Notes: a model not told the origin generated them from the letters alone. 51,592 bases of DNA from Candidatus Marsarchaeota G2 archaeon ECH_B_1 (GCA_003019535.1 NEXG01000005.1:1-51592); one strand, 5' to 3'. Counted from the stretch's first letter, positions 1 through 51,592 are shown. Program-made: numbers and translations.

Positions 1-434
1 CCTGAGCGCGTTCTCTGTTGTCCTCGTGAGTGAAACACCGAACGAGATGGGTTGCCTCGTGTACGCGTCGACAGCAACCCACACCTACAGTGGTCTTCCG
101 CTACACTTCACCACGCTTTCATCCACCGCGATCGCTCGCTGCCAGCTTTGCACTGGCTCGAAGCTGAGTTTCGCCTCAACCTTTTTCATCCAATCCTGAA
201 CGCTCGACTTGGAAAGAGGCTCGGAGAGAAGCCAGAAGAATCCAGGGGTTTTTCTGAGGCTCAACCCAAACGCGTAGAGTAGCACGGCGATAACCTTGAG
301 CTCGCGAGAACCTCTTCTTGTTCCTCTTAAAAACGTTTAAATCCCTGAAGAGTGTAAAGATATCCGTTGTGGGCTCCATGGTGGTTCACCAATTCAGCTC
401 CGTGGCGCCCACCACTTAAGGCTTATCCGGACAG
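1..434 (-). mobile_element. Degenerate IS6-like insertion sequence, copy 1 (cut by window edge)
   Basis: Minus-strand reading gives transposase-like segments: a stretch with LSLRKTPGFFWLLSEPLSKS, then AIAVDESVVK and, after an in-frame TAG at about 83-85, VWVAVDAYTRQP. The last two resemble the first two Asp motifs of a DDE transposase of the IS6 type (family assignment from memory). The amino-terminal part (EPTTDIF..RNKKRF) lies in another frame, so the gene is broken by at least one frameshift and one stop. The element ends at 420-434 with GGCTTATCCGGACAG, the exact inverse of the left end of copy 2 (CTGTCCGGATAAGCC at 5032-5046). The left part lies outside the window. Confidence 0.75.
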
Positions 435-526
435 GATCCGGATACCACCGATTAGCTTATGCGCAGGAGTGTATCTGTGGTTATCACGCGAGTAGAACCA
501 TAAGATTACAACGTAGAACATAACTT

Positions 527-1609
527 TTGGATTTCTCTCTACGACTCAAGATTTGGAGAGCTTGTTTAAGGAATATAAAATTTTTATACCATGTCTCATA
601 TCTTGAGGTATCTCAGAGGTACTGTTTAAATTGGTATAAGCAAAGATGGCATATGCCTAGATTTACCATAGTTATCCCAACTCATAACAGATACGATAAA
701 CTAAGGAATTTATTGAAAAGTATCGATTTCACAAAACCCGTGGGATTGGAGGAGATTATCGTTGTGGATGATTCATCGCGTAAAGTTGAAATAGAGAATG
801 AGTTTCCCTGTCTAAACATACATAGGATTGTATCAAGCGAGAGACTATTTATATCTAGAGCTAAAAACTTAGGCTGGAGAAAAGCAACTTCAGATATAAT
901 CTTCTTTATTGATGATGATAACATAGTTAACCATAGAACATTTGTGCCAATTATAGATAAACTAGCCAAATCAAAGTGCATAGGTGCTCTTGTGCCAGCC
1001 GTCTTATACAAAAATAGACCAGATCTAGTATGGGTTTATGCGACACCATTAGCCAAGGATCGATGGTCACATGTCTTGATCGGTAGGAACAAACCTCGTA
1101 ATCCTAAGATTGAAAATAGATTTCTGGATACAGATGCATTAGCAAACTCATCGGTAGTAAAGAGAAGCGTTTTAGAGCTTACCAACGGTTTTGAAGAAAA
1201 GTTAAGTGTAAATAGTTCGGCGGATTTGTGTTTAAGAATTAAAAAGATGGGGTTTAAGGTATATGCTTATACAGGAAGCTTTATCTACCATGACGTTACT
1301 CCTCCCAGTGGCTTCGGTTGGTGGGCTGAACATGGCACACAAGACCCTCTAAGGGTTAATAACGAATTAAAAGATTGGATATTACTGATGAGATTTCTTC
1401 ATTTTAAAGATAATCTTTTTGTTTTTCATGCAATGCTAAGATCAATGCGTTTTGTGCTACCTAATATGCTGGTTTATATTTTTAAAGGAAAAAGACCACA
1501 CTACTTGGTTAAAAATGTAATTACGGGGTATCTAGATGGATTTTCTCGTGCCTTAAAGTTTAATTATAATAGATATAATTTAAGTGACGCGTGGCTTGTC
1601 ACCGAATAA
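527..1609 (+). CDS. Family 2 glycosyltransferase
   Basis: Predicted GT-A-fold glycosyltransferase that moves a sugar from an activated donor to a lipid, glycan or protein acceptor at the cytoplasmic membrane face. The opening FTIVIPTHNRYDKL, the VVDDSS segment and the metal-binding FIDDDN (about residues 127-132 of the long form) are typical of GT2. The carboxy end holds a hydrophobic-aromatic stretch but no clear multi-span membrane domain. The 527 start is TTG; an ATG at 653 places the first strand directly at the amino terminus and is equally plausible. The gene is clearly richer in A+T than its neighbours and sits beside an IS copy, which suggests horizontal transfer. Substrate unknown; surface glycan or N-glycan synthesis is a guess. 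Confidence 0.85.
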   Translation: MDFSLRLKIWRACLRNIKFLYHVSYLEVSQRYCLNWYKQRWHMPRFTIVIPTHNRYDKLRNLLKSIDFTKPVGLEEIIVVDDSSRKVEIENEFPCLNIHRIVSSERLFISRAKNLGWRKATSDIIFFIDDDNIVNHRTFVPIIDKLAKSKCIGALVPAVLYKNRPDLVWVYATPLAKDRWSHVLIGRNKPRNPKIENRFLDTDALANSSVVKRSVLELTNGFEEKLSVNSSADLCLRIKKMGFKVYAYTGSFIYHDVTPPSGFGWWAEHGTQDPLRVNNELKDWILLMRFLHFKDNLFVFHAMLRSMRFVLPNMLVYIFKGKRPHYLVKNVITGYLDGFSRALKFNYNRYNLSDAWLVTE

Positions 1610-1722
1610 AAGTCCTACGTTATTAATAGTTTATTTGATTATAATGCGCCCATGAATAAAAAGTGCGTTTAAGATGGTTGTTCAATTATAGATGTGGTTT
1701 TAGGGATTTTGAGTGACGCCAT

Positions 1723-3768
1723 TTAGCTCTTAGTAGCTTGGTTTAGTTGTATTTCGGCTGTGGTCTTGGGTTTTGCGCCGAGTTTTTCGCGTAGCCAGTT
1801 TCTCACGTCGTAGAAGTATATGTTTCCGTATGGGCATGACTCAACGCAGTCCCCTACACCTATGCATTTGGAGGCTCTGAATTCGCCTTTGGCTATGAAT
1901 TGACCGGGCATGTCCGTGTTGCCCACGGGGCAAGCTTTGGAGCAGTCCTTGGTGGGGCACTTTATACACGTGTTTCTATCCTTGACTTTGAGTCTGAAGA
2001 AGCCTAGGCGTGATATCCACTGGTTGGTCATCCCCCAGTGGCACATCCCCGTGGTCACACACCCATAGGTTCCGATGAATGGGATGAGCATGAAGACTAT
2101 GTACCAGAGGAAGTTGAAGTAGAATGAGTAGAGGAATTGGGCTGCGTCTTCGCCATACACTGTGAGGTTTATTCTACCTGTCGAGTTGAGGTATGATACT
2201 GTAGCTGCGGCTACGAGGGATATCCAGACAAGGGTTGAGACCACCTTGTAAGTCTTAGTGATCCGGCTTCCAAGCAGCTTTCGACCCATCTTGGTTGTCC
2301 TGTTAAAGCTCTTCATCACGTCGTAGAATGTTCCCTGATACATTGTGGCGGCGGTGCAGGTGACCGAGCAGAGCGCGCGTGACCCGAAAAGCAGTGACAG
2401 TGCTCCGTAGATGAGGTATGTTGTCACGAGTCCGAATGCGAAGGCTGGGGCCACGGGGCTGACGGTTCCAATACCCATGGCTTGACCCACGAAAGGTATG
2501 TTTGGTAGCTCGCTGCTGGGTATCACGAAGTATGGAAGGAGCACCGCGTATGCGAAGTATGCGAGGAGCATGAGCGTTAGGCGTACCCTGGTCTCCCTGA
2601 CCTTCACCTCGCGTATCCTGAAGACCACGAGTGAGCCCATCTCGGCGCCCATCATTATCAGGTACCAAGCTGAACCTGTGATGAGGCTGAATGCCTCAAC
2701 AAAGTTGTAGGCAGCCGCCCCCACCATGCTGAGCGGGTTACCCATAAGGGGTGCGAGTGTTAGTGTGGAGAGGAAGGTGTGGACTCCGTAGTACTCCAAG
2801 TCGAAGACGCCGCCCATGAAGAATTCGGCTGCGAATATGGCTACAAGCATCCTGAAGGTCCAAGATGGTTCAAGAAGCCATGAGCGCTGCTTGCTCTCCG
2901 CATAGCGTAGGGGTGAGAGCACTCCGTCGAAGTATATGAGCATCTCACCCACTATTGACGCGTCGAAGAGTGCTGGTTGCTGGGTGACCATCCACAGGAA
3001 GAGGCCACCCATCATGAGCGTGTACACTACAAGAAGCCTGAAGATGTATTCCCCGAAGACCGAGTTGAGCCTCCTATGCTTGTAGAGGTAGTCGAACACG
3101 TAGATGAACATGGCTGTCATCATGCTTCCCCCCACATACACGCTAACCTCCTCCCAGCGGCTGTTGGCTATGGCTGTGGGGGTGAGCACCATGATGGCCG
3201 CCTGGAACACGAACACAATGTACACGCTGCGTTCGAAGTCCCTTCTAAAGTAGTAGGAGGATAGAGCCATCTCCGCGGCCATGGGGAACACGAACCAGTA
3301 TGAGGCCACAGCCTGGTCGAGCTGCACCACCACACCCGTCGAGGGGTTAAGCTGCGCCGATGCGAGCGCGAACGCCCACCCCATGAGCACCTCGTTCACG
3401 ATGGCGAGCAACACTATGAGTAACCTGCCCCCAACCCTCCTAGACAGCAGCCCTTGGAGCTGGGGTGGTGGGCTCTGGGTTGAGCTGAGCTTTACGAGGG
3501 TGTTGAGCACTGGTATGAACGCTCCAACCATCACCGCCGAGCTCACCGCCACCGCGGCCACAAGGCTCTCTGGGCCCCTGTAGAGGAAGTATACGGTTGC
3601 ACCCCCGAACATGGAGGCCATCATGGCTAGGAGGAACACGCTCAGAGAGTGCTCCAACTCATTCTTGGCTCGGCCGGCATACTTTATGATCCTGGCTGTG
3701 ACGTACACCATGACGGCCGCGATAGCCCAGAGTATGGGCTCCAAGTACCCCATAATGTCTGAGTGCAC
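1723..3768 (-). CDS. Polytopic membrane protein with C-terminal double [4Fe-4S] ferredoxin domain
   Basis: A 681-residue protein with roughly 15 hydrophobic segments followed by a cytosolic-type ferredoxin region. Two clusters are visible near the carboxy end: CIKCPTKDCSKACP and CIGVGDCVESCP, each able to bind one [4Fe-4S]. Additional cysteines (CSVTCTA, GCVTTGMC) sit at the ends of late membrane helices, a layout reminiscent of NapH/MauN/CcoG-type electron-transfer proteins, although this protein is much longer. Probable role: electron transfer between the quinone pool or a membrane partner and a soluble acceptor. The start is GTG at 3768; an ATG five codons on (3753) also precedes the first helix. 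It stands alone, downstream of dinB on the same strand. The exact family is not recognised. Confidence 0.75.
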   Translation of the reverse strand: MHSDIMGYLEPILWAIAAVMVYVTARIIKYAGRAKNELEHSLSVFLLAMMASMFGGATVYFLYRGPESLVAAVAVSSAVMVGAFIPVLNTLVKLSSTQSPPPQLQGLLSRRVGGRLLIVLLAIVNEVLMGWAFALASAQLNPSTGVVVQLDQAVASYWFVFPMAAEMALSSYYFRRDFERSVYIVFVFQAAIMVLTPTAIANSRWEEVSVYVGGSMMTAMFIYVFDYLYKHRRLNSVFGEYIFRLLVVYTLMMGGLFLWMVTQQPALFDASIVGEMLIYFDGVLSPLRYAESKQRSWLLEPSWTFRMLVAIFAAEFFMGGVFDLEYYGVHTFLSTLTLAPLMGNPLSMVGAAAYNFVEAFSLITGSAWYLIMMGAEMGSLVVFRIREVKVRETRVRLTLMLLAYFAYAVLLPYFVIPSSELPNIPFVGQAMGIGTVSPVAPAFAFGLVTTYLIYGALSLLFGSRALCSVTCTAATMYQGTFYDVMKSFNRTTKMGRKLLGSRITKTYKVVSTLVWISLVAAATVSYLNSTGRINLTVYGEDAAQFLYSFYFNFLWYIVFMLIPFIGTYGCVTTGMCHWGMTNQWISRLGFFRLKVKDRNTCIKCPTKDCSKACPVGNTDMPGQFIAKGEFRASKCIGVGDCVESCPYGNIYFYDVRNWLREKLGAKPKTTAEIQLNQATKS

Positions 3769-3856
3769 AGCACAATCTATAAACGCTACGGCATCCTGAT
3801 TCGGAGCCTAACGTGTAAGGGTTGTGCTTCCTTTAATTTGACCCCTGTTTATTACT

Positions 3857-4972
3857 TTATTGATCTTTGTTTGCTCCTTGGGTTATCCACTCCTCAATTG
3901 TTTTCTGGTTTTCAGGGATCTTTATGAAGCTTGAGAGTCTGAGGCCAACCTTCCTCACAGGCTTGGTGTAGTCGAATCTTCCAAGTAGGAGTGTGATGGC
4001 TTGCTCTATTGAGGCTGGGTCTCCGCGTGGCTCTCTGTATGAGTGGTCTCTTGTGGCTACTTTGAAGTCGTTGTACACGAACTTGACGCCAACGGTCCTA
4101 TAGAGTAGGCCTAAGCTGCTTATCCTCGAGTGTAGCTCCCCCACCATGGGTTGGAGTGCGCCGCGTATTATCACTGTGTCAGTGGTTGGCCTCTCGAGTG
4201 TGTGCTCTGTGCTTATGGACTTATACTCGCTCTGGGGCTCAACGGGGTCATTGTCCTCGCCGTTTGCCACAAGCCACATCCAGACGCCCACCCTACCGAA
4301 CCTCTCCTCGAGTATGTAGGGTGGTGTGGCGGCGAGCTCGCCTAGGAGCCTTATACCCATCCCCTCAAGCGCGGCCTGAGTCTTCGGACCTATCCCAGCC
4401 ACCCTACCAACCTCGAGGGGTGCTAGGAACGACTTGACCTGTCCTGGCCTAACAACTGTGAGGCCGTCTGGCTTCCTATAGTCGGAGGCTATTTTGGCGC
4501 ACGCCTTAGTAGGCGCTATACCCACACTGCAGGTGAGCCCCACCCTCTCCTTTATGGTGCGCTTGATTGCCTCCCCGAACTCTTCAGGGGAGGCGTACTC
4601 CTGCGCTCTACGTGTGGAGTCGAGGTACGCCTCATCTATACTCGCAACCTCGAGCTTATCCGCGAAAGCCTCAAGCTCACCCATCACACGGGAGGAGACC
4701 TCCTCGTAGAGCGAAAAATTAGTCCTAAGATAGACGCCCCCGGGGCATAGCTCCCTCGCCTTAAGGTATGACATACCAGACCTAACCCCGAAGGCCCTCG
4801 CCTCATAAGAACACGAGGCAACAGCCCCACGCGTAATGATCTCTCCATCCTCAGGCGTCATCACCACGATAACTGGTTTACCCCTAAGCGATGGATTCGC
4901 GAGCTGCTCACAGGAAGGGTAGAAGGCGTTCATATCAACGTGGACGACTAGCCTACCCTCCCACTCAAACAA
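3857..4972 (-). CDS. dinB: Y-family DNA polymerase IV (DinB/Dpo4)
   Basis: Translesion DNA polymerase of 371 residues, close to the Sulfolobus Dpo4 length. Catalytic carboxylates are visible: D13 in VDMNAF and D113-E114 in SIDEAYLD. Other landmarks are the CSYEARAFGVRSGM fingers motif, GIAPTKACAKIASDYRKP and the helix-hairpin-helix GIGPKTQAALEGMGI. Little-finger residues follow to about 345. The carboxy end contains QKTIEEWI (356-363), which fits a PCNA-binding PIP box. The start is TTG, 12 codons before the first Asp; no later start would keep the motif well placed. It lies upstream of and on the same strand as the ferredoxin membrane gene, with a gap of about 90 bp, so co-transcription is uncertain. 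Confidence 0.95.
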   Translation of the reverse strand: MFEWEGRLVVHVDMNAFYPSCEQLANPSLRGKPVIVVMTPEDGEIITRGAVASCSYEARAFGVRSGMSYLKARELCPGGVYLRTNFSLYEEVSSRVMGELEAFADKLEVASIDEAYLDSTRRAQEYASPEEFGEAIKRTIKERVGLTCSVGIAPTKACAKIASDYRKPDGLTVVRPGQVKSFLAPLEVGRVAGIGPKTQAALEGMGIRLLGELAATPPYILEERFGRVGVWMWLVANGEDNDPVEPQSEYKSISTEHTLERPTTDTVIIRGALQPMVGELHSRISSLGLLYRTVGVKFVYNDFKVATRDHSYREPRGDPASIEQAITLLLGRFDYTKPVRKVGLRLSSFIKIPENQKTIEEWITQGANKDQ

Positions 4973-5031
4973 CTCTACTCAACAAAAACTATACCCCAAA
5001 CAATAATTAAGCTTGCGCACAGTTCAAGGAC

Positions 5032-5823
5032 CTGTCCGGATAAGCCCAACTCTTGTCACCTTCACTAGGTGTACCACGCAGCGAACACCTCCAAGAAGTC
5101 CACGAATGGTGTGAACAGCGTCTTCCTGGGATTGGTGTTGTAGAAAGTCCTCGTCCTGTCTTTGAGGTAGCCTTGAAGCGCTCAACCGAGCTACGCAACC
5201 CAAACGTCTGGTGCACGTGGTCCTTGGAAGCCCGCTCCCGCTAATCACGGAGTCACGCCACAATGGACCCCCGTCGGTGAGGATAACCGGGTCACCCACG
5301 TGGATACCTTCTCCTGAGTCTCTGCAGAAACCTGAGCGCATTAGCCGTGGTCTTGGTGAGTGTGGTGCCGAACCAACCAAACGAATCGACCCCCTAGCCT
5401 TGGCGTCCACCTATGTCCACCCACACTTAGATGGGTCCACCGTTACACTTGACCACCAACTCATCTCCACACGGCTATTTTATAGAGTACTCTTGTGGTT
5501 CCATCTGTTGGGGTACGAAGCTAGGGCTTCTACTCCATCCATCTCCCAAATTCCTAACCCACTCCTCTGGGTACACTAGACTTTGGAGACTGCGCTGGAG
5601 GGTTTCTCGGAGTACCTCGAGGTTCTCCTCGGCTGGAGATGCTCGGGCCAGAGGCGTTGAGTAGTACGGATATGAGTTTGAGTTCATGGGAACCCCCTTC
5701 TTGTTTCTCGCAAAAGCGTTTAAATCCCTAAGGTACCTAGGCACATCCAAGCGGGTAGTGGGCTCCACGTGTGATCCCCAACTCGACTCCGTGGCGTCCA
5801 CCATGTTTAAGCCTTATCAGGGA
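5032..5823 (-). mobile_element. Degenerate IS6-like insertion sequence, copy 2 (about 792 bp)
   Basis: Same element as copy 1: the blocks around 5331-5480 and 5690-5823 match 1-130 and 310-434. The left end is CTGTCCGGATAAGCC (5032-5046); the right end (about 5808-5823, AAGCCTTATCAGG) has lost bases relative to copy 1. The minus strand encodes transposase pieces spread over three frames: RYLRDLNAFARNKKG near the start, GDPVILTDGGPLW (DDE second-Asp block) and FGLRSSVERF (Glu block). Multiple frameshifts make it inactive. The length fits the IS6 family (about 0.8 kb), as does an 8-bp target duplication for its presumed derivatives, but no clear duplication flanks this copy. Both copies lie in the same orientation and bracket about 4.6 kb holding the glycosyltransferase, ferredoxin and dinB genes. 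Confidence 0.75.
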
Positions 5824-5986
5824 AGGTTCGCTTAATCCGCATAAAGTTAATTGGGTAATAGTTGGTTCCTAGCTTGGAAGGGTCAAGAAAGGGTGAGGGG
5901 TTCAAACCTAGTGAGACTCTGGTATAATTTGTTCAACCTTTGCACACAACGATTTTTGCCTAATACAAGCGATAAAGACAGGGTTT

Positions 5987-6007
5987 AAGTATCAGGGGTG
6001 ATACTTA
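5987..6007. promoter_or_regulatory. Inverted repeat just upstream of broken ATPase
   Basis: AAGTATC (5987-5993) and GATACTT (6001-6007) form a perfect 7-bp inverted repeat with a 7-nt spacer, ending two bases before the ATG at 6010. A weak TATA-like GATAAAG lies at about 5971-5977. An operator at the transcription start is a reasonable reading; the other two ATPase genes in the window have palindromes in the same place. Confidence 0.4.
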
Positions 6008-6009
6008 CA

Positions 6010-6650
6010 TGCTGTTTTCCACAGGACCGAAGGATTCTCTTGAAGAACTTTTTGACCGAGAGCGTGAAGTTGGGAAGCTTAAAGAGAGTGTGAACGAAGG
6101 CTGGTTCTGGCCTTAGGGCTGAGGAGGACTGGGAAATCCAGCCTTGTACTAGCCACCATGAATTCAATCCCTATAAACTGTGTTTACGTCGATGTTAGGA
6201 AGGTTTACGATGATGTTTCTAAGAAGGTGACAGCCGAGAAGCTCCCAGACAAGTTACACTCTTCGCTAGTAAGTCTAAGTAAAAAAGAGAAGCTGAAAAA
6301 AGCCTTATCCGAGCTCGAAATATCTGTTGAATCGCCTCTGAGAACAAGGATTTCGCGGGAGAGATTTAGGCGTGAAGCCATCAGAATTTTTGAGGCTCTC
6401 AACACACTGGGTAAAACGGTTGTAGCTTTTGATGAAGCCCAGTATCTGCGTTTCTCCACTGTGGGGCTGAGGCCGCTTTTAACCTATATCTATGACCACT
6501 TGTAGAACACCACGATGATACTCACTGGGAGCGAAGTAGGGCTTCTCCACGACTTTGCAGGGCTGGAAGACCCTGGCTCTGATCTCTACGGAAAGTATTA
6601 CAAAGCTATCTAAGTGATGCCTTTTACAAAAGAATGGAAGCCTCGCCATT
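6010..6650 (+). pseudogene. Broken archaeal-type ATPase (PF01637-like), truncated
   Basis: Remnant of the same family as the intact gene at 8516. Reading from ATG 6010 gives SLEELFDREREVGKL, then the frame shifts near 6100, after which VLALGLRRTGKSSLVL (Walker A) follows in the frame continuing to 6505. Walker B is VVAFDEAQYL. An in-frame TAG at 6503-6505 follows YIYDHL, after which the homology continues (MILTGSEVGLLHDF) to a TAA at 6611-6613 and a few more residues. The lid and carboxy-terminal winged helix are missing. So there is one frameshift, two stops and a carboxy-terminal truncation: a pseudogene. It lies about 190 bp from the decayed IS. Confidence 0.85.
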
Positions 6651-6681
6651 CGGGGCGGGGAGGAAGCTAGAGTCAACTGCC

Positions 6682-7083
6682 TCACTTTGAATTATGCTGT
6701 TTTATGAAGAGTTCAAGCAGTTTTGCGTAATCGTGGTGCCCATTTTCCTCTAGGTTTGCGGAGAGCTCCTTGAGTCGGTCTAGGTTCTCTTGTGTAAACA
6801 CCGAATTCAGGTATCCGCGTATAGCGTTGGGTGGCCGCGTAGGTATTTGTATTAGGGTTCGTGCAAGTTGTCGATACTCGTCGATCAACATGGGTAGAAA
6901 CACTTCGATCGCTGCGCTCACCCCTCGTAGGAGCGCAACGCTTGTTGTCATCGAGTAGGCGGAAGAAAGCTTCTTTGAGACTTCATCCAGTAATCGGGTC
7001 AGCTCGTCTTCGGGTTTGTCGAGCGGTTTTAGTTTCTCAAGTTCGGTACTTAGTATGCGTAACCTGCTTCTCGTGTCCTCCAC
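6682..7083 (-). CDS. Helical protein coupled to a winged-helix regulator
   Basis: A 133-residue, charged, mostly helical protein with no membrane segment and no motif I recognise. Heptad-like stretches (LRILSTELEKLKPL, LTRLLDEVSKKLSSAY) suggest a helical bundle. It starts with GTG inside the end of the upstream regulator gene (34-bp overlap), so the two are probably translated together and act together, for instance as an effector or partner of the DNA-binding protein. Function unknown. Confidence 0.6.
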   Translation of the reverse strand: MEDTRSRLRILSTELEKLKPLDKPEDELTRLLDEVSKKLSSAYSMTTSVALLRGVSAAIEVFLPMLIDEYRQLARTLIQIPTRPPNAIRGYLNSVFTQENLDRLKELSANLEENGHHDYAKLLELFIKQHNSK

Positions 7084-7349
7084 AGTATATAGGCCGACGG
7101 GTTTAGTTTGAAGATCACACCCCTTCCATCGGTTTTACCCTCGCTCTTTTGCAGGTAGCCGAGTCTCGCGAGCTTCTCAAGCCTCCCCACAAGTGTGGCA
7201 CGAGAGACCCCGCCCTCCACGCGTTCCGCAAGCGCGTTGAAATTCGGGCTCCCGGATTCACACAGGACCTCCAAGATTTTCCTATCCTTTCCATCGAGCC
7301 TTTCCTCCCCAAAGCGCTCAACCCCAAACATTTCGGTAGCCATGATCAC
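7050..7349 (-). CDS. Winged-helix transcriptional regulator (small, MarR/ArsR-like)
   Basis: A 99-residue DNA-binding protein. KILEVLCESGSPNFNALAER (helices 1-2), then SRATLVGRLEKLARLGYLQK (recognition helix and start of the wing) and GVIFKLNPSAYIL (wing and following strand) read as a standard winged helix. The start is GTG 7349 or ATG 7343; the TATA-like CTTAAATAG on the minus strand at about 7364-7372 would put the RNA start at or next to these, so the gene is probably leaderless. Three 8-bp half-sites lie directly upstream (7371-7395), suggesting autoregulation. Its reading frame runs into the following helical gene. Confidence 0.8.
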   Translation of the reverse strand: MIMATEMFGVERFGEERLDGKDRKILEVLCESGSPNFNALAERVEGGVSRATLVGRLEKLARLGYLQKSEGKTDGRGVIFKLNPSAYILWRTREAGYAY

Positions 7350-7370
7350 TTAACAGGTGCGTTCTATTTA

Positions 7371-7395
7371 AGTTTAATAATTAAACTATTAAACT
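7371..7395. promoter_or_regulatory. Candidate operator: AGTTTAAT / ATTAAACT half-sites
   Basis: AGTTTAAT (7371-7378), one base, ATTAAACT (7380-7387), then a second ATTAAACT (7388-7395). The first two form a perfect palindrome around A7379. The group overlaps the upstream edge of the TATA-like box of the winged-helix gene starting at 7349/7343. The sequence is A+T-rich, so chance similarity is possible, but three matching octamers at a promoter of a regulator is a usual operator pattern. Confidence 0.5.
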
Positions 7396-7553
7396 AATTT
7401 GCGTAACTAAAATAGTTTCTTTGTGCGGTGAACCAAACGCTTCTCCAAAGTTTCTGGTGAAAATGAAGATGAAAAGGGTATTTCTTACCACTACCGTATC
7501 GCTTCCTCTGTCCCTAAAGCGCTCCACCTTGCCTAGTAAGTCGGCGTCACATG

Positions 7554-7976
7554 TCAGTTGGTCAACATCCCCCGCCAGCCCCTAGTCCGCCTTAGAGTAT
7601 AAGCGGCGACCAAGATCGCAGTGTTGAATGCCGCGATGTATAGGAGGAGCCTATCCTGTACATAGGACGTGGAGGTTTGAAAGTCTAACACGAAGAATTG
7701 CGCCCAGAGGAACACAAGCACAAAGACGAGGGCCCAATTAAGGAGGCCTCCCCACCTTCTCCTCACACGTGCCGTAGACTCCGAAGTGACTATAACAATG
7801 AGTATAAAAGTCAACCCGATAATCGTCGTGAGAGTCGACATTCCCGTTACCGGGCTCCACGAGTTCGTGAGCAGGGTGTTAATCGCCACAAACATGGCCA
7901 ATATGCTGCCTGTGACTGCGAGCATAAGTGCGCTGAGAAACAAGTAGCCTACGACTCCACCAGCGCTAGGCCGCAT
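7554..7976 (-). CDS. Small four-helix membrane protein
   Basis: A 140-residue protein with four predicted membrane spans: YLFLSALMLAVTGSILAMFV, LTTIIGLTFILIVIV, LNWALVFVLVFLWAQFFVL and LLLYIAAFNTAILVAAY. A basic loop (ARVRRRWGG) between spans 2 and 3 suggests a cytoplasmic location for that loop. ATG start at 7976. No family recognised and no operon partner; the upstream side holds two MITE-like elements. Confidence 0.6.
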   Translation of the reverse strand: MRPSAGGVVGYLFLSALMLAVTGSILAMFVAINTLLTNSWSPVTGMSTLTTIIGLTFILIVIVTSESTARVRRRWGGLLNWALVFVLVFLWAQFFVLDFQTSTSYVQDRLLLYIAAFNTAILVAAYTLRRTRGWRGMLTN

Positions 7977-8026
7977 TTCAACCGCGAAATAAGGCCCTTA
8001 ACATATAAGGCTTTCAGTTAATAAGA

Positions 8027-8095
8027 GGCGCTGTCCGAATTAGTGCTGAGCGTGTGGACTATATGTGCTTAGAAATCTCTAATCCGGACACCGCC
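8027..8095. repeat. 69-bp MITE-like element, copy D
   Basis: Ends GGCGCTGTCCGAATTAG (8027-8043) and CTAATCCGGACACCGCC (8079-8095) are inverse complements with two mismatches in 17. Flanks AATAAGAG (8020-8027) and GATAAGAG (8096-8103) match at 7 of 8 positions, like a target-site duplication. Same length and end sequences as copies A, B and C. Confidence 0.75.
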
Positions 8096-8102
8096 GATAA
8101 GA

Positions 8103-8171
8103 GACAGTGTCCGAATAACACCTCTTCACGCTTGGAGGCCAACCACATCGTCCCCTAATTCGGACACTATC
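8103..8171. repeat. 69-bp MITE-like element, copy A
   Basis: Ends GACAGTGTCCGAAT and ATTCGGACACTATC are inverted repeats (13 of 14). The interior shares ATAAC and CACGCTTGGA with copy B (13879-13947). It lies 7 bp after copy D; no convincing duplication of its own is seen, so it may be a tandem insertion. Together A and D fill much of the 540-bp gap before the intact ATPase. Confidence 0.75.
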
Positions 8172-8456
8172 GGAAAGAACAAGTCTAGAGTATGCACCCA
8201 TAGGGCAAATACAGGTCTGGGTAAAGCTGGTCGAAAACCTAAATTGGAGTTTTCAGGGATGGGTTCACGGCTAGCTGCGATGGTGTGTTAAGCGAGGAGT
8301 ATGACTCCGTGGTATCCTATATGAAGCCAACACAACCTTTAGTTATATGGTAAAATGAGCCTAGCGGTTGAGGTTAGGGGCTTTACCTTATTTAGGATAG
8401 GGTGGTTCACGTGAACATTCCCTATGCATCTATCCTTAGGATTGTGGCGACATAGA

Positions 8457-8511
8457 ATTTATATTCGATGGAAGCAAATTTTGATTAGGGGACTAACTAA
8501 GTTAGGGGGGT
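8457..8511 (+). promoter_or_regulatory. TATA box, palindrome and ribosome-binding site of the ATPase gene
   Basis: TTTATATT (about 8457-8464) is a good archaeal TATA box. The expected RNA start falls near 8488-8492, where CTAACT-A-AGTTAG (8493-8505) forms a perfect palindrome. The G-run at about 8505-8510, GGGGGG just before the ATG at 8516, can serve as a Shine-Dalgarno, so this gene has a leader. A separate 12-bp palindrome GTTCACGTGAAC lies further upstream at 8405-8416. Confidence 0.55.
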
Positions 8512-8515
8512 AACC

Positions 8516-9571
8516 ATGTATTTTGATGCTGAGCCTAAGAGGGATATCAGGGACTTCTTCGACATGGAGGAGCAGTTACGAAACTTCGAATCCGCGCTAA
8601 ACAGGGGGAAACTGGTAGTTGTGAGCGGGCTCAGAAGATATGGGAAGACATCGCTGATCTTGACTGCTCTCAACAAGATGAACGTTCAGTACCTATTCTT
8701 GGATGCTAGGCTTCTCTCCGCATCCACGATGATATCCCTTAGTGATTTTCTAGGCGTTTTAGAGGATGCGCTAAACAGGGTGTCTTGGGGTAAAGCTGTG
8801 CTTAAAGGCGTGGAGGGTGTTGAGGTGGGCGGATTCGGTGTTAGATTTAGGAATAGGGGTCGTGAGACTCTTCTACACACCTTGCACGCTTTAAGTAGGA
8901 AGGTTATTGTTATCGACGAGGCACAGCTCCTGAGAAGGTCGAATGTAAGGTTCGACCAGCTTCTTGCCTATGTTTACGATCATGTGGACGCGAAAGTCGT
9001 GGTATCAGGTTCCCAGGTTGGCCTCCTCTACAGGTTCCTCAGGGCCGGCGACCCAGATGCACCCCTATTCGGCCGACCATATATAGAAGTAAGGCTGGGT
9101 AGGCTCTCACCAGAGAAGTCTAGGGAATTCCTCATTGAAGGTTTTTCACAGGAAGGGATAAATGTGGGGGACGCACTCGTAGATAAGGCGGTGAGCCTGT
9201 TCGACGGAGTCATAGGTTGGCTCACATATTTCGGGTTCACATACTCACGCTCAAAAGAGCAACCTGAAGACGTGTTCAGAAAGGCTTCGCGGTTGGCCGC
9301 CAAAGAGGCGTCGAGCATACTGAACACTTACGGTATAGCCAAAAGAAGGTATGCAGAGGTTCTAAGGACAATTGCCTCAAACGAGCAAGCCAGATGGAGC
9401 GAAATAAAAAGAGGTGTTGAGGCTAGGCTTGGAAGGATACCGAACAACGCGTTAGCCAACATACTTCGAAACCTAGTTGACAGCGGCTTGATCGAGAGAG
9501 GCCAAACGGGATACGCAATCCCCGACCCAGCCCTAAAAAACGGAGTGCTACACCACTTCTCAGGTCTCTAG
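8516..9571 (+). CDS. Archaeal-type ATPase (PF01637-like) with C-terminal winged helix
   Basis: Intact 351-residue STAND/AAA-like ATPase of the family common in multiple copies in archaeal genomes. Walker A is GLRRYGKTS (about residues 39-47), Walker B VIVIDEAQLL (about 131-140), sensor region VVSGSQVG, and the carboxy-terminal third is a winged helix (RYAEVLRTIASNE through NILRNLVDSGLIERG). The biological role of the family is unsettled; links to toxin-like, regulatory or mobile-element functions have been suggested. ATG start with a strong G-rich ribosome-binding site. The wing and the palindrome at its own promoter make autoregulation plausible. Paralogues at 6010 and 16357 are broken; this is the only intact one here. 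Confidence 0.9.
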   Translation: MYFDAEPKRDIRDFFDMEEQLRNFESALNRGKLVVVSGLRRYGKTSLILTALNKMNVQYLFLDARLLSASTMISLSDFLGVLEDALNRVSWGKAVLKGVEGVEVGGFGVRFRNRGRETLLHTLHALSRKVIVIDEAQLLRRSNVRFDQLLAYVYDHVDAKVVVSGSQVGLLYRFLRAGDPDAPLFGRPYIEVRLGRLSPEKSREFLIEGFSQEGINVGDALVDKAVSLFDGVIGWLTYFGFTYSRSKEQPEDVFRKASRLAAKEASSILNTYGIAKRRYAEVLRTIASNEQARWSEIKRGVEARLGRIPNNALANILRNLVDSGLIERGQTGYAIPDPALKNGVLHHFSGL

Positions 9572-9827
9572 ACAGCGCTCGTCAAAACTCCGAATCCAGG
9601 ATTGTGGGTATTACACACTTTCCGGTACCTCGCACTTTGAGGTGTGGATCATATAAGGTCTGAATGTGGATGGTGAGGTGTTCCGAGTATACTCACGTGT
9701 ACGGGTGATGTGTTGTATGGGTGGTGGTTTGCACTCCTTGGGGCCAGCCTAGGACCGACGTGGTGCTCGTGGTGGGATGGATGCGGGTGTTTGGTATGGG
9801 TAGCCCCGTTTTTTAGGGTGTTGCAGC
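9572..9827. other. Gene-free interval
   Basis: G/T-rich stretch between the convergent ATPase and VapC genes. I see no gene, clear terminator or repeat; the short reading frames here have no recognisable features. Confidence 0.5.
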
Positions 9828-10226
9828 TCATTGGAGCCATATTCTCTTTATGGTTTTGATGGCATCTAACCTTTTGTTTTCGCTCACAATCGCTTTCTCC
9901 TTGTTCCTTATCATTACCGCTATGTGGATTGCATCTGATGGGTCTAGTGTGTGGAGAAGCCTCATAGCGTAAGCCAATTCCTCCTCCCCGATTCTGAGAA
10001 TCTTCGTTGAGGCCAAAATAACCCCTTTGATGAAATCAGCCGTATCGGTGTATCTAACCCCGTACTTCTTCTTTGAAATATAAAGCGTCTCATCCAACAC
10101 GAGCGCATCGGTGTAGAGGATGTTATCCGGCACCAAGCTCTCAAAGAAGCTCCAAGCTCTCTGCTCCCCAGTGTTAAGGTAAATCAGGAAGTTGGCGTCA
10201 AGAAACATCTTCAAACTCTTCCTCAA
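9828..10226 (-). CDS. vapC: VapC-type PIN-domain ribonuclease toxin
   Basis: PIN-fold nuclease, toxin half of a type II toxin-antitoxin pair. Acidic metal-binding residues are visible in order: Asp in FLDANFLIYL at the amino end, Glu in LVLDETLYI, Asp in TLDPSDAIHIAVMI and the final acidic group in IVSENKRLD. About 126-132 residues, the usual length. The start at 10226 overlaps the antitoxin by 29 bp; the internal ATG at 10208, directly before FLDANF, is a good alternative with an 11-bp overlap. Translational coupling with the antitoxin is expected. RNA target unknown. Confidence 0.88.
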   Translation of the reverse strand: MRKSLKMFLDANFLIYLNTGEQRAWSFFESLVPDNILYTDALVLDETLYISKKKYGVRYTDTADFIKGVILASTKILRIGEEELAYAMRLLHTLDPSDAIHIAVMIRNKEKAIVSENKRLDAIKTIKRIWLQ

Positions 10227-10476
10227 GCAGGGCGCCGGCTAACTCCCCCAGCACTGGTTTTCTATTAACATAGGATATTCTTGCTAGGTGTTCCCGCATT
10301 TTCTGTCGTAACTCTTTCAGGTCTACTTTTCTCACCGGTTCGAGAATGATCCTCCCCCCCTCGACACCAACCACGAGCTCCTCCCCCTCCTTAACCCCAG
10401 CGACCTCCCTAATGCTCTTAGGAATAACGATGTAACCCTTTTTTCCAACCCGCACTTTCAGCGCCAAACTAGTCAA
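10198..10476 (-). CDS. vapB: AbrB/SpoVT-type antitoxin (VapB)
   Basis: A 92-residue antitoxin with an amino-terminal swapped-hairpin AbrB DNA-binding domain: VRVGKKGYIVIPKSIREVAG, then VKEGEELVVGVEGGRIILEP. The charged carboxy-terminal half (KELRQKMREHLARI to LLEEEFEDVS) would wrap the toxin. The TTG start at 10476 gives a short lead-in before the beta strand; other starts are possible. First gene of the vapBC pair; such antitoxins usually repress their own promoter. Confidence 0.88.
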   Translation of the reverse strand: MTSLALKVRVGKKGYIVIPKSIREVAGVKEGEELVVGVEGGRIILEPVRKVDLKELRQKMREHLARISYVNRKPVLGELAGALLEEEFEDVS

Positions 10477-11079
10477 ACCGAGTACGAACTATTCAAACTC
10501 CAATAAAAGCATTTCTAGCCAAGGAGAAGCTCGCTAGATCATGCCTCCAGTAAAGGATTGAGTCTACCTCCTATACTTTGTGTTAGCATGATTCTTCAGC
10601 TACCCTTCTGTTATCACATAAATGCCTCATTTGATTGTCGGTGACCTTAAGGCAACTCAGGGTTGGAATTAACCATACCCATTGTGTTTAAGACGGGAAA
10701 TTCACGCCTGTAGATATCCGCGGGAAGGCCTGTAATCCTTGTATGAGGGTGTCGGGTTTGGATGTTGGGAGGAGAGTTCCGCTATTTAGGGTAGTACAAA
10801 ACATGCTCGAATTTGTCTGCACCTCCGCAGTTGATTTTAACTCATTTCGGAGGTGGCCGAGCTACATGTTTATAGTGTTAAGCCCTTAGATGATGGGGGA
10901 CCAGAAACTAGGGTCGAATATTCCCTCCGTCTTATTCGGTCTCAAAACCACGTCCGAATGAGGTTGAGAGGTGTTAGTGTATTGTGTCTACGTATGGTAT
11001 CGCGATAACAAGCGTCCACGCCTTAGTTCACGCTCACCACACCTGATTTGGACAGCATCTGTTTGCGGGGTATTTGAGG
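10477..11079. other. 600-bp intergenic region before the GH1 gene
   Basis: No gene is supported. It contains an 8-bp perfect stem CACCTCCG (10820-10827) / CGGAGGTG (10848-10855) with a 20-nt loop, and a degraded MITE-like element at 10992-11059. The rest shows nothing I can interpret. Confidence 0.5.
10992..11059. repeat. MITE-like element, degraded copy E
   Basis: Aligns with copy B over its length: GCGATAAC, then CGTCCACGCCTTAG, then CACCACACCTGATTTGGACA and GCATC at the end. The left terminal repeat has decayed (TGGTATCGCG in place of GTGTCCGG). No clear flanking duplication. It ends 21 bp before the TATA box of the GH1 glycosidase gene. Confidence 0.5.
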
Positions 11080-11088
11080 CTTATATTA
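11080..11088 (+). promoter_or_regulatory. TATA box of the GH1 glycosidase gene
   Basis: CTTATATTA at 11080-11088 puts the expected RNA start near 11109-11111, about 10 bases before ATG 11120. This favours the ATG over the upstream TTG at 11108. Confidence 0.5.
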
Positions 11089-11119
11089 GCCCCGTTGGTG
11101 AAGTGTTTTGTGGGGGGCG

Positions 11120-12367
11120 ATGAGTGAGAATCATAGCTGGGATGTTTATCCCCTTGTGTTCACGGTTGATTTCCTTTTCGGAGCCTGTCTCTCCGATTAC
11201 CAACACTTTGGGCGGACGGTGTGCGACCTGCCCCCGACCGATGGTGCTAGGCACATTGAGCGCTTTAGGGAGGATTTCGACCTCGCAAAGAAGCTGGGGC
11301 TGAGTTGTTTTAGGAGTGGTGTTGAGTGGTCGCGCGTGGAGCCCAGGCAGGGGGAGTTCTCCAAGGATGCGCTCGCCTTCTATAGGGAATACTACTCTGA
11401 GCTCTCATCGCGTGGGCTAAAGGTGTTCGCCACACTCCACCACTTCACGAATCCCCCATGGATACACGGGTTGGGGGGGTGGCTCTCACGTCAGGTTGGG
11501 GCTGAGTTCCTGAAGTATGTTGAGGCCGTGGTCTCCGAGATTGGGGATAAAGTGGACTACTTGCTCTTATACAACGAGCCATCCATCTATGCCTATATGG
11601 CCTACCTTAAGGGTGAGGGGGGTCTACCACCCTACAAGAAGGATAGGTCCGCGCTTCTAGTCGCCCTCGAACTCATAGTGAACACAATCTCTGAGGCTGC
11701 TGACAGGGTTAGGTCCGCGGGCTTCAAGGGGTGGGTGGGCTTCACACACGCAGTGCCCAACACCAAGCCGCGGCCAGGCTACTCGCTGAGTGCGCGCATG
11801 TACTCCTCGCTTGCTCGGGGAGCCCTCTTCTACGATGTTCTTGACGAACTAGTGGGTGCAGTGGACTTCGTTGGATTGGATTACTACACCATGAATTACG
11901 TGGATGGTGGCGGCCAGGTCGTCGCCTCGGAGATAGACTCAAAGGGGCTAACCGACACCCTGCTTGAAGTGTGGCTCCGCTACCGTGTCCCAATCGCTGT
12001 CACCGAGAACGGTTTTCCCACCCGTAACCATTCCCTCAAAACCAAGTACTTGGTGGATCACTTGGTGGCTGTGGCGAAGGCTTTGGAGGCGGGTGTACCC
12101 GTCTTTGCATACAACTGGTGGTCATTCCTACACGGCTACGAGTGGGGGTATGAGTACAAGCCCTTCTTCGCACTTGTAGACGTGGCCCAAGACTATACGA
12201 GGACGCCAACCCCGACTGCTGAGGAGTACTCCAAGATAGCGCAGAGCAGGCTAATAAGCGTGGAGCAGCAGGAGTGGGCCTTAAGCCAGCCCTACCCAGG
12301 TGTTATGCGCGACTGGCGGCTGGACGCGGAAACCTTCCCCGGCTTGGGGGCTCAAACTAGGGCCTGA
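11120..12367 (+). CDS. Glycoside hydrolase family 1 beta-glycosidase
   Basis: Retaining beta-glycosidase with a TIM-barrel fold that releases terminal beta-linked sugars. Landmarks: FLFGACLSDYQ at the amino end, SVEW-like FRSGVEWSRVEP, LHHFTNPPW, acid/base Glu about 153 in LLYNEPSIY, FVGLDYYT, nucleophile Glu about 296 in VTENGF, and NWWSFLHGYEWGYEY near the end. 415 residues from the ATG, shorter than the usual 450-490, with no signal peptide, so it is probably cytoplasmic. A TTG at 11108 would add four residues; the promoter position favours ATG 11120. The stop codon region overlaps the convergent amidohydrolase by 11 bp. Substrate preference cannot be read from sequence. Confidence 0.93.
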   Translation: MSENHSWDVYPLVFTVDFLFGACLSDYQHFGRTVCDLPPTDGARHIERFREDFDLAKKLGLSCFRSGVEWSRVEPRQGEFSKDALAFYREYYSELSSRGLKVFATLHHFTNPPWIHGLGGWLSRQVGAEFLKYVEAVVSEIGDKVDYLLLYNEPSIYAYMAYLKGEGGLPPYKKDRSALLVALELIVNTISEAADRVRSAGFKGWVGFTHAVPNTKPRPGYSLSARMYSSLARGALFYDVLDELVGAVDFVGLDYYTMNYVDGGGQVVASEIDSKGLTDTLLEVWLRYRVPIAVTENGFPTRNHSLKTKYLVDHLVAVAKALEAGVPVFAYNWWSFLHGYEWGYEYKPFFALVDVAQDYTRTPTPTAEEYSKIAQSRLISVEQQEWALSQPYPGVMRDWRLDAETFPGLGAQTRA

Positions 12368-13178
12368 AGAGTCTTTCAGCATTAAGGTGTAACACCTTCT
12401 CCCTAACATCATCTCTTAGGGGGATGCGCGAGAACTCCTCCAACCACCTTCTAGGCTTTATGAAGGGGTAGTCGCTGCCGGCTAGCACCCTGTCTTGTAG
12501 TAGGGTGTTGGTGTAGGACCAAACCTCCTGCGGGATATATTTTGGGCTCCAACCCGAAAGCTCAAGGTACACGTTGGCCTTCTGGAGACTTATGGCTATC
12601 GCTTCACTAACCCAGGGCCAGCCGAAGTGTGCGAGGATAAAGCTCGTGTTGGGGTACTCCGCAGCCACTTCGTCCACCCATATGGGGCGGGAGTAGTCGA
12701 GCTTGAAGCCACCCCCACCCCGCAGTCCCCCACCTATGCCGGATGTGCCCGTGTGAACGAGCACAACCCCTCCCGCCTCGTCAATCGATTCATACACTCG
12801 TCTCAGGCGTGGGTCATTGGGATAAACAAACTGCAGGTTGGGGTGAAGCTTTAATCCCTTCAAACCCATTTTCAAAGCCTCCCTGATCTGCTCACCTGGC
12901 TCCCTCGAGGGATCCACCGCGGCGAGACCTACGGCTATGTTGCTGGAGGAAACATAGGTGTGAACAACCCTGTTCAATTTGGCGGCGTCAAAGCTACGTG
13001 AAGGCACAGGTAAGAGCGCATAGTGTTTAACGCCTTGAGCCAGTAGATCCTCCTCAGCCTCCCTAAAACCCATTCTATGCACGTCGGCTCTAAAATATTT
13101 GAGGGATGCCTCCATCACCCTTTCTCCTAAGGCCTCGAACAGGTTCTCATCTGGTATGTGGACGTGTACGTCGAACAC
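12357..13178 (-). CDS. Amidohydrolase-2 family metal-dependent hydrolase
   Basis: TIM-barrel metallohydrolase or decarboxylase of the amidohydrolase-2 group. Metal-ligand motifs appear in order: DVHVHIP at the amino terminus, GLKLHPN, VLVHTG, LAHFGWPW and the late Asp in GSDYPF. Length 273 residues, normal for the group. GTG start at 13178 immediately before FDVHVHIP. Substrates in this family range from aromatic acids to lactones and cannot be assigned here. It converges on the GH1 gene with an 11-bp overlap, so the two are not co-transcribed. Confidence 0.88.
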   Translation of the reverse strand: MFDVHVHIPDENLFEALGERVMEASLKYFRADVHRMGFREAEEDLLAQGVKHYALLPVPSRSFDAAKLNRVVHTYVSSSNIAVGLAAVDPSREPGEQIREALKMGLKGLKLHPNLQFVYPNDPRLRRVYESIDEAGGVVLVHTGTSGIGGGLRGGGGFKLDYSRPIWVDEVAAEYPNTSFILAHFGWPWVSEAIAISLQKANVYLELSGWSPKYIPQEVWSYTNTLLQDRVLAGSDYPFIKPRRWLEEFSRIPLRDDVREKVLHLNAERLFRP

Positions 13179-13511
13179 AAATCAGAAACCGTGAAAGACT
13201 TAAAAGCCTTATTCAACCTCATCACAACCCCTATTAGTCCACTCTGGGGGGCTTACTCGGCGTCTGAGAGGGTTGATGTCCCGAATGAGGCCCCCAACCC
13301 AAAGAGGCCAAGCAGATTTTGGGTGACGTGTAAAGCTCCAAGCAAGCTCGGCACATCAGCCCAAAAGAAAACTCTTTGTTAAGCCCAAAAGAAAAGAAGC
13401 CTACTATACCCAGTTTGGATCCACTCCCTAATTGTTATTACTCTACACGCTTAGCTTAATGTGGATGGGTCTCCAGCCCTTCATAAAGTAGATCATTAAG
13501 CGCGTCCCGTC

Positions 13512-13796
13512 TTAGCCCTCTCCAAAACCTTCAAAACCTCTCACGCGTTTAGCATAGTACTTCGACAACCCGCTGGGCCACCTACGAGTGGAGTCGAATT
13601 CCGGTATTCCGCTTTCAAAGCTCTGAAGCGAGCCATATGAGCTCGTCCCCCGCCTACATATCCTACCCTTCCCGTACTCTAATTGCTTGACTTGGAGAAG
13701 CGTATTGTAAAGTCTGCGAGCCTCGAAGAGTTGGGCTCTCAGCACCACCGCCAGCGTGGCTTTTAAGGTGTGAACCCGGTAGCTATAGGTTCTCAT
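13512..13796 (-). pseudogene. TnpB amino-terminal remnant
   Basis: Starts MRTYSYRVHTLKATL, continues with FEARRLYNTLLQVKQLEYGK and ends AKRVRGFEGFGEG. These match the amino-terminal pattern of IS200/IS605-type TnpB proteins (YKYRLYP, ARRLYN, then a residue run ending RVxRAFxxFF). Nothing of the RuvC domain follows, so this is a truncated remnant. No partner TnpA is visible. Confidence 0.65.
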
Positions 13797-13878
13797 ACAC
13801 GGGCATCTCTATTACTCTTCCATTTTTGCTTTGGGGATTCCCGCGGGTGTGGGCGATGTATTGGGGAGCTTATGAACT

Positions 13879-13947
13879 GATAGTGTCCGGATAACGCTTT
13901 TCCACGCTTGGACACAAAGGTCACCACGTTCTAATCTGGACACCATC
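13879..13947. repeat. 69-bp MITE-like element, copy B (best-preserved)
   Basis: Ends GATAGTGTCCGGAT and ATCTGGACACCATC are inverted repeats with two mismatches in 14. It is flanked by an exact direct repeat TATGAACT (13871-13878 and 13948-13955), extendable by one G, which is direct evidence of insertion. The interior carries CTTTTCCACGCTTGGA, shared with copies A and C. It ends 49 bp before the start of the next gene. Confidence 0.85.
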
Positions 13948-13996
13948 TATGAACTGGGGAAATGCTTTTAGCCTAGTAAAGGGTGTGCTTCTTTGA

Positions 13997-14494
13997 GTGG
14001 TTGTTGTGAGTGGTGTTTCCGACTCCCCCCTTGCCCCTCTTGAGAAGTTGGAGTTGATGCTTCCGGGGTTCAAGGGTTATAAGAGGAAGGATTTGATTCG
14101 TCAGGATGACGTGCTTGTTAGGCAGGCGATTAAGATGAGGCTTGTGAATGCGCAGGAGGAGCTGGGGCTGAGAGAGTCGCGCCTTGCAGCCCAGAATCCC
14201 TTTGACCCCCGAATTTCAGAGTATGAGGAAATCTTGTCCCTGCTCAGGGGTGTGAGCGAAGAGGTGGGAGCCGCACCGGCTGGTATGTACACGTTCTATA
14301 CGAGATTCAAGCTCTTCGAGGAGGACATGATGAAAATAGTGGAGTACGACCTTAAGCTCCTCACCACCGCGGATGAGGTTTTAAAGCAGGCACGTGGGGA
14401 CGCTGACCCAGCCACTCTGAGGCAGCTCATAAGCGAAATTCGGGTGGCCTTTAATGATAGGCAGAAGCTCTTCTCACCCGAAAAGATCAGGTGA
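13997..14494 (+). CDS. Conserved helical protein with PGFKGYKRKD motif
   Basis: A soluble, mostly helical protein of 165 residues. Its amino-terminal block LPGFKGYKRKDLIRQDDVLV resembles a motif (PGYxGYKxKExRR) that I associate with uncharacterised bacterial and archaeal proteins; this is from memory and was not searched. GTG start at 13997. It overlaps the next gene by four bases (GTGA), implying translational coupling with a membrane protein, so it may be peripherally membrane-associated. A MITE-like element lies directly upstream and may contribute to or disturb its promoter. Function unknown. Confidence 0.75.
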   Translation: MVVVSGVSDSPLAPLEKLELMLPGFKGYKRKDLIRQDDVLVRQAIKMRLVNAQEELGLRESRLAAQNPFDPRISEYEEILSLLRGVSEEVGAAPAGMYTFYTRFKLFEEDMMKIVEYDLKLLTTADEVLKQARGDADPATLRQLISEIRVAFNDRQKLFSPEKIR

Positions 14495-14955
14495 AGGTGC
14501 GAGGCGGTCACCATATGAATGTTCAAAGCGGAAACAGTGTTAGACGTGAGCCGGCCTCCTGGAACATTATAGCTGGTGTGGGCTACTCTTTTCTACTCAT
14601 GTTGGTCGCGCTTGTAATACAGCTCGTAATACACCTCTTCCTGCCCGCAGTGAGCTTCGAAGTGGCTCTCTGCCCCTTCTATGCTTTGGCGACCGGGCGG
14701 ATCATCGCGACGGTTTCAGACGTTCTAGTCTACGCTTCAGCCGCATTCTATAACTCTTCGAGGACCTCTAAGGTGTGGGAGGAGTCGCAGACCAACACGG
14801 TAGCTAGGTGGACTGTGGTGGCACTCATATTTGCAAGTGCAATCTTCGACTTCACTGGGGGCGACCCAATCCAGACACGTGTTGGCGCATTCATACTCTC
14901 GGGACTGGTAGCCGGAGGCGTGGGGGGATTGCTTGCCCGGAGACTCTCGAATTGA
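14491..14955 (+). CDS. Small membrane protein coupled to the PGFKGYK gene
   Basis: A 154-residue protein with about four hydrophobic segments: VGYSFLLMLVALVIQLVIHL, ATGRIIATVSDVLVYASAAF, TVVALIFASAIFDF and VGAFILSGLVAGGVGGLLA. The GTG start overlaps the stop of the preceding gene (GTGA); ATG 14515, preceded by GAGGCGG, is an alternative that would shorten it by eight residues. Likely one transcript with the preceding gene. No family recognised. Confidence 0.7.
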   Translation: MKVRGGHHMNVQSGNSVRREPASWNIIAGVGYSFLLMLVALVIQLVIHLFLPAVSFEVALCPFYALATGRIIATVSDVLVYASAAFYNSSRTSKVWEESQTNTVARWTVVALIFASAIFDFTGGDPIQTRVGAFILSGLVAGGVGGLLARRLSN

Positions 14956-15059
14956 ACCCGACGCTGAAGCTTTATGGTTGAACGTGTTGGTTGAACACGC
15001 AAACCTCGGCTTTGCCCACGTGGCACTTACCCTAATAGAGTCCTTGCGCGGTTTCTGGG

Positions 15060-15068
15060 TTTTTATAT
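15060..15068 (+). promoter_or_regulatory. TATA box of the CopD-like gene
   Basis: TTTTTATAT centred about 25 bp before the GTG at 15089. This spacing predicts a leaderless transcript starting at the initiation codon. Confidence 0.55.
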
Positions 15069-15088
15069 GGGGGTAGGATTAACCGCAT

Positions 15089-15601
15089 GTGGCGCTGTTA
15101 CAGCTAGTCATCCTATATATTCACACATTGTCGGCAATAATCTTCGTGGGGGGGTCACTATTCATATGGCTTGCCTTCCTCCCAGCTCTCGGCTCCGACA
15201 TACCTGAAGGCATCAGAAATCAGGTCGTCGTCAGGGTTACCAGACGCTTCGGTAAGGTTGTGAACATATCACTCGTCATCCTAGTACTAACTGGAATATA
15301 CAACGCTACCTGGTATCTGGATGGGTTCAGTTTCAGGTCCCTTGGGGCTAGGATCCTGCTAGCCAAAGCAGTGCTCACGCTCTTCATGATCTTCAGCATA
15401 TACTTCAATAACCTCTACCTTGGCCGGAGAATATCCTCCATCGTGCGAGAGATGAACTCAGCCACAACGCAGGAGGCGCGTGAATCTCTGAGGAGCAGGC
15501 TAAGCTCGACGAGGCGCCGCTCAAGGGTCTTCTCATACCTCAACATAGCCCTAATGCTGGCAGTCATCCTCCTAGCCGTAATGCTCCAGATCCCACCGTA
15601 A
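15089..15601 (+). CDS. CopD/DUF2269-like four-helix membrane protein
   Basis: A 170-residue integral membrane protein. The first helix LYIHTLSAIIFVGGSLFIWL, with its His and the GG before an aromatic stretch, matches the CopD / DUF2269 type associated with copper resistance and, in relatives, haem-related redox. Further spans are VNISLVILVLTGIYNATWYL, LLAKAVLTLFMIFSIYF and YLNIALMLAVILLAVML; a basic, Arg-rich cytoplasmic loop precedes the last span. GTG start, leaderless by TATA spacing. It stands alone with no neighbouring copper genes, so a copper role is not supported by context. Confidence 0.65.
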   Translation: MALLQLVILYIHTLSAIIFVGGSLFIWLAFLPALGSDIPEGIRNQVVVRVTRRFGKVVNISLVILVLTGIYNATWYLDGFSFRSLGARILLAKAVLTLFMIFSIYFNNLYLGRRISSIVREMNSATTQEARESLRSRLSSTRRRSRVFSYLNIALMLAVILLAVMLQIPP

Positions 15602-16356
15602 TCCAGCAAACATTAGGAAAGTGAACCACTCACCCTTACCAGTAGATCAAAATTCGCGCTTGGCGTCGACTGTGCCCCTGCCACGAATCTTTGAACTAGT
15701 GTTTAGGACGGGCAGGAGGTCAGACCTGATGCGTCCACGTCTATGCTGACCGGCTCGCTCGACTGACTCGATTAGCGGCACGCCAGCTTAGATTCTGAGC
15801 CTGTTAACCTCTTCCGTCGCTGTCGTGTAGCCGATGGTGGGTGGAAGGGTGGGGAGGGAGCCCGATGAATGGCTCTAGGTGATTGGTATGCCTCCACTCC
15901 CCCGACCTTCCTCCTGTTCACCTTCTCTCCCCTTCCCCCAGCACGAGGAGTCAGGGATTGAGCTCCCCCCTCACGGGAAAAGACGGGGGCCCAGTTGTGG
16001 CTGCGCCGGTTTCTGTGGTTGTACATGAGGTGGGAAGGTGTACACTTGGTATAAACGCGTTGGAACCAAAATTTACGGAGTATGAACCCAATTCTTACAA
16101 CACTGCACCCGAGACCATCAAAGCAAGAGCTCAAAGATTATCAAGAACCCTCTGGGGAACTGGCGGTTACGGGCTTTACCGTTGATACCGATGTGCCAAT
16201 ACGTTCAGCCCCAGTTTAAGAAGATTCCCTTGCATGTGTCATAGGACGGTTAGTTGTATATGGATTTCTTCTTTGGTGCTGAAAACATCTGTAAAAAACC
16301 AAACGTGTCTGACTTGGATGACTAGCCTACTCAGCCATGTGATTGTGAAAACCAAA
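15602..16356. other. 750-bp region without an assignable gene
   Basis: Contains overlapping open frames on both strands (for example 15883-16185 plus, 15772-16134 minus). Neither shows a domain or a convincing start signal. The segment near 15985-16190 reads smoothly (APVSVVVHEVGRCTLGINAL) and could be a decayed mobile-element fragment, but I cannot support a call. Confidence 0.4.
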
Positions 16357-17428
16357 TCAAAAAGCCTGACCGATAAGCACGTCCGCTGGTCTATATTCTT
16401 CCCCATCTTTAACCAGAAACGATGCGTCTACTAAATTCTGTATTAACTCGGTAACTTTCTTATCATCTACTTTTAAACCCTCTTGAGCTTCAAGTGCTCT
16501 TCTTATATCGCTCCATCTGCCACCTTTTTTACAAGTTTTCACTATGGTATAATACCTTCTCTTGGCCACTTCCCTACCAATAAGGAAGTTATTGAACTCC
16601 CTACGTATCAATGAGACTCCTGAATGGATAGTCTTAGCTAATGCTTTTTTATGATCTCGTTCTTGAATATATTGAAACCCGTAATAGGTGAGCCAACCCG
16701 GTATACCGCCAACTTCTTCGTAAACTTCCTCCAATAGCTTATCTTCCACTTTAACGCTGAACTGATCAAATCCCCTTCTCATGAATTCTAACGCTACCTC
16801 TTTAGGGAATGGTTTCACGACCACGTCGGACATCGCTCTACCGAAGAGCGGTGATTTCGGGTCATTCAGCTTCAAAAATTTGTGTACCATGCCTATTTCG
16901 CTACCTGTTAAGATGAACTTTGTACTCAGGTTATCATAGGCGTACGCTATTGGGCTCAACAAGTTATAACCCTTAAGTTTTCTGAGCTCTTGCGATTCGT
17001 CGATTACTATAATTACAGCCCTGTTCTCTTTTTCGCTTATATCCGAAAGTCTTTCTAGTATATCAGATAGTTCTACTTTCTCATTCCCCCAGCTCAGTTT
17101 CAACTCAAGACCTGCTAAGTTGACTCCCTTTAATGGGGACCAACATCTTCTTTATTTTCTTGGGGAGACCTTGGAGAGACTTTTCCAGCTCCAGGACTAT
17201 GTCCCTGTAACTCAGATAACCCTTAGCTTCAAACTTTCTTAAATCTAAGTATATCCACAGGGCGTCAGTTTCTTTCATTAAAACCTTTATCAGTGATGAT
17301 TTTCCACTCCTCCTTATACCTAAGAGCAGTGTTATGGGATACTTTGCCCCCTCCTTTAGGAGTGTGAGTTCCTCTTCCCTATCAAATAGGTCGTTACGAT
17401 TATCTTTAGGTTTAGGATCAAATAACAG
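16357..17428 (-). pseudogene. Archaeal-type ATPase (PF01637-like) with a single frameshift
   Basis: The amino-terminal part (17428 down to about 17130) reads LFDPKPKDNRNDLFDREEEL, then Walker A LLGIRRSGKSSLIKV. At 17126-17134 (CCCTTTAAT on the plus strand) the frame shifts by one base; the rest continues as GVNLAGLELKLSWG, Walker B VIIVIDESQEL, ILTGSEIGMVHKFL and a carboxy-terminal winged helix (GGRWSDIRRALEAQEG to LIQNLVDASFLV). All domains are otherwise intact, so this is a very recent mutation or a sequencing error in a homopolymer. The start is unclear: the frame opens with CTG at 17428 where relatives have ATG. It is more A+T-rich than its neighbours. Confidence 0.85.
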
Positions 17429-17443
17429 GGTACCTCACCAGTA

Positions 17444-17470
17444 ACTGGGTAGATACCCAGTAATATAAGT
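17444..17470 (-). promoter_or_regulatory. Palindromic operator between TATA box and start of ATPase
   Basis: ACTGGGTA (17444-17451) and TACCCAGT (17454-17461) form a perfect inverted repeat with a 2-bp spacer. On the minus strand it follows the TATA-like ACTTATATT (17462-17470) directly and covers the region up to the expected RNA start. Position and symmetry fit a repressor site, possibly for the ATPase's own winged helix. Confidence 0.6.
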
Positions 17471-17505
17471 ATCTCCCTTTTAACTTCACGGGTGTTTAAG
17501 GGATC

Positions 17506-17851
17506 CTGTCCGGATAAGGCGTGAGGCGCTTTGCTACTTCAACCCTACCAGGCAAATCGAGCGAAGCGAGTATCCTGCCAAGGATGACACTCATGAATAG
17601 ATCGAAGCCAGTCCGGGTACCACCGCTTATCACGTGCACATACTCCAGAAGAAGGAGGCTTCTAAGCTCGAGAGCCATGACAAGCGCAGCGGGTGGAATA
17701 ACACCCACCTGTCCGGATAAGGTGATAGAAAAGCCCGTGGACGTGGGTATATTTGAAGCCATACTCATGTCTCTTTCCGATTCGCCTGTCTGGATAAGGC
17801 GAAGACCAAGAGCACATATTCGGTGAACTGGGCGAGCGTGTCCGGATAAGG
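17506..17851 (+). repeat. Four direct copies of an IS-end-like motif
   Basis: CTGTCCGGATAAGG occurs at 17506-17519 and 17709-17722, with near copies CTGTCTGGATAAGG (17786-17799) and GTGTCCGGATAAGG (17838-17851). Each is followed by CG or TG. All lie in one orientation. The first 13 bases are identical to the left end of the IS6-like element at 5032. No convincing gene lies between them. Confidence 0.7.
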
Positions 17852-17860
17852 TGAGTTAGA

Positions 17861-18536
17861 ATGTACCCCTCTGGTCGAATCTACTTGGTCTTCGTGGTTG
17901 GAGAAGCAGAGACACAGTAGGAAGAGGCACTACGGGAACCTGAGAGGGCTGTGGGCCTGGATGTAGGTCTCACGAGGCTTGCCGCACTCTCCGACGGTCG
18001 CTACTTAGAGAATCCGAGGCCGCTTGAGCGCTCCCTAGGGAAAATTAGAATAATACAGAAGAAGCTTTCCAAAAGGAAGCTCCTTTCGGGAATGGTTGGA
18101 GACCAAGAGGCGGCTCGCCGAGGAGTGCGAGCACTGGAAGGTTTTTAGGCGTGACCTATTCTCCAAGCTCGGCGCCCAACTCGCGGGGGAGTACGACCTC
18201 CTGGTTCTTGAGGACCTGGACACATAGCACTTGATCCAAGTGGGGGAGCAGTCTGGGGTGAGGAGGCGTAGGCTCCACGGCTCCGCGCTCTCAGAGCTCA
18301 GAGTGTGCCTGGAGTGGGTGTTCCAGGAGCGGGGTAAAACGGTTTTAGCTGTACGAGCCTACAGCACCTCCCGCGCGTGAATGCTTCCTTGGTTCTCCTG
18401 AAGAGGTCAGGGTGGGTGCCACCCCTCTCCCTGGTGCGCCTGCCTGCGGAGCTTCGCCCAATACCCCCCCACCAACCCTCCTTGGGGCTAAAGAAGGGGA
18501 GGCGTGGTGGGGCGTTGATTCGGGAAGCCCCCTCCG
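17861..18536 (+). pseudogene. TnpB (IS200/IS605-type RNA-guided nuclease) pseudogene
   Basis: Segments of the carboxy-terminal half of TnpB are spread over several frames. Visible: PSGRIYLVFVVEK, RuvC-I GLDVGLTRLAALSDGRYLEN with its Asp, IIQKKLSKRK, the RuvC-II Glu in LLVLEDLDT (interrupted by a stop right after), ERGKTVLAVRAYSTSR, and the terminal NASLVLLKRSGW. The last two are nearly fused at about 18376, so the zinc-ribbon segment (normally two CxxC pairs) and the final RuvC Asp are deleted. Several frameshifts and stops. No TnpA. The amino-terminal third is absent. Confidence 0.85.
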
Positions 18537-18551
18537 CCCGTGAGGGCGGGG
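18531..18551 (+). ncRNA. Right-end hairpin of the TnpB element (omega-RNA-type 3' end)
   Basis: CCGCCC (18534-18539), loop GTGA, GGGCGG (18544-18549), extended by CC/GG around one bulged T, directly after the TnpB carboxy-terminal coding region. IS200/IS605 elements end in such a hairpin, and their guide RNA overlaps this end. Whether any RNA is made from this dead copy is unknown. Confidence 0.45.
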
Positions 18552-18643
18552 TAGTCCACATTCTCAATCATGATGTTTTCCAAAGTGAGCCGTTATTCCT
18601 GAATTCATAATGTTAATCGAAATTACTTTTGATTTTTCGGTCA

Positions 18644-19036
18644 CTATTTTTTCGTGTTGGGTGGGTTTGGAGTTTTGAGTTTTGTAAAGCGTAGCACTAT
18701 GAATACCGTTGGGAAAACATAGAAGCCTAATATTTGAAGTGCGTCCAGCAGTGTTATTTTGGGTGTGGACCCGAAGTCTAGGAGTGCCCCTGTGTGTGCT
18801 GGTATTAGGGGTGAGGTGATGATTGAGAGGATGCCTAGTAGTGTTGAGATGTTGACTGCTACCCTATTCGCTCTGCGTACATACACGCTTAAGGCTATGA
18901 GTAGTGCGGCTATGACCCAGCCTCCCGTGACTGTTATGAGCGGTGCGAGGCTGTACACATAGAGTAGTAGGCCTCCTGCGAGTAGCGATAGGGCTGAGCC
19001 GACTAGTAGGGCTGCGAGTATGATCTCGGTTCTCAG
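18644..19036 (-). CDS. Small membrane protein, probable CTG start overlapping nreA stop
   Basis: From the first standard start (GTG 18958) the frame encodes 104 residues. The same open frame continues upstream with an obvious membrane helix, TEIILAALLVGSALSLLAGG, back to CTG at 19034-19036, which overlaps the nreA stop as CTGA. AGGTGA, a good Shine-Dalgarno, lies about 7 bases before it. There is no ATG, GTG or TTG between the upstream in-frame stop and this helix. I therefore favour a 130-residue protein with four membrane spans that is translationally coupled to nreA. Function unknown. Confidence 0.6.
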   Translation of the reverse strand: MRTEIILAALLVGSALSLLAGGLLLYVYSLAPLITVTGGWVIAALLIALSVYVRRANRVAVNISTLLGILSIITSPLIPAHTGALLDFGSTPKITLLDALQILGFYVFPTVFIVLRFTKLKTPNPPNTKK

Positions 19037-20370
19037 CGTGATTCACCTAGGAAGTCGTTTATGGTGCGTTGATGTATAACCTCGTCGAGTAGTCGTGCCT
19101 TCGTGAGCCACGTCCTAAGGGGGACACTGCTTTTTGACAACCCCTGAGTAACGGCTTCCATGGCGCTGCCGAACTTCTCGGGCGTCTGTCTGAATAGGCT
19201 TCTCACAGCCTCCCTAACACTCCAGACGCCCAGAGGCATCATGTACCCAGAGTGTATTTCGCGAAGCAGGACCACTCTACCCTTTCTCTCAAGCCTGAGC
19301 AGTCCCTCAGCCGCGGCGAGTCTCGCTGCGTAGTAGCATCCTCCAGGCTCCGCGTAGGTTGTTCTCCCACGCCAATCCTCCATGTCGCCCGTGAGCTCCG
19401 CGCCTGATCCACTAGGATTCCACACTGTTCTTGGCTGCCAGGCCTCAACCCACTCATACGCCCACTCTCCTGGGAAGATGAACCCGATATATGTGCTGCC
19501 AAGGTTCTCCAACACGTATAGACGTGTCTCACCAATCTCTGGTAGTTCGACCAACTGTCTGATGAGTTTCTCACTCAGAATCGTATCGACTGCTGTAATG
19601 CTCCAACGTGTGGGCACCAGCCTCCGCCTCCTCCCCTCACCCATCATGCCCACGCTGAAGGACTTCTGAATCCTGCTCACCTCGACGCCCCGCGAATAGA
19701 GGTCGATAACCGCCTGAGAGGCCTTAAGGTCGGCGTCGTAGTACACCCTCTCTATTCTACGGTCGGCGGATGACCCACCAATCTTCATGCCTTGGTAGGG
19801 GGCGGTTGGACCCATCGGCTCAACATCATCGCTCAGCGTTAACACCGCTCTGGGCGGCGACCTGAGCTCCAGCTCCGTGTCCACGGGTTTGGAGCTCAGC
19901 ACCAGCTCGTGTAGACGTATTAGGCTCTCAGATGGATCCGCCGCGTCATAAACGCTCAGCGCCCCAGTTGCCCTAAGCAGCTCAAACCTGAATCCCACTA
20001 TGGTATCCACACTCATGTTCAGCCACGACTCTGGGAGGTCGAACCTCCACGGATCGGGGTGCGCCGATACGAGCGGGCCTACGTACACCTTAGGATAACC
20101 CACCCGCCCCACGAATACACCGGGGGGAGAAGCACCCGAGAAGCGGTTCCCAGCAGTGGTGAATGAGCCAGCGTGTTTGGCTAGCTGGGCTGCCTTGATA
20201 AGTATGGGACAACGCGGCCTACCGCAGAGCATCTTGGAAGCCCTGCAGCTGAGGCACATCTCCGCTGAGGGGTTCATCACGAATCTGACGGCTGACGCGC
20301 CCCCCGGCATACCCGAAATCAGACTCTTGGGGAGGACGTCAGCAAGCCACTGCAACGCTTCTCCAGACAA
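19033..20370 (-). CDS. nreA: DNA repair protein NreA
   Basis: Archaeal Nre family protein, linked in other archaea to DNA damage repair. The amino-terminal zinc site is visible as CLSC (39-42) and CGRPRC (49-54), followed by the family block SGASPPGVFVGRVGYPKVYV. The body is a mixed alpha/beta domain with no other motif I can name. The carboxy end QRTINDFL (434-441) is a clear PIP box for PCNA, as known for this family. TTG start at 20370. It overlaps the downstream small membrane gene by 4 bp. 445 residues, a normal length. Confidence 0.93.
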   Translation of the reverse strand: MSGEALQWLADVLPKSLISGMPGGASAVRFVMNPSAEMCLSCRASKMLCGRPRCPILIKAAQLAKHAGSFTTAGNRFSGASPPGVFVGRVGYPKVYVGPLVSAHPDPWRFDLPESWLNMSVDTIVGFRFELLRATGALSVYDAADPSESLIRLHELVLSSKPVDTELELRSPPRAVLTLSDDVEPMGPTAPYQGMKIGGSSADRRIERVYYDADLKASQAVIDLYSRGVEVSRIQKSFSVGMMGEGRRRRLVPTRWSITAVDTILSEKLIRQLVELPEIGETRLYVLENLGSTYIGFIFPGEWAYEWVEAWQPRTVWNPSGSGAELTGDMEDWRGRTTYAEPGGCYYAARLAAAEGLLRLERKGRVVLLREIHSGYMMPLGVWSVREAVRSLFRQTPEKFGSAMEAVTQGLSKSSVPLRTWLTKARLLDEVIHQRTINDFLGESR

Positions 20371-20520
20371 TGCTTGGGTCGAATAATTTAGGCTGCGGGT
20401 GTAATAAAAAGGTGGTTACTATTATCATCATAATGCTACACGTATACTCGTCATCATAGTGATAGAGGTGTGGACCGTAAACCACAACGAAGCGCTCTTG
20501 GCCCGAACAGCTTGTCTTGA

Positions 20521-21201
20521 TCACATTTTCTGCTGTAGTAGGAGCTGTGCCATACGCTCTAACTGGAGCACTGATATGTCTAGGGTGGACTGATACTGGA
20601 GTATAGCTATGGTTGTATTTGACCAGGCGAGGACGGTGTAAGCGTAGTAGTTTGCACCGTTTATTGTAACCGTGGTATAGTAGACCATGTAGGGCGTGTT
20701 TCCAAGGTGCCCACAGTAGGTTTCCTGTGGGTTCGCGATATAGTTCTCACATATCGCGCCGAAGAGTGTCGTGTTCGCGTAGGATAGCACGGATCTGAGG
20801 TTGTTCGATGGCTTAACGATCACGACGCCGATCGAGGAGTACTGGAGTGTTAAATTGGATATTACGTAGGATGTGTTCGGATCAGTGTTATCGTTGATTG
20901 AAGGGAAAACCCCCACTACACCTCTTTCTAACTCATCCGTCGTGGTGTTGAAGCCACCCTTCAAATTGTACACTGTGAACCCTGATAGGGGTTTCTGGTA
21001 CACCACTGTGGGGATAAGCCTGATCTCGTTGAATGTGGAGGGCACACCGCGTGTGAGCACATACTCCCCCTGCCTCAGATATGTTGCGCGCATATACAGG
21101 GCGAAGCCCAACACCACTACTATTATCAGGATAACTGAGAAGATAATCACCCGAGTATCAATTGGATGACTGGCTTCCTGCATACTCTTGTCGGACACCA
21201 A
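20521..21201 (-). CDS. Signal-anchored extracellular protein of unknown function
   Basis: A 226-residue protein with one amino-terminal membrane anchor (VIIFSVILIIVVVLGFALYM, about 19-38) and a Thr/Ser/Asn/Tyr-rich extracellular domain with several N-glycosylation sequons (NTT, NTS, NLT). Two cysteines (ICENY and TYCGH) could form a disulfide. The start is TTG 21201 or GTG 21198. The gene lies on the same strand upstream of nreA with a 150-bp gap. No family recognised. Confidence 0.65.
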   Translation of the reverse strand: MVSDKSMQEASHPIDTRVIIFSVILIIVVVLGFALYMRATYLRQGEYVLTRGVPSTFNEIRLIPTVVYQKPLSGFTVYNLKGGFNTTTDELERGVVGVFPSINDNTDPNTSYVISNLTLQYSSIGVVIVKPSNNLRSVLSYANTTLFGAICENYIANPQETYCGHLGNTPYMVYYTTVTINGANYYAYTVLAWSNTTIAILQYQSTLDISVLQLERMAQLLLQQKM

Positions 21202-21940
21202 AAAGGAATCTCCGTGGTATGCTATATGGATTCCCGAACACTGGAGGGCTGCGAACCCCGTAGACGGATATTTCTAGGAGGCATGGAGGTGCAGAAGGGT
21301 TGGGAAAAGCTCACTTCTTGGTGGGGCTTCCAACCAAATGTTGGTGCGGGCATCCCGAAAACCCTAGTTTGGCGGCCTAAGGGTTTCACTCCACGTAGGC
21401 GTACATAGATATGCGTCCGCATATCCATCGTACGCGTAGTGGAGCTTGGGCTTCAGCGCATTATTTAGGGAGCTCACGGATTCATCGGGTTACCTCTACT
21501 CCGCTCCACCCCCCGTGTCGGGGCGCACCCACCCCTGCGTCATCGCCGAGTGACTTGGGGGAAGCGCCCTCCATCTTCAGCTTTAGGTCTACTCGCCCCT
21601 CCGTGCTGATGCGTGTACCCGCACACATGAGGTCTTGGGTCTCTGGTCGCTATTATCACCCTACTGCCCACGCACCCAGAAATGCCGCACCATATTTTTG
21701 TATTTAAACCTCTAGTTTGAAACTGATGGCTACGGCGCTTTGATCAGCATTAGCTAGTTTCTTGGTGTTGGTTCCTTTCTGGCCGCCGCAAATCCTCCCA
21801 TAATGTTAGGGCAAACTCAGGTAGCGTGTCAATTCTCGTGGTATAATCGAAATAAAATGGTTAGTCTATAGATTTGAGAGAGAAGAGTGTTTCTATGCGT
21901 CTTAATACTCCCAGACAATTATTTTCTTTTTATGGGTATT
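21202..21940. other. 740-bp intergenic region with one strong palindrome
   Basis: No gene supported. It contains the 56-bp near-perfect palindrome listed separately (21389-21444). The short frames on both strands look like noise. Confidence 0.5.
21389..21444. repeat. 56-bp near-perfect palindrome
   Basis: The arms start CTCCAC / GTGGAG at the outside and end GATATGCG / CGCATATC at the centre around TC, with GCGTAC / GTACGC in the middle. About 24 base pairs form, with two mismatches and one bulge. Not similar to the MITE family. Could form a cruciform, an RNA hairpin or a protein-binding site. Confidence 0.7.
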
Positions 21941-23101
21941 TCACGCTTGCTCGTTTTGGTTTAGTGCTTTGACCAGTCTGTTTACTCCTTCGGGTATGAG
22001 TGATTTGTCCACTGGTCCTATGCTTAGGCGTATGTTTGTGTGGCCTGTGTTGTCGAAGTAGAATTCGGATGCTGGGACGAATGCTACGCCGAGTTTGACC
22101 GCTTTGAGGAGGAGCTCTTCGGCGTATGTGTTTGTGTTTACGAGGCAGAAGAAGCCGTCTTGTGGTTGGTAGATGGGTTCGAGTCCGTTTTCGCGTAGTG
22201 ATTCGAGCATTAGGCGCATCTTTGATGCGTAGTGCTCTCTGAGGTCTCCAAGCTTGGATTGTATTAGGCCTGACTCGAGTATTTTGGCGGTGACCAGCTG
22301 GTTCACGGTTGAGGTGGAGAAGTCCATCTGTTCTAGGTCTCTGAGTTTCTCGGCGAGTGCGTGGCTGGTTGTGAGCACGAAGCCGATCCTGAGCCCCGGC
22401 GCGAGCGCCTTGCTGAGGCTGCCCACGTAAACCACGTTTTCTGGTGACATGCTGTAGAGTGTGCGTGTAGGTTTTGAGATCGGCCTGTATGGGTCGTCTT
22501 CAATTATTGTGAATCCGTACTTTTGGGCTAGCTCGACTAGGTGTTTTCTTCTTTCTTCACTCATTGTGACGCCTAAGGGGTTGTGGGCTGTTGGAACCGT
22601 GTAGAGGAGTTTTGGCGGTGACTTCCTCGTCTTCAGCCTAGACTCAAGTATACTCGTTTGTATTCCTTGGTCATCCACCGCCACGGGTTCGCCTTGAGGG
22701 GAGTAGAAAAGGAATGAGTTCATCGTCTCCACGAATGTAGGGTTCTCATGAACGTAGGCGTCTTGGGCTGAGAGGAGCGCTGCGCAAAGCTGTGTTATAG
22801 CGTGCTGAGCCCCACTTGTTACAATGATTTCTCCCCCACCTATATCCAGCGTGGCGCACCACTTCTTGAGCTGGTGTATGAGCTGGTCGAGTCCACCTGC
22901 ACCGGGGTAGAAAAACGACTTGGCACCGTACTCCTCTATTATTTGAGTGTAAGCCTCTCTGAGTTTTTCCAATGGTATGAGGCTCGGGTCGGGTGATCCG
23001 CCTGCTAGGTTGATTGTGCCCTGTCCAATGAGTGCTGAAACCCTCTCGATGGGTGACCTCTTAACCCTCATCGCGCTTGGTGTAAACATTGGAGCCGTCA
23101 T
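21941..23101 (-). CDS. PLP-dependent aminotransferase (class I/II, LysN/MocR-like)
   Basis: Fold-type I aminotransferase acting on an amino acid and 2-oxoacid pair in the cytoplasm. Visible: INLAGGSPDPSLIP, IIVTSGAQHAI, PTAHNPLGVTMS, EDDPYRPI and the PLP lysine in GSLSKALAPGLRIGF; the carboxy-terminal Arg is in HTNIRLSIG. The sequence resembles 2-aminoadipate/aromatic aminotransferases of archaea. A longer frame begins at 23194, but ATG 23101 overlaps the upstream methyltransferase stop as ATGA and leads directly into FTPSAMRVKRSP, the usual amino end, giving 386 residues. Co-translated with the methyltransferase. Substrate not assignable. Confidence 0.92.
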   Translation of the reverse strand: MTAPMFTPSAMRVKRSPIERVSALIGQGTINLAGGSPDPSLIPLEKLREAYTQIIEEYGAKSFFYPGAGGLDQLIHQLKKWCATLDIGGGEIIVTSGAQHAITQLCAALLSAQDAYVHENPTFVETMNSFLFYSPQGEPVAVDDQGIQTSILESRLKTRKSPPKLLYTVPTAHNPLGVTMSEERRKHLVELAQKYGFTIIEDDPYRPISKPTRTLYSMSPENVVYVGSLSKALAPGLRIGFVLTTSHALAEKLRDLEQMDFSTSTVNQLVTAKILESGLIQSKLGDLREHYASKMRLMLESLRENGLEPIYQPQDGFFCLVNTNTYAEELLLKAVKLGVAFVPASEFYFDNTGHTNIRLSIGPVDKSLIPEGVNRLVKALNQNEQA

Positions 23102-23820
23102 CTCCACGCCTTCAGCATCATGCACATGTCGTCCACTAGGTGTGTGAGGGGGGTGTTTAAGCGTTTGGCGAATTCTTCTGGGGCCTGTGTCCAATCACAG
23201 TTGTCTATGAGTATTGCACCCCTATCCATGTGGGTCCAGGTGAGTGTTAGCTCTGAGTGCACGTTTGTATATGTGTGCTCCCCGTCATGGAGGAATAGCT
23301 GTATCTTCTCGTCTTTGAGTGAATCGAAGAATGGTCCTAGCAGCTTCTTTGAGTCGCCCACGTGCAGCACCCACTTCTTCTTTAATTCTTCAGGTATGAT
23401 GAAACCCACTGGGTAGGCTTGCTGCTCGTCCCCGTACTTGGCACCCAAGTCGAAAGAATGCAGAACTCCACTTTCAAGTCCGCTCAGGATGAACGTGGTG
23501 GACACACCCGAGCCCACACCCGTCTCAACAGCGAACCGCGGATTCAGAAGACGCGTCACACAGTAGAGTGCGACCCGTTCGTGCTTACTGATAGCCCAGA
23601 GTCTGCGGCCACCCAGCTTCAGCTCTAAAGCCGAGTTAATCTCTTCAGCCTCACGAGCAAAATTTTCAACGGTCGTCAGAGGAGCTTTAAACGCTGAAGC
23701 TATGAGCTGGAGGTAACCCATAACAAAGCGGTGCGTATCATGTTTTTGAGGCTTTCTAAATCCGGGTAGAAATAACAGGATAGTTGCCATAGAGGCCTGC
23801 TTGACGGTTGTCTGCTCCAT
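23098..23820 (-). CDS. Class I SAM-dependent methyltransferase
   Basis: Rossmann-fold methyltransferase of the type that includes cephalosporin-hydroxylase-like and Methyltransf_24 proteins. Motif I is VETGVGSGVSTTFIL, with an acidic second-strand segment LHSFDLGAKYGD and the FLHDGEHTYTNVHSEL stretch typical of the group; ILIDNCDW follows. I prefer ATG 23820, because a TTG at 23874 lies inside the shared TATA region; this gives 240 residues. Translationally coupled (ATGA) to the aminotransferase, which suggests one pathway, for example modification of an amino acid or small metabolite. Transcribed divergently from an HTH-10 regulator. Confidence 0.8.
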   Translation of the reverse strand: MEQTTVKQASMATILLFLPGFRKPQKHDTHRFVMGYLQLIASAFKAPLTTVENFAREAEEINSALELKLGGRRLWAISKHERVALYCVTRLLNPRFAVETGVGSGVSTTFILSGLESGVLHSFDLGAKYGDEQQAYPVGFIIPEELKKKWVLHVGDSKKLLGPFFDSLKDEKIQLFLHDGEHTYTNVHSELTLTWTHMDRGAILIDNCDWTQAPEEFAKRLNTPLTHLVDDMCMMLKAWR

Positions 23821-23872
23821 CGAAGGCGGGAGCTTACCTCTGATTCCTCTTCTCGCTTGGTGGATTGGGAAC

Positions 23873-23881
23873 AAATATATT
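23873..23881. promoter_or_regulatory. Shared palindromic TATA element for divergent genes
   Basis: AATATATT at about 23874-23881 is symmetric and could act in both directions. On the plus strand it lies about 24 bp before GTG 23901, giving a leaderless start for the HTH-10 gene; on the minus strand it would start RNA near 23852, some 30 nt before ATG 23820. Confidence 0.45.
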
Positions 23882-23900
23882 CTACTTGTATCATCCTCTG

Positions 23901-24650
23901 GTGGTGCGTGAGTTGTACAGGATAACTTTGGGATTAAAACACGAGTTGCCGTTCGCCAACCTATCCCGCCGGTTTCCCCGGGTGCTGGTGTATCGCTGGT
24001 GTAACTCCACCGTCGACTATTTAGAGGTTGACTGCCGGTCGAATACGTGCGCTGATGTGTCGGGTTGGTTGAATACCTATTCTTCTCAGAGCGGCTTCGA
24101 ATTGGTGTATGAATACACGTCGCCTACCCACATGAGCGTGATAGTGAACTGCAGGTGCAACGCTCAGAACAGCACTCTCAGGCTGGCTGAGAGCTACAGT
24201 TGCCTGTGGGTTGCGCCCGTAACCTACTTGGGTGGGGAGGAGTCGTTTGACTTGCTCGTTTTCGACTATGATAGGTTTCAGAAACTCTTCAATGAATACG
24301 AAAGGCTGGGTGATGCGGTTGTGAAGAGAAAGGTATATGTGCCCACAAACACTCTTAGGGATTCGTTCGCCGTGAGCCTTAGCTCACTCTTCTCATCACT
24401 AACACAGCGTCAGATAAGGGTGCTCGAAGAGGCCATGACGAGGGGCTATTACGAAGTGCCTAGGAGGACCTCCATTAAGCAGATAGCGGCCGCGCTTGGC
24501 TTAAGTGAGTCCACAACCCAAGAGCATCTTAGCAGGGCTGAAGCCAAGGTTGTGAGGGCGATAGCGCCCTATCTCAGGCTCTATGCGCGCACCCCTCAGC
24601 TCAGCGATGAACCGGCTGTGCAGGGGGTGCGGGAGGGGTATGAGCAATAA
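23901..24650 (+). CDS. HTH-10 (bacterio-opsin activator type) transcription regulator
   Basis: The carboxy-terminal DNA-binding domain is unmistakable: LTQRQIRVLEEAMTRGYYEV, PRRTSIKQIAAALGLSESTT, then QEHLSRAEAKVVRAI. The amino-terminal two thirds is a cysteine-containing domain (LEVDCRSNTC, NCRCNAQN, SYSCLWV) with the alternating beta pattern seen in sensor regions of archaeal HTH-10 proteins; the cysteines could sense redox or metal. The start is GTG 23901, set by the TATA spacing; a TTG at 23865 would add 12 residues but lies in the promoter. Divergent from the methyltransferase-aminotransferase pair, its most likely target. Confidence 0.88.
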   Translation: MVRELYRITLGLKHELPFANLSRRFPRVLVYRWCNSTVDYLEVDCRSNTCADVSGWLNTYSSQSGFELVYEYTSPTHMSVIVNCRCNAQNSTLRLAESYSCLWVAPVTYLGGEESFDLLVFDYDRFQKLFNEYERLGDAVVKRKVYVPTNTLRDSFAVSLSSLFSSLTQRQIRVLEEAMTRGYYEVPRRTSIKQIAAALGLSESTTQEHLSRAEAKVVRAIAPYLRLYARTPQLSDEPAVQGVREGYEQ

Positions 24651-24682
24651 GCTAAAAGCATCTTCCAGCATATATATGTTTG

Positions 24683-25738
24683 ATGATCGAGGCGGAGCTC
24701 AAAGTAGACCTAGGCTCGGGGAGGCTCATGTGCACAGCGTGCGCCCGGCGCTGCCAGCTAGCACCCGAACAGGTTGGGCTATGCGGTGTAAGAAAGAATA
24801 TAGACGGCAAACTATACCTGCTAGTTTATGGGAGAGTTATAACTGGGCACGTTGACCCTATTGAGAAGAAGCCTGTGACACACTATAGGCCGGGTTCGAA
24901 AATATTCTCCATAGCAACCACGGGTTGCAACTGGCTGTGCCGCTACTGCCAGAACTATGATATAAGCCAGAGGAGGAAGGTTGAAGGGGAAGAGTACTCC
25001 CCATCCGAAATAGTGAAACTCGCTAAGAAGTATGGGTCGCAGGGCTTGGCTTACACCTACAACGAGCCCAGCATTTTTGTCGAGTTCGCGAGGGATATTG
25101 GGCTCGAAGCGCACAGGGTGGGTCTATTCAACATATTCGTCTCCAACGGGTTCTATACACCCGATACAGTGAGGCTACTCGGCGAATTCCTCGACTGTCT
25201 AACAGTGGACTTTAAGGGGAACGCTGAGACGAGCTTCGTGCAGAGGTTTATAGGCATACCCAGCGCACAGCCAATCTTCGACTCTCTGATAGAGATAAAG
25301 AAGAAGACTAATATACACGTGGAGATAACGGATCTCGTCGTGCCCAAGGTGGGAGACAACCTCGATGCTGCGAGACGCCTTTCACGCTGGGTGTACGACA
25401 ATCTGGGGCCAGACACCCCAATGCACTTTCTGAGATTCCACCCAGACTACAAGATGATGGATTTCCCCCTGACACCAATACCCACACTCGAAAGACACTA
25501 CGAGGTGGCCAAAGAGGAAGGCCTAAAATACGTCTACCTAGGAAATGTGCCCGGCCACAGGTACGAGAACACCTACTGCGCGGAGTGCGGCTTCCCCGTG
25601 GTTGAAAGATACGGCTTCCAAATCATTTCTTGGAATCTTGAAAAGGATAACCGCTGCCCGCGCTGCGGGGTGAAAATCCCCATACAGGGTGGCCTCGAAG
25701 AAACATTCCGCCAAGAGAGATTCATACCGGTCATCTGA
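24683..25738 (+). CDS. amrS: Radical SAM enzyme AmrS (AmmeMemoRadiSam system)
   Basis: Radical SAM protein of the AmmeMemoRadiSam group. The catalytic [4Fe-4S] motif is CNWLCRYC (cysteines near 82, 86 and 89). A second cysteine set lies at the amino end (CTACARRC, then GLCG), and a third, rubredoxin-like pair of CxxC lies near the carboxy end (CAECGF, CPRCGV), as in the family. YTYNEPSIF and HFLRFHPDYKM are further family landmarks. The ATG at 24683 is one codon after a TTG. The companion AMMECR1 and Memo genes are not in the window. About 350 residues. The reaction is not established from sequence. Confidence 0.93.
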   Translation: MIEAELKVDLGSGRLMCTACARRCQLAPEQVGLCGVRKNIDGKLYLLVYGRVITGHVDPIEKKPVTHYRPGSKIFSIATTGCNWLCRYCQNYDISQRRKVEGEEYSPSEIVKLAKKYGSQGLAYTYNEPSIFVEFARDIGLEAHRVGLFNIFVSNGFYTPDTVRLLGEFLDCLTVDFKGNAETSFVQRFIGIPSAQPIFDSLIEIKKKTNIHVEITDLVVPKVGDNLDAARRLSRWVYDNLGPDTPMHFLRFHPDYKMMDFPLTPIPTLERHYEVAKEEGLKYVYLGNVPGHRYENTYCAECGFPVVERYGFQIISWNLEKDNRCPRCGVKIPIQGGLEETFRQERFIPVI

Positions 25739-25888
25739 TAGGAGTGGCTACTTCACCCGTGAACCATCCTGTTAGATTGGAGCATCAAATTAGCCACGCA
25801 TAGGTTGAGTATGGCGGTGTGGAGCACCCCACCTAGTTAAAACAAGTTTTGGGGGCTAAGTTAGGTGGGGTTGGATATCAGGTGTTCT

Positions 25889-26257
25889 CTATGCTGGCTG
25901 TTTTAGTTGGTCATTGACGTATATTTTCTCTATTAGCGTGATTGAGCCGTCCTTTGGGCAGGGCTTGTCCTGTTTGGATATGAAGTCTCCGTTTGTGAAG
26001 GGCCTAGTGTATATGAAGCCACACGTGGGGCATCTCGCCTCGCTTATTATATCAACGTTTTCATCTTGGGGTGTGACTTTTACGAAGCTCACAGCGAATG
26101 CGAATATTGTGAGTGCAGCTAGTAATATAAGGCTATCAGAGTTAAGGCCTAGACCACTGTAGCCACCGTAGAACCCTCCAAATACGAACAATACAAATAG
26201 GACTATCAAGGATAGCATTATGGCTATGAATCTACCCGCATCGAATCTGTAAGGCAT
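25889..26257 (-). CDS. Two-span membrane protein with C-terminal zinc-ribbon-like domain
   Basis: A 122-residue protein: an amino-terminal hairpin of two membrane helices (FIAIMLSLIVLFVLFVFG and SLILLAALTIFAFAVSFV), then a soluble part with CPTCGFIYTR and DKPCPKDGSITLIEKIYV. The CxxC and the later single Cys with a nearby Asp/His-poor context could be an incomplete zinc ribbon. ATG start at 26257. No family recognised; it stands alone. Confidence 0.65.
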   Translation of the reverse strand: MPYRFDAGRFIAIMLSLIVLFVLFVFGGFYGGYSGLGLNSDSLILLAALTIFAFAVSFVKVTPQDENVDIISEARCPTCGFIYTRPFTNGDFISKQDKPCPKDGSITLIEKIYVNDQLKQPA

Positions 26258-26782
26258 CTAACTCACATATTATCTCACTTAGTAAGTGAGCTATTAAGCC
26301 AACACCAAAGCTGGTTTAGTGGCTTGTGCCATCGGGTGGCCTAACTGTCTATAAGGTTTAAAACCTCGTCTCAGGGGAGACGGTCGAATTCGCGCTTGGG
26401 GGTATCGTATACACGCATCGAATTTTTTGGTCTACTGTAGAAGAGTGGTGGTCCAAGTGTTCGGGCTTCCTATTTGGGTCACGAGTGTCCGCGGTGAGTG
26501 TAGCGGGGGATTCACGCGTGCGGATGGGTGCCTCGGTAACCCTCCTTAAGGTAGGCGTTCAAGTCAGCATAGAGGGGTAGGTACAAGGCTTCGCCCTCTA
26601 GGTGCAGTGGCTCACATGTTGTTACCTCTTTTCTGAGTCCTATGCGCACCGCGGTTACAGGGAGTCTACCATTTTTCCAAAGAATGGAAACCGCACGGTG
26701 TTGGCACGCGTGGCTTACAGCGGGATTCGGTAAGCTCGTTTGTGCACGTAATGGCTTTAAGTGTGTACGGATTTGTTTAGTG
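26258..26782. other. Intergenic region with a small perfect hairpin
   Basis: CGTCTC-AGGG-GAGACG (26367-26382) forms a 6-bp stem with a tetraloop. It is preceded by the small palindrome GGTTTAAAACC (26355-26365) and a TATA-like TATAAGG (about 26350-26356). A short RNA could start here, but nothing proves it. Otherwise empty up to the leaderless start at 26783. Confidence 0.35.
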
Positions 26783-28819
26783 GTGTCTAGGAGAAAGAAT
26801 GGGCTCTACTTCGAGTTGGGTTTAGCCCAACCTGTCAGGTGGCGTAGGTGGTCTCGCGGCGTCTTCGGGCTGGCTGCTAGATTGGATAAGCCTGTGTTCT
26901 TGAATATTGGTGCTGTTTGGTCGAGGTGGTGTTCTGAGATGGATTCCAAGGTGTTCACCGCTGGGCAACTCGCGGGTCTTTTGAATGAGAACTTTGTTTG
27001 TGTTAGGGTTGATAGGGATGAGGAGCCGAATGTTGACAGGGTTTTCCAGTCGGCTGTGGGTGGGGGCTACCCCGTGAACTGTGTTCTCACACCCGACGGT
27101 AGGGTGGTTGTCGCGGCTAACTTCCTCCCACTTCAAGGGTCGGCGGGGGAGGCTGGCTTGATGGGTTTAGTTGCGAGAGTCGCGGAGCTTTGGAGGAGTG
27201 ATAGGCAGTCCCTGCTGAAGAGTGCGAGGAGTCTGGATCATCCCTCGCTTAGTCCGCAGCCCTTGAGGCTGAGCCCTTCGCTTGTGGATGAATGCGTGGT
27301 CAGGTTGCTCATGGACTACGACTGGGAGCTTGGAGGTGTGGGTGTAGGCCTGCAGCGCAGGTTTCCCCAGCCTACGGTTAATAGGCTGCTTCTCTCGTAT
27401 GCTTCACGCTCGGGTGACACGCTCGGCGTGCAAGCCTCCTCCATAACTCTACGTAAGATGTATTATGGAGGCATAATGGATCAGGTGGGTGGTGGTTTTC
27501 ATCGTAACGCGGATGCTGAGTGGCTTGTGCCCAGCTTTGAGAAGCTTTTGGTGGATAACGCGGAGGCCGCGTTGGATTACGCGAACCAGTATGCGGCAAC
27601 ACGTGACGAAGAGTTTCTAGACGCACTCAACCTGACTCTCAGCTTTATGCTATCAGACTTGGGGGTTGAAGGGGGATTCGCGGTAAGTTTGGCCTCAGAC
27701 GGGGAAAGGGAGGGTGAATACTATACTTGGACGCCAGCTGAAGTTGATGAGGCCCTCGGCTCAGTGCTTGGTGGTGTTGGTAGGAGGCTTTTCGGGGTGC
27801 ACCCAATAGCTGTTTCAGCTGACCCCTACTCGCCGAGTAGGGAGACCACGCGGGGTGTTGTTGCGGGTAGAATTGTTTTGCGCAGGATGTTCGATATACT
27901 CGACCTGGCGTCGACGCTGGGCGTAAGCAGCCACCAAGCTTGGAAGACGCTTCAAGATATAAGATTGAAGATGAAGGCTTACAGGGACGCCAAAAGGAGG
28001 AAGCCCAGAAGAGATGAAACGCCCTATACATATCCAAACATGCTTGCGGTGGAGTCGATGCTTGTCGGCTACGCCGTAACCGGATTCAGCCGTTCAGAGT
28101 GGCTTACGAAGGCGCTGGTAGTTCTGGATAGGCTCACACCTAGGGTTACTAGGCGGTTGGATGGTGGTCGAGAGGGCTTGGCGGAGGACTATGGGGCATC
28201 GCTAAACGCGCTTCTCACGGCATATGAGGTCACTGGTAACCTCAGGCTCTTAGAGCTGGCCTCATCTGTTGCGGGGAGGTTGAAGAGTTTTATGGTGGCC
28301 GATGGATTTAGGGATGAGTTAAGGGGGACACCGACTTTGTCAAAGCTGGATTCACCCAACGAGTCGCCCAACTCCATATGCCTCAGAGGTGTTCTAAGGC
28401 TGTGCGCAATACTGGATGATGCAAGATGGCTTGAGGCTGTGGGTGGGCTTCTTCCAAACCTGATGGGTGGTCTTAGTAGATACAAGGAGGTTTTCGTTGC
28501 AGGCCTCTACTCTAATTTGGATAGGTTTATGAATGGGGCTGTCCACTTTGTCGTGGTTGATGCGGGTGATGGTAGGGCTGATATGCTTCATAGGGCGGGG
28601 CTCATGGCTTATCACCCCTTTAAGGTTGTGGAGAGGGTCGCGCTGGAGGTTTTAGGTGAACACCCTAATCCAGCTGTGAGGGGGCTGCCACGTAGTGGTC
28701 AGAGCAGGGCTTATGTGAGGAGGGGTTGGAGGTCGAGTTTCGCGGAGTCCACGGATAGACCCGAAGGCGTGCTTAAACATCTGGAAACAATGCTTCATGA
28801 ATCATATAATTACTCATAA
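26783..28819 (+). CDS. Thioredoxin-fold/epimerase-like protein of the DUF255 (YyaL/SSP411) family
   Basis: Two-domain protein: an amino-terminal thioredoxin-like domain (to about 150) followed by an (alpha/alpha)6 barrel like N-acylglucosamine 2-epimerase. Family pattern: QPVRWRRWS, KPVFLNIGAVWSRWCSEM, VCVRVDREE-like VRVDRDEEPNVDR, GGGYPVNCVLTPDG, GGIMDQVGGGFHRNADAEW, VPSFEKLLVDNAEA, EYYTWTPAEV. The usual CHWC is SRWC here, so only the second Cys (C50) remains and disulfide chemistry is unlikely. A longer frame begins at 26642, but GTG 26780/26783 follows a TTTAAG box at about 26754-26759 and matches the family's amino end. Function of the family is not established. Confidence 0.85.
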   Translation: MSRRKNGLYFELGLAQPVRWRRWSRGVFGLAARLDKPVFLNIGAVWSRWCSEMDSKVFTAGQLAGLLNENFVCVRVDRDEEPNVDRVFQSAVGGGYPVNCVLTPDGRVVVAANFLPLQGSAGEAGLMGLVARVAELWRSDRQSLLKSARSLDHPSLSPQPLRLSPSLVDECVVRLLMDYDWELGGVGVGLQRRFPQPTVNRLLLSYASRSGDTLGVQASSITLRKMYYGGIMDQVGGGFHRNADAEWLVPSFEKLLVDNAEAALDYANQYAATRDEEFLDALNLTLSFMLSDLGVEGGFAVSLASDGEREGEYYTWTPAEVDEALGSVLGGVGRRLFGVHPIAVSADPYSPSRETTRGVVAGRIVLRRMFDILDLASTLGVSSHQAWKTLQDIRLKMKAYRDAKRRKPRRDETPYTYPNMLAVESMLVGYAVTGFSRSEWLTKALVVLDRLTPRVTRRLDGGREGLAEDYGASLNALLTAYEVTGNLRLLELASSVAGRLKSFMVADGFRDELRGTPTLSKLDSPNESPNSICLRGVLRLCAILDDARWLEAVGGLLPNLMGGLSRYKEVFVAGLYSNLDRFMNGAVHFVVVDAGDGRADMLHRAGLMAYHPFKVVERVALEVLGEHPNPAVRGLPRSGQSRAYVRRGWRSSFAESTDRPEGVLKHLETMLHESYNYS

Positions 28820-28820
28820 T

Positions 28821-28830
28821 ATTTATATTT
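28821..28830 (+). promoter_or_regulatory. TATA box of the ferritin-like gene
   Basis: ATTTATATTT centred about 25 bp before GTG 28849/ATG 28852, in the 30-bp gap after the DUF255-like gene. Predicts separate, leaderless transcription. Confidence 0.6.
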
Positions 28831-28851
28831 GAAGGTGCGTTTTAAATAGTG

Positions 28852-29865
28852 ATGGAAATGTATGATTACTCTAAGGATCCGGAGTTTCCTCCAGAATCTA
28901 TATACCCATTAGACTGGGATTTTGACACAAGCCCCCAGACGTGGAGGCTCTACTCACGTGCTAAGCGGGAGCAGTGGGATGAGGATCAGATAGACTGGGC
29001 GAAGCTTGAGGAGATAGCTTCGGGGCTTGAGCGCAAGCAGAGGCTTGGTGTTGCATACTGGTGGTGTGTTCTGGCCACATTCGACAACGCGGCGCCAGTC
29101 TTCGGGTACGCCATGGTGAAAAGCCATGAGAGGCACATACCCACAGCGTACAGGTCGTTTATATCCACGATCACATTCGATGAGAACAGGCACTGCATGG
29201 TGTGTGGTAGGGCTTCGCAGTGTATGTTTAAGGGTTTCCCACGCGGTTTTAAGCCACAGGATGAGCTGGAGAGGAAGGCTGCTAGAAACGTGTTGTGGAC
29301 TTGGTATAATGGTGCGCGTTACTGGAATGCTTACAAGGAGGCGTACAACAAGTACACCTTTGACGTGCTGCTCACATCGTTCATGATGGGGGAAGCAGCG
29401 GCTACAACTATCTTCAGCGAGATGGGTGATGGGGCGAAGATACCTCAGTTCAAGCAAGTGTTCAGGCAGATTTCACTCGACGAAACGAGACACTACGCCT
29501 TCACCCACGTGTTGCTGCAGGACAACCTCCCCAAGATGGATGAATCGAGGAAGATGATGGTCACCAAGCAGATAAGGGCTGGATTCATCTTCCTATCCCT
29601 TATAATGTATAGGCCACCCAAGGACTTCTGGAAGCTTCCACACGACTATGAGGAGGTGCACTTTAAGATGGAGGATCTCGCAAGAGACGCAGGTCTCGGT
29701 GTTCCCTCACTTGAAGAGAAAGAGAAGGCTTGGCGGGAAGCTGTGCTAAGAGTGGGTGCAGCAGTATCCAAGTATGGAGTAAAGTTCCCAGAGATCCCAG
29801 AGCTGGGAATAAGCGGGGAGGAAGTTGAAGGAGTATCAGAGGAGGACGTTATACCCGTCTTCTGA
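28852..29865 (+). CDS. Ferritin-like diiron-carboxylate protein (R2/AurF-like oxidase candidate)
   Basis: A 337-residue all-helical protein with a four-helix diiron pattern: E111-x2-H114 in FDENRH, E181 in MMGEAAAT and E211-x2-H214 in LDETRHYAF; the first-helix ligand may be D78 in ATFDNAAP. These resemble ribonucleotide-reductase R2-like oxidases and AurF-type N-oxygenases; overall similarity is too weak for me to choose. Unusually, ligand H114 is followed at once by three cysteines (C115, C118, C124: HCMVCGR then QCMF). Leaderless GTG/ATG start. Cytosolic; no ribonucleotide reductase large subunit nearby. Probable oxygen- or peroxide-dependent oxidase. Confidence 0.75.
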   Translation: MEMYDYSKDPEFPPESIYPLDWDFDTSPQTWRLYSRAKREQWDEDQIDWAKLEEIASGLERKQRLGVAYWWCVLATFDNAAPVFGYAMVKSHERHIPTAYRSFISTITFDENRHCMVCGRASQCMFKGFPRGFKPQDELERKAARNVLWTWYNGARYWNAYKEAYNKYTFDVLLTSFMMGEAAATTIFSEMGDGAKIPQFKQVFRQISLDETRHYAFTHVLLQDNLPKMDESRKMMVTKQIRAGFIFLSLIMYRPPKDFWKLPHDYEEVHFKMEDLARDAGLGVPSLEEKEKAWREAVLRVGAAVSKYGVKFPEIPELGISGEEVEGVSEEDVIPVF

Positions 29866-29945
29866 GTTTTGTGTTCGTAATAGTTATGACTAAGTCATCC
29901 ACTCTGTTTATGAGCAAGTTTTCTTCAGTTTTTGATGTATCAAAG

Positions 29946-29955
29946 CTTATTTATA
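29946..29955 (+). promoter_or_regulatory. TATA box of the AbrB-PhoU gene
   Basis: CTTATTTATA centred about 28 bp before ATG 29979; leaderless transcript predicted. Confidence 0.5.
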
Positions 29956-29978
29956 CCCATATATTTATGGGATAATAT

Positions 29979-30908
29979 ATGAATAAACCGCTTCGCAGGC
30001 TACAGAAAATCAAGGGCGGAAGCTTTATCATAAGCCTCCCAAGCGAGTGGGTCAGGCAGCATGGGCTCACCTCTGGGAGCGAGCTCCTTGTGTACAACTC
30101 GGGTGGATCACTCAAAGTTGTTATACCCACCCAGCCGAACAATGCGAGGGAACTAGAGCTCACAGACATTGAGTACACAAAATACCTCCTATCATCATAC
30201 TATATGCAGGGAGTGTCCCAGATCAGGGTGTACTCCAAGGGGGTTATGGGTCAAGAGCAGAAGCGCGAGCTAAGGAACCTGCAGCTCTCACACGCTGGGC
30301 TACAGGTGGAGGAGGAAGGGTTCGACTATATTAGATTCAGCGTGAGAGCCCAAGAACCGAAGGATATACGCGCGGAGGTTGAGAGATTCGGCTCCCAAAT
30401 ACTTCAGCTTGTACGTGACCTCGCATGCGCAGCGGCTCAGCCCTCGAAGGAGATGTGCGAGGATATATATACAAGGTGTGACCAGCTCCTCAAAAACTAT
30501 AGGCTTATAATAAGAACACTAGCACTTGGCTCACAGCGTGAGTTCGAACTCAACCTAGGCTTACCCACCAAGGATCTGATACTCTACGCGGTGGCGGTAA
30601 GAGACCTTGGCCGCACACTCACACACATCAAGAACGCGTCGCAAACCCTTATGAAGGATGAAAAGGGTTCAAGTGTACTGAGTAATACGCTGAACCTAGT
30701 AAGCGAGATGTTTGAAAGAGCACTCAGAATGTTCCTCACAGAACAACTCGACGGGGTGCAGGAGATTAGGGAATCAATGAAAAAAGTGGAGCAACTCACT
30801 GCTGGAGACGTGAATGCTGGATCCGACTTCGCGAAATCAGTGGTGCGCTTGGCCTCCTATTCAGTGGCGCTCATGGATGACGCGGTCCACAAATCGATAA
30901 GAGTCTAG
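29979..30908 (+). CDS. PhoU-like phosphate regulator with N-terminal AbrB domain
   Basis: A 309-residue cytoplasmic protein. Residues 1-50 are an AbrB/SpoVT DNA-binding domain (RRLQKIKGGSFIISLPSEWV, HGLTSGSELLVY), a fusion typical of archaeal PhoU-like regulators. The rest is two PhoU-type three-helix bundles, with metal-site-like acidic positions in AVAVRDLGRTLTHIKNAS and SYSVALMDDAVHKSIRV. Expected role: sensing phosphate transport status and regulating the transport genes; none of these (PstSCAB, Pit) is within the window. Leaderless ATG. Confidence 0.88.
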   Translation: MNKPLRRLQKIKGGSFIISLPSEWVRQHGLTSGSELLVYNSGGSLKVVIPTQPNNARELELTDIEYTKYLLSSYYMQGVSQIRVYSKGVMGQEQKRELRNLQLSHAGLQVEEEGFDYIRFSVRAQEPKDIRAEVERFGSQILQLVRDLACAAAQPSKEMCEDIYTRCDQLLKNYRLIIRTLALGSQREFELNLGLPTKDLILYAVAVRDLGRTLTHIKNASQTLMKDEKGSSVLSNTLNLVSEMFERALRMFLTEQLDGVQEIRESMKKVEQLTAGDVNAGSDFAKSVVRLASYSVALMDDAVHKSIRV

Positions 30909-31259
30909 GTTCAAGAATAACCCACAAAACATCTCATTTCTTTTAGCACAGCAAAACATCATGACTCTGAGTAAAGTCGCGCTGTTAGGCGCTATACAAC
31001 GATCTTAAAAAGACTCAATAGCGATTCTAATTCTTACTCATCACCTTAATACTGGGTAAAATCGGTGTAAATCTTTCCAGTGAAAGACGTGTCTCCGGTA
31101 ACCTTTGGAGGGTAGCCACCGAGTTGTGGGCCAAGTTTGACGCAACCTAAACGCCTCGTTCTCGATCTACCCTGGAAGCGATTCTACTTCAAAACACTGT
31201 GGCTAATGGCTCTAAAGAAAGGTTTAATACACTGTTCTTGAAGTTAGGTAACTGATTTT
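30909..31259. other. Intergenic region upstream of the protease operon
   Basis: No gene. GTTTAATA at about 31222-31229 is a TATA-like box roughly 32 bp before the ATG at 31260, so the protease operon has a very short leader. No clear operator seen. Confidence 0.45.
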
Positions 31260-34200
31260 ATGTTTAAACCGTTTAGTTTCGTGGTTTTAGTTATTATAGT
31301 GAGTATGGTTATAGCTACCGCTCCAAACGCTTCTGGGACCTTAGGGTACACTCAGGCCTCCTATGTTGGTCCCCCCCTTCTTGGGAGTGCTATTAAGCCT
31401 CTTCCAGCAAACTCTGAGGTCTGGTTGAGTTTCTTTCTGCCTCCCAGTAACTCCTCATCGATCAATTTTGTGGCCGAACAGGTTTCTCTCAAACACTTCC
31501 ACCCACTCAGCCAAGACGGGCTTCTGGGATACTATGCTCCCAATCAGAGTGAGTTTAATGGTGTGCTACACTTCTTGAACTCGCATGGCTTCAAGATCGT
31601 CTATGTGAGCCCAGACAGGTTCTCGATTGAAGGCTACGCCGAAGCATCCACAGTTGAATCACTCTTCCACACCACTTTGTATACATACAGCTACCAGGGC
31701 GAAACCTACTATGCACCCTCAACCCCTCCTCAGATCCCAAGCGGGCTGCAGGGGGTTGAGATAAGTGGGCTAACAAACCGAACACTAATACAGCCACAGT
31801 ACATTGTTTTGGGCGCGCTGAACGGCACCAGGATTGTGCCCTCAAACCTCCCACGCTCCACACCCAGTGTTGGGCTCACAACCGCCGCAACCTATTACGG
31901 CCCTAACGTGTTAGAGGATGCGTATGGCGTGAACACCCTTCTATCGAAGGGCTATGGGGGTAGGGGTCAAAGCATAGCGATCATTGATGCCTACGGTGAC
32001 CCACTCATCCAGCAAGACCTCGCGGCCTTCGACCAAGAGTTCGGCTTACCACCGGTCAACCTAACCATAGTCCCCGTGGGACCCTACCACCCCGAATACG
32101 GTGTGGCCACTGGATGGGATGTTGAGACTGCTCTCGACGTTGAGGCTGTTCACAGTATGGCTCCCTATGCACATATATACTTAGTGGTTGGCTTCAACCC
32201 AGTGGATGTCGCAAACGCCCTATTTGAAGCGATTGATTACGTGGTGAGTTCCGATCTGGCTAACGTCACAAGTATGAGTTGGGGTGGACCTGAGAACCTC
32301 TTCGGCGAGTCGGGGTTCTACTACTCGGGATTTCTGAATTACCCTTACGCTGACTACTACTTTGCGCTCGGAGCCGCTGAGGGTATATCTTTCTTTGCTG
32401 CGAGTGGTGATGAAGGTGCTTATGGGGGTACGCCAACCACGTATGGTAGCGTCCTGTTCCCAGCGTCTTCCCCGTTTGTGACAGCCGTGGGTGGAACAAC
32501 ACTCTACGTGAACGTCACATCTGGCTCAATAAGCCGGATGAATGCGAATGCAACTTACTCCTACGAGGAGGCGTGGAGCATATCCCCCGACTACTCGGGT
32601 GAGACGGTGTCCTCTGGGGGTGGTTACAGCACGCTGTTTCCGAAACCCTGGTACCAGATGGGGGTTGGCAGCTCAGTGTTCAGAAGCGTCCCCGACGTAG
32701 CCGCGGATGCAAACCCCTACACCGGCTTTGTCGTTCTGGTTGAAGGCCAAAAAGAAGTCGTAGGTGGCACAAGCCTGGCAACGCCTCTCTGGGCGGGCAT
32801 GACCTCCCTCCTTGACGAATACCTGAATGAGCCGCTCGGTCTACTTAACACCTACCTCTACCGCATCTACCAGAATGCATCGCTCTACTCTCAGGCGTTC
32901 CATCAGGTTAGCTTCGGATATAACGGCGCCTACTACGCATCGCGGGGATATAACTTGGTGACCGGACTAGGCTCGCCGGACCTCCCAGCGCTCGCGCAGG
33001 CCATCAAGAGTCTACCTCCACAGCTCGGAGTGGCGGTCACTCTGGGTGGGAGCGGCTCCTCTTTCCCACAGTTCTACTATGGTTCCACCGTCAGTGTGGG
33101 TGCGGCTATAACTTATCCCAACGGCACACTGGTTACGTCAGGTTCCTTCACTGCGTACGTTTATAATTCTGAGGGTGAATACGCCAGTGTGCCCTTGAGC
33201 TTTAATGGCTCCGAGTGGGTTGGCTCATTCACGGTTGGCTCCGGCGCACCCCCAAACACGTGGAGTGTAGTAGTCGAAGGCTCATCGGGGGGGATCGAAG
33301 GCTCAGGGGGCGCGGACATGCAGGTAGGCTTGAGTGTAGTCATAGTTCAGCCAGTACCCTATCCCTACGGTCCACCCATACCCCCCAACCAGCCTTTCAC
33401 TGTGACCGCCGCTGTAACATATCCTGATGGCTCGCCAGCCATCAACGCCTCCGTTACAGCGCTCTTCGAAAGGAACGGTGTGCCCATATTCAATGTGAGT
33501 CTTCTCCCCGTGAGCGATGAGCCAGGCGTATACGCAGGCGGGTACGCCCTCTTACCCAACCTCCCTCAAGGGGTGTACACGATGGTTGTGGACGCCAACC
33601 TCTCAGGCCAGTTGGGGGAGGCCTATACCTACGAGTACTTCGGAGAAGCGCTACTTATATCCACAATAATAACACCCTCACTCGACGCATTACCCTCAGC
33701 CTCGCCGGGTCAAACAATAACGCTATACACCGAGAGCCTTTCAGCCTCCGGGGGAGGGGTCTTCACCTCTAATGTGACGGCTGAATTCTTCAGTCCGGAT
33801 GGAGAGCTGGCCGCCAAGGTATACCTCAAGCCAGCCCCAAACGAGGTGCAATATGGCATTCTAAACCTGTTCTTCCTGCAGGAGGCGAACTTTACAGTCC
33901 CAGCCAACTTCTCGGCTGGCTTCTACACGGTGGTCTTTAACTCCACGTATGACGGCTCCTCAGGAATAGAGCAAGGCGTTTATGCGACTGCACTATACAT
34001 ATCGAATAAAGAGTTGGCATACCGTGTCCAAGCTCCATCGGAGGCATTAGAGGGTCAAACGCTTAATGTGAAGGCGTGGATATACTATCCTAACGGCACC
34101 CAGGTCACACGTGGCGTATTCATGCTAACGGCTCAGCCTGTGAACTATAATTTTGAATCATATATATTCGAAGAGAACACGGGTGTGCCGATGCAGTATA

Positions 34201-35180
34201 GCACCAACGCGGCCGCTTGGGTCGCTAACATCACGCTTCCATCTGTTCTTAAGGGAGGGTTCTACGCTGGGCTACCTCAGGGCTACCTCTCTGGTGCCTG
34301 GGACTTGGCTCTCACAGGCGAATCCTCTGGAGGCGTTCAAGCCCAGCAGTCATACGCCTACCTGAACGTTCTCCCCTACACCTATGTGGACATACATATG
34401 ATAACGCCCTCAAACCTGAGCTCAACACCGCTTATAGCCAACTCCTCAGGCCTCCCACTTCTCGAAGGCGTGGGCGCCACGAACCTCACGCTTAGCGGGG
34501 TAGACCTCACACTAAGGGGAGACTATCTAGACGGCTTAACAGTTGAGGGCGGATCACAAATAGTCTTGGTTGACTCAACACTTAGCCACATCAATATATT
34601 GGATTCCAAAGTCACAGTTATAGGTAGCACGGTAAATGGTGGAGGGGTTGGTGTGAGCCTTACAGACTCCAACCTCACAGTTCTCTCAACGACGTTCAAC
34701 AACCTAACCTACGCGTATAACCCTCTGAACAGCACTATACAAAGTGTGGATAACACGTATAGTGGGGTCTCAAACATCTCAACACTACCCACACCCACAT
34801 TCAAACTCACCACGCCCACTACAATCACAGGCACTCTAACTCGAATCAAATTGGTGGTCACCGGTTCTCAGCTTAGGGTGATCGGCGTGACCATTAATGG
34901 GGAGCCGGTCAACTTCAGTGTGACACCCACGAGCGGCGGCGTCCAGCTCAGTGTGCCCTTCAGCTCGTCCTCAAACCCGGACGGTGTGTACACGCTAGGC
35001 GTCACGGTCAGTTCGGGCCTGAGCTACACTCATGCGTTCAACATCGTGAACCTCTACCATCAGACCACCACCTACTACCTGCTTGGTGGACTCGGCGTCT
35101 TAGGCTTAGTACTGGGGCTTATAGCCATACTACTCGTGCTGAGGGGTAGACGCGCAGCGGCCACGGGGGGTCCGTCTTGA
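31260..35180 (+). CDS. Membrane-anchored sedolisin-type acid protease (S53) with Ig-like and beta-helix modules
   Basis: Secreted serine-carboxyl endopeptidase of 1306 residues, active in this family at acid pH. Signal peptide about 1-26; inhibitory prodomain about 45-190; catalytic domain about 220-580 with Glu289 and Asp293 (VETALD), oxyanion Asp384 (ASGDEGAYGG) and nucleophile Ser505 (GGTSLATPLWAG); YNLVTGLGSPD ends the domain and is the usual Ca site. Then several beta-sandwich repeats (about 590-1050), a right-handed beta-helix-like stretch (about 1070-1160, LTLSGVDLTLRG, LVDSTLSHINIL), and a carboxy-terminal membrane helix (LLGGLGVLGLVLGLIAILLV) with basic tail. Many N-glycosylation sequons. 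Overlaps the next gene at TTGA. Confidence 0.94.
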   Translation: MFKPFSFVVLVIIVSMVIATAPNASGTLGYTQASYVGPPLLGSAIKPLPANSEVWLSFFLPPSNSSSINFVAEQVSLKHFHPLSQDGLLGYYAPNQSEFNGVLHFLNSHGFKIVYVSPDRFSIEGYAEASTVESLFHTTLYTYSYQGETYYAPSTPPQIPSGLQGVEISGLTNRTLIQPQYIVLGALNGTRIVPSNLPRSTPSVGLTTAATYYGPNVLEDAYGVNTLLSKGYGGRGQSIAIIDAYGDPLIQQDLAAFDQEFGLPPVNLTIVPVGPYHPEYGVATGWDVETALDVEAVHSMAPYAHIYLVVGFNPVDVANALFEAIDYVVSSDLANVTSMSWGGPENLFGESGFYYSGFLNYPYADYYFALGAAEGISFFAASGDEGAYGGTPTTYGSVLFPASSPFVTAVGGTTLYVNVTSGSISRMNANATYSYEEAWSISPDYSGETVSSGGGYSTLFPKPWYQMGVGSSVFRSVPDVAADANPYTGFVVLVEGQKEVVGGTSLATPLWAGMTSLLDEYLNEPLGLLNTYLYRIYQNASLYSQAFHQVSFGYNGAYYASRGYNLVTGLGSPDLPALAQAIKSLPPQLGVAVTLGGSGSSFPQFYYGSTVSVGAAITYPNGTLVTSGSFTAYVYNSEGEYASVPLSFNGSEWVGSFTVGSGAPPNTWSVVVEGSSGGIEGSGGADMQVGLSVVIVQPVPYPYGPPIPPNQPFTVTAAVTYPDGSPAINASVTALFERNGVPIFNVSLLPVSDEPGVYAGGYALLPNLPQGVYTMVVDANLSGQLGEAYTYEYFGEALLISTIITPSLDALPSASPGQTITLYTESLSASGGGVFTSNVTAEFFSPDGELAAKVYLKPAPNEVQYGILNLFFLQEANFTVPANFSAGFYTVVFNSTYDGSSGIEQGVYATALYISNKELAYRVQAPSEALEGQTLNVKAWIYYPNGTQVTRGVFMLTAQPVNYNFESYIFEENTGVPMQYSTNAAAWVANITLPSVLKGGFYAGLPQGYLSGAWDLALTGESSGGVQAQQSYAYLNVLPYTYVDIHMITPSNLSSTPLIANSSGLPLLEGVGATNLTLSGVDLTLRGDYLDGLTVEGGSQIVLVDSTLSHINILDSKVTVIGSTVNGGGVGVSLTDSNLTVLSTTFNNLTYAYNPLNSTIQSVDNTYSGVSNISTLPTPTFKLTTPTTITGTLTRIKLVVTGSQLRVIGVTINGEPVNFSVTPTSGGVQLSVPFSSSSNPDGVYTLGVTVSSGLSYTHAFNIVNLYHQTTTYYLLGGLGVLGLVLGLIAILLVLRGRRAAATGGPS

Positions 35181-36952
35181 TTCGCCCACTCTTCACACTC
35201 CTAATATTGATTTCAGCCCTCACACCTGCTGCAGCGGTGGCTAGGATCCCTCTAATGCAACACAGCCACGAGTTGGCGCAGCATGCGCCTCCACTAGTTA
35301 ACTCAACCATAGGCGACCCCAGTGGGCTGGTTACGAGCTATTATTCATTCGGCGCGTACCAACCCAAGTTGCCTAGCGTTAAACCCGATGTTGTTGTGAT
35401 CGCCAATAACGTGGTGTTCAACAACACTGGCCCAACACCCTACACGGTTAGCGTGATCATCCCAGACGTGAACTACTCGCTCGGGGTGCTCAACGTCTCC
35501 ATAAGGGAGTATGGGGGGGCGCAGTATGATAGGCCGGTCTACGTTTTCGCCGACGGCGTACCCATATTCTGGGGCTCAACTCAGGAGATTTATAACTCCA
35601 CGGCTGCCTCGGACGTCACACTCTATGAGAATATGCTTAGAGGTAATGTGACATTCCAGATAGTGGTTGTGAACTATTATGATGCCAGTGTGGGTATCAC
35701 GGGTGTATACGCAGTGAACGTTTCACTTTACCTTTACCCAGGAGCGCCCCCCGCAGGGCTACCCACCGAATTCATACCCCTCTGGGTTAACCCCTTAGGC
35801 TACTCCGCGGTAACCCTTAACCCATTTCAGGAGTCATTCAGCGAACAGGTCGAGTTGCCGGCCGGCACATATAGGGCGGCCGCACTGGTGTACACGGAGG
35901 GTGGGGGTAACGATGAGTTCTGGTACGCTAACGAGCCCGCCACAAGGAGTGTGCTCCTCTACTATAACGGCTTCCTAGCGGACGTGGTGAACCCCTTCGA
36001 GACGCTCTACACGGGTGGCGTAGACCTCTTTTACTGGAAACCCATGCCCTCCATAAACGCGTTATCTTTCCATAATCCATATATAGCTGAGCTCACACCC
36101 CTACTGGCAACCGGGCTTAACGCAACGCTCAGTGTGAGTGTGACCAACTTGGCGGAGGCCTACGAACTCACGGGTTCACCCTTCTTCTCTTGGACTCTGA
36201 GCGGTGCGCTCGCGTTGTGGGTGAACCCCTCCAACCCCCTCCTATCTGGGAGGCTACTCACCGCTAAGCAGGTCTACTTTGACTCCGCGCCCATCTTCAA
36301 CCCAAGCTTTTCAGGCGAGGTCTACCAGGAGGTGGGTCACTATTTTCTCGACTACTCGGCAACCCTGAGCTTCGAGCATGGCTACGAAAACACCCAGGTG
36401 GTGCAGAGGGGCTCATTTAACGCGTATCAGACGCTGTCAACGCTTCTGGAGAGTGCGGTGTTGAATGAGCAATTCTCAGAGCGGGCTACCGACACAGGAA
36501 TATACAACGCTTCAATCATCTTTGAGGGGAACTACCCCGTCAGGTTGGTGTACAGTGCGTTCGCAACACCCATAACGAACCCAAGCGTCATCCCCTACAA
36601 GCTGGTGTACGCTCAGAACGGAAGCATCAGTTTGGGCTTCAATGTACTATATGAATCCTCGTACGCCTCTCAAAACTATACACAAAGCGTTAACGAGAAC
36701 CTGCTAGCGACAGGGGGATTCTCAGCAATACTTGAAGTCATAAACCAGTACGGTGGAAGTGTGGTGCTCTCACTTGGCACCAACTACGCCCAGACCACTA
36801 AGACGCTAATCGCCGAGTGGCTCACGGACGGTCAAGGAATAGCGGAGCGCTTCCAAGCAACCGCTGTATCCCCCAACGTAACAGACTCGGCAGGGTACTA
36901 CTCCACCTTCAGTGTTAGCTATGTATTAGTTGTTCCCTTCGAACAGGCTTAA
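35177..36952 (+). CDS. PNGase A-like peptide N-glycanase (PF12222-like), secreted
   Basis: A 591-residue protein with signal peptide (RPLFTLLILISALTPAAAVA). Two hallmark blocks of the PNGase A family are present: DRPVYVFADGVPIFWGSTQE (about 118-137; family DRxxxVxxxGVExxRxSTxE) and VYTEGGGNDEFWYAN (about 239-253; family GxGxxEFWY). Members cleave the bond between N-glycans and Asn. The body is all-beta with many Asn-X-Ser/Thr sites, normal for an archaeal exoenzyme. TTG start overlaps the protease stop by 4 bp (TTGA), so the two are co-translated. No membrane anchor at the carboxy end. The assignment rests on motifs; activity untested. Confidence 0.82.
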   Translation: MIRPLFTLLILISALTPAAAVARIPLMQHSHELAQHAPPLVNSTIGDPSGLVTSYYSFGAYQPKLPSVKPDVVVIANNVVFNNTGPTPYTVSVIIPDVNYSLGVLNVSIREYGGAQYDRPVYVFADGVPIFWGSTQEIYNSTAASDVTLYENMLRGNVTFQIVVVNYYDASVGITGVYAVNVSLYLYPGAPPAGLPTEFIPLWVNPLGYSAVTLNPFQESFSEQVELPAGTYRAAALVYTEGGGNDEFWYANEPATRSVLLYYNGFLADVVNPFETLYTGGVDLFYWKPMPSINALSFHNPYIAELTPLLATGLNATLSVSVTNLAEAYELTGSPFFSWTLSGALALWVNPSNPLLSGRLLTAKQVYFDSAPIFNPSFSGEVYQEVGHYFLDYSATLSFEHGYENTQVVQRGSFNAYQTLSTLLESAVLNEQFSERATDTGIYNASIIFEGNYPVRLVYSAFATPITNPSVIPYKLVYAQNGSISLGFNVLYESSYASQNYTQSVNENLLATGGFSAILEVINQYGGSVVLSLGTNYAQTTKTLIAEWLTDGQGIAERFQATAVSPNVTDSAGYYSTFSVSYVLVVPFEQA

Positions 36953-37012
36953 TAGTGGGTTCATCGTTACTTCTAGTAACCAAACAAAGCAGGGGTTGAA
37001 GAAAACACACTC

Positions 37013-38164
37013 ATGCTTTATGGTTTAATAAAAGTGAAAGAAATGAACTTTGTCGCAGAAGAGTTAGGTTTTAGGTCGTTTGGCTTATCGGAGGACGTAT
37101 TTAAGGGAATCTTGGATGCGGGTTACACTGTACCAACACCCATCCAAGCACAGGTTATACCCGTTATGTTGGGTGGTAACGCGGTGGTCGCCCAGTCGAT
37201 GACTGGTAGCGGTAAGACTGCTGCATTCGCTTTACCCATGCTTGAGAGGGCTTCCCGGGATAAGTCTAGGAGTGATAGGTACCTAGTTTTAACGCCCACC
37301 CGCGAGCTCGCCGAGCAGGTTGCGGCGGAGATTAAGAGGCTTGGCAGACATGTGGGTGTCCGGGTCGCAGTCTTCATAGGCGGTAAATCCATAGGTAGAC
37401 AGGCGGAGTGGGTGTCAAGGGGCTTCGATGTGGCCGTGGGCACGCCTGGCAGAATCCTCGACCTCTATGAGCGCGGAATACTCGACTTGGGCTCGGTTAG
37501 TGAGGTAATACTGGATGAGTGTGATAGGATGCTTGATATGGGTTTCTATGAGGATGTCGATAGGATACTGAGGTCGACGAGTGCTCGGCGGGTGAGCTTC
37601 TTCTCGGCGACGATACCCGAAGACGTTGAGAGACTTGCACACAGGTATGCCGCTGATGCGAAGCGGATCATACTCGACGGGGATAAGCAGGTTGAGACCA
37701 TTGAGCACTACGCGATAGACGTGGATGAACGTTCAAAGTTCTGGGAGCTTGAGAGGCTACTATCTGGGTCAAATAAGTCCACTATAGTTTTCACGGCGAC
37801 AAAGAGTAGGAGTAGATGGGTCGCCGAGAAACTCTCAGCGAGGGGGCACAGGGTCGCCTATATTAACGGCGATATGCCTCAAACCAAGCGTGAGCAGACA
37901 CTATGGCTCTTCAGACAGGGAAGGATAAACCTACTTGTGGCCACAGAGCTACTTGCAAGGGGTATAGACATAATCGAGCTTGAACGTGTCATAAACTTTG
38001 ATGTACCACAAGATGTCCACGCATATACTCATAGGGCTGGGAGGACTGGTAGGATGGGTAGGAGGGGTGAAGTCATATCCCTCGTATCACCCCGTGATAG
38101 GCAGGCGTTCGCAAACATAGAGGTAACATTGAACATGAGGATACCTCCATACCCCCAACGCTGA
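37013..38164 (+). CDS. DEAD-box-type RNA helicase (DECD)
   Basis: ATP-dependent RNA helicase of 383 residues. Motifs in order: Q motif PTPIQAQVIP, Walker A SMTGSGKTAA, PTRELAEQV, GTPGRILDL, motif II DECD in place of DEAD, SAT in FFSATIP, IVFTATKSR, ATELLARGID and HRAGRTGRMGR. DECD is a known natural variant. Carboxy tail very short, so a minimal core helicase. Starts: ATG 37013, or ATG 37043 (NFVAEELGFRSFGLS), which fits the family amino end better. Likely role in RNA folding or ribosome assembly. Confidence 0.95.
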   Translation: MLYGLIKVKEMNFVAEELGFRSFGLSEDVFKGILDAGYTVPTPIQAQVIPVMLGGNAVVAQSMTGSGKTAAFALPMLERASRDKSRSDRYLVLTPTRELAEQVAAEIKRLGRHVGVRVAVFIGGKSIGRQAEWVSRGFDVAVGTPGRILDLYERGILDLGSVSEVILDECDRMLDMGFYEDVDRILRSTSARRVSFFSATIPEDVERLAHRYAADAKRIILDGDKQVETIEHYAIDVDERSKFWELERLLSGSNKSTIVFTATKSRSRWVAEKLSARGHRVAYINGDMPQTKREQTLWLFRQGRINLLVATELLARGIDIIELERVINFDVPQDVHAYTHRAGRTGRMGRRGEVISLVSPRDRQAFANIEVTLNMRIPPYPQR

Positions 38165-38169
38165 ACTAA

Positions 38170-38400
38170 ACCCATAAAACCTGAATTTATAAAGCTTCCA
38201 AAGCCTTGTCCCTTATGTAGACCCAGATCCCCCTTAGCGCTGATTCTACCCCCCAAGCGAATTTTGAATCTACCGTTTAGGGCGTGGTAGCTCACAGTTT
38301 TGAGTACCCCTTCTCTTATTTCGTAGTCATAACCAAGCGGTTTGGCTGAATCATCGTAGAGTCGCTTGTATCCGAGGCGCTTAAAGTGGGGAGTCCGCAC
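38170..38400 (-). pseudogene. Possible TnpB mid-region remnant
   Basis: Minus-strand frame reads TPHFKRLGYKRLYDDSAKPL, YDYEIREGVLKTV and GRFKIRLGGRISAKGDLGLH. The order resembles the central TnpB domain (PRFK, a hydrophobic strand, then GR-K-RL and a GD turn) but is weak and incomplete, with no catalytic block. It converges on the helicase gene. Could also be an unrelated decayed gene. Confidence 0.4.
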
Positions 38401-38671
38401 CCGGGAAATCTGGATGTGTCTCTACCACTACCGCTTGGAGGAAAGGAGTCTTGGGGTTAGTTGGAAAGCTTCACGTCCACCCCAGCGGTAATCCATTTGT
38501 TTACAGAACACTAGAAACGATGTGCCCCTTGATTTAGGAGTGGGTATATAATATTGAGTGTGTTGCTTGCCCCCAATAATTGATCTAGCTAATTTTCAAA
38601 TATCTAGGTTGGTCTGGGTTGCTCAAGCTTTGAGGTCGAAAGGTTTTAGTGGTGGGACGGCTGTTTTGGTT

Positions 38672-39163
38672 ATGCGTAGAAAGCTACTTTTGGTAGGTTT
38701 GACGATTCTTATTCTTGGTGCAAGCGTAACTGGGTTTGGCCTCGTTCGGGTGGAGGGCTCATCCACCCGCTCAACTCGGGTCACAGCCTACTCGCAGGGA
38801 GAATATATTACAAGTGTGATTAACTTGAGCGTCCCCTCAGTGCTGACTGTGGAATCATCATCAAAGAATTCTGGTCTCATCCCAGTGTACGCTTTGAGTC
38901 TTGTAAACGAGTCAAATATTTATCTATATGCGGTTAGACCCACCGCTTCAAGTGGGGGAATCTACTCTTACACAAATATAAGTGGTGACTACTACTATGT
39001 TGTTTTCTCTAACGTTACACCCACTGTGAGCTACCTTATCACACCACTGAACGCGGCCGTCTACGCCACACTCATATTTACAGGGATAGTGTTCAGCATA
39101 GTGGGCGTTGTTGCAGTAACACTCGGAGTGGTACTGAGAACCCCACCAAAACCGGTGACATGA
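38672..39163 (+). CDS. Small two-span membrane protein with extracellular domain
   Basis: About 163 residues from ATG 38672: an amino-terminal membrane helix (LLLVGLTILILGASVTGFGL), an extracellular Ser/Thr/Tyr-rich beta-type domain of about 100 residues, and a carboxy-terminal helix (VYATLIFTGIVFSIVGVVAV). The frame is open back to 38558, but only ATG 38672 puts basic residues MRRK in front of the first helix. TATATAATA at about 38545-38553 could be the promoter, giving a leader of about 90 nt. No family recognised. Confidence 0.65.
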   Translation: MRRKLLLVGLTILILGASVTGFGLVRVEGSSTRSTRVTAYSQGEYITSVINLSVPSVLTVESSSKNSGLIPVYALSLVNESNIYLYAVRPTASSGGIYSYTNISGDYYYVVFSNVTPTVSYLITPLNAAVYATLIFTGIVFSIVGVVAVTLGVVLRTPPKPVT

Positions 39164-39215
39164 ATCACCTTAAGACTGCCCATCTGTGGGTGTGACAGAG
39201 TGTTTTAAGTTCACG

Positions 39216-39230
39216 CTTATCTATAAGGTG
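39216..39230 (+). promoter_or_regulatory. TATA region of CARF regulator
   Basis: CTTATCTATAAG (39216-39227), a 12-bp inverted repeat that includes a TATA-like element, centred about 29 bp before ATG 39251. Overlap of symmetry and TATA may reflect autoregulation or chance. Confidence 0.4.
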
Positions 39231-39250
39231 GGATTATCTAGCTGACGATT

Positions 39251-40009
39251 ATGGTAAAATCTTATAGTGATGTGCGAAGTTTTAATGGAGATGATTGTAT
39301 GCTTGAAGAGATGTTTAAGACTAGGGCGGAGGTAAAAAGGGTTCTTCAGGTTGCGCTATATCATGATAAGCTGGATGGTATTAAAGCGGGGTTGAGGATG
39401 TTCCCATCGAACCGCCTAATACTCCTCTACCACCTAGCACCCCAGGATGTCTCGAGAAGAGAGTTGGAGGAGAGGGTTCAGACCTACGTTGACCAGGTAG
39501 AGGAGGTTTTGGGGATAGGCGTAGAGGTGATCCAGCTCAAGTCCAACCTCTTCGAGGATGTGTTCGACACTGTAAAGGAGATAGTCAAAAAGTATAGGTC
39601 AGAGTATGATGACATAATACTCAACCTTACTGAGGGTGATAAGATACTTACCTGTAACGCTCTTTCATCCGCGTTTGTTTTCGGTTTGAGGGCATTCTGG
39701 ACCGATGGCGTTAAACCCTATGTATTCCCCATAATCAAGCTCGGCTACCACCGAGCTATATCAGACGCCAAGCTTGATATCTTAAAGGCTATCCAAAGGA
39801 GTAGGGATGGCGTTCAGAGCCTAGAGGACTTGGTGATGGCCACTGGATACGATAAGGCTCAGATAAGCCATCACGTCAACGGCGGCCCGCAGAGTAGGGG
39901 TCTCGTTGAGCTGGGATTAGTGGAGACTGAGAGACTTGAGCGCGGAAGACTCGCTATAAGGCTCACCGCGCTTGGGAAAATATTCCTCACCAGCCTAGAA
40001 GAGGAATGA
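39251..40009 (+). CDS. CARF-domain winged-helix regulator (Csa3-like), orphan
   Basis: A 252-residue protein with an amino-terminal Rossmann-like CARF fold (about 25-170) and a carboxy-terminal winged helix. NRLILLYHLAP is the first strand; IILNLTEGDKILTCNALSSA is the signature strand-loop-helix that binds cyclic oligoadenylate-type ligands in relatives. The DNA-binding part starts near 183: DILKAIQRSRDGVQSLEDLV, YDKAQISHHVNG, then LVETERLERGRLAIRLT. ATG start 39251; ATG 39299 is an alternative. No CRISPR array, Cas gene or cyclase is visible in the window, so what it senses and controls here is open. Confidence 0.82.
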   Translation: MVKSYSDVRSFNGDDCMLEEMFKTRAEVKRVLQVALYHDKLDGIKAGLRMFPSNRLILLYHLAPQDVSRRELEERVQTYVDQVEEVLGIGVEVIQLKSNLFEDVFDTVKEIVKKYRSEYDDIILNLTEGDKILTCNALSSAFVFGLRAFWTDGVKPYVFPIIKLGYHRAISDAKLDILKAIQRSRDGVQSLEDLVMATGYDKAQISHHVNGGPQSRGLVELGLVETERLERGRLAIRLTALGKIFLTSLEEE

Positions 40010-40094
40010 CTCTCCAAATCTATCCATTTTTAAGCTTTTTGGTATAACCGTTCCCAGCGAAAGCCTATCCCCCAAACCGTATTATTGGGTGCAT

Positions 40095-41141
40095 ATGAAA
40101 AACAGAAAGGTTTTAGGTGTATCAAACTCAGTGTTTGCTGCCACAGCAGTTGTTCTGGCCATACTGGTAGTTGTGGGCTTCGGGCTCTATGCCACAAAGA
40201 GCTCTATGGCGTCCACTGTGACCGTTCCTACAACAGTTACTCAATACTCAACACAGTACTCAACTGTGACTCAGTATTCAACAATATATCAAACCTCTGT
40301 TTCAACGGCCACAATAACCAAGACGGTGACCCCAGCCTACAGTGGTGCTTTCTACAATGGGCAGGTTATAACATTCGACTATACTGCGCAATTCATGTGC
40401 ACCCCACCGCTAACACAATTCTTCCCCAACGAAACTACAGCCAACCAGGTAGCCATGGGGTGTGAGGTTGGCGCCGCTAACATGTCAGCGTTCCCATCAA
40501 ACGCTGCCCCATTCTACGTGCTTGTCCCAGCCTTCGCAGGCCTCTCAATATTCGGTGTACACCAGCTCGGAGCCACAGACCTCGGCTTCCCAACCTTCAT
40601 CTATGGGTCTCAGAACTACACGATTGTAACACAGTGCGGTGCGGCGCTCACCAAGACAGCGTGCCCAGACCACATGTCACTAATATATTCACCAGCGTTC
40701 ACAGCTGTCGAAGAACACCTAGGCATTAAGAACGGTGTATTCGGACTACCCGAAGGCGTCCTCCCAACACCAGCGCACGACCACTTGGTCACCTTCGCCA
40801 CAAACACATCCATACCCTGGTACATAGTGGTTGTTCTCGTATTCGACCCCAACATCTATCCCAACCCAGTCACAGGCCAATGCTCAGCGATAGTCCCCTC
40901 AAACCTAAGCAACCCCACAGCCAACTGCCTCAACAATTTCCAGGCTCTCCAAGCAGCTATGACCACTCCCTCCTCAGCTGTTTCAGCCGCAAACGCTAAG
41001 AACCCGATCTGGCAGACTCTCGGTGAACCAACACTCCAGGTTGTTGTACCAGGGATAAGCTCTCCATCTCAGCTATCATCAGCCAACAGCAACATGGTGC
41101 TATACTTCAGCGACCCAGCCGTATACCCATACCCACTATAA
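40095..41141 (+). CDS. Signal-anchored surface protein with Thr/Gln-rich stalk
   Basis: A protein of about 348 residues: amino-terminal membrane anchor (VFAATAVVLAILVVVGFGLY), then a low-complexity stalk with repeated QYST units (TVTQYSTQYSTVTQYSTIYQ), then a globular domain of about 270 residues containing cysteines (FMCTPPL, GCEVG, QCGAAL, TACPDH, GQCSAI, TANCLN) that may pair as disulfides. Histidines in PAHDHLVTF and HLG are noticeable. ATG 40095; GTG 40089 adds two residues. Such S/T/Q stalks are frequent in extracellular proteins of thermoacidophilic archaea. Function unknown. Its 3' end is followed by a T-run. Confidence 0.7.
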   Translation: MKNRKVLGVSNSVFAATAVVLAILVVVGFGLYATKSSMASTVTVPTTVTQYSTQYSTVTQYSTIYQTSVSTATITKTVTPAYSGAFYNGQVITFDYTAQFMCTPPLTQFFPNETTANQVAMGCEVGAANMSAFPSNAAPFYVLVPAFAGLSIFGVHQLGATDLGFPTFIYGSQNYTIVTQCGAALTKTACPDHMSLIYSPAFTAVEEHLGIKNGVFGLPEGVLPTPAHDHLVTFATNTSIPWYIVVVLVFDPNIYPNPVTGQCSAIVPSNLSNPTANCLNNFQALQAAMTTPSSAVSAANAKNPIWQTLGEPTLQVVVPGISSPSQLSSANSNMVLYFSDPAVYPYPL

Positions 41142-41175
41142 GCGCATAACACAAACACCAAGCCTATCTCCCTCC

Positions 41176-41183
41176 TTTTTTTT
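41176..41183 (+). terminator. Oligo-T terminator
   Basis: Run of eight T at 41176-41183, 35 bp after the stop of the surface-protein gene, followed by an A-run. Archaeal RNA polymerase stops at T-runs; the A-run on the same strand could serve the convergent peptidase gene. Confidence 0.6.
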
Positions 41184-41301
41184 AAAAAAACGTTTTTATA
41201 ATGTTCCTATAACCCAGCCATTAACCGTGTATTAAAAATCCCTCTTAGAATTCGCTGTTAGTCGTGCACACCATTTGATCTACTATGTAGGGTTGGATGC
41301 T

Positions 41302-42759
41302 TCATTTTAGATTGGTGTTTGAGTATTTGGATAGTAGCCATACATAGAATTTCTCGGCGTCGGCTAGACCCCTGACGCGTTCGTTTCCCTCGATGACGTA
41401 GTATTCGTCTGGCGCGTGTGCTCTCGCCCCATGGCCTATTCCCGCTGAGATGAATGGTAGTTTTAGTGGTTCCTTGGTGAACATGTATTGTGGGGAGCTT
41501 CCCAGGGAGTAGGGCCAGACTAGCGGGTCGAAGCCGAAGTCCCTGTAGGCTTGTATTGTGGCCTGCACTATTCCCGCCTTGGGGCTTGTCCTAGACCAGT
41601 CGTCAGCCGCGTTCTGCCCCTCGTACTCCAGTATTTGGATATCCGTGTAGCCGTGGCGGTCAAGGTGTCTTCTTATCTTTTCAACGGTCTCCTTGGTTGT
41701 CTGGTTGGCTATGAGTCTTGATTCGAGTTTCGCTGACGCCTTCTCTGGTAGCACGGTCTTCACGAGTGGACCGGTGTAGCCTCCGTAGATGCCCTGAATG
41801 TTTAGGGTGGTTGTGTATAGCGCCTTCAAGAGCAGGTCTCTTCCGTGGAGGTCACGGTAGAAGTGCTTCACGCCCAGGACCTTCCTCAATGCTTCCTCAT
41901 CAAGCCTCTGCGCCAGTTTGTCAACAAGCTCCAAGTCTTCTGGTGTTGGCGGGGCCACGTTGTCGTAGAATCCCTCAACTAGCACCCTGGTTGGGTCGGC
42001 TGGGTCGGTCATGCTCGCCAACGCGTGTATCAGCCTCCAGACTGGGCTCTCAACTATGGCCGCGTAGCTACTGTGTATCGCCCGCTCAGTGGGACCCCTA
42101 CCCCACTTCTCACCCGAGCACACAAGCTCGAACTCCACCACACCCTTGCATCCAAGCGACATCGATACCTCCCCGTTAATGTTCTGGGAGGCGCCGGGCG
42201 CGAGGCATGCGTCAGCCCTGCTCAGCTTACCAACTCTATCCCTCACAAAGTCAATGAGGTGTGCGCTGCCCAGTTCCTCCTCACCCTCAGCCACAAACAT
42301 GAGGTTGACTGGAAGCTCCAAACCGTACTCCTTAATAGAGAACAGGGAGTTCAAGAAGGCCATAAGTGGACCCTTACTGTTTATCGCGCCCCTACCCACT
42401 AACACCTTCTTGAATGGCTCCATTTTAACCAGCTGGGGCTCGAATGGATCCTTTATCAGAGTCCAGTTTTCACCCGAGACCTGCTTGACATCGTACATCA
42501 TGTAGACGATAAGTGTGTTCTTTGCGCCAGCATCATAGTGGCCGAAAACCACTGGTTGACCCCTCGTCTCGTAAAGCTCTGTGTCCACGCATCCAAGCTT
42601 TTTGAATTGGTCGAGCAGGTATTGTGCGCACCGTCTCACACCCTCAGGGTTCTCGGCTGCGACGCTGGGTATGCGTATGATCTCCCTGATGCGTTCGATA
42701 TGAGCCTCTAAGTGTGCATCTATATAGGAGTAAACCCTTTCAAGTTCTCCTTTATCCAT
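41302..42759 (-). CDS. M20-family peptidase-like protein with altered metal ligands
   Basis: Cytoplasmic M20 (dipeptidase/acylase) fold, 485 residues. Family blocks are clear: IIRIPSVAAENPEG, LIVYMMYDVKQV, GRGAINSKGPL, FVAEGEEELGS and GIGHGARAHAPDEYY. Two metal ligands differ from the canonical set: the GHxD His is Met88 (MMYD) and the bridging Asp of GRGxxDxKG is Asn127. The catalytic Glu region and the late His remain. I recall a subgroup of M20 proteins with MMYD/GAxNxKG, so this may be a subfamily with one metal or another chemistry. ATG start at 42759, near a TATA-like CGTATATCT. A peptidase role in peptide use is likely but not proven. Confidence 0.85.
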   Translation of the reverse strand: MDKGELERVYSYIDAHLEAHIERIREIIRIPSVAAENPEGVRRCAQYLLDQFKKLGCVDTELYETRGQPVVFGHYDAGAKNTLIVYMMYDVKQVSGENWTLIKDPFEPQLVKMEPFKKVLVGRGAINSKGPLMAFLNSLFSIKEYGLELPVNLMFVAEGEEELGSAHLIDFVRDRVGKLSRADACLAPGASQNINGEVSMSLGCKGVVEFELVCSGEKWGRGPTERAIHSSYAAIVESPVWRLIHALASMTDPADPTRVLVEGFYDNVAPPTPEDLELVDKLAQRLDEEALRKVLGVKHFYRDLHGRDLLLKALYTTTLNIQGIYGGYTGPLVKTVLPEKASAKLESRLIANQTTKETVEKIRRHLDRHGYTDIQILEYEGQNAADDWSRTSPKAGIVQATIQAYRDFGFDPLVWPYSLGSSPQYMFTKEPLKLPFISAGIGHGARAHAPDEYYVIEGNERVRGLADAEKFYVWLLSKYSNTNLK

Positions 42760-42813
42760 CCTGAGTCATATGCAGATATACGCGATATCTAAAAAACGTT
42801 GTGTGATAATCTT

Positions 42814-42882
42814 GATTGTGCCCGGATTAGAGGGCGGTGTACGTGGTATCCACGCGTGGAAAACCATTATCTGGACACATTC
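42814..42882. repeat. 69-bp MITE-like element, copy C (inverted relative to B)
   Basis: Ends GATTGTGCCCGGATTAG and ATCTGGACACATTC; the reverse complement aligns with copy B, including TTTTCCACGC. Flanks ATAATCTT (42806-42813) and ATAATCTC (42883-42890) match at 7 of 8 positions, like an aged target duplication. It lies between divergent genes, about 80 bp before the TATA box of the next plus-strand gene. Confidence 0.8.
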
Positions 42883-42999
42883 ATAATCTCCGATACCCCA
42901 CACCTCGTTTTGTAAAAATTATGGAAAGCGTTGTATAGCCTCTTTTTGTGGGGTTTGGATAAGCTTATTTCAGCGCTATGAGTGGTATGCGTGGTGGAA

Positions 43000-43449
43000 A
43001 TGTCGAGTTTAGCCGAAGAAGTTGAAGATACCTTTAGGGAATTATACACCATGTACACCTCATCCAAGAATAACACCACCAGGCTTTGTTTGGCCTGGGA
43101 TATAATAGAGCTCTACCTGGCGAGGGCGACCAAATCACACGACTGGGATTCCGAGTTCAAATACGCTTCCAAATCGAATGTACTAAACTCCCTTTTTAAG
43201 GTCCTGTGCATGGATGCAAAATTTAGGAGGAACCTTGAAAACATTGGGGGCATCACGCCCATAGTGGTTGGCGGTGAACCGGTCGAGTTCAAGGCGCCCA
43301 GCAACGTTTCCCAGCTAATCTGGGTAGCCAAGTTTGCACGAGACACAATACTCACGAGTAAGTCGGACCAGGAAGTACTATCCGAACTTATTGCAGTTGT
43401 GAATGAAGCTCTAAAACCCTTCATCAAGGAGCTAGTGCCCTGTAGCTAG
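43000..43449 (+). CDS. Small helical protein of unknown function
   Basis: About 149 residues from ATG 43000 (GTG 42982 or 42991 would lengthen it by a few). Soluble and helical, opening with LAEEVEDTFRELYTMYTSS and ending LKPFIKELVPCS. No motif recognised. GCTTATTTC at about 42963-42971 is a plausible TATA box for a start near 42991-43000. A MITE-like element lies upstream. Confidence 0.6.
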   Translation: MSSLAEEVEDTFRELYTMYTSSKNNTTRLCLAWDIIELYLARATKSHDWDSEFKYASKSNVLNSLFKVLCMDAKFRRNLENIGGITPIVVGGEPVEFKAPSNVSQLIWVAKFARDTILTSKSDQEVLSELIAVVNEALKPFIKELVPCS

Positions 43450-43563
43450 ATGAGTCTAATAGGCCCAATTCAAAGACGGAAGCAGCATGTGAGTGATTTA
43501 AACACAACCTCTCTAGAGGATGGTCTCCAAAGGTTTCACTGATTAGTGTAGGCTGATATCTCC

Positions 43564-44784
43564 TTGAAGCTGACGCACACACTGTTTTTGATCCGCACAG
43601 TCAACTCATTCGGGTGGTCAGCCGCAATGCCATTCTTCGCAATATACCTAGAAGTGGAGAGGGGGGTTGGGCTCGGCGTCATAGGCGCAGCCTACCTAGT
43701 CTCCGGGCTACTGTCCCTATGCGGACAACTCTTAGGGGGCTGGTTCACTGACCTTTTCGGCTCAAAGAGCGTGATGCTCACTGGCTACACCTCATCCATA
43801 GTGTCCTCAACGCTGATGGCGTACATGCTTTGGGCGAAATTCAACGTCCTACCAATAATACTTCTCTACGTGGGCTTCTCGTTTTTCAGAGCCCTCTCCA
43901 ACCCCGCCACATCCGCCCTGATCGCGTCTCAAAAACAGAGGACGCAGATAGCCTCAGGCTTCTCACTGCAGACCATGGGTGGGAACATAGGCTTCGGCCT
44001 GGGTCCAGCCGCTGGGGGGATACTCTCGGAGCGATTAGGCTACCCATCGGTGTTCGCGCTCAGCGCTCTAGCCGCGTCCGCCGCGCTTGCGCTCGCCTTG
44101 GTTCTTATCAGGTTTGATGAGCTTACACGCACTGATTTGAGGGTTAGGGGTGGTAGTAAGCCAAAATTAAGCGGTCTTCTCCCAAAGGGGAAGGAGACGC
44201 TGGGTTTTCTGGGGGTGGTCGTGGTGCTTTTCTATGTTGACGGCTCCCTCTACACACCATTATCACTCTACTCAGCTGGCTTCATACACCTCTCAAACCA
44301 AGAGATAGGTTTACTCTTCACAACGAACGGCCTGCTAATAGCAGTACTCCAACTACCATTAATCCAGTTGCTAGAAAGAAGCGGGTGGATTAACTATGCT
44401 CCAACACTCTCAGCCATACTCATGGCTTCCGCTTATATAGCAGTAGCCAACACGCACAGCTTCGAGGCGTACATCGTGGCGATGGCCGTGGCCACAGTGG
44501 GTGAAATACTTCTGACTGTGCCCACGCAACTAATGATAACAGCCTTAAGCGGCCCGAGCAACAGGGGCGCTTACCAGGGCTACTACTCAGCTGCGACAAG
44601 CACGGGCAGGACGCTCGCATCATTCATCACCCCCATAACATTTCTGGTATTCAACCCACCAAGCCACGCGTGGTATGTGGTGGGCATCGTGTCTATCGTC
44701 GGCGGCATAGCACACTTAGCTGTGCATGGGGGAATCGAGCGCACGGAATCCTACCCTGAAGAGACAGCACGGAATCCGAAGTAG
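43564..44784 (+). CDS. Major facilitator superfamily transporter
   Basis: A 406-residue membrane transporter with about 12 spans. The MFS loop 2-3 signature is visible as GGWFTDLFGSKSVMLTGY, and conserved Gly/Pro features occur in helix 5 (NIGFGLGPAAGGILSERLGY). The central loop is short and basic (VRGGSKPKLSGLLPKGK). TTG start at 43564, leading to MKLTHTLFLIRTVNSFGW. Substrate unknown. It lies upstream of the sugar kinase on the same strand with a 257-bp gap, so co-transcription is unlikely. Confidence 0.9.
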   Translation: MKLTHTLFLIRTVNSFGWSAAMPFFAIYLEVERGVGLGVIGAAYLVSGLLSLCGQLLGGWFTDLFGSKSVMLTGYTSSIVSSTLMAYMLWAKFNVLPIILLYVGFSFFRALSNPATSALIASQKQRTQIASGFSLQTMGGNIGFGLGPAAGGILSERLGYPSVFALSALAASAALALALVLIRFDELTRTDLRVRGGSKPKLSGLLPKGKETLGFLGVVVVLFYVDGSLYTPLSLYSAGFIHLSNQEIGLLFTTNGLLIAVLQLPLIQLLERSGWINYAPTLSAILMASAYIAVANTHSFEAYIVAMAVATVGEILLTVPTQLMITALSGPSNRGAYQGYYSAATSTGRTLASFITPITFLVFNPPSHAWYVVGIVSIVGGIAHLAVHGGIERTESYPEETARNPK

Positions 44785-45041
44785 AAACCGCACAACACTA
44801 AATTGGCTGAATTCAAGTTGTAACACAGGTTCTCAGTCAAGATGGTTGAAGGATACAATTCTAGTGTACCCCAGCGTAACTCTGTAATAGTATTCTCTCT
44901 TCGAGTTGCCGCAAGCCTAATTCTAGCTGAGCAGCGTGGTTGTGGGACGCTGTATCCTCCTTACTTCTAGATGCCTTGGATAGGCCTCCTATATGAGTGT
45001 TTAAATTTGCGTGGTTCACACCTTAGTAAAGGGATAGTTAC

Positions 45042-46058
45042 ATGGTGTTTGTCTCAGTTGATGGTGGAGCCACTAAGACTGTTGGTGTGTGCTATGACTC
45101 CAGTGGTCATATTCTAGGTATAGGTGCACGCGGCCCGTCAAATTTTAGGAATATAGGTGTGGAGCCCGCTAAGAAGAATATTATAGAGTGCGTGAAGGCG
45201 GCCGTTGAGAGGTCAAGACATGGGTTAAACGAGGTAGAAAGGATGAGTTTCGCACTTGCAGGAGTCAAGGATTCAGCTATATCGACACAAATCGTGGACG
45301 CCCTCGTGCGTGAGCTAGGCTTTGGTAAGCCATACACCCTACTCAACGATGGGGAGGCGGGGTTCAACTGTAGATTCTTTAGCAGGGATGGCGTGGTTGT
45401 GGCTGCTGGTACAGGTATGATTGCCTACATTAAGCTTAATGGTAAAATGGAGAAGTCGGGTGGCTGGGGCTGGCTCATAGGCGATGAGGGAGGCGGGTTC
45501 TATATTGGTAGAAGAGCGCTACAAGAGGCCGCTAAGATTGCTGATGGGAGGTCTGATGGCTCAGACGAGTTTCTTACGGCCGTCAAATCATTCTTCGGCG
45601 TTTCTGAACCCAGAAGACTAGTGGATGAAGTGTACACGTCTCCCATCAACATAAGGAGGATAGGGCTGCTTGCAAGAGAGGTGGCACTGCTCGCGGGCAA
45701 GGGTGAGTCCACAGCGAAGAGGCTTATTCAAGAGGCAGCCACAGAGGCGGCTTTAAACGTCGTAGCCCTCAAAAGGAGCCTCCACGCGGAGAGCCTCCCC
45801 GTGAGTGGTTTCGGAGGCGTTTTCAGAGCTGGACCCCTCTACTGGGATACTTTAAAGGAATGTGTGCGTAGGGCCTACCCTAACACACCGTTTATAGACC
45901 CCCTTTACGGCTACCACGCGGTGCTCGGCTCCATATACATGATACTCGAAGAGCATGGAACAAAAGAGTTCTCTGAAACAAGCATACTCCAAGAATTCAA
46001 CAGGATGGTTGAAACCCTACCAAGACAGGAAAAACAAGAATACCTCCTACTCGAATAG
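45042..46058 (+). CDS. BadF/BadG-type sugar kinase (N-acetylglucosamine kinase-like)
   Basis: ASKHA-fold ATPase of 338 residues, family of N-acetylglucosamine kinases and archaeal ATP-dependent hexokinases. Phosphate-1 motif SVDGGATKTVGV at the start; LLNDGEAGF holds the catalytic Asp region; VVAAGTGMIAYI is phosphate-2; WLIGDEGGGFYIGRRAL is typical of the GlcNAc kinase branch; SGFGGVFRAGPLYW lies near the adenosine site. Phosphorylates a hexose or amino sugar using ATP in the cytoplasm. ATG start with an AAAGGG sequence upstream. It would suit use of GlcNAc released from glycans, but specificity cannot be read from sequence. Confidence 0.88.
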   Translation: MVFVSVDGGATKTVGVCYDSSGHILGIGARGPSNFRNIGVEPAKKNIIECVKAAVERSRHGLNEVERMSFALAGVKDSAISTQIVDALVRELGFGKPYTLLNDGEAGFNCRFFSRDGVVVAAGTGMIAYIKLNGKMEKSGGWGWLIGDEGGGFYIGRRALQEAAKIADGRSDGSDEFLTAVKSFFGVSEPRRLVDEVYTSPINIRRIGLLAREVALLAGKGESTAKRLIQEAATEAALNVVALKRSLHAESLPVSGFGGVFRAGPLYWDTLKECVRRAYPNTPFIDPLYGYHAVLGSIYMILEEHGTKEFSETSILQEFNRMVETLPRQEKQEYLLLE

Positions 46059-46317
46059 CCAACGCAAAAACTCCACCACTCCCCCACGCGATTCCCAATC
46101 CTCCTAGATAAAGTTCAATGTGACATATGTAGGGATGGCTAATATGTCGATTTGCAGAAAACAAATTAGATAGCTAGGGTAAAGTCTAGGATCGATCCTA
46201 ATACCCTATATGGGATGTGGGTTGCTTTAGATTTATAGGGGTCTGTATGAGTGGCCGTCTGCCATCAGATTCTGGTCCCACGTCTGGTTTATTATAAGGC
46301 TTTATCATTCTAACTTT

Positions 46318-46881
46318 ATGACGGTTGATCAGAGGGATGCACACGTATCCCAGGATTTTAAACCGTTGTTACCCAGTTTAAGGTCGCTCATATATACAGT
46401 GTTTCTATTAATTATCGGTAAAGCATTCATAATCCTTCTCTATCGGAGTTGGTTTGGATATGCCTTATTCAGCGACGTGCTACTTTCGTTGGCTGTGTTA
46501 TATTTTAGGCTTAGACCAGTGTTTGAGTTGGGCTTCACCCCTGGTATGAAGCTGGATAGTGTCACCCGGAGTGATAGAAGACGTGGTAGACTCGTGTTCG
46601 CGCTCGAGTTTTTGGGGGCCATAATCCCTCTGCTCCTAGTTTATGTGTTACCCTTTAAGTACTGGGTTACTCTAATATATTTACTTATTACGTGTTGGCC
46701 GCTCGCGAACATTGAGTTCTATGTTGTGCTAAGAGTTATTCGTAGACGCTTTGGAGTGTGGTTCTACTATATTCAAAGGTACCGTAGCGTCTTAGATGAA
46801 AAATATCTTATAGCCACAGGGTACGCCGCCGTGGCTTCCCCAACCGATCTGCATGACCAGGTCCTAAAGCAGGATGGTTGA
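46318..46881 (+). CDS. Four-span membrane protein
   Basis: A 187-residue protein with hydrophobic segments LIYTVFLLIIGKAFIILLY, GYALFSDVLLSLAVLYF, FALEFLGAIIPLLLVYVLPF and WVTLIYLLITCWPLANI, and basic cytoplasmic loops (RSDRRRGR, RVIRRRFG). TTATAAGG at about 46292-46299 is 24 bp before ATG 46318, so leaderless. No family recognised. Confidence 0.65.
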   Translation: MTVDQRDAHVSQDFKPLLPSLRSLIYTVFLLIIGKAFIILLYRSWFGYALFSDVLLSLAVLYFRLRPVFELGFTPGMKLDSVTRSDRRRGRLVFALEFLGAIIPLLLVYVLPFKYWVTLIYLLITCWPLANIEFYVVLRVIRRRFGVWFYYIQRYRSVLDEKYLIATGYAAVASPTDLHDQVLKQDG

Positions 46882-46982
46882 ATGACTGGATATCTCTCCA
46901 ATATCATGTGCTGGTTTCCATGGTTTTAGGCGGGGGAGAAATCGATTAAAGCTTTTATCCATGTGTAGGTAAAAGGTTTTAC

Positions 46983-47944
46983 ATGCCCCATTTACAAGTG
47001 GCCTCACTAAAGCTTTATTATAAGAAGGATTCATCCGTTGTGCGGGCGGTTGATGGGGTTGAATTAGCGGTCGAACGTGGTGAGACGCTTGGCATAGTGG
47101 GTGAGTCCGGCTGCGGTAAGTCGAGTTTGGCTTCCGCGATCTTTAGGAGTTTCCCACAGAATGTCGCTTTGTTTGAAGGCTCAGTGAGGCTTGGAGATGT
47201 GGATATAACTAGGATTGGGGAGGAGGAGTTTAGAAAGGATTACAGGTGGAGGCGTATAGCCATGGTTCCTCAGTCGTCGATGAACTCACTCGACCCAATC
47301 TATACTGTGGGTAAACAGATGGTTGAAACCATTCAGGAGCACTCGGATATGAGTGAGAGGGAGGCTAAAGAGCTTTCTGAAGGGATGCTTCGTGAAGTCG
47401 AGTTACCCGTCGAAGTATTCAATAGATACCCATTCCAGCTTAGCGGCGGCCAGAAGCAGAGGGTTATGATTGCTTTGGCTCTCATCCTAAACCCTGAGTT
47501 ATTGATTGCGGATGAGCCCACGACGGCTCTCGATGTGGTTGTGCAGTCTAAGATACTGCGCCTACTTTCGAGGCTGAGCTCTGAGCGCAGGATGACCAGC
47601 ATCTATATTACACATGATATGGGCGTCGTCTCGGTGGTGGCGTCCAGGGTTGCTGTGATGTACGCTGGTAGAATAGTTGAGGTGGCTCCAGCCTCCGAGC
47701 TGTTCGCTAACCCCCTTCATCCCTACACTCAAAGCTGATTTCATGTATACCCCGATTGGGGGGTAAAAGGGAGGGTGAACTGAAGTATATACCCGGCACC
47801 CCGCCGTCGCTTACCGAGGGCAACTTTGAGAGTTGCCTTTTCGCACCCAGATGTGAGAGGGTTATGGGTGAGTGTTCGCGGATTAGGCCGAAGCTGGTTA
47901 GGGTTGGGGATGAGCACTATGTGGCCTGCCTCTCATACGGGTGA
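46983..47944 (+). pseudogene. dppD: Oligopeptide ABC transporter ATP-binding protein DppD, frameshifted near the C-terminus
   Basis: First ATPase of an oligopeptide/dipeptide importer. Walker A GESGCGKSS, Q-loop VPQSSMNSLDP, signature LSGGQKQRV, Walker B LLIADEPTTALD and the H-loop THD are all present. The frame stops at 47738 right after HPYTQS, but the expected continuation LISCIPRLGGKREG resumes one frame away at 47735 and runs to 47944 with the usual cysteines (CLFAPRCERVMGEC, YVACLSYG). So one base is missing around 47730-47736: a recent mutation or a sequencing error. All nucleotide-binding motifs lie before the shift. A TATA-like GCTTTTATC lies 27 bp before ATG 46983. Confidence 0.85.
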
Positions 47945-47951
47945 TGTTGGA

Positions 47952-48917
47952 TTGGCTGCACAGGATTCAACCCTCCTCGAAGCAAAATCAGTTAAGGTGT
48001 ACTATAGTGTAAGACGTGGTGTGTCAAACATTCTTCTAAAGGCGGTTGATGACGTTGACTTTAAGGTGGGGGGCGGATATATCATCGGTGTTGTGGGTGA
48101 GTCCGGCTGCGGTAAGTCCACCCTCGCCCGTGTTTTAAGTGGTATCGAAGAGCCCACGGATGGGGAGGTGTTGTTTAACGGTGAGAGTCTAAGGCGTATG
48201 TCTAGGTCTAAGAAGAAGGAGTTCCATCGGAATGTTCAAATGATCTTCCAAGACCCCTACGAGGCTATCAATGCACGCTACACTGTGTTCGACACGGTGG
48301 CGGAGGGGCTGAGGGTTCAGGGCGTAAAGGAGAAGGGGGTGGTTGAAGAGAGGGTTCACCGGGCGCTAGAATACGTTAGACTCAGCCCACCAGAGAGTTT
48401 CACTATGCGCAAACCCTTCGAGCTAAGCGGTGGACAGCTCCAGAGGGTTGCGATAGCCAGAGCCCTAGTCCTGGAGCCTAAAGTGGTGTTGGCGGATGAG
48501 CCCGTATCCATGCTTGACGTCTCTGTGAGGGCTGAGGTTCTTAACACCCTCATTAAGGCAAAGAGTGATAGGGGTATGGGTGTTGCGTTCATAACGCACG
48601 ATATAGCGCTCGCCGACTATGTGTCCGACTATGTGGCCGTGATGTATCTTGGTAAAGTAGTTGAGTATGGTAGGGCGGATGATGTTGTATCCAACCCCCT
48701 ACACCCATATACTCAGGCTATAATCGACGCTGTTCCCTTGATAGGTAAAAAGTTCGTTGACAGGGAGCTTATAAAAGGTGAGATATCGTCGGCTATGAAT
48801 GTTCCAAGTCAACCACGATGCTTGGATGCAAGCCTGCACTGCGGCTCAACACGGTTGCTCCCTGTTCGGCGTGAACCATTTAGTGCGTGTCATGGTTTGC
48901 GAATCTTTTCAGTATAG
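47952..48917 (+). CDS. dppF: Oligopeptide ABC transporter ATP-binding protein DppF
   Basis: Second ATPase of the importer. Walker A GESGCGKST, Q-loop MIFQDPYEAINARY, signature ELSGGQLQRVAIARAL, Walker B VVLADEPVSMLD, H-loop FITHD, and the family-specific NPLHPYTQAIIDAVP near the end with later cysteines. A longer frame opens at 47826 but overlaps the dppD tail; TTG 47952, eight bases after the dppD stop, gives the normal amino end (LLEAKSVKVYYSV) and 321 residues. Operon with dppD. No permease genes lie next to it; the binding-protein gene at the right edge faces the other way. It overlaps the convergent MFS gene by 38 bp. Confidence 0.9.
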   Translation: MAAQDSTLLEAKSVKVYYSVRRGVSNILLKAVDDVDFKVGGGYIIGVVGESGCGKSTLARVLSGIEEPTDGEVLFNGESLRRMSRSKKKEFHRNVQMIFQDPYEAINARYTVFDTVAEGLRVQGVKEKGVVEERVHRALEYVRLSPPESFTMRKPFELSGGQLQRVAIARALVLEPKVVLADEPVSMLDVSVRAEVLNTLIKAKSDRGMGVAFITHDIALADYVSDYVAVMYLGKVVEYGRADDVVSNPLHPYTQAIIDAVPLIGKKFVDRELIKGEISSAMNVPSQPRCLDASLHCGSTRLLPVRREPFSACHGLRIFSV

Positions 48918-50160
48918 ATGATATTTCATCCCTTATCTCATCCTTTAGTGTTTTAGGGAACTTGAGCACATCCCTAACCCTGAAGTATAGGGTTGAAGTT
49001 GCAGCCCTAAACGCAAATGCAGTGGCATACATTAAGCGTAGCCCGCCAATTAGACCATAGCTAGAGATCGCGATGCTACCCACTATTCCACCAAGAAGGG
49101 ATACGACTGAGACTGCGATGCCTGAGAGTGCGTTGTTAATAGCAAAGTAGTCGGCTACCTGTTCGGGTGGAGATACATCCATCACATAGGAGAAGGTGGT
49201 CACATTTACAAATGCGATTATAGCCCCCGAGAGGACGTTTGAAAAGACTAGGTAGGCGAAGTTGTTCGCGAACAGGTAGATTAGGGGGATCGGTGTGAAG
49301 CCGAATGCCTCCAACACAAATATCGACCTGCGTCCTACCCTATCGGTGAGCTTACCTGCAAAGGGTTGTAGAACTATTGTAGCAGCTGAACCTGCAGCTG
49401 AGAAGATCGCCATATCCCACAGGCTCGCGTGGAGAACATCTATCTGGGTTATTGTGAACAGGGGCCAAGTCATCGATCTAGCCGCCACAGTGGAGAGGTT
49501 GGCAACCGTGAACGCCCTAAAATCCCTATTACTTCGTAGGGGTTCAAAGTTGATAAGCCTGAATTTCCCTTTTATACTTCTGCGCGTGTTCTCCTTGGCG
49601 GGTAGCATGATGAGTGAGCCGGCCACGCCGAGTGCGGCGGCTATCGTGAATGGTAGAAGCACTGTTTGTGCAGGTTTTGACCCAGTTCTAAGCGTTAGGT
49701 ACCCAGCGAAGAGCGTTGAAAACAGGGCTCCCACGGCAGCCGCCCGATTAACAGCTGCGGAAAGTGAACCCCGCCTCGTAGGTGGGGCTATCTCTCCTAG
49801 GTATGCTGAGAAGGCTGGCACGGTCATGGCTCCTATCGCTGCTTGGACACCGACTATGAGTATGATTGTATACGGGTTCACTGAGAGTGCTATGAGCACC
49901 CATAATGTTGAAGCTATTATTCCTCCAACCACTATGAAGGGTAGACGGCGCCACGTCAAGCTGTATATCCTCGCCCAGAATACTTGGACGAAATTTGCGA
50001 GAAGGTTGTTCACAGAGGTGTACACCCCCAGTTGGAGGGACGAGGCGCCTATCTTGGCCATGTATGGAGCCACGAAAGGTGTGGCCATACCGTTTCCAAG
50101 CGAGTATAAAACTTGCCTTCCATAAACGTATTTTAGTTTACGGCCGATACCACTACTCAA
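48880..50160 (-). CDS. Major facilitator superfamily transporter
   Basis: A 426-residue, 12-span transporter. AGKLTDRVGRRSIFVLEAFG is the MFS loop signature in the second half; the first half has SAYLGEIAPPTRRGSLSAAV, a typical loop 4-5 region. The carboxy tail is charged and cytoplasmic (KFPKTLKDEIRDEISSIL). TTG start at 50160. Convergent with dppF. Substrate unknown; efflux-type relatives exist. Confidence 0.88.
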   Translation of the reverse strand: MSSGIGRKLKYVYGRQVLYSLGNGMATPFVAPYMAKIGASSLQLGVYTSVNNLLANFVQVFWARIYSLTWRRLPFIVVGGIIASTLWVLIALSVNPYTIILIVGVQAAIGAMTVPAFSAYLGEIAPPTRRGSLSAAVNRAAAVGALFSTLFAGYLTLRTGSKPAQTVLLPFTIAAALGVAGSLIMLPAKENTRRSIKGKFRLINFEPLRSNRDFRAFTVANLSTVAARSMTWPLFTITQIDVLHASLWDMAIFSAAGSAATIVLQPFAGKLTDRVGRRSIFVLEAFGFTPIPLIYLFANNFAYLVFSNVLSGAIIAFVNVTTFSYVMDVSPPEQVADYFAINNALSGIAVSVVSLLGGIVGSIAISSYGLIGGLRLMYATAFAFRAATSTLYFRVRDVLKFPKTLKDEIRDEISSILKRFANHDTH

Positions 50161-50347
50161 ATCTGCACCACCGGTCGAAAAACTTCATACACCATTAATC
50201 GATGCTCGATGCAACCTTACAGAAAAGCTGGGATAAACAAGCGTGTAATAATTATCCGTGGGGATCGCGTACGCCCTCCCCATATCATAAGGCTCTCCGA
50301 AGTCATCGGGCTTTTTGTGTGGGACGCTTGTTGAAAACACAAAAACA

Positions 50348-50356
50348 CATATTTAA
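50348..50356 (+). promoter_or_regulatory. TATA box of the universal stress protein gene
   Basis: CATATTTAA centred about 24 bp before ATG 50376; it fixes the start there and predicts a leaderless transcript. Confidence 0.6.
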
Positions 50357-50375
50357 CCACCCAGATATACGCTTA

Positions 50376-50849
50376 ATGCCCAAACTCTACTCGAAGGTGT
50401 TGGTGGCCGTTGACGGCTCAGAGTTCTCGATTAAGGCCGTGGAAGCGAGCACACGTATAGTCGACCCGAAGACGGGTGTGGTCACAATTCTCATGGTGGT
50501 TGAACCCCAGGTGATGAACACCTACCAGCCCTTCTACGACACGTTCAAACCCGCCGAGCAGGGGACGCCGGCAACGATTCTGCCAACGCCGCTACAAAAA
50601 AGCAGGCTAAAGGAGGCGGAAGAGGTCGTGCAGAAGGCGCGCGAAATAGTTTCAAGCGCAGGCATAAACGTGGAAACAAAGGTGTTAGAGGGTGAACCCG
50701 CCAAAGTGATAGTCGAAGAAGCGAGGCAGGGCTACGAGGTGATAGTCATAGCCACATGGGGGCTTAAAGGCATCCGGCGTCACATCCTGGGAAGCATAGC
50801 CGCCAAAGTAGTCCAGGAATCACCCTGCTCGGTGCTGGTTGTGAGATGA
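50376..50849 (+). CDS. Universal stress protein (UspA family)
   Basis: A 157-residue USP. KVLVAVDGSEFSIKAVE is the first strand with its phosphate loop; the carboxy-terminal ATP-binding pattern is TWGLKGIRRHILGSIAAKVV followed by CSVLVVR. The frame is open from 50202, but the added 58 residues have no USP character and the TATA position supports ATG 50376. Likely an ATP-binding dimer in stress adaptation. Single gene. Confidence 0.92.
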   Translation: MPKLYSKVLVAVDGSEFSIKAVEASTRIVDPKTGVVTILMVVEPQVMNTYQPFYDTFKPAEQGTPATILPTPLQKSRLKEAEEVVQKAREIVSSAGINVETKVLEGEPAKVIVEEARQGYEVIVIATWGLKGIRRHILGSIAAKVVQESPCSVLVVR

Positions 50850-50988
50850 CGCCCTCTATCGCTCAAATCAGCGGTTTATAGAAACTATGATGACCACAAC
50901 TCTCTGAGTATACCGTGCGTGTGTCGAACTTCGCCTGCGCTGGGTGCTTGCGTGATTTTGCTTTCTGCCTCTTTGGTGTGTGGCTCTG

Positions 50989-51592
50989 CTAGTAGCTCAT
51001 TGTGTTGTACCAGAAGAATATGTATAGGTTGAACACGAAGCCGTGTAGGTAGGGCTGCACAAAGAGTGTGTTGTCTGGGTCGGGCATCCACACGTACGGC
51101 GCGTAATTGTATGTGATATTGTAGAGGTACGCTGTGAGCTGGATCTGCTGTGTGGTGTTGGTTAGGAATGGCAGCGTCTGCATTACGCTGTTAATCGTTG
51201 TCAGGTTAACCCACGCCGGCAGATAGCTCGTGGTTGTGAGCGCTGGTGCGAGTATTTGGAGGAATGGGTCAGGCCAGTCGGGGTACCATTGATAGTACAC
51301 GAAGTTGGGTGTACTCTGAGGTGTGCTGAAGCCGTAGAACACCGAGCCAGTGACCCCTCTGAAGCCCACGCTGAGCCCAATGGCTGAGAGGTCCTGCTGG
51401 ATTATTGTGAGCTGGGTCTGCGCTATGGATGTGAGGGGCACCTCGTACACTATGGTTATGGGTCCAAGAGGCGGCGCGCTTGGGTCACCTATCACTGACC
51501 CGTTTGGAAGCGTAACAGAGAAGTGCTCCTCTTGTCCAGACCTGTTAAGGTAGTAGATGGCTAGGCTGGTGTTATAGCTGTAGAGCGGCAGG
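50989..51592 (-). CDS. Oligopeptide ABC transporter substrate-binding protein, C-terminal part
   Basis: The frame is open to the right edge, so the gene begins beyond the window; about 200 carboxy-terminal residues are visible. Features of family-5 solute-binding proteins: ITIVYEVPLTSIAQTQLTII, the block FVYYQWYPDWPDPFLQILAP and the AYVWM-like APYVWMPDPDNTLFV near the end. Rich in Tyr, Asn and Thr, as expected outside the cell in archaea. It would capture peptides or sugars and could work with the DppD/DppF ATPases, though it is on the other strand; permeases may follow outside the window. Confidence 0.85.
   Translation of the reverse strand, partial: LPLYSYNTSLAIYYLNRSGQEEHFSVTLPNGSVIGDPSAPPLGPITIVYEVPLTSIAQTQLTIIQQDLSAIGLSVGFRGVTGSVFYGFSTPQSTPNFVYYQWYPDWPDPFLQILAPALTTTSYLPAWVNLTTINSVMQTLPFLTNTTQQIQLTAYLYNITYNYAPYVWMPDPDNTLFVQPYLHGFVFNLYIFFWYNTMSY

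Follow-up and report, generated by a model that had tools for sequence, protein, structure and literature searches.

A conserved gene pair encoding a membrane-anchored sedolisin and a PNGase A-family protein in thermoacidophilic Thermoproteota

The window analysed here is a 51,592-nucleotide stretch of the Candidatus Marsarchaeota G2 archaeon ECH_B_1 genome (GCA_003019535.1, NEXG01000005.1:1-51592). It carries a gene for a sedolisin (peptidase family S53), followed on the same strand by a gene for a PNGase A-family protein (Table 1). The two open reading frames share four bases, in which the TTG start codon of the PNGase gene runs into the TGA stop codon of the sedolisin gene. This overlap had been reported in a sequence-only reading of the window, and it was confirmed; the co-translation that the same reading derived from it is suggested by the overlap. 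A TATA-like element precedes the sedolisin gene, and a transcript initiated from it would be nearly leaderless. The best match to the YTTTTAWA consensus covers 7 of 8 positions before the sedolisin gene and 4 of 8 in the 50 bases preceding the PNGase start. Over 28 linked loci, the mean match is 7.0 for S53 versus 5.9 for PNGase genes, a comparison that concerns the consensus only and in which the contrast between AT-rich intergenic and coding sequence favours S53. Judging by the overlap and the TATA-like element, both genes may be carried by a single transcript.

Table 1. Features of the sedolisin–PNGase locus; positions are counted from the first nucleotide of the window.
Feature	Position	Strand	Details or basis
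TATA-like element TTTAATA, closely preceded by a purine-rich stretch	31223..31229	+	31 bases before the S53 start
Sedolisin (peptidase family S53), exported and membrane-anchored	31260..35180	+	1306 aa; PF09286 E 2.4e-16; kumamolisin 1t1e E 3e-33
Pro-kumamolisin activation domain (PF09286), residues 46-165	31395..31754	+	profile match
S53 catalytic domain, about residues 209-586	31884..33017	+	alignment to kumamolisin
S53 catalytic E289	32124-32126	+	kumamolisin alignment
S53 catalytic D293	32136-32138	+	kumamolisin alignment
S53 oxyanion D384 (SGDEG motif)	32409-32411	+	kumamolisin alignment
S53 catalytic S505 (GGTSLATP motif)	32772-32774	+	kumamolisin alignment
Ig/macroglobulin-like beta-sandwich array, residues 589-1038	33024..34373	+	AlphaFold2 secondary structure
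Short parallel beta-helix-like segment, residues 1067-1183	34458..34808	+	model with short regular strands
C-terminal transmembrane helix, residues 1266-1298, then a short tail	35055..35153	+	hydropathy; helix 680-712 of the model
TTGA overlap: PNGase TTG start and sedolisin TGA stop	35177..35180	+	sequence
PNGase A-family protein (peptide:N-glycanase-like amidase)	35177..36952	+	591 aa; PF12222 E 2.5e-28
PF12222 domain, residues 78-353	35408..36235	+	PF12222 profile
Candidate catalytic D118 (QYDR motif)	35528-35530	+	alignment invariance
Candidate catalytic E247 (DEFW motif)	35915-35917	+	alignment invariance

The first protein has a prodomain, the catalytic Glu, Asp and Ser residues and the oxyanion Asp, and its residues 209-582 align with kumamolisin, which bears out its earlier assignment as a sedolisin. 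It begins with a signal peptide or hydrophobic N-terminus and is a predicted acid endopeptidase of the S53 family; sedolisins in general work in acid (PMC6278154). The prodomain, the Glu-Asp-Ser triad, the oxyanion Asp and the secreted acid-protease type are common to this protein and to kumamolisin, whereas an extension of about 700 aa with Ig/MG-like and beta-helix parts and the C-terminal membrane anchor are additions of the archaeal protein. A similar protein length is common among the archaeal S53 paralogs that are not linked to a PNGase gene. The last 720 residues were modelled with AlphaFold2 from eight sequences (pLDDT 80.3, pTM 0.40), and in the model, Ig/macroglobulin-like sandwiches are followed by a short beta-helix, one further sandwich and, at the end, a helix. 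The model and hydropathy agree with the earlier description of a membrane-anchored protease with Ig-like and beta-helix modules. The match of the sandwich array to MG2 (PF01835) is weak (E 1.9e-5, under the PF01835 cut-off), and a Foldseek search with this half of the protein returned, as the best hits, alpha-2-macroglobulin and complement MG-domain arrays, which are generic matches of low TM.

The second protein has a predicted signal peptide and, according to hydropathy, no C-terminal membrane helix. Its PF12222 score is 99.2 bits against a curated cut-off of 25.3. The only PDB sequence match is PNGase Bb (9vla; E 2e-7, profile E 8.2e-22), and the AlphaFold2 model (pLDDT 81.9) matches the same structure over its full length (E 8.7e-27, TM 0.67/0.73, 17% identity in the structural alignment). 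Next come zebrafish acid PNGase, PNGase F (1pnf, E 4.8e-9) and further members of that family. All of the best 16 PDB structure matches are PNGases or are so annotated, two of these entries being a putative hydrolase and a putative PNGase. Thus, the model shows the PNGase double jelly-roll fold of 9vla and 1pnf, and the profile and fold searches uphold the PNGase A-like identity proposed earlier.

The candidate catalytic residues of the second protein lie in its QYDR and DEFW motifs. D118, D246, E247 and W249 are invariant in a 20-row archaeal alignment, whose members are 24-52% identical to the window protein; R119 is invariant too, in a 15-row alignment. The catalytic residues of PNGase F are D60 and E206 (PMC12753239), and in the 1pnf sequence they are located in the motifs WDR59-61 and AEW205-207. 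An hhalign alignment to PNGase F is weak (probability 12%); it spans the D118-E247 interval in a compatible register and includes neither residue. D118 and E247 are likely the counterparts of D60 and E206, which is a strong lead drawn from motif comparison.

Almond PNGase A, Terriglobus PNGase H+ and PNGase Bb resemble the archaeal protein in the PF12222 domain, predicted fold and secretion, and PNGase Bb retains both the QYDR and the DE-W motifs. Unlike these family members, the archaeal protein comes from a hot-acid host and its gene overlaps a protease gene; its activity is a predicted one. An acid optimum is a feature of PNGase A and PNGase H+: the plant enzyme works at acidic pH (PMC12753239), and its Terriglobus relative works best at pH 2.6 (PMC4231336). 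In the fish acid PNGase Ngly2, acid de-N-glycosylation is likewise tied to protein breakdown (PMC12753239), and the PNGase fold is related (9lwg, E 8.8e-11); however, Ngly2 is a lysosomal animal protein with PNGase F-type domains.

To assess how widespread the pair is, 398 Thermoproteota genomes were surveyed, including those of Metallosphaera yellowstonensis, M. javensis, Candidatus Aramenus and Caldisphaera. PF12222 was found in 33 genomes and PF09286 in 50. In 24 of the 33 PF12222 genomes, the gene immediately before that of the PNGase, in the same orientation, encodes an S53 peptidase. Of these 24 loci, 17 have a junction spacing of -4 bases, six others have values between -20 and +7, and one has +110. 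Where the window has TTG, its relatives start the PNGase with ATG or GTG, giving ATGA or GTGA overlaps, and a purine-rich GGTG/GAGG stretch often precedes this start. An alignment query of named genomes returned 17 loci, whereas a single-protein query of the same genomes returned nothing; five further pairs were found in named genomes, including Sulfolobales archaeon HS-7 and Acd1. The pairing is therefore not confined to one genome, as the sequence-only reading left conceivable. A contig labelled 'Euryarchaeota' (CPBay_Spr30G08_79) also has the pair; its nearest relative is the Sulfolobaceae member G334, and the contig is possibly mislabelled or misbinned.

The pair is present in four family-level groups, namely that of the window (in this genome alone), the Sulfolobaceae, the Caldisphaera-containing family and one family outside the class. 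Only small sets of loci, mostly from close relatives, have neighbouring genes in common; thus, the two genes stay together in changing surroundings. Adjacency has been lost in genomes G277 and G287, which keep both genes apart. Chance or an assembly artefact was rejected as an explanation: single-contig genomes have the pair too, and the gene downstream of it in the window, encoding a helicase, has relatives of 48-55% identity in four of the five other genomes of the family, where the upstream gene is only weakly matched. Since the flanks vary, a larger conserved operon was discarded as well. The adjacency recurs in many genomes, far beyond chance, and the S53-PNGase A pair is a genuine conserved two-gene module.

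Phylogeny of 68 S53 domains was analysed, and all 28 PNGase-linked S53s fell into one clade with support of 98/98. Only three unlinked S53s belong to this clade (the G277 and G287 proteins and a second copy in G334), and all three come from genomes that also encode a PNGase. Outside the clade lie the other S53 paralogs sampled from these genomes and the S53s sampled from genomes without PF12222. The distances of S53 and PNGase are correlated (r = 0.81; 0 of 2000 permutations). Shared genome ancestry inflates both the clade and the distance test, although the unshared flanks argue that ancestry does not account for everything. The teamwork of the two proteins proposed from the sequence is thus upheld in a comparative-genomic sense, by conserved adjacency, a dedicated S53 clade, co-divergence and unshared flanks. 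One S53-containing open frame, of 2616 aa in G305 (locus L111 3-7850), is twice the usual length.

PNGase genes without an adjoining S53 gene also occur. No S53 lies beside the divergent PF12222 proteins of the Desulfurococcaceae and of some Acidilobaceae-type genomes, and in the PNGase tree the unlinked Desulfurococcaceae and Acidilobaceae-type proteins are outside the linked group. The Vulcanisaeta PF12222 protein, a closer one, has no S53 beside it either. These genes indicate that the PNGase can work alone. In Vulcanisaeta distributa (loci L065 9337-11135 and L085), as well as in locus L064 12410-14261, the PNGase gene is represented by two overlapping ORFs, reflecting either a frameshift or a true split. 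PF12222 is absent from all nine family or order relatives of the window genome that were searched, mostly incomplete genomes, so that one genome of ten in the order has it; the module is either dispensable or was acquired in this lineage, and the gap may reflect loss, absence or recent gain. Carriage by a mobile element found no support: the alignment query revealed no relative in IMG/VR, and plasmids gave only a remote Streptomyces match.

We propose that the two genes form an operon for an extracellular acid protease and an acid PNGase that jointly degrade N-glycosylated proteins in the hot, acidic surroundings of the cell, and we assign this reading a probability of about 0.62. The protease, tethered by its C-terminal helix, would open glycoproteins and yield glycopeptides, on which the secreted PNGase would hydrolyse the amide bond between GlcNAc and Asn, so that the glycan is released and Asp remains; deglycosylation would then permit further proteolysis and peptide uptake. 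By analogy with other PNGases, this order, in which proteolysis comes before deglycosylation and is completed after it, is no less likely than one that starts with deglycosylation. Glycopeptides, and probably also unstructured proteins, are substrates of fish acid PNGases, which fail to act on a constrained glycopeptide and on some intact glycoproteins (PMC12753239). The 9vla structure of PNGase Bb was solved with a glycopeptide. A glycopeptide-first route has also been suggested for Bacteroides PNGases (PMC9522356). In the Bacteroides N-glycan degradation loci, the PNGase is likewise encoded together with other enzymes of glycoprotein-glycan breakdown; however, glycoside hydrolases are the partners described there and the PNGase belongs to type F, while the archaeal partner is a protease.

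The likely substrates would be S-layer proteins and exoproteins from the thermoacidophilic community around the cell, with N-glycans that have a PNGase-cleavable HexNAc2 core. PNGase F releases the N-glycans QuiS1Hex4HexNAc2, a HexNAc2-containing heptasaccharide, from a Sulfolobus strain (PMC12042106). N-glycosylated proteins are to be expected in ECH_B_1 itself, whose genome has a gene for an STT3/AglB oligosaccharyltransferase. In G277 (locus L041 6242-10855), the unlinked PNGase gene lies directly behind a gene for an oligopeptide-binding protein with PKD domains (SBP_bac_5, E 1e-39), which is a hint of peptide scavenging. Both enzymes are themselves rich in N-X-S/T sequons: there are 29 in the sedolisin and 12 in the PNGase versus 12.1 and 6.2 in shuffled sequences, and the mean density is 3.4 per 100 aa in linked PNGases and 1.5 in unlinked ones. 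A PNGase active outside the cell would therefore meet its own and its partner's glycans, which counts against the joint degradation that we favour, as do the PNGase genes without an adjoining S53, the low identity to PNGase Bb and the lack of PF12222 in the relatives searched.

The main rival reading is that the same enzymes serve the cell's own envelope, in the turnover or quality control of nearby S-layer and surface proteins that are N-glycosylated. The membrane anchor of the protease fits such a role, as do the AglB/STT3 gene, the PNGase-releasable N-glycans of the Sulfolobus strain itself and the occurrence of the pair mainly in the Sulfolobaceae and their relatives. However, envelope maintenance would hardly be expected to show the patchy distribution seen in the window's order, the PNGase carries a signal peptide but lacks an anchor, and its G277 counterpart adjoins a peptide-binding protein gene; we consider own-envelope housekeeping unlikely. 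The second protein might also combine a PNGase fold with another activity, either as a different glycan amidase or as a glycan-binding subunit that guides the protease. It is remote from the characterised PNGases, as its low identity to 9vla and the weak alignment to PNGase F alone indicate, and PNGase-like double jelly-roll folds occur in non-PNGase proteins too (PMC8812541). Yet the residues D118, D246, E247 and W249, invariant in the archaeal set, are kept in PNGase Bb, and the leading structural matches are all PNGases or annotated as such, which makes another activity distinctly improbable.

Adjacency could, moreover, be a historical or regulatory convenience, with two independent acid-scavenging exoenzymes sharing an operon and not a substrate. 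Such independence would suit G277, G287 and the PNGase-only genomes; however, the unit persists in four family-level groups without common flanks, and one S53 clade is linked although the same genomes hold several S53 paralogs. Mere convenience thus appears very doubtful. As for joint degradation, its broader form, a dedicated archaeal module of surface-tethered acid protease and acid PNGase that is co-inherited in thermoacidophilic Thermoproteota and dismantles S-layer-type N-glycoproteins, has in our estimate about even odds.

Both protein families are known, and their conserved pairing appears to be undescribed: no description was found in a literature search that reached a minority of subscription papers. 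If the proposed module is real, the archaeal PNGase A-family proteins would gain a role, and envelope recycling in hot acid would gain a defined route. The pair names two candidate enzymes for the hot-acid breakdown of N-glycosylated S-layer protein, which ranks among the major proteins of these communities. It occurs in cultivable Metallosphaera, and both families are also present in Sulfolobus acidocaldarius, making genetic and biochemical tests feasible. A thermostable acid PNGase active on glycopeptides would be a useful tool for glycomics.

A second PF12222 gene is located on another contig of the ECH_B_1 genome (locus L005, 3065-4758, minus strand). It is broken into three frames of 122, 294 and 159 aa and is either decayed or mis-sequenced. 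The possibility that acid proteases in general neighbour PNGases was rejected, as no thermopsin lies near the other PNGases in the neighbourhoods checked. The broken gene does have one 2.2 kb upstream (PF05317, E 9.2e-47; 6997-9111, minus strand).
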